In this document: one piece after another, positions 1 through 22,408 of the stretch | Layout of the letters: every line of letters begins with the position of its first letter | Position numbering within the stretch: position 1 is the first letter of the stretch | IMG/VR virus record: IMGVR_UViG_3300042319_001147 | Location: 1-22,408 of that record | From: a virus | Strand: one strand, 5' to 3' | Length of the DNA stretch: 22,408 bases | Program-made: the position numbers and the translations under genes | Notes under the pieces: model-generated | Seen by the model: the letters and a program-made list of their open reading frames with translations, nothing else | The model's database searches: none | What the model was told of the DNA's origin: nothing

Positions 1-29
1 TTATCATTGATAAATATCTCACCGTTCAT
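1..29 (-). CDS. Start of a leftward gene cut by the window edge
   Basis: Reading leftward, an ATG at 29-27 opens a frame that stays open to the edge of the window (MNGEIFIND...). It lies 2 bp after the stop of the next leftward gene, matching the tight packing of this operon. Only nine full codons are visible, so no function can be given and the gene itself is uncertain. Confidence 0.35.
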
Positions 30-31
30 AT

Positions 32-406
32 TTAGTCTTCCCACGAGTTCGCTAAAATCCTTTTTAGATTCTCAGCTGATTCAAAGCAGTCAAGTGATAT
101 AGCTCTTTCTATCCAACCTTCAATAACCTCGCCTATAAACAACCATATCATCAACATATTTTTACCATCTAGTATCTTTGAAAGATCATCAGATATATCC
201 ATAATCTCTCTTGATATCAAATCACATCTCCACTGAGGTATAACACTTTTCTGTAAACCTTCTGTAAAGTTTATAACCATATTATAAGTAAGAGACCAAG
301 CTGTTCTTGCTAAAATAGGATCTAGATTATCTATAAAGTTTGGTTGTTGTATTGATGATACGCAATCTTTTCTCAAGATATTCATCTTTTTATCATATCC
401 TATCAT
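32..406 (-). CDS. Unknown 124-residue protein in the leftward operon
   Basis: I do not recognise this protein. It looks soluble and largely helical, with a short hydrophobic stretch near residues 83-92 (MLMIWLFIGE) and no signal peptide, metal-binding cluster or catalytic motif that I can see. Its start overlaps the stop of the upstream sigma-like gene by 4 bp, which suggests translational coupling and co-expression with it. An alternative start exists at Met8. A role alongside the upstream gene, for example as a small partner, is only a guess from position. Confidence 0.7.
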   Translation of the reverse strand: MIGYDKKMNILRKDCVSSIQQPNFIDNLDPILARTAWSLTYNMVINFTEGLQKSVIPQWRCDLISREIMDISDDLSKILDGKNMLMIWLFIGEVIEGWIERAISLDCFESAENLKRILANSWED

Positions 407-1374
407 AACTCTCCTATCTTTTTTCTGTAGACCATCTTTTGATAATCTTTGTTGAACTCTCTTTTACAGGCTTTACTACAATATGTTCTTGAATGACCTC
501 TTGTAACTGGTTTTTTGAACTCCTCCTTACACCACTTACACTGAAAGGTACGAGTCATATTATAAGTTACTTTCCACTTCTTCCTACAAATATCAGAACA
601 ATATAACTTTGAACCACCACCAGGTAGTCTAGTAAATAAGATAGAACAAACTCTACAAGTGAACTCTTCTTTTGTTTTCTTTTTACTAGCATTTATAGTC
701 CACATCCAAACAGGAACTCTTTCTGATAAGATAGATTGAACTTCTTTTACAGACTTTAGTTCTTCTTTCAACCTTTCTCTTTCATTATGAATCTTAGTAG
801 ATATTGTAGGGTAAGAAGGCACCTCACCTGTAGAGTTCATCTGTATATCTCTATAACTAAAACCCATACACCTCATTTGTAGATATGGGTAGTTACCATT
901 GATAATGATATCTTGTATATAATGAGCAACTCTTTCTTTATAAGAATCATCTTCTACTTCAGCGTATGATATCCAAGAATCATCACCACCATCTATAGTA
1001 TCTATAACTAAGTAGTTTGGATCTTCTTTACTTAAAGATGTAGATAGTGATAAGTCATTTACACTAGGATTATACTTAGAAGATTTTTCTTGTATCCAGT
1101 AGAAGTAAAGTATAGATTGAAACCAAACAAGCTTACTAGCCTTTTTAGAATCATACATGTCCGCTTTGTGAAGACCTCTGATAATAGTTCTGTGTATAGT
1201 TTCTTCATCATAAACACCATACTTCATTTTCATATGAAAGGTTAATGATCTATACATATCTCTTATCTCTAAGTCAGTCATAAAATCTGGTATAGGAAAA
1301 GTATATTCAGATATGTCATACTTCTTTTGACTTCTTTTAGCACCATTATTGTTACCTCTTTTTATATCTTCCAT
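403..1374 (-). CDS. Sigma-factor-like protein with two C-terminal zinc fingers
   Basis: The first ~205 residues resemble a small sigma-70-type factor. Residues about 38-95 (YRSLTFHMKM, DEETIHRTIIRGLHK, KLVWFQSILYFYW) have the helical pattern of sigma region 2. Residues about 160-205 (LQMRCMGFSYRDI, then TISTKIHNERERLKEEL) have the helix-turn-helix layout of region 4. Two treble-clef-like zinc fingers follow: C240/C243/C259/C263 and C279/C282/C299/C303, each CX2C-X15 or 16-CX3C. Sigma factors do not normally carry such a tail. The start is preceded by TATATAAAGGAG, with only one base between GGAG and ATG. It may direct RNA polymerase to phage promoters as T4 gp55 does. Alternatively it is an unrelated helical DNA-binding or endonuclease-associated protein. 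The zinc fingers are seen directly; the sigma call is inference. Confidence 0.55.
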   Translation of the reverse strand: MEDIKRGNNNGAKRSQKKYDISEYTFPIPDFMTDLEIRDMYRSLTFHMKMKYGVYDEETIHRTIIRGLHKADMYDSKKASKLVWFQSILYFYWIQEKSSKYNPSVNDLSLSTSLSKEDPNYLVIDTIDGGDDSWISYAEVEDDSYKERVAHYIQDIIINGNYPYLQMRCMGFSYRDIQMNSTGEVPSYPTISTKIHNERERLKEELKSVKEVQSILSERVPVWMWTINASKKKTKEEFTCRVCSILFTRLPGGGSKLYCSDICRKKWKVTYNMTRTFQCKWCKEEFKKPVTRGHSRTYCSKACKREFNKDYQKMVYRKKIGEL

Positions 1375-1380
1375 ACTCCT

Positions 1381-1413
1381 TTATATAAACAAAGTCATCT
1401 TTAGTTTATATAA
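1381..1413. promoter_or_regulatory. Perfect 10-bp inverted repeat between divergent genes
   Basis: TTATATAAAC (1381-1390) and GTTTATATAA (1404-1413) are exact inverted copies separated by 13 bp. They fill the 58-bp gap between the leftward sigma-like gene and the rightward gene at 1433. Each arm contains a TATA-type core, so the pair could be two mirrored promoter elements, one per gene, or an operator for a dimeric repressor. Confidence 0.5.
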
Positions 1414-1432
1414 CTAAAAAATAACAAAGAAT

Positions 1433-1786
1433 ATGAAACAAAAAAAGATTGAAAGAATCATTGTAGGTGTAGATGTAGTTATCACTTACTCAAATGGAGA
1501 AAAAGAAACAAAGATAATATCAGGCGCTACCTGGGTTGATGATATCTTCAACACACCGACATCAACACCTAAAAGAAAGATTCCAAACTATTCTTTCTTC
1601 TGTGAGGTAGAGGATGGTTTGATGTATATCAAAGGTGTAAATAAGGAGATGATGGTTGGTACCGTTGATGCTGCTAGGTGGCCTAAGGCTGAAAAGCAAT
1701 ATGCTATGTATCTACTTAAAAATGATAATGACTTGACAGAAGATGATAAGTCTGTTTTAAATAAAATCATACAGGGTATAATCTAA
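1433..1786 (+). CDS. Unknown 117-residue protein
   Basis: This is a single-gene unit with its own divergent promoter region and its own terminator. The N-terminal part (KIERIIVGVDVVITYSNGEK) reads as beta strands. The C-terminal part is helical and acidic (NDNDLTEDDKSVLNKIIQ). I see no conserved catalytic motif and cannot name a family. The start ATG follows an A-rich, SD-less leader (AATAACAAAGAAT), as for other genes here. It is likely an early or host-interaction gene because it is independently transcribed and lies outside the structural block, but this is inference. Confidence 0.75.
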   Translation: MKQKKIERIIVGVDVVITYSNGEKETKIISGATWVDDIFNTPTSTPKRKIPNYSFFCEVEDGLMYIKGVNKEMMVGTVDAARWPKAEKQYAMYLLKNDNDLTEDDKSVLNKIIQGII

Positions 1787-1804
1787 ACTGCTTTAGATTG
1801 AAAG

Positions 1805-1839
1805 AGAGTTGTAGGTATATTTGACTACAACTCTTTTTT
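1805..1839 (+). terminator. Intrinsic terminator after the 1433-1786 gene
   Basis: GAGTTGTAG (1806-1814) pairs perfectly with CTACAACTC (1825-1833) across a 10-nt loop. The stem is extended by A1805-T1834 and followed by a run of six T (1834-1839), a classic Rho-independent terminator. It separates the small gene from the structured region to the right. Confidence 0.85.
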
Positions 1840-1895
1840 GTGCTATAAAAAATCCTCATTTTCTAAACTTTTAAATATGGAAGTAATATATATGT

Positions 1896-1901
1896 TATAA
1901 T
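1896..1901 (+). promoter_or_regulatory. Possible -10 box for the structured RNA
   Basis: TATAAT lies within an AT-rich tract (ATATATATGTTATAATAGC), 58 bases before the first strong hairpin of the structured region and 57 bases after the terminator. No convincing -35 box is seen. Such boxes arise by chance in AT-rich DNA, so this is weak. Confidence 0.3.
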
Positions 1902-2138
1902 AGCATTTACGGTGATAAAAAGCATAAAAGATTTAGAATAATAAAAAGCATTTAGATTCATATCAGAGCGGGATAACTTACGCTGGCTGATATGTCTTAT
2001 TTCACTACCAGGGGATTATACAAAGTGAAACTATAGAATTAAAGTCAGAAGTAGAAAGTATAACAGGGAACCTTAAATCCTTGAAAGTTGCTGACCAATC
2101 ACATACAAAGGTGCTATGTGTGCGAGCCGATACTTATA

Positions 2139-2154
2139 CGCGAGAAAGAAAAGC
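2139..2154 (+). repeat. 16-bp direct repeat, left copy
   Basis: CGCGAGAAAGAAAAGC occurs here and again, identically, at 2230-2245. The two copies immediately bracket the long hairpin at 2156-2229, with one extra A (2155) on the left side. The arrangement looks like a target-site duplication around a small inserted palindrome. Confidence 0.8.
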
Positions 2155-2155
2155 A

Positions 2156-2229
2156 GTTTGAGGAGGTGGAGCAGGATTCTAGTAAGTTTAATCACTTATT
2201 AGGATGTAATCTGCTTCACCTCCTCAAAC
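2156..2229 (+). repeat. Long near-perfect hairpin between direct repeats
   Basis: GTTTGAGGAGGTG (2156-2168) pairs perfectly with CACCTCCTCAAAC (2217-2229). The stem continues with G·T, AGCAG/CTGCT, a bulged G, ATT/AAT, an internal loop, and CTAGTAAGT (2179-2187) with ACTTATTAG (2194-2202) closing a 6-nt loop: about 30 pairs in 74 nt. It is too long and lacks the T-run for a terminator. It could be a MITE-like or REP-like palindromic insertion, or a peripheral helix of the surrounding RNA. Confidence 0.75.
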
Positions 2230-2245
2230 CGCGAGAAAGAAAAGC
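2230..2245 (+). repeat. 16-bp direct repeat, right copy
   Basis: Identical copy of CGCGAGAAAGAAAAGC found at 2139-2154, starting at the base directly after the right arm of the hairpin. Removing 2139-2229 would leave one copy joining the sequence TTATA to GCCCACC. Confidence 0.8.
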
Positions 2246-2269
2246 GCCCACCACATGATCAGATCGCTT

Positions 2270-2671
2270 TTAAATATAAAAGTTATTATTTGAGATGGTT
2301 CTTTCAAGACCGTCTTTATCATAGAAAGTAGGAAAAGATACATTAGTTATCTTTATACCCTTCTTTAAGCAGTGATTTATATACTTCTCCTCTTCTATAA
2401 ACCTTCTATATTCATGCTTACCCTTACCAACTATACATATATCATCATACCCAGATTGTATCTCCACAATTTGTATATCACAAATATTATTTTTACAACA
2501 ATATCTATACAGACTATTATCTACATATTCAAAGCTAACTTTATATGACTTTCTTAGGTTGCTATTATGATTAATAGATCTTTTCTCCATATCATATGTA
2601 GAACCTATATATATTATATCACCAAGATGATATATAGCATATACATAATATCTCTTATTTGCATATTCCAT
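2270..2671 (-). CDS. GIY-YIG endonuclease, free-standing
   Basis: The N-terminal ~100 residues fit the GIY-YIG nuclease fold. The first motif is YVYAIYHLG (9-17), the second IYIGST (20-25), followed by the catalytic Arg at about residue 31 (YDMEKR) and a Glu near 93-95 (FIEEEKYIN) in the metal-binding position. No DNA-recognition domain follows; the remaining ~30 residues are unassigned. Such solitary proteins in phages are usually homing endonucleases of the Seg type, which spread into related genomes. It is the last of three tightly packed leftward genes, 1 bp after the preceding stop, and lies directly beside the structured RNA region. Confidence 0.8.
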   Translation of the reverse strand: MEYANKRYYVYAIYHLGDIIYIGSTYDMEKRSINHNSNLRKSYKVSFEYVDNSLYRYCCKNNICDIQIVEIQSGYDDICIVGKGKHEYRRFIEEEKYINHCLKKGIKITNVSFPTFYDKDGLERTISNNNFYI

Positions 2672-2672
2672 A

Positions 2673-2924
2673 CTACTTACTATAAATCCAGTTCATAAAG
2701 CTTTCATCATCTAGTCTCTTAATCTCTTCTTTAAGAGCCTCATCAGCGATATTAAACCTAAGCTTACATACCAACCAATCGAGTTCAATCTGAGAAGGTC
2801 TATAGAGATACCTTTCATAACTATCATGTATGATGACTTCCTTCACCATATCACTCCAAATCATCTCCTGCTTATAAGAAGACATCATATGTTCTTCTAC
2901 TAGTTCCATTTTTGTTTTCATCAT
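2673..2924 (-). CDS. Unknown 83-residue protein
   Basis: A small helical, charged protein that I cannot assign. It directly abuts the upstream gene: its ATG (2924-2922) is adjacent to that gene's TAA. The N-terminus can start at any of three Met codons. The DNA ATGAAAACAAAAATG (2921-2907, minus strand) is identical to the beginning of the upstream gene, so the true start may be the last ATG with the A-rich tract as its leader. No signal peptide, membrane segment or metal site is visible. Confidence 0.65.
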   Translation of the reverse strand: MMKTKMELVEEHMMSSYKQEMIWSDMVKEVIIHDSYERYLYRPSQIELDWLVCKLRFNIADEALKEEIKRLDDESFMNWIYSK

Positions 2925-3221
2925 TTATATATCTCTAAAAAAGTCATCACTATCATCATAAAAGTCATCTTCATCTACCTCATCTAAAACAGAGTTTATA
3001 ATATTATCTCTTTTTATAGATTTAGCTATCGCTATCATACCTTCATAAGCACCTTTTGACTGGGTATGTAGTTCTTCTAAAGCAGATTTGACCTCACTAC
3101 AAAACTCAGTATCACTAATATCTGGTTTCTTTACTACTATATCATCTATAAAATCTGACATGACTTCATAGTCTTCTGGGAATAGACTACTCTTTAAGTA
3201 GTCTTTCATTTTTGTTTTCAT
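2925..3221 (-). CDS. Unknown 98-residue acidic protein
   Basis: The C-terminal third is very acidic (LDEVDEDDFYDDSDDFF). The rest is predicted helical, with no motif I recognise. It is the first gene of the leftward three-gene unit. Its start shares the exact 15-base ATGAAAACAAAAATG with the next gene. Acidic phage proteins of this size can be DNA mimics or inhibitors of host enzymes, but nothing here proves that. Confidence 0.65.
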   Translation of the reverse strand: MKTKMKDYLKSSLFPEDYEVMSDFIDDIVVKKPDISDTEFCSEVKSALEELHTQSKGAYEGMIAIAKSIKRDNIINSVLDEVDEDDFYDDSDDFFRDI

Positions 3222-3305
3222 ATTATGTGTTGTTTATTGTCTTACAAAGATAAGATATTTATTCCGAATAAAAAAACTTTTGGTGGTATAAAATATAAAA
3301 TAGTT

Positions 3306-3800
3306 ATGATAAACATATACAGGATACTATACAACAATAATATAATCTATGTTGGTAAGACCATACTTACTCTAAAAAAAAGAAAATCACTTCCTAACTA
3401 CTCAGTTCCTATTGAGATATACAAACAATCAACAATAGAACTCATTGAAGAAACCGAAGATGTCTCAAGAGAAAGGTATTGGATAACCTATTATAAAGAG
3501 AACGGACACCAACTAATGAATAAAAGAAACGGAGACCACAGCGATGAGACGAAAACCGATTATTATCTGAATAGACTATTAATATCCAAAACTAAAAAAA
3601 GTTTTGTAAAAATGACTGATGAGGAGAAAAAAGAAAAGAGAGCAAAATATAGAGAAGATAATAAAGAAAAGATAAAAAAGAAAAGAAAAGAAGATTACAA
3701 TACTGGTAGAATAAAATCTTGGAAGGGTAGTAAGGGTTATATGGACATGCTAAAAAGGAAAAAAGAAGAAAGAGGATTCATTAAAAAAGGAAAGTCATAA
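3306..3800 (+). CDS. GIY-YIG endonuclease with basic C-terminal tail
   Basis: Residues about 3-60 carry the GIY-YIG signature: NIYRILYNN, IIYVGKT, the Arg-rich TLKKRK, and the catalytic Glu in SRERYWI (about residue 56). The rest is strongly basic (EEKKEKRAKYREDNKEKIKKK, broken here by the limit) and probably binds DNA, as in NUMOD-type homing endonucleases. I chose Met at 3306 because the fold begins at once there and it follows TATAAAATATAAAATAG. The frame is open back to an ATG at 3225, which would add 27 unlikely residues and leave only 3 bp to the divergent gene at 3221. It ends before the terminase promoter region. Confidence 0.75.
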   Translation: MINIYRILYNNNIIYVGKTILTLKKRKSLPNYSVPIEIYKQSTIELIEETEDVSRERYWITYYKENGHQLMNKRNGDHSDETKTDYYLNRLLISKTKKSFVKMTDEEKKEKRAKYREDNKEKIKKKRKEDYNTGRIKSWKGSKGYMDMLKRKKEERGFIKKGKS

Positions 3801-3853
3801 ACTTTTTATCAAAAAAAAATATAACCTATACTACAAGTTTTTGTTATCATAAT

Positions 3854-3915
3854 AAAACACCTCACTCACACTCCATTATTCATCGCCGTCTATCAAGTGT
3901 GGGTTTGGTGTTTTT
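3854..3915 (+). terminator. Two-tier hairpin with T-run before terS
   Basis: AAAACACC (3854-3861) pairs with GGTGTTTT (3907-3914), and inside it CACACT (3867-3872) pairs with AGTGTG (3896-3901). A run of five T (3911-3915) ends the structure on the plus strand, so it can terminate transcription from the endonuclease gene. Because the outer stem starts with AAAA it could also act leftward. The large 23-nt loop is unusual for a terminator. Its place just before terS makes a packaging recognition site another possibility. Confidence 0.5.
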
Positions 3916-3945
3916 AGATGCTTATAAACAAAAGACTTCTAAAGT

Positions 3946-3957
3946 CATATAATATAG
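3946..3957 (+). promoter_or_regulatory. CATATAA promoter candidate upstream of terS
   Basis: CATATAATATAG, identical to the 12 bases at 21666-21677 upstream of the capsid gene, lies 22 bp before the terS start. A small inverted repeat GACTT/AAGTC (3934-3946) abuts it. It fits a -10-like element opening the packaging operon. Confidence 0.45.
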
Positions 3958-3979
3958 TAAAGTGTGGTAAACCCGTAAA

Positions 3980-4402
3980 ATGAATAAAAAATATGACAGA
4001 GAGTTCCTAGTGAACAAAGTAGCGATGATGAGAATCAAAGGTAAGTCTACTTATAATATAGTAGAGTTTCTAAAAGAAGATATCGGTATGGGTCAAACAA
4101 CAGCATATGAGATAATGAGAGATGCTCAAAAGTTATTTATAGATATACAAAAAGAAAAGATTGAAGGTGCGTTTGAAGAATCAGTATCTCAACTTGAAGA
4201 GTTATATGATAGTACATCTGATAAGAAGTTGAGACTAAGTATACTACAAGAAGTAAATAAACTAAAAGGCCTTTACGCAGCACAAAAGATTGAACACTCT
4301 GGTCAGGTTGGAATAACAGGTATAGATGTTCAGATTATAACCACTAAAGCAGACTTAGAAGAACCTAAAAAAGAAGAAGAAAAGAAAGATGAAACAAACT
4401 AA
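3980..4402 (+). CDS. terS: Terminase small subunit
   Basis: This 140-residue protein binds the packaging site on phage DNA and recruits the large subunit. The N-terminal ~45 residues form a likely helix-turn-helix (VAMMRIKGKSTYNIVEFL, then GMGQTTAYEIMRDAQ). A central helical oligomerisation region follows (SVSQLEELYDSTSDKKLRLSI), and then the typical small-terminase phrase KLKGLYAAQKIEHSGQ near residues 95-110. The C-terminus is acidic and lysine-rich. Position directly upstream of terL, separated only by a methyltransferase remnant, supports the call. The next reading frame starts at 4389, overlapping the end of this gene by 14 bp. Confidence 0.8.
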   Translation: MNKKYDREFLVNKVAMMRIKGKSTYNIVEFLKEDIGMGQTTAYEIMRDAQKLFIDIQKEKIEGAFEESVSQLEELYDSTSDKKLRLSILQEVNKLKGLYAAQKIEHSGQVGITGIDVQIITTKADLEEPKKEEEKKDETN

Positions 4403-4800
4403 GTTAATGCTCGGTGATAATATAGAATCACTAAAAAAACTACCAGATAATAGTGTAGATAGTATAGAATATGGGATTAGATGGATTTGAGAATAAGGAT
4501 TTTGAGGGTAGAGATAATTTAGCTAATGGAAACCAAGATGAACCTTTTAAAAAGAGACCAGGTTCTATGAAGAACCCTCACCCTACCGTAAAGCCAGTTG
4601 CTCTTATGGCTTACCTATGTAGATTAGTAACACCAACAAATGGAATTGTTTGCGACCCGTTTATGGGTTCTGGTTCAACTGGTATAGCAGCACAACTTGA
4701 AGGCTTTAGGTTCTGTGGTATGGAACTGGATAAGGATTACTTTAAGATTGCTGAAAGTAGAATAGAAAGTTTTGAAGAATATAGAAAGTTTATAAAATGA
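4389..4800 (+). pseudogene. DNA methyltransferase with catalytic middle deleted
   Basis: Two fragments of one N4/N6 DNA methyltransferase (PF01555-like, permuted motif order) lie in different frames. The first (4389-4490, 33 codons) begins MKQTKLMLGDNIESLKKL and PDNSVDSI, the segment that normally runs into TDPPY, then hits TGA. The second (4471-4800) holds the C-terminal part: GLDGFE, NPHPTVKP, the SAM-binding DPFMGSGSTG and FCGMELDKDYF. The DPPY catalytic motif and target-recognition region are missing, so methylation activity is lost. The join lies near 4465-4470, where the frame also changes. The C-terminal ORF overlaps terL by 4 bp (ATGA), so it may persist for translational coupling. 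Confidence 0.8.
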
Positions 4801-6005
4801 GACTAAAGATTAAAGCATCAAGAGTTCTTAATGAGATGTTAGCAACTGATAAAAGATTCATACTTTCAATCGGTGGTTCAAGGTCTACTAAGACTTACTC
4901 TGCTTTACAATATCTTCTGATATACTGCTTAAAGAATCAAAACAAAACTATCACAATAGCTCGTAAAACCTTTCCTTCATTAAGACTTGGTGCGATGAGA
5001 GAGTTCCTACAGATGCTAAAAGACTATGAGATATACAAAGAAGAAGACCATAATAAAACAAATAACTTCTACTCACTAAACCTAAACACTATCCAGTTTA
5101 TATCTATAGACCAATCTATAAAGCTGAGAGGTCTTAAACATGATATAGTTTTTATAGATGAGATAAATGAGATAAGTAAAGAAGAAGCTGACCAGCTTTT
5201 TATGAGAACAACTGAAAGAGTTATTATGTGTCAAAATCCTTCTGACGCTCTTCACTGGTCTCTAAAGTATAAGAGTAGTCCTGATTGTTTATACATACAC
5301 TCAACTTATAAAGATAATATATTCTTAGAACAATCTATCATCAATCAGATAGAGAGTTATAAAACTACTGATGAAGACCAGTGGAATGTATATGGTCTTG
5401 GTTTACCAGCTAAGAACAATGAACTTGTTTATACTAACTATGAGTTCTGGTCTGACTATGATGACCTTTATGAGGTAGATTCAGAAGGTAAGAAACATCC
5501 AAAGTTTGAAGAGATAGTTCTCGGCGCTGACTGGGGTTGGAATCACCCATCAGCTATTGTAAAGTTATGGATAGATACAAATCATCAAAGAGTATGGGTT
5601 GAAGAACTTATACACGAGAGCTACCTTACTACTGATGACCTTATTAAGAAGATGATTGATATAAACATAGATAAAGAACTAAGAATATTTGGTGATTCAG
5701 CAGAACCTAAAACTATTGAGAGTATAAGAAGAGCGGGATTTGATATAACTGATTCTATGAAAGAAGTAAAAGCAGGTATAGATTGTGTGAAGTCTTACAA
5801 GTTATTCATACACTCATCATCAGTAAAGATTCAAGAAGAGTTGAGAAGATATAAGTGGAAGATGAAAGGTGAGATTAAAACAGATGAACCTATCAAGTTA
5901 TTTGATGATGGTTTATGTGCTCTAAGATACGCTCTTTATACTTACACACAAAAAACAAAGAGGTCAAAGGATTATGACTTTGACTTTGAGTATATAGACT
6001 TATGA
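4797..6005 (+). CDS. terL: Terminase large subunit
   Basis: The packaging motor ATPase and nuclease. Walker A is at residues 26-33 (GGSRSTKT, with T replacing the usual G before K), Walker B at 117-122 (IVFIDE), and a coupling-like segment at RVIMCQNPSD (141-150). The C-terminal nuclease shows its acidic residues in LGADWGWNHP (D245), FGDSAEP (D300) and LFDDGLCALRYA (D370/D371). At 402 residues it is full length for the compact Terminase_3/PBSX-like type. The start overlaps the methyltransferase remnant by 4 bp. The stop lies inside a 17-bp repeat that also occurs at 7232, where a foreign cassette seems to begin. The usual next gene, portal, is absent. Confidence 0.93.
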   Translation: MRLKIKASRVLNEMLATDKRFILSIGGSRSTKTYSALQYLLIYCLKNQNKTITIARKTFPSLRLGAMREFLQMLKDYEIYKEEDHNKTNNFYSLNLNTIQFISIDQSIKLRGLKHDIVFIDEINEISKEEADQLFMRTTERVIMCQNPSDALHWSLKYKSSPDCLYIHSTYKDNIFLEQSIINQIESYKTTDEDQWNVYGLGLPAKNNELVYTNYEFWSDYDDLYEVDSEGKKHPKFEEIVLGADWGWNHPSAIVKLWIDTNHQRVWVEELIHESYLTTDDLIKKMIDINIDKELRIFGDSAEPKTIESIRRAGFDITDSMKEVKAGIDCVKSYKLFIHSSSVKIQEELRRYKWKMKGEIKTDEPIKLFDDGLCALRYALYTYTQKTKRSKDYDFDFEYIDL

Positions 6006-6017
6006 TAAAAAAGAAAA
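6001..6017 (+). repeat. 17-bp direct repeat, left end of DruA-like cassette
   Basis: TATGATAAAAAAGAAAA occurs here, across the terL stop codon, and identically at 7232-7248, at the start of the GIY-YIG gene. In both places an ATGATAAAAAAG reading frame begins (MIKKK); here it reaches a stop after 13 codons. This looks like the original next-gene start, split from its body by the insertion. Confidence 0.75.
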
Positions 6018-6024
6018 CAAAAAG

Positions 6025-7158
6025 ATGGGTAAAGAGATACTAAAAATGAGCAAGGATGAGACGATATATCTACTGGATATGTTATATAACTTTTATAAGC
6101 CACTAGACACACTACAGAAGTACTACATGAAAAGAAAGTATGAAAGGTTGGAAAAAATAAACTTTGATGACTATAAAGATAGAATATTTGATGATAATAA
6201 TATCGACCCATCTACAATGGATATCGAGATTAGAGATATAGATGAGAGTATATTTAATAGTATAGTTCAATCTATAACATCTATATCAATCGAGAGTCAG
6301 ATTGGTAGGAGACTAAACCTTGTTGTTGTTGATAGAACTACAGATAGGTATATTGGATTTATCAGACTAGCATCACCTGTGTCTAGTATACTTGGTCGTA
6401 ACCTTTTACTGAATAACAAAAAGACACCTATGACTAAGATAAACAAGCATATTTACTCAGGATCGATTATAGTTCCAGTACAACCATTTGGTTATAATTG
6501 TCTAGGTGGTAAGTTATTAGCGCTTATATGTGTATCAAATCAAGCTAAGGATATGTTCAATAAAAAGTATGGTAGTGATATATGTATGTTTGAGACTACA
6601 TCATTATACGCTGATATAAAGTCTTCAAGTCAGTATGATGGATTGGAACCATATATTAAAAGAAACGGTAAGACAAATACTGATATGTTACTATTCCCAA
6701 ATGATGATGTCTACATACCTTTTAGGAACCTGTTGAGAAAGTACTATGCTCAAGATAGGTTTGGTGGGTCAATCGCTAATAACACATCGGGTCCAAAAAA
6801 GCATGAGTATACAAAAGGAGTCAGGATACTTGAGATGCATGTAAAGGAGATCTGTACAGATATGGTCTACAAGATGGAAGAGCTAAAGTCAATGATGAAG
6901 ATAAAGTCAAGAAAAAATTACTACTACTCTACACTAGGTAACGATAACAGCTTTAGTTATATCTCAAGTGATGGATATATGGTACTAAATAACAACAATA
7001 AGGAAAAGTTTGATATAAGTAAAATGATAGAGTGGTGGAAGGTTAAGTCATCGAGTAGATATAATAAACTAAAATCAAAAAATATACTAAAAAGCGAGCT
7101 AGAGTTTTATACACGTAAAGGTATCAACTCTGGATTGAACTTTGATATGATAAGATAA
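6025..7158 (+). CDS. DruA-like (DUF4338) protein
   Basis: The central part resembles the DUF4338/DruA family (PF14236), named for the Druantia defence protein and also found in phages. Family-like segments in order: IGRRLNLVVVDRTTDRYIG (about 96-114), FIRLASPVSSILGRN, SGSIIVPVQPFGYNCLGGKL, KYGSDICMFETTS and SSQYDGLEPYIKRNGKT. The family's biochemical activity is not something I can state; a DNA-processing role is often suspected. Residues about 245-377 are basic and lysine-rich and may bind nucleic acid. The gene sits alone between terL and a homing endonuclease, is followed after 2 bp by a 70-nt cloverleaf, and the whole unit is bracketed by 17-bp repeats, so it is probably mobile DNA. An alternative start is Met8. 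Assignment is from remembered family patterns only. Confidence 0.65.
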   Translation: MGKEILKMSKDETIYLLDMLYNFYKPLDTLQKYYMKRKYERLEKINFDDYKDRIFDDNNIDPSTMDIEIRDIDESIFNSIVQSITSISIESQIGRRLNLVVVDRTTDRYIGFIRLASPVSSILGRNLLLNNKKTPMTKINKHIYSGSIIVPVQPFGYNCLGGKLLALICVSNQAKDMFNKKYGSDICMFETTSLYADIKSSSQYDGLEPYIKRNGKTNTDMLLFPNDDVYIPFRNLLRKYYAQDRFGGSIANNTSGPKKHEYTKGVRILEMHVKEICTDMVYKMEELKSMMKIKSRKNYYYSTLGNDNSFSYISSDGYMVLNNNNKEKFDISKMIEWWKVKSSSRYNKLKSKNILKSELEFYTRKGINSGLNFDMIR

Positions 7159-7160
7159 TA

Positions 7161-7230
7161 AGCGGGGGTAGCATATAGTAATGCTATCAACATCCAGTTG
7201 ATAGAAGGTTTGTCGTAAAACCCCACCGCT
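7161..7230 (+). ncRNA. Cloverleaf-like structured RNA after the DruA-like gene
   Basis: Closing stem AGCGG (7161-7165) pairs with CCGCT (7226-7230), extended by GGGT (7166-7169) with ACCC (7220-7223). Inside are AGCAT/ATGCT (7170-7174, 7181-7185), ATCAAC/GTTGAT (7186-7191, 7197-7202) and, as an alternative to the extension, GGTTT/AAACC (7207-7211, 7218-7222). The four-arm outline and length are tRNA-like. It is probably not a working tRNA: the second loop lacks U33, the first lacks GG, the last lacks TTC, and no CCA follows. It ends 2 bp before the next start codon, so it could control that gene, be a guide-like or processed RNA of the cassette, or be a decayed tRNA. Confidence 0.6.
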
Positions 7231-7231
7231 C

Positions 7232-7248
7232 TATGATAAAAAAGAAAA
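7232..7248 (+). repeat. 17-bp direct repeat, right end of DruA-like cassette
   Basis: Exact second copy of TATGATAAAAAAGAAAA, overlapping the first codons of the GIY-YIG gene and lying 1 bp after the cloverleaf. Excision between the two copies would place this gene's ATG in an ATGA overlap with the terL stop, the normal spacing style in this genome. Confidence 0.75.
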
Positions 7249-7556
7249 AGAGTACATACTTTGTTTATAATATCATACATAATGGTAAGGTAGTTTATGT
7301 TGGTAGAACTACAAATATTAAAACAAGACAAGCTAGACATAACTTAGATTATAAGAAAGGTATAAAGAAAACTCTTTATGACTTCTTAAGATTAGAGGGT
7401 GTTGAGGTGATTAAACTAAATCCGATTATAGAGTATAAAGAAAAGATACACTCTAAAAGATTTGAGATGTATCTACTTCTTATCAACTACTTTGAAAATG
7501 ATATGAAGCTTACCTTAAAACAAAGGATACCGAACATTTCCGATTTAGCAAGATAA
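7233..7556 (+). CDS. GIY-YIG endonuclease, free-standing
   Basis: Compact 107-residue nuclease. Motifs are YFVYNIIHNG (9-18), VVYVGRT (20-26), the catalytic Arg at about 32 (NIKTRQARH) and the metal-binding Glu at about 78 (KRFEMYLLLIN). No separate DNA-recognition domain is present. It is the third GIY-YIG gene in the window, with only family-level similarity to the others. Its first 16 bases are part of the 17-bp repeat that also lies at the end of terL, implying it was formerly next to terL. A terL-adjacent site is typical for homing genes, since terL is conserved among relatives. Confidence 0.82.
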   Translation: MIKKKKSTYFVYNIIHNGKVVYVGRTTNIKTRQARHNLDYKKGIKKTLYDFLRLEGVEVIKLNPIIEYKEKIHSKRFEMYLLLINYFENDMKLTLKQRIPNISDLAR

Positions 7557-7567
7557 GGATAAAGAAT

Positions 7568-8044
7568 ATGAAAGAATTTAAATATATAAAAGGGTATGAG
7601 GGTCTATACCAAATAAACATAGATGGTGTGGTCAGAAGAGTACACAAAGACCATAGATCACAACCATATAAGATATTAAAAATATCTATAAGAAATGGTT
7701 ACTACTTCTATACTCTATCTGGTAAAAAATATAACCTACACAGGCTGTTGATGATAAACTATACTAATAATCCAGATAATCTTCCTTGTGTCAATCATAT
7801 AGATGGTAACAGGCTAAACAATGATATCAGTAATCTAGAGTGGTGTACCTATAAACACAACACCAGACATGCTTATAAGATCGGTAACATGATACCCAAG
7901 GATAGAGCAATAACTGATAAACAGATAAAAGATATAATAAATATGAGGGCAACCGGCACTAAACCAGGTGTGATATCAAAGATGTATGGTGTGAGTTATA
8001 CTACCATATATAGAGTCTGTAAAGGTATAAGAGCATATAAATAG
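7568..8044 (+). CDS. NUMOD4-HNH homing endonuclease
   Basis: Residues 1-40 form a NUMOD4 motif (FKYIKGYEGLYQINIDGVVR). An HNH domain follows: LHRLLM with H58, the central CVNHIDGNRLNND (N76, H77), and ISNLEWCTYKHN with the terminal Asn (about 89-98). The C-terminal ~45 residues (TDKQIKDIINMRATG, then VISKMYGVSYTTIYRVCKG) form a helix-turn-helix that would recognise the target. Domain order and 158-residue length match phage homing endonucleases of this class. An SD-like AAGGATAAAG lies upstream, unusual for this genome and a hint of foreign origin. It is 11 bp after the GIY-YIG gene. Confidence 0.88.
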   Translation: MKEFKYIKGYEGLYQINIDGVVRRVHKDHRSQPYKILKISIRNGYYFYTLSGKKYNLHRLLMINYTNNPDNLPCVNHIDGNRLNNDISNLEWCTYKHNTRHAYKIGNMIPKDRAITDKQIKDIINMRATGTKPGVISKMYGVSYTTIYRVCKGIRAYK

Positions 8045-8048
8045 AACT

Positions 8049-8294
8049 ATGATAGATGAAGAGAAAGAACAGATATGGTTGTATATATCAAGAGGATATA
8101 CCTTCACAACAGAATATGTTGGTGGTGACTTAGCTATAAGATGGTTCGCTTATTATAAAGACATAGAGATAGGTCACGGACTTACAGATGAGATATACAA
8201 CTATGATGATATTATAAATGTTTGGAAGACACACTGGAGAGACAGAGTGATAGGAAAAATAATATACGAGTATAAAAATTATTACACAAAATGA
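8049..8294 (+). CDS. Unknown 81-residue protein
   Basis: Small protein rich in aromatic residues (YISRGYTFTTEYVGGDL, IRWFAYYKDIEIG, VWKTHWRDRV). I do not recognise a family. It starts 4 bp after the HNH gene and overlaps the next gene's ATG by 4 bp, so it is translated as part of the rightward operon. It may be a structural accessory, since the next gene belongs to the tail module, or part of the mobile block before it. Confidence 0.6.
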   Translation: MIDEEKEQIWLYISRGYTFTTEYVGGDLAIRWFAYYKDIEIGHGLTDEIYNYDDIINVWKTHWRDRVIGKIIYEYKNYYTK

Positions 8295-8917
8295 TTATAG
8301 AAGAAGTAAAGTTCCCACAATCTTGGGATGAGATAACCATCAAGGTTTGGAAAGAGATGAACGAGGTTCAGAGTGAATATGAATCAACAAAGACTATTGA
8401 AAGGATGTCTATCATAACTGATATTGACCCAGAAGAGATAAGAGCGTTATCCTTCACAGAGTTTGGTAAGTTTCAACAGAAGCTGTCTTTCTTAAATAGC
8501 AGTATAACAAATGAAGTAAAGACTACTTTTGTTTTAGGTAACAAAGAATATGGTATGATACCAAACCTAGACCTTATAAGTGCTGGTGAGTGGATTGATG
8601 CTGAAAACTGGAAAGAAAAACCTGTTGATAACATACACCTTTACGCTGCTTTAATATACAGACCTATCACTAAAAAAAATGATGATGGTACTTATGAGAT
8701 TGAACCACACACGGTTCACGGGTTTATGTCGCGAGCCGAAAGGTTCAACAATGAACTACCTATAACAACCATTTATGGATCTGTTCTTTTTTTTTCAGCT
8801 TTAGGGATGGTCTCTATGGAGAGTATAACGGAATATTTGGTTCAGCTCCAGAAGAAGGAATTGAAGAAGACGAAGAAAACTCAAACCCGACCTCGTACGA
8901 AGAAGCGAAACAAATGA
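8291..8917 (+). CDS. Tail assembly chaperone, short product
   Basis: The sequence has the pattern of siphophage tail assembly chaperones (G-type): residues 7-70 read FPQSWDEITIKVWKEMNE, then IERMSIITDIDPEEIRAL and FTEFGKFQQKLSFL. Such proteins bind the tape measure protein during tail assembly. The last ~40 residues, after a run of nine T at 8787-8795, are lysine/arginine-rich and look like an out-of-frame tail (KKELKKTKKTQTRPRTKKRNK). In the -1 frame a well-formed domain continues to 9069, as expected for the G/G-T frameshift. The gene lies unusually far from the tape measure gene (about 8.8 kb). An alternative is a homopolymer indel in the sequence. Confidence 0.7.
   Translation: MIIEEVKFPQSWDEITIKVWKEMNEVQSEYESTKTIERMSIITDIDPEEIRALSFTEFGKFQQKLSFLNSSITNEVKTTFVLGNKEYGMIPNLDLISAGEWIDAENWKEKPVDNIHLYAALIYRPITKKNDDGTYEIEPHTVHGFMSRAERFNNELPITTIYGSVLFFSALGMVSMESITEYLVQLQKKELKKTKKTQTRPRTKKRNK
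8788..8794 (+). promoter_or_regulatory. -1 frameshift slippery site T_TTT_TTT
   Basis: The zero-frame codons are CTT TTT TTT TCA (8786-8797), so the heptamer T TTT TTT lies in the correct register for -1 slippage. Translation would resume with TTC at 8794. The -1 frame is open from 8755 to its stop at 9067-9069. Confidence 0.65.
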
Positions 8918-9069
8918 GGTTTCATAAAGACTTTGGATTATATCATATGTTAGCAAAGATAGCTGATGGTGATTATCTAAAGATACAAGAACTTTATAAA
9001 GAACCTATCAAAGCTATATTCAATCACTTAGCTTACATATCAGCTGGTGGTGTAAAACTTAAGTCATAA
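8794..9069 (+). CDS. Tail assembly chaperone, frameshift extension (T part)
   Basis: Read one base back from the chaperone frame, this gives 91 more residues, for a fusion of about 259. It begins FSFRDGLYGEYNGIFGSAP, passes an acidic linker (EEGIEEDEENSNP) and ends in a compact domain (HKDFGLYHMLAKIADGDYL, KIQELYKEPIKAIFNHLAY). This fits the T-type extension that links chaperone to tail proteins. Only an internal Met at 8914 could start it alone, without the linker. The coding quality of this frame is better than the last 40 codons of the zero frame. The whole fused product would span 8291-9069. Confidence 0.65.
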   Translation, partial: FSFRDGLYGEYNGIFGSAPEEGIEEDEENSNPTSYEEAKQMRFHKDFGLYHMLAKIADGDYLKIQELYKEPIKAIFNHLAYISAGGVKLKS

Positions 9070-9091
9070 TAAACAAACAAAAATATCAAAA

Positions 9092-9099
9092 CATATAAA
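9092..9099 (+). promoter_or_regulatory. CATATAAA promoter candidate
   Basis: CATATAAA in the 32-bp gap before the gene at 9102, ending 2 bp before the ATG. If it is a -10 element the transcript would be nearly leaderless for this gene. Confidence 0.35.
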
Positions 9100-9101
9100 A
9101 T

Positions 9102-9566
9102 ATGAACTATCTATCAATAAACGGAATCGAGAACATACTTAGTCAGTTTGTAGAAGCAGACCCGAACTTAAAGCAGTTTGGATTTGGTCAGTTATACAAT
9201 CAAGGTGGTGAACCTAAAGTAAAACAAGTTTACCCTGGTTTATGGGCTCAACTTACAACATCAACTACACAAGGCGATTATGAGATAAACAGAACTTTTC
9301 AGATACTTATCTATGATGTACCTTTTGAGAATCATAATAAAGTTATATCTGATTGTGAAGAATATGCTTTTAGACTTATCAGATTCTTAAGACTAAACTC
9401 TGATGACTTTTATCTATTTGGTAATCCTGTCATAAATCCTTTTACAGATAAGTTCTTAGATGATGTTTGTGGTGTTATAGTAGATCTTACTATAGCAACA
9501 AATATGGAAAGTTCAAACTGCGAGGATCCAGTATATAACTTTAATATAAAAACTAATAACGTATAA
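9102..9566 (+). CDS. Tail terminator / tail completion protein
   Basis: At 154 residues, with alternating strands and helices (LWAQLTTSTTQGDYEINRTF, FQILIYDVP, ISDCEEYAFRLIRFL, GVIVDLTIATNM), it resembles the small tail terminator proteins that cap the tail tube and join it to the head. The call rests on size, secondary-structure pattern and neighbours (chaperone before, HK97 gp10-like gene after the fibre gene). I see no decisive motif. It overlaps the next gene by 1 bp (TAATG). Confidence 0.5.
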   Translation: MNYLSINGIENILSQFVEADPNLKQFGFGQLYNQGGEPKVKQVYPGLWAQLTTSTTQGDYEINRTFQILIYDVPFENHNKVISDCEEYAFRLIRFLRLNSDDFYLFGNPVINPFTDKFLDDVCGVIVDLTIATNMESSNCEDPVYNFNIKTNNV

Positions 9567-10735
9567 TGAGAAGAAGAATAGGTGTTTCACAAAACAATAA
9601 CTTACAAGCTGATAGTCTTGAGATAAACAACGGTCTTACAGCATCACTTAAACTTACTTATGATGGTTCAAGTGATATAACATTTAAACTACCAGCTACT
9701 GATGGTTCAAATGGTTGGGCTTTGAAAACAGATGGTTCTGGTAGTCTTTCATTTGGAGCAGTATCAACAAGTGGTGGCTCACAGAGCTTACAGGAAGTAA
9801 CAACTATCGGTAACACTACTAGTAACAATATTCAGTTTGGTTCTGGTGTTGGTATAGTCTTAAATAACGGCTCTATATTAAGAGAAGGAACTATAGATGC
9901 TGGTCTTGGTGGTACAAAAGGTATCGCTCAAATATGTTCTGTTGGTTATGAGTTGAAGTGGGAAGCTGGTGTAGAATATGTTATGAATAACAATGGTAAC
10001 GCTATTAGACACTCTTTATATAACTTTACAACTACACCAACATCAACTGATGATACTGATAAAGGATATTATGTTGGTAGTCTTTGGTCTTTAGATGATA
10101 TGACAACTTATATATGTACAGATGCTACATCTGGATCTGCTTCTTGGTCTTTATATAACTATGGTGCTACTCAAAGATATATTGGTGAAGAGTATGGTGG
10201 TGGTATAATAGGTGCTTTATGGTATGATGGTACAGAACAGAAAGGTTTAATTCTAGCTACTCAAACCTTCGGCCCCATGCCCTGGTCGAACGTAACAGGA
10301 GCTACTGCTGGTGCTTCATCATCAACCGATGGTTACGCTAATACTCAAATGATAATTAATCAAGTAGGTCATGTCTCCTCAGCCGCTAAGGTATGTGATG
10401 ACTATGTGTCTGGTACATATAGTGATTGGTACTTAGGCTCACCTGAAGAGTTTCAAATGACTATGACCAATGCTAGAACTATAAACATGATATGGGGTAT
10501 AGGAGGTTACACTCAGGTTCCATACTCATTAACTCAGTCAATATCCTATGGATACTCACCGTATGCGGGTCCTACTACCGGTGGTATAAATCCTTTAGCT
10601 TACTACTGGACTTCTACAGAGTACTGGACTAATGGATTGAATGCGTGGTGGGTCTCTTTTGGTCTCGCAACCGGATTTTCAGCTCAAATAAAGTCTGATG
10701 TGACTAGATATGTAAGACCAATGAGAAGGTTATAA
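9566..10735 (+). CDS. Fibre-like protein with C-terminal C-type-lectin-like domain
   Basis: The N-terminal part has short beta repeats common in phage fibres (LKLTYDGSSDITFKLPATDG, NGWALKTDGSGSLSFG). Residues about 200-389 look like a DUF1566/Lcl-type C-type lectin fold: GGGIIGALWYDGTEQKGLI, DGYANTQ, AAKVCDDYVSGTYSDWYLGS, AYYWTSTEYWTNG, NAWWVSFG and the ending RYVRPMRR. It is probably a receptor-binding protein exposed on the virion. From about 10260 the codon use is more GC-rich than in flanking genes, suggesting a swapped tip. This fold is a common target of diversity-generating retroelements; no reverse transcriptase is in the window. Confidence 0.7.
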   Translation: MRRRIGVSQNNNLQADSLEINNGLTASLKLTYDGSSDITFKLPATDGSNGWALKTDGSGSLSFGAVSTSGGSQSLQEVTTIGNTTSNNIQFGSGVGIVLNNGSILREGTIDAGLGGTKGIAQICSVGYELKWEAGVEYVMNNNGNAIRHSLYNFTTTPTSTDDTDKGYYVGSLWSLDDMTTYICTDATSGSASWSLYNYGATQRYIGEEYGGGIIGALWYDGTEQKGLILATQTFGPMPWSNVTGATAGASSSTDGYANTQMIINQVGHVSSAAKVCDDYVSGTYSDWYLGSPEEFQMTMTNARTINMIWGIGGYTQVPYSLTQSISYGYSPYAGPTTGGINPLAYYWTSTEYWTNGLNAWWVSFGLATGFSAQIKSDVTRYVRPMRRL

Positions 10736-10736
10736 T

Positions 10737-11183
10737 ATGGACTTAAAAACAATCATAGAAGAAGCCTCAGACAATTGGGGTAGAGAAACCGTCGCTGCTA
10801 TACTTAAAAGGATAGATTCTATACCTATAAAGTGGAACGGAACTTTAAGAAGGTCTATATCATATGAACAAGATGGTACAGATATCACTTTCAATATGAC
10901 TGACTATGGTAAGTTTATTGATGAAGGTGTAAGTGGTACAAAAATAAAAAGAGATACGCCTTATTCTTTTAGAGGTAACTATAAAGGAACTGCCTACTTT
11001 GTAAAAGACTGGGCTTTATCTAAAGGTAAAAATCCGTGGGCTATTGCTCGTGTTATACAAAAGGAGGGTATAAAAGCTAGACCTTTTTTCAACTCGGTTA
11101 TAGAATCAAGAGTACCAGATCTTGAGCCACTCATCGCTCAAGCTGTTGAAGATTATATCACATCAAAACTATCAGGAGAATAA
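10737..11183 (+). CDS. HK97 gp10-like head-tail connector/neck protein
   Basis: This 148-residue protein has the gp10-like layout: N-terminal helix, then RRSISYEQDGTDITFNMTDY, then GKFIDEGVSGTKIKRDTPYS near the middle, and a C-terminal GIKARPFFNSVIESR followed by a helix. The phrases YGKFIDEGVSGT and ARPFF are typical of this family in Bacteroidota phages. It acts at the head-tail joint. It starts 1 bp after the fibre gene, so the fibre gene splits the usual pairing of tail terminator and gp10. Confidence 0.65.
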   Translation: MDLKTIIEEASDNWGRETVAAILKRIDSIPIKWNGTLRRSISYEQDGTDITFNMTDYGKFIDEGVSGTKIKRDTPYSFRGNYKGTAYFVKDWALSKGKNPWAIARVIQKEGIKARPFFNSVIESRVPDLEPLIAQAVEDYITSKLSGE

Positions 11184-11203
11184 ACATCTTTATTCTACTT
11201 TTA

Positions 11204-11211
11204 CATATAAA
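11204..11211 (+). promoter_or_regulatory. CATATAAA promoter candidate
   Basis: CATATAAA in the 43-bp gap before the gene at 11227, 15 bp upstream of its ATG and followed by GAAAAAGG. Confidence 0.4.
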
Positions 11212-11226
11212 GAAAAAGGTTTTTAA

Positions 11227-12735
11227 ATGATAACTATAATAAGTCAAAAAAACACAAACACTTTTCATCCAGTAGCTAACCCTATAAATATAACCGTAAA
11301 CTCAAACAACTCTGGTAAGTGTAACTTTAGATATGTTTGTGATATAAGAATAAACGGATCATCTGTTTTCAAAGATAAGTTATTCCCTGACCCAGCTACT
11401 GGTTATGGATTCTTTCAACTAAACAGAATCTTACAAGACTATATTGAAAACTTTGTACCTAAGACAGCACCTACAACCTACTTCAGTGCTGCTGCTGATG
11501 GTACCGCACCTGATTCAGTAGTATCAGTTCAGTGTTTATTCGGTGAAGAGTATGACTCAACCACAAACTGCTCTGGTGTAGTTTCACAATATTTAGGATT
11601 AGCTACTTCAAACCTTTTTTACGCTTTTAATGGTGCTATTGACTATGAAAGTTTTTTGACTTGGAACTATACCGAGTATATCGGTTTTTGGTTTAATGCT
11701 TTAGGTAGTACAAAGTTTCTTACAAACTCACCGAGAGAAGTTGAAGTTACTTTTAATGAGCCTTATTATTTAGAGTTTATGAGCCTTACAGCACCAACTA
11801 TATCGTCAGGATTTTTCTCCGAGTATGTAGCTATAAGACAGGTTTTACAAATGAAAGATGGTTCAACACAAACAAATATCTTTAATAGCAGTACTTTAGC
11901 GTCTAGAAGAAGATTTAGAATAGGTGTGGGTCCTCTTGATATAAACAGGATACTTGGAGTATCTATAGTTGATGATAGTGTAAAATCATATACTATACAA
12001 CTTGTGTGGGTTCGTGATTTAACTCCTTCTACACCACTAGTCTTAAACACACTATCTGAGATATTTACATTTAAAGTAGTAAGACCTCAAACCTTTTCAA
12101 CAAGATTAGGATTTATAGGTAGACTAGGTTCTATGGAATCATTTACCTTTTTTCACAGAAACACAAAGTCTTTCAACATAACAAGATCTTCTTATAATAA
12201 GCTACTTCAAACAAATTATTCTGGTTCACTTACATATCAAGTCGGTGATAGGTCAGCTTCTACATATAATATACAAGCTGTTGAAAATCATAAAGTAGCT
12301 ACTTATTGTTCAAGAGATATGAGTGAGTTTTTATATGAGATGTGGTTATCTGGTGATGTTTGGGTTTATGACCTACCAGAGATTATATGTTTTCACACAT
12401 ATACATACAGCTCTCAGTTATTCTTAGTCGCTAATAGCGATGACCATGGTTTAAAAGTTGGTGATGTTATATTTGTTCTTTTAGAAAATGACCCTTCATC
12501 AGCTACTTATACACAGATGGTAAAGAAAACTATAACATCAGTTAATGGTAGGATTATAGATGTTGGTCTCAACGGGACAACAACATATTCTGGTTGGATA
12601 TACAAAGATGTATCTTGGAGAAGACTACCTATAATTATAAGTGATAACAACATCGAGGTAAAACAAAAGCTGACAAAGCCTATTGAATATTCACTATCAT
12701 ATTCAGCAGCTTATAATAAATATACATCTATATAA
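11227..12735 (+). CDS. Tail structural protein, 502 residues
   Basis: A beta-rich protein with no signal peptide. The N-terminal ~100 residues (NITVNSNNSGKCNFRYVCDI, INGSSVFKDKLFPDP, GYGFFQLNRILQDYIENFVP) resemble a conserved segment I associate with tail-tip or baseplate proteins of Bacteroidota phages. Its stop overlaps the next gene's ATG (TAATG-type), suggesting that the two large proteins are made together. Either distal tail protein or major tail-associated protein is possible. A major tail tube protein is not otherwise obvious in this window. Confidence 0.6.
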   Translation: MITIISQKNTNTFHPVANPINITVNSNNSGKCNFRYVCDIRINGSSVFKDKLFPDPATGYGFFQLNRILQDYIENFVPKTAPTTYFSAAADGTAPDSVVSVQCLFGEEYDSTTNCSGVVSQYLGLATSNLFYAFNGAIDYESFLTWNYTEYIGFWFNALGSTKFLTNSPREVEVTFNEPYYLEFMSLTAPTISSGFFSEYVAIRQVLQMKDGSTQTNIFNSSTLASRRRFRIGVGPLDINRILGVSIVDDSVKSYTIQLVWVRDLTPSTPLVLNTLSEIFTFKVVRPQTFSTRLGFIGRLGSMESFTFFHRNTKSFNITRSSYNKLLQTNYSGSLTYQVGDRSASTYNIQAVENHKVATYCSRDMSEFLYEMWLSGDVWVYDLPEIICFHTYTYSSQLFLVANSDDHGLKVGDVIFVLLENDPSSATYTQMVKKTITSVNGRIIDVGLNGTTTYSGWIYKDVSWRRLPIIISDNNIEVKQKLTKPIEYSLSYSAAYNKYTSI

Positions 12736-15700
12736 TGAGAACCGAAATCATACTTTTTACAAGACCATCAAACGGTGGTATATCACTCGCTCTACCAGTA
12801 GAAGAGATAGAGGTTGGTTGGTCTCAAAGAGGAGTTGGTGTATCAACGGTTGGTAACCCAAATCAAAACAACTTAGTCTTACCTATAACAAACAGACCAA
12901 GCGGTGAAGGTAGAAAACTTGATCTTTATGAAGATGTTGAGATACCCTTAAACTACTCTATCATTGATGTAAGGGAACCTGATAAAAGAAAAACATCTTG
13001 GAGTAAAACTATAAAGATACCTGGAACAAATAACAATAACAGAATCTTTCAACATATCTATCAAATATCAGGTGATGGTTGGGTGACTATAGGTAACACA
13101 TCTGTATATACAAACTTCAATCCTTCTTTAAGAAGAGAGGTTATTATAAAGTCTGACGGTATACAAGTTATAAAAGGTAACTTACAACTTAAAGGTATAA
13201 GAAGAGACGCTATGGGTAAGATAGAGTATGATATCATTATATCAGGTGATCTTACTTCTTTATTCTTTGATATTGGTGAAGCTAAACTATCTGACTTAGA
13301 TTTTAGTGAGTGGGACCACGACTGGAGTAAGCAAAGTATAGAGCAGAGCTGGGAGGGTATAGTAAAGAAGAGAGGTCAACCATACTCTAATAGTACACTA
13401 TCATCATTAAAAGATATAACAAGAGTTGATGTTCAGAGTGGAACAAAAAGGTGTATAATAACAACTTCTACAACAAATGATTATGCTGTTGGTGAGTTTA
13501 TAAATCTAAACTTTGTTTATTTCTCTGCGCATCTTCTACCATATCTTTCTATGAACGGTACTTGGGTTGTAACTCAGATTATATCATCAACAAAGTTTGT
13601 TGTAAATCATCAGTTTCCTGGTTCATTAAACTCTGTTGGTAACGTGATACCACCAGGTATAGGAGAATGTCAAAGACAATCTATGAAAGGCGAGGGTTAT
13701 GTTTATCCGCTTATATCTTGGGGTGATGAATATGACTTCAACACTTTTGGTGTTTCAAATATGGTACCTTCATATTTTATGAAACAGATATGGGATAAGA
13801 TATTTGAAAAGACAGGTTCTACATATGATTCTGACTTCTTAGATAGTGAGTTTTTCAAAAGACTTATACTTACACAAAAGAAAACAGCTTATGACCTTAC
13901 TACTTCTCAAGTATCTAGAAGACTTATAGATGCTTCATCAAACTGGGCTTACTTAGAACAACCATCAGTTAATATGAACGCTGACTTCTATGTTACTATG
14001 GGTAAGACATCTTCAATAGCTCAAGACCCTTATAAAGTTTCAGGTTCTGCTCCAGGTAGTAGTCCAGTAAGAATAAGATTTGACTTAGAGAACGTTGATG
14101 GTCTACAGACCGCTACATCATCAGGATCCTGGATAAACAACACATGGACGGTATCTGATAGTGGTGAGTATGATATCAATGTTCTTACATCTGTATCATC
14201 TTGGATAGATATTGACGGAGCTGTTGGTGGGTCTTTTAATGGTACATCATCAATAAGCTTTACACCAAAACCAAACGGAACAAATATATTTTCACCTTAT
14301 TATGGAACAGGAGCTGCTTTTCCAAACTCAACAATATTTAATAATGGTGTAGGTCCCAAGTTGACCGTAACTCTTACCTTAAATGTTTTAAGAGCGGGTC
14401 AGGTATCAAAACTATCTGAAACACAAACCATTTTTAATCTTTATACACCTTCAGCGGGTCAGACACTTATAGGTGGTACTAATCCAGGTGGTGTTTTCTC
14501 GGCTAACTGGACTCAAAACTATAAACTAGGATATGGTAGGTTTCAACCACCAGCTTGGGAAAGTAGAACACTGAATCTAAATCACAAGTCTTGCTTCTTA
14601 AAAGCAGGAGACCAAGTATATGTTACAATAAAACAAAATTGTAGCGGTATAAAAGCTTCTGATTCACCATCACATGGTGTGTTCTTTCGTCAACTGACTA
14701 AAGACTTTATGACAAATGATTATGAGTGGGATGAGACGCTATTTAGAGGTAAGTGGTTATTAAAGATACAACCACAAGCTAGAATCTATAACGTACCATC
14801 ACCTAAAGCGAGTGAAGGTTCTGTTATACTAGGAACAGACTTCTTACCTAAAGATATGACTTGTAAAGAGTTTCTTAGGAATATAATAAAGATGTTTAAT
14901 CTTCATATTGAACCAGATAAACAGATAGAGAAAAAGTACTATATTGAACCAAGAGATGATTATTATTATACCGGATCAAACGGAGCTAGTGATTATGTTG
15001 ACTGGACTAAAAAACTTGACCCAAACACGGTTGATATAACACCACTTGGTGAGTTACTATCTAGATACTATACCTTTTCAAATAAAGTAGAGAGTGATTA
15101 TTGGAACAAAAGATTCTTAGATGAGAGAGGTAGAAACTATATGACTTATAAAAAAGAAGTTGTAAATGACTTCTTAAAGAACGAGACAAAGATTGAAACA
15201 ACTTTTGGTTCTACGGTTATGATAAACAATCCAGAAGGTTCTGATGTTGTGATGCCTGCTGTACTTCAGATACAAGATGGTGTTTATAAACCAGCATCAA
15301 ACTCAGCAGGTAGAGTTCTTATGTGGGTCGGTAAAAAACCATACACATCAGGTAGAGGTTCATCAGTTGTAAATCTACACTCATCACCTGATGGTAAGTA
15401 TGGTTGGGAACTTCTCTCATCTGTAGCTGTAACTGGAGCCGCTGGTACTTCATCAAACTATGAGTACTATCCATACGCTGGTACTTGTGATTCACCTGAA
15501 GATCCTTACTATGATATCAACTGGTATAATATAGAGACTGGTGATTTTGTTTACTGGGATTATGCTAGGTTTACAGATAACAATCTTTATAACAAATATT
15601 GGAAAAACTTTATTGATGAGGTAAGTGATCCAGCTTCTATGGTTGTAAAAGCTAGTTTTCACCTGACACCAAAAGATATATACAACTTAGACTTTAGAAA

Positions 15701-16526
15701 GATATATGTTATTGATGGTGTTTACTATAGACTACAAAAGATTATGGATTATAACCCAGTTGTTGAATCAATGACAACGGTTGAGTTATTAAAACTAAAA
15801 GCGCCTACTAAGTTTGTACCTAGGTCTGTTGGTATAGACCAACCATTTGATTATGTTATAGATAACACAAGACCTATACCATATCAACTTCTCAGCGCTG
15901 CTCCTAAGGTCAAGTCTATAAGAGATGGTGAGTATACAAATATTCTACCATCAGGTATGGGTTCCGCTGCTTCTATACAAGTAAAAGGTGCTGGTAACTG
16001 GGTAGGTGATTCTAGGAATATATCTATATCAGGTAACGAGTGTTATGTTGGTGCTGGTTCACAAAACGTGAATATACAATCATCTGGTGTTTTTGTATCA
16101 GGTGGTTTATCAAACATATCTGTTATTGGTACAGATAAGATAGTTATAGCTGAAAGTAACGTGTCTTATATCAATGGTGTAAGATATAAAAATGGTGTAG
16201 CTGTATCAAGAGCTAATGTTATAGACGCTGGTTTATATAGCGGTACCTCATCAGTAAGTGGTGTGTCTTTACAAAGAGGTAGAAACACAACGGTGTCTAT
16301 TGATGTTGTTGACGCTGGTGATGACTTAGTTATTGAGAGAGGTTCTAAAACACATGAGAACGTGATAGAACCTGGATTAAATGCTATACTACCAGATATA
16401 CCTGAACTTGGATTATCAACTTTAACGGTTCCATCACCTAAAACAAACTTATCAGGTGGTTATTCACAAGACACCGGTACTAGTACGATGGCTGAGATTA
16501 TTAGATCAGCTGGTGAGTACCTATAA
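12735..16526 (+). CDS. Large tail-tip/baseplate-like structural protein, 1263 residues
   Basis: The N-terminus contains EDVEIPLNYSIIDVREPDKR and SWSKTIKIPGTNNNNRIFQH (about residues 60-105), which I associate with conserved tail proteins of Bacteroidota phages. The middle is a long beta-rich region. KDMTCKEFLRNIIKMFNLHI (about 710-730) recalls a hub-type segment that precedes a tail-tip domain. From about residue 1070 the sequence becomes repetitive (SRNISISGN, NVNIQSSGVFVSGG, NISVIGTD), with a recurring N-V-I-D/E-A/P-G unit near residues 1160, 1190 and 1207, as in a beta-helix or fibre stalk. It is probably part of the tail tip facing the host. Confidence 0.65.
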   Translation: MRTEIILFTRPSNGGISLALPVEEIEVGWSQRGVGVSTVGNPNQNNLVLPITNRPSGEGRKLDLYEDVEIPLNYSIIDVREPDKRKTSWSKTIKIPGTNNNNRIFQHIYQISGDGWVTIGNTSVYTNFNPSLRREVIIKSDGIQVIKGNLQLKGIRRDAMGKIEYDIIISGDLTSLFFDIGEAKLSDLDFSEWDHDWSKQSIEQSWEGIVKKRGQPYSNSTLSSLKDITRVDVQSGTKRCIITTSTTNDYAVGEFINLNFVYFSAHLLPYLSMNGTWVVTQIISSTKFVVNHQFPGSLNSVGNVIPPGIGECQRQSMKGEGYVYPLISWGDEYDFNTFGVSNMVPSYFMKQIWDKIFEKTGSTYDSDFLDSEFFKRLILTQKKTAYDLTTSQVSRRLIDASSNWAYLEQPSVNMNADFYVTMGKTSSIAQDPYKVSGSAPGSSPVRIRFDLENVDGLQTATSSGSWINNTWTVSDSGEYDINVLTSVSSWIDIDGAVGGSFNGTSSISFTPKPNGTNIFSPYYGTGAAFPNSTIFNNGVGPKLTVTLTLNVLRAGQVSKLSETQTIFNLYTPSAGQTLIGGTNPGGVFSANWTQNYKLGYGRFQPPAWESRTLNLNHKSCFLKAGDQVYVTIKQNCSGIKASDSPSHGVFFRQLTKDFMTNDYEWDETLFRGKWLLKIQPQARIYNVPSPKASEGSVILGTDFLPKDMTCKEFLRNIIKMFNLHIEPDKQIEKKYYIEPRDDYYYTGSNGASDYVDWTKKLDPNTVDITPLGELLSRYYTFSNKVESDYWNKRFLDERGRNYMTYKKEVVNDFLKNETKIETTFGSTVMINNPEGSDVVMPAVLQIQDGVYKPASNSAGRVLMWVGKKPYTSGRGSSVVNLHSSPDGKYGWELLSSVAVTGAAGTSSNYEYYPYAGTCDSPEDPYYDINWYNIETGDFVYWDYARFTDNNLYNKYWKNFIDEVSDPASMVVKASFHLTPKDIYNLDFRKIYVIDGVYYRLQKIMDYNPVVESMTTVELLKLKAPTKFVPRSVGIDQPFDYVIDNTRPIPYQLLSAAPKVKSIRDGEYTNILPSGMGSAASIQVKGAGNWVGDSRNISISGNECYVGAGSQNVNIQSSGVFVSGGLSNISVIGTDKIVIAESNVSYINGVRYKNGVAVSRANVIDAGLYSGTSSVSGVSLQRGRNTTVSIDVVDAGDDLVIERGSKTHENVIEPGLNAILPDIPELGLSTLTVPSPKTNLSGGYSQDTGTSTMAEIIRSAGEYL

Positions 16527-16546
16527 ACATAATAAAATAAAATATA

Positions 16547-16554
16547 CATATAAA
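16547..16554 (+). promoter_or_regulatory. CATATAAA promoter candidate
   Basis: CATATAAA in the 30-bp gap before the fibre gene at 16557, ending 2 bp before its ATG and in the same register as at 9092 and 20593. Confidence 0.4.
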
Positions 16555-16556
16555 AT

Positions 16557-17714
16557 ATGAGTAAGATAGAACAATATTCCAGAGTACTTCACCACAGATC
16601 ATCAGTATCAGGTCAAAACTTTACTATACCTGTATCAAATGACCACACAGATGAGACTTGGTTAGCAACAGACCTTTATATAGGTGAGATAGGTATGAAC
16701 CTAGCAGATGATAGGATGTACTTTAGAAGTAACAATGGTATCATACAACTTGGTACGGTGACTGGTTCATCAACTTCATCAGTTTGGTATCAATCTGGTG
16801 CTGATGTTTTATTATCAACATCAACCGCTGATTCAGTATCACCAAACTCAACATACTACACTGATTTAGGAACAACTATAAACCCTTGGAAAGATTTATA
16901 CTTAGGTAGTGACCCACTTACGGTTACTAGTATATCAGCTGGTAACGGATTACAACTATTTGAAACAAATGGTGCGGTACTCACATCAGGTGCTGATATC
17001 ACATCAGCTGCTCCTATACACATCTATAGTTCAGCAAACCCAGTATCAAAGACAAGACCTCTTTTCTTAAACTCTAGATATTGTACAATATATCCATCAA
17101 CTGGTGTTGTAGTATCATCATCAACTGGTGTTATTGTTGGTACAGGTTCTACCTCTGTCTTTATAGCAGGTTCGGATGTATCAACGGTAGATAATATATC
17201 AAACTCGGTTCACTTAGGATATGGATTCAATAAAACAAACTATAACAATAATGAAGTAGTAGTTGGTAACTTAGCGGTAAGAGGTACAGATGACGATGGG
17301 TCTGGTAACTATGGTAACTCTGATTGGTCTACAAGTCAGTCAAGAATGACAACAACAGATGCTACAACGGTTGATTTAGCTTTTATACCTTGGACTGACC
17401 AAACAAACTTTGGTGAGGTTATACAGGTGAAAGCATTTGTGATTGGAACACACGAGACAATAGCTTCAAGTGTATATACTTGTGAGATATCTGGTTCATA
17501 TTATATAGATGCAACTGGAACAGCTTCACAAGTTTCTGACCCAGTTGTTATAGAGATGAACTCTTTTGACCCAACTTATTCACCGACACCACCACTGATT
17601 GATATGTTTTCTGATAACCTTGGTGTATATGTAAAACTGACAGGCCCCGGCTCTTGTATAGCAAAATGGTTATGTACTTTCTCAAGTCATAGACTAATAA
17701 AAATATACCCATAA
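16557..17714 (+). CDS. Tail fibre/adhesin-like protein, 385 residues
   Basis: Residues about 39-65 (DLYIGEIGMNLADDRMYFRS, NNGIIQLG) match the common phage-fibre segment that anchors repeats to the virion. Ser/Thr/Gly-rich stretches follow (TGVVVSSSTGVIVGTGSTSV). A more compact beta domain begins near residue 235 (VVVGNLAVRGTDDD to the end), with two Cys residues near the C-terminus (GSCIAKWLCTF). It probably forms a trimeric fibre or tail decoration. It lies between the tail-tip gene and the tape measure gene. Enzymatic motifs are not seen. Confidence 0.6.
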   Translation: MSKIEQYSRVLHHRSSVSGQNFTIPVSNDHTDETWLATDLYIGEIGMNLADDRMYFRSNNGIIQLGTVTGSSTSSVWYQSGADVLLSTSTADSVSPNSTYYTDLGTTINPWKDLYLGSDPLTVTSISAGNGLQLFETNGAVLTSGADITSAAPIHIYSSANPVSKTRPLFLNSRYCTIYPSTGVVVSSSTGVIVGTGSTSVFIAGSDVSTVDNISNSVHLGYGFNKTNYNNNEVVVGNLAVRGTDDDGSGNYGNSDWSTSQSRMTTTDATTVDLAFIPWTDQTNFGEVIQVKAFVIGTHETIASSVYTCEISGSYYIDATGTASQVSDPVVIEMNSFDPTYSPTPPLIDMFSDNLGVYVKLTGPGSCIAKWLCTFSSHRLIKIYP

Positions 17715-17717
17715 TAA

Positions 17718-20573
17718 ATGAGTGACTTTTCTATAAACGTAAAGCTCAATGGTATAGATACTGCTGTATCGACTATTGGTGAACTTGAATCAGCGCTTAA
17801 GGCGACAAGAGCAGAATTAAAAGGTGTAGATATTGATAGTGCTGCTTTTGAACAACTATCAGAACAGGCTAGAGTTTTACAAAGAGAGTTTAAGAACTCT
17901 TATAAAGAGGCTACAAACTTTGAACAGAACTTAGGTCAGATAACAGAATCTGTTGGTAGATTAGCTTCTACTATCACATCAGGATTCTCAATCGCTATGT
18001 CAGCTGTGTCCTTATTTGGTGGTGAAACAAAAGAACTTTCAGAAGAACAAGTAAGAGCTCAAGAAGCACTCACACTAGCTCTATCTGCTTCTACTATAGC
18101 TACAAATGCAGCTAGAATATCTGAAGATATAAGGAACGTAGGTCTAGGTATACAATCTGGTTTAGTAAAACTTGTAACACTACTTACAGGTGCTCAAGCG
18201 ACCGCAACCGTTGGTCAAACTACAGCTACAGAAGGCGCTACCGTCGCACAGAGAATATTAAATGCTACCATGGCCGCTAATCCTATCGGTTTAGTTATTG
18301 CTGCTGTCGCTGCTCTTGTTACAGCCTTCATAGCATTTGGTGGTGAGACCGAGAAAGCTACTGGTTATGTAAGAGATTATAATGCTGAGATTGATAGAAC
18401 TACAAAAGCTATTGAAGCGGAACTTGAAAAACAAAAAGAACTAGAAAAGCTTAAAGGTCAAATAGATGAAAGTTCTGCTAAAACAGAATCTGAAAAGCTA
18501 AAGATAAGACTACAAACTCAAAGAAATCTTGATGATTTAGACGCACAGGCTCTAGATAATGAAGAGTCTGGTATAAAAGAAAAGTTAAGTAACTTAGACG
18601 AGTTTAAGAATAGATATAAGTTTACGGTTGATAGTAACATCGACCAAGAGGAGACTGCTGCTCAGCAGTTGGTAGTAAGAAGAAACTTAAACTTTATCAC
18701 AGAATCAGAATATTTTACAAGTCTTTTAGCACTTAGACAGAGATACTTTGTATCAACAAAAGAAGGAGACCAAAAAGAGTTTGATGATAGAAAAAATAAG
18801 ATACTAGACTTACTAGAAGCTCAAAAAAAGGTAGATGCTGAAAGAGAGATACTTGGTGCTAAAAGACCAGCAGAAGAAGATAAGATAAATGCTGAGATAT
18901 TAAAGGCTGATAAAGCAGCGAGTAAATCTAGACTTGATGCCCTGAAGTCCTATAATGAGGATATTAAAAAGCTTGATGATGATAGAGATAGTAGATTGAA
19001 ACAATCAACAAGAAGCTTTGAAGACTTTATAAACGAGAGGATGTCATTGACCTACACATCACTAAATGTTGAAGGTAACGCCTACACGGTTTATAATGAA
19101 GACCTTATAAGAGGTTATGACGAGACCTTACTAAAGCTAGAGTTTTCAAGGCAGAGAGACCAAGAGGATGCTACCGCCGCATTTGAAAAGGAGATTGCTG
19201 AGTTTGAAAAGGCTCAAAAGGCTAAGGTAGACATCAACAACAAAAGAGTGATATCTGATAAGACCATACAAGCCGAAATTGAGAAGAGACAGACAGCCTT
19301 TTATGGTCGTGTTAATAAGGATGAGGGTGAGCTATTTGATAGACAGAACTACTATGCTGAACAAAAGGTTTTGATAGAGGAGGAAAAGGCAGTAAAGATA
19401 GCTCAGATAGATGAGGTGCTAAAAAGAGAGCTAACCTTTGGTGATAATAACCTATCAGATAGTAGAAAGAAAATAGCACTTGACCAGATAAACTTTGAGA
19501 TAGATATATCAAATAGAAAGATAGAGTTGGAAAAATCAGCATCTGTAGAGTTGTTGAGATTAAGACAAGAGCTTCAAGCTAAACAAAGAGCTGCTGAGCT
19601 TGCCGCTATTGAAGAGGAGATAAATATATCTAGAAAGGCGTCACTTGAGGGTGTTCAAGGTAATGAGGATCAAAAGGCTAAACAAAGAAAAGATATAAAT
19701 GATAAGGCTAACCAAGACATATTAAACGCACAAGCTGATTTTAATCTTAAAGAACAAGAAGCTGCTAAAGCGAGTGATGAGGAGATATTCAACTATAGAG
19801 TTCAAAAGCTACAAGAGTTTGTTCAGATATATTCTCAGTTTTCTTCTACTATATCTAGTTTACTATCATCTATATCTGAAAGTCAAAGAATAGATTCTGA
19901 GAACACACTTATGCAGATTAGAGATGATGCTGCTAATCAAACTAATGCTGTAACAACTGAGTATAACAATCAAGTCTTAGCTTTACAAGAGAAGCTAAAG
20001 TCTGGTGAGATAAGTCAAGCACAATATAACACAAATATAGCTAACTTAGATAAGAACTTAGCAGCTCAAACAGCAGCTACTGGTAAAGCACAAAGAGCTA
20101 GAGAACTTGAAGAAAAGAAAAAGGCTTTTGAATCTGATAAGAAGTTGAAAATAGCTCAAGCTATCATGGCTGGTGCTATGGGTGCTTTATCTGCTTTCAC
20201 TGGTGCTATGTCACTCGGATTTCCAGCGGGTCCTATAGTTGGTGGTATCTTAGCTGCTTTAGTTGTAGCTACAACTGCTATACAAGTAGGAACTATAAAG
20301 AAAACAAAGTTTGATGGTGGTGCCCCAGAGGCTGTTACTCCAGTAAGTACAACCGTAGATACATCTGGTACTGATACCTCAGCTACAAATGTAAATCAAG
20401 CATCAGGTGGTGGATTTACTCAGTTTAGTTCAACACTTCTTAATCAAGGTACGGGTAGCTCAACATCACTTGGTACCGCTGGAGGTGGTGGTGGAAGAGT
20501 ATATGTTGTTGAATCTGATATAACAAGTGCTCAAAGAAGAGTTTATGTTGCTGAGTCAAATGCTACAATCTAA
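17718..20573 (+). CDS. Tape measure protein
   Basis: A long, helix-rich protein that sets tail length and is ejected into the host. The N-terminus (NVKLNGIDTAVSTIGELESA, LKATRAELKGVDIDSAAFEQ) is typical of this family. Hydrophobic segments lie at about 82-102, 185-209 (NPIGLVIAAVAALVTAFIAF) and 814-858 (GPIVGGILAALVVATTAIQV). Between them runs a Lys/Glu-rich coiled-coil region (about 225-790). The C-terminus ends RVYVVESDITSAQRR. By the rule of about 0.15 nm per residue, 951 residues suggest a tail near 140 nm, so a long-tailed sipho- or myophage. No peptidase or lysozyme domain is visible. Confidence 0.88.
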   Translation: MSDFSINVKLNGIDTAVSTIGELESALKATRAELKGVDIDSAAFEQLSEQARVLQREFKNSYKEATNFEQNLGQITESVGRLASTITSGFSIAMSAVSLFGGETKELSEEQVRAQEALTLALSASTIATNAARISEDIRNVGLGIQSGLVKLVTLLTGAQATATVGQTTATEGATVAQRILNATMAANPIGLVIAAVAALVTAFIAFGGETEKATGYVRDYNAEIDRTTKAIEAELEKQKELEKLKGQIDESSAKTESEKLKIRLQTQRNLDDLDAQALDNEESGIKEKLSNLDEFKNRYKFTVDSNIDQEETAAQQLVVRRNLNFITESEYFTSLLALRQRYFVSTKEGDQKEFDDRKNKILDLLEAQKKVDAEREILGAKRPAEEDKINAEILKADKAASKSRLDALKSYNEDIKKLDDDRDSRLKQSTRSFEDFINERMSLTYTSLNVEGNAYTVYNEDLIRGYDETLLKLEFSRQRDQEDATAAFEKEIAEFEKAQKAKVDINNKRVISDKTIQAEIEKRQTAFYGRVNKDEGELFDRQNYYAEQKVLIEEEKAVKIAQIDEVLKRELTFGDNNLSDSRKKIALDQINFEIDISNRKIELEKSASVELLRLRQELQAKQRAAELAAIEEEINISRKASLEGVQGNEDQKAKQRKDINDKANQDILNAQADFNLKEQEAAKASDEEIFNYRVQKLQEFVQIYSQFSSTISSLLSSISESQRIDSENTLMQIRDDAANQTNAVTTEYNNQVLALQEKLKSGEISQAQYNTNIANLDKNLAAQTAATGKAQRARELEEKKKAFESDKKLKIAQAIMAGAMGALSAFTGAMSLGFPAGPIVGGILAALVVATTAIQVGTIKKTKFDGGAPEAVTPVSTTVDTSGTDTSATNVNQASGGGFTQFSSTLLNQGTGSSTSLGTAGGGGGRVYVVESDITSAQRRVYVAESNATI

Positions 20574-20592
20574 ACAGATTGAGAAAAATAAA

Positions 20593-20600
20593 CATATAAA
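20593..20600 (+). promoter_or_regulatory. CATATAAA promoter candidate
   Basis: CATATAAA ends 2 bp before the protease ATG. The 32 bases at 20568-20599 match 21641-21672 upstream of the capsid gene at 29 of 32 positions, starting in the last codon of the preceding gene. Confidence 0.45.
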
Positions 20601-20602
20601 GT

Positions 20603-21646
20603 ATGGATAAAAGACTACCTATATACGACATAGTTCTTACAGATGACAACCAAGGCGTTGGATTCATAAGTTTAGTTGACGTACCAGCGATTGGAGTAGA
20701 TTGGATTAAACTAGCAAAAGCTCAGTCATTGAGTTTTAAGGCTAACAAAGATAAACAGATGTTATACGGACCCTTTCTTATACCGAACATGCTTATTTAC
20801 AGATTTGATGAAAAGATTGGTGAGTACTATGTAAGATTTTCTAAAGAACAGATATCTATAATAGCTGAGAAGTTTAATGAAGATTTAAATAGTAAGAACA
20901 TAAACTTTCAACATACAGATGAAAAGGTTGAAGCCTTTGTATCTGAAAACTGGATTATAGAAGGTACAAATGATAAGTCTATGAACTTTGGATTTGAACT
21001 ACCTGAAGGCTCTTGGTTTGGTGCTGTAAAAGTAAAAGATGAAAACTTCTGGATTGATAAAGTAAAGACAAATGAAGTAAAAGGCTTTTCAGTTGAGATA
21101 TTAGCTGACCTTGAACTACAACTAAAAAATAAAGAACAAAAAATGGAAAAACAAATTAAACTAGGAACTGCTATGCTAAAAGATGGTATAACCGTTTATT
21201 GGGATGGTGACTTCGGTATGGGTACTGCTATTTTCATGGATGAAGCACTTACACAACCAGCACCTGATGCTGACCACGTTTTAGAAGATGGAACTATCGT
21301 AACTACTAAAGATGGTGTTGTTACTGAGATAGCTGTATCAGCTATTGAAGAAGACGCTGAAGACTTAGCTGTTGACCCAGCTGCTACTGAATCAAAACCA
21401 ATCTCTATGTCTGAAGTATCAGCTATGATTGACGCTAGATTCTCTGACTTAATGGATGAGATATCTAAGATGAAAGAACTTATTGGTCAAAAAGACAAAC
21501 AAATGACTGAGTATAAAAAAGAGGTTGAAGAGAAGTTCTCAACAACTCCAGCTTTAGGTTCAGTAAAATCTGATAAGAAAGAAGTAAAACTTGATGATAG
21601 ATTTAATAAAGACTATCAAAGGATTATGGACTTTGCTAAAATCTAA
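20603..21646 (+). CDS. XkdF-type prohead protease with C-terminal scaffold region
   Basis: Residues 1-170 fit the XkdF-like phage serine protease (PF14550-like): VDVPAIGVDWIKL (25-37), GPFLIPNMLIYRFDE (56-70), likely catalytic His104 in NFQHTDEK, SENWIIEGTNDKS (114-126) and likely catalytic Ser163 in VKGFSVEI. Residues about 181-347 are acidic then coiled-coil, typical of a scaffold (SEVSAMIDARFSDLMDEISK), and end RFNKDYQRIMDFAKI. The protease would cleave scaffold and capsid protein during head maturation. An internal in-frame ATG at 21143 (Met181), preceded by AAAGAACAAAAA, could give a separate scaffold protein as in lambda C/Nu3. Position before the capsid gene supports the call. Confidence 0.82.
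   Translation: MDKRLPIYDIVLTDDNQGVGFISLVDVPAIGVDWIKLAKAQSLSFKANKDKQMLYGPFLIPNMLIYRFDEKIGEYYVRFSKEQISIIAEKFNEDLNSKNINFQHTDEKVEAFVSENWIIEGTNDKSMNFGFELPEGSWFGAVKVKDENFWIDKVKTNEVKGFSVEILADLELQLKNKEQKMEKQIKLGTAMLKDGITVYWDGDFGMGTAIFMDEALTQPAPDADHVLEDGTIVTTKDGVVTEIAVSAIEEDAEDLAVDPAATESKPISMSEVSAMIDARFSDLMDEISKMKELIGQKDKQMTEYKKEVEEKFSTTPALGSVKSDKKEVKLDDRFNKDYQRIMDFAKI
21143..21646 (+). CDS. Possible nested scaffold protein from internal start
   Basis: In frame with the protease gene, ATG at 21143 follows the A-rich leader AAATAAAGAACAAAAA, much like the leader of the capsid gene (AAAAAAACAAA). The product would be 167 residues (MEKQIKLGTAML to FAKI) covering exactly the acidic and coiled-coil scaffold part and no protease residues. 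Nested scaffold genes within protease genes are well known in lambda-like phages. This is inferred from sequence position only. Confidence 0.35.
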   Translation: MEKQIKLGTAMLKDGITVYWDGDFGMGTAIFMDEALTQPAPDADHVLEDGTIVTTKDGVVTEIAVSAIEEDAEDLAVDPAATESKPISMSEVSAMIDARFSDLMDEISKMKELIGQKDKQMTEYKKEVEEKFSTTPALGSVKSDKKEVKLDDRFNKDYQRIMDFAKI

Positions 21647-21665
21647 ACAGAATCAGTAAAATAAA

Positions 21666-21677
21666 CATATAATATAG
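21666..21677 (+). promoter_or_regulatory. CATATAATATAG promoter candidate for capsid gene
   Basis: Same 12 bases as at 3946-3957 before terS. It is 39 bp upstream of the capsid ATG, leaving a genuine A-rich 5' leader (AAAAAAAATAAAAAAACAAA), as expected for a strongly expressed gene. Confidence 0.5.
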
Positions 21678-21716
21678 AAGGGCTTGAAAAGGTTCTAAAA
21701 AAAATAAAAAAACAAA

Positions 21717-22408
21717 ATGGCTTTAACCGATAACACTACTTTTTATGGTAAGGATGCTGAAGGCTTTTTCAAGAAGGTACTAACTTCAGGAATCGCTAAG
21801 AACGAACTTACTTTAATCCCGAATGTGAAAAGCAAAATCAAATTAGCTTATTCAGATTTAGGTAACATCTTACAAGATGACGATTGTTCTTTCTCTGCTA
21901 CAGGAGAAGGTACTTTAAATCAAAAAACAATGGAAGTTTGCCCAGTAAAAGTAAACTTAGAATATTGTGTAAACACTTTCGAAGCGAACTACTTATCTTT
22001 ACAATTAAGAGCTGGTTCAAATGGTGAAGAGGTTGTACCTACTTCATACGCAGACTTCGTAGTAAACTACGTAGCTGAAAAAGTATCAGCTGATATGGAG
22101 AAAGTTCTTTTCCAAGGAAACTCTGCTACTTCATCTTACCCATACTCTTTATGTGATGGTTTGATTAAAAAACTACAAGCTGATGGTGACGTTATTGACG
22201 TATCTGCTACTGCTTCTACTATCTCTTCTTCAAACGTGATTGGAGAATTAAACAGATTATTAGCTGCTGTACCTGCTGAAGTAAGAGCTCAAACAAACTT
22301 CAAAATCTTTGTTTCTCAAGCTATCGCATTCGCTTACAAACAAGCACAAGCTGCTACAACTGGTGGTTTATTCATGGTTGGTGATAAAGAATTAAACTAC
22401 TTAGGTTT
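21717..22408 (+). CDS. Major capsid protein, N-terminal part
   Basis: The frame opens MALTDNTTFYGKDAEGFFKK and runs off the window after 230 codons. It continues IPNVKSKIKLAYSDLGNILQ, YCVNTFEANYLSLQLRAGSN, YVAEKVSADMEKVLFQGNSA and IGELNRLLAAVPAEV. The pattern, with a DNA-proximal N-arm, long helix and then a domain with repeated VFQG/ELN segments, suits an HK97-fold capsid protein of Bacteroidota phages, and it directly follows the protease/scaffold gene. It uses favoured codons (GCT, TTA, AAC) more than its neighbours, as expected for an abundant protein. No separate propeptide cleavage site can be identified. Confidence 0.8.
   Translation, partial: MALTDNTTFYGKDAEGFFKKVLTSGIAKNELTLIPNVKSKIKLAYSDLGNILQDDDCSFSATGEGTLNQKTMEVCPVKVNLEYCVNTFEANYLSLQLRAGSNGEEVVPTSYADFVVNYVAEKVSADMEKVLFQGNSATSSYPYSLCDGLIKKLQADGDVIDVSATASTISSSNVIGELNRLLAAVPAEVRAQTNFKIFVSQAIAFAYKQAQAATTGGLFMVGDKELNYLG

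Follow-up and report, generated by a model that had tools for sequence, protein, structure and literature searches.

DruA (DUF4338) is a widespread domain of unknown activity, and Mom of phage Mu is a DNA adenine acyltransferase. One paper classes DUF4338 as GNAT (PMC10853773), and work with Phold has already pointed to DruA-like folds in phages of Synechococcus (PMC12774648). The donor predicted for Mom is an acyl compound such as glycyl-CoA (PMC7824862). Staphylococcus aureus has tRNA-Gly species that escape EF-Tu, altered at G18-G19 and in the T arm, and these supply FemXAB with glycine (PMC4052509).

The viral DNA analysed here, a stretch of 22,408 nt referred to below as the window, carries a DruA-like gene together with an unusual tRNA-Gly (Table 1). 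Many unrelated phages keep such a pair together, which points to an enzyme, not described so far, that would draw glycine from a tRNA of its own. The evidence for the linkage is strong; the chemistry is our inference.

Table 1. Features of the DruA-like locus and its surroundings in the window
Feature	Position	Strand	Basis and remarks
terL	4797..6005	+	PF04466, E 1e-18; upstream of the DruA/RNA unit
Left 17-bp direct repeat	6001..6017	+	Spans the terL stop; a 13-codon mini-ORF (6002-6043) begins within it
DruA-like gene (DUF4338, PF14236)	6046..7158	+	370 aa from ATG 6046 (377 aa from the alternative ATG 6025); predicted GNAT-type fold
Divergent tRNA-Gly(UCC)-like RNA	7162..7233	+	Covariance models R1 and R2; layout; isotype comparison
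Right 17-bp direct repeat	7232..7248	+	Overlaps the RNA at its 3' end and the GIY-YIG gene at its start
GIY-YIG endonuclease gene	7233..7556	+	107 aa; PF01541, E 5.9e-8
HNH/NUMOD4 homing-type endonuclease gene	7568..8044	+	Next in the operon after the GIY-YIG gene

The 17-bp repeat, the DruA-like gene and the structured RNA, which an earlier note had picked out from the letters of the sequence, are all real, as seen from the exact repeat copies, the Pfam and PHROG matches and the folding z-scores. Between the two copies of the repeat, TATGATAAAAAAGAAAA, which does not occur elsewhere in the record, lie the DruA-like ORF and the RNA and nothing else. The 5' end of the RNA is 3 nt past the DruA stop, and at its 3' end it shares one base with the GIY-YIG gene, the A of that gene's start codon.

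Judged by its sequence, the window ORF is a member of the DruA/DUF4338 family, scoring 57.5 bits (E 1.6e-15) with Pfam DruA against a curated cut-off of 27, and matching PHROG_19197 end to end (E 8e-69) and the PADLOC DruA model (E 5e-10). It thus shares a Pfam family with the DruA of Druantia type I; unlike the latter, it is phage-borne, is linked to a tRNA-Gly and has no druB-E nearby, the window ORFs being phage head, tail and endonuclease genes where a Druantia system would have druB-druE and a large helicase beside druA. PADLOC, applied to six window proteins, returned only DruA, a homing endonuclease, methylases and one weak mad1 match.

The AlphaFold model of the DruA-like protein (mean pLDDT 89.8) is predicted to adopt a GNAT-type fold, its best PDB matches being GNATs (probability 0.9-0.99, E 6e-3 or weaker, over about 165 residues). 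The nearest of its named viral matches include Mom (E 2.4e-3) and Mom-like nuclease fusions. The window protein appears to share a GNAT-type fold with Mom; it differs in lying outside the Mom family by sequence, with no match to Pfam PF25680, and in that the structural match is partial (TM 0.36 by query and 0.59 by target).

The RNA folds better than its shuffles (z -2.98; -2.78 for the exact element). Divided by hand, it follows the tRNA layout 7-2-4-6-4-1-5-7-5-4-5-6-5-7-1 with anticodon UCC, in which the acceptor stem is formed by 7162-7168 and 7223-7229, the anticodon loop CATCCAG occupies 7191-7197, and an equivalent of U73 lies at 7230, followed by CTA where CCA is expected. All four stems still pair, apart from one acceptor mismatch, and the acceptor retains G1-C72, C2-G71 and U73. 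The D loop has A18-G19, the loops reading ATAGTA and GTCGTA, of which the second is the short T loop. Position 33 is an A; U33 is universal in tRNAs. Thus, the features of a canonical translation-competent tRNA, i.e., a TTC T loop, a GG D loop, U33 and CCA, are absent from the window RNA.

Two covariance models, each built with the window left out, recognize this RNA, with E-values that are rough owing to short calibration. The first (R1), made from 14 phage tRNA-Gly(UCC) genes, matches 7162-7233 with 42.7 bits (E 3.3e-10), keeping all stems but one base pair, while the next-best place in the window scores 10.5 bits. The second (R2), made from non-canonical DruA-linked tRNA-Gly genes of other phages, scores higher, at 48.8 bits (E 4.4e-11). 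Among 360 distinct phage tRNAs compared with the window RNA, 24 of the 25 best-scoring are Gly, in a comparison that leans towards Gly because a GCGGG-type pattern had been used to collect some of the Gly genes. Identity and homology assign the RNA to a divergent tRNA-Gly(UCC) type, an assignment that rests on the covariance models, since the plain alignment score against tRNA-Gly is unexceptional among all sequence windows of the record. ARAGORN and Rfam made no tRNA call for it, and ARAGORN at lowered thresholds gave only an unrelated antisense candidate at this place. Direct DNA and pattern searches for relatives of the RNA retrieved nothing relevant, since what is conserved is the tRNA pattern and not the exact letters. 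Group I introns, riboswitches and other Rfam RNAs were considered and gave no match, and no anatomy supports a ribosomal bypass or recoding element.

The retained acceptor bases and the fold of the protein bear on one alternative, namely that the DruA-like GNAT acts on tRNA itself, by a toxic or regulatory TacT-like acylation of glycyl-tRNA, with the phage tRNA-Gly as a resistant substitute or decoy. TacT and TmcA are among the PDB matches of the model, TacT recognizes U73 and G71 of tRNA-Gly (PMC9976931), both kept here, and the altered loops could give resistance. Nevertheless, TacT matches no better than dozens of other GNATs, such toxins are less than half the size of the DruA-like protein, and the named viral fold matches favour Mom; we therefore regard this explanation as rather improbable.

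The first linked case outside the window came from an ARAGORN survey of about 120 DruA-bearing and terL loci, in which a single tRNA was called next to a DruA gene, the tRNA-Gly(UCC) of contig L114, 20 nt behind DruA. Among 80 loci with close relatives of that DruA gene (PHROG_19197 family), 45 have a tRNA-Gly within 1.5 kb, in every case on the same strand as DruA. The distance is at most 100 nt in 29 loci, with the tRNA 10-14 nt upstream of DruA in 10 of them and 6-75 nt downstream in 19. A further 14 loci have it 370-625 nt downstream, mostly behind a conserved gene for a YunG-like protein of about 170 aa, and the remaining two have it further off. It should be noted that several of the 80 contigs are near-copies; counted over 43 representatives, tRNA-Gly is found in 22. 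Only one tRNA of any other isotype was called in the 80 loci (Arg, in L331). Four arrangement states can be distinguished, and these require at least 18 changes on the DruA tree, so that the linkage is not one inherited accident.

As gene order, then, the linkage of DruA-like proteins with tRNA-Gly recurs across T4-like and Bacteroidota-type phages, and it is in our opinion probably functional. No description of the pairing was found in the literature searched, most subscription journals being outside it. The idea that the gene and the RNA form a unit is borne out by this wide recurrence, of which contig L376 (see below) is an instance. A conserved 70-nt element directly downstream of DruA, proposed earlier as a check, does occur in the wider family, where it is recognized as tRNA-Gly; it is missing from the closest DruA proteins, those of the Bacteroidota-type phages L041-L046, which have no tRNA nearby. 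The window protein groups with L041, L042 and L044 in a deep clade of their own, on a long end branch whose exact place is unsure. An adjacent tRNA is also absent from most of the first 130 or so DruA loci and from cyanophages. Of 13 cyanophage records with DruA that were examined, ten have an ordinary tRNA-Gly elsewhere and three have none, a co-occurrence that is suggestive, is confounded by kinship and is not counted as proof.

The same loci could also be explained by mobility in place of chemistry, the tRNA-Gly genes serving as landing or recombination sites and the DruA-like genes being cargo that gathers beside them, as homing endonuclease genes do. The arrangement around the tRNA turns over fast, L282 and L284 each have two tRNA-Gly copies around other genes, and in the window GIY-YIG and HNH genes follow directly. 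Homing endonucleases are known to adjoin phage tRNAs and core genes (PMC2988022, PMC10448857). This explanation is, in our view, unlikely: the strand is the same in all linked cases with the tRNA both upstream and downstream of DruA, Gly alone is involved although phages carry many isotypes, and the non-canonical class described next was found by BLAST only in DruA-positive isolates. Moreover, selection for a recombination site would not change the D and T loops and leave the stems intact.

Many of the DruA-linked tRNAs carry A18 and G55 where tRNAs usually have G18 and T55, with a D loop containing A18-G19 and a T loop of TGC... or GGC... form. These non-canonical tRNA-Gly genes have UCC or ACC as anticodon, keep U73 and CCA, and have all their stems intact. 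In their alignment (A5), compensatory changes are seen in 20 of 21 pairs, and 95.1% of paired cells can pair, as opposed to 43-52% in slid controls, the alignment being one fitted to the model. A BLAST search of 50,697 phage records with two non-canonical tRNAs matched only the Pelagibacter phages HTVC008M and Mosig EXVC030M; both are DruA-positive, with the DruA-like gene 6-8 kb from the tRNA. This class escapes standard tRNA finders, and DruA/tRNA pairs may be common and overlooked.

The window copy itself could be partly decaying: CTA stands in place of CCA, U33 is lost, part of the T loop is missing and the acceptor contains a mismatch. These same departures agree with a further alternative, in which an ordinary phage tRNA supplement drifted beside DruA and has become, in the window, a pseudo-tRNA in decay or a 5' structure controlling GIY-YIG translation. 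Many phages carry tRNA-Gly, the RNA touches the GIY-YIG start codon, and phage homing endonucleases are subject to translational repression by upstream RNA hairpins (PMC2988022). The locus does resemble those of free-standing phage homing endonucleases in its gain beside core genes and in having an RNA structure just upstream of GIY-YIG. Unlike the regulatory hairpins, the window RNA is a tRNA homologue of a kind that recurs with DruA and not with GIY-YIG; searches for relatives of the GIY-YIG protein found none, so that no link between the RNA and that gene can be made. The pairing of its four stems, the recurrence of the same loop changes in other DruA-linked tRNAs and the recurrence of the adjacency in unrelated phages make this explanation quite unlikely.

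For the linked arrangement as a whole, the best explanation in our opinion, to which we give an even chance, is an acyltransferase that depends on glycyl-tRNA: the DruA-like protein would have a tRNA set aside for it and might modify DNA bases. The host glycyl-tRNA synthetase would charge the phage tRNA with glycine, as the retained G1-C72, C2-G71 and U73 lead us to infer. The altered elbow would make this tRNA poor for EF-Tu and the ribosome, and the glycyl group would thereby be reserved for the DruA-like GNAT, which would move it from the tRNA to an acceptor. By analogy to Mom, the likeliest acceptor would be a phage DNA base, with a protein or a small molecule as other possibilities, and the resulting mark would protect or label phage DNA. 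The gene and the tRNA, presumably co-transcribed in one direction, would travel together. Glycyl-tRNA as the donor, which is deduced from the linkage, seems to us evenly poised between right and wrong, while DNA as the acceptor is a tentative guess led by Mom. The fullest form of the proposal, in which DruA-like GNATs modify bases of phage DNA with glycine from a tRNA-Gly that is reserved for them and avoids the ribosome, possibly by Mom-like chemistry, and pass between phages with that tRNA as a two-gene unit, is one that we hold with considerable reserve.

A described pathway close to this proposal is that of Staphylococcus, where FemXAB are likewise transferases fed by a dedicated, altered tRNA-Gly, a role that for the DruA-like protein is a prediction; the difference is that FemXAB belong to a bacterial cell-wall pathway and to another protein family. 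The EF-Tu-weakening pairs of the S. aureus tRNAs, A49-U65 and A51-U63, also differ from those of the window RNA, which has G49-C65 and U51-A63 in a T stem of GGTTT/AAACC, and in which G18 is changed and G19 kept. As for Mom, no description of a tRNA partner was found in the literature searched. In L041, the distance between DruA and a Mom gene is 0.7 kb. L236 and L275, two near-identical contigs that amount to one case, have a Mom gene and a tRNA-Gly overlapping in antisense, and the anticodon loop of that tRNA, CATCCAG, is that of the window RNA.

If the pairing is functional, DruA/DUF4338 gains a testable substrate in glycyl-tRNA. A phage would then also carry a dedicated tRNA that serves an enzyme instead of the ribosome, of which we know of no earlier phage example, and this would suggest an answer to the open question of the donor of Mom-like enzymes.

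Comparison of terL neighbourhoods bears on whether the unit was gained in the window. DruA is absent after terL in all 20 relatives with sequence downstream; the relative L020, with a terL 79% identical, has a different GIY-YIG gene where the window has DruA. Since all terL relatives with sequence there lack it, the DruA unit was probably gained in the window between terL and the homing-endonuclease gene, the other reading of this comparison being loss in all the others.

The earlier note had gone further and proposed that a mobile element, made up of a single protein and a single RNA, had entered beside terL with a 17-bp target duplication. Consistent with this are the exact repeats at both edges, the absence of the unit from the terL relatives and the 4-bp ATGA overlap, usual in this operon, that removal of the unit would leave. 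An exact 17-mer repeat spaced within 1.5 kb arises in 1.5-3% of Markov sequences of the same make-up as the window, and unrelated gene starts with at least 16 common bases are rare. The repeat is A-rich, however, and its right copy overlaps the RNA's own 3' end. The window has a second, coincidental exact 17-mer repeat (4216/20132), and 15-21% of the Markov sequences have such a repeat somewhere. For these reasons, the repeat by itself is weak evidence, near chance level; its chance origin is possible, being neither certain nor required. Among the terL relatives with sequence at this place, no empty site with a single repeat copy was found, and the locus has no transposase or integrase. Insertion with target duplication is thus unsupported, and we consider it decidedly improbable.

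The broader idea of a cassette of one protein and one RNA finds its clearest support outside the window, in L376, a 142-kb T4-like contig filed under a Sphingobacteriales MAG. Here a non-canonical tRNA-Gly lies 47 nt downstream of DruA, and the two are the only plus-strand genes between the minus-strand gp19-like and gp23 genes.

In two loci of related Bacteroidota-type phages, L021 and L039, a tRNA-Met gene lies immediately behind terL; extra genes gather at this position.

Just behind DruA in L282 and L284, other genes are bracketed by two near-identical tRNA-Gly(UCC) genes, as if a gene insertion had brought along a tRNA copy. A diverged second DruA paralogue lies 3′ of the tRNA-Gly in L114, giving the order DruA - tRNA-Gly - DruA. 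Many pelagiphage-type loci carry, directly 3′ of DruA, a gene of about 170 codons that is YunG-like and of unknown function; among the loci compared, none was seen where DruA is absent, and the gene is possibly a third component alongside DruA and the tRNA-Gly. Placed 3′ of DruA and this gene in four loci are even shorter tRNA-Gly-like RNAs (69–71 nt, GCGGGGTAGTTTAA...CCCCGCTCCA), for which ARAGORN returned no call. The tRNA-Gly of L236 overlaps a true Mom gene (DNA adenine acyltransferase family) on the opposite strand, as does that of L275, and both share with the window RNA the A33 of the anticodon loop.

The DNA methylase gene that precedes terL in the window has lost most of its middle: what is left is a short 5′ piece (MKQTKLMLGDNIESLKKLPDNSVDSI...) that leads straight into a remnant of the C-terminal domain, whereas the L020 homologue is intact at 436 aa. 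Its L019 counterpart carries an in-frame interruption, and the interrupting sequence encodes an HNH-like protein in its other frame, much as in a phage methylase for which a hidden HNH insertion has been reported (PMC11855218). An apparently non-coding stretch of the window contains a long, near-perfect hairpin (2154–2231) with CGCGAGAAAGAAAAGC, an exact direct repeat of 16 nt, on either side (copies at 2139 and 2230), and may be a regulatory RNA or an origin.

Features in the window and in related loci (L numbers)
Feature	Locus	Position	Strand	Remarks
tRNA-Met	L021	6187-6260	opposite	directly after terL
tRNA-Met	L039	5817-5890	opposite	directly after terL
Paired tRNA-Gly(UCC)	L282	4754 and 6097		
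Paired tRNA-Gly(UCC)	L284	1198 and 3354		
Second DruA paralogue	L114	2621-3997 (from 2705)		
YunG-like gene	L282	4185-4706		PHROG_12251; also 35 further DruA loci
YunG-like gene	L296	4122-4634		PHROG_12251
Short tRNA-Gly-like RNA	L294	4668-4736		
Short tRNA-Gly-like RNA	L312	4665-4733		
Short tRNA-Gly-like RNA	L338	4525-4595		
Short tRNA-Gly-like RNA	L373	3598-3666		
tRNA-Gly	L236	1406-1478	+	
Mom gene	L236	1431-2129	-	PF25680, E 2.8e-50; Mom gene and tRNA-Gly arranged likewise in L275
Methylase gene remnant	window	4391-4800		before terL; by comparison with L020
Same methylase gene	L019	1693-3558		contains ORF 2193-2780
Apparently non-coding stretch	window	1950-2270
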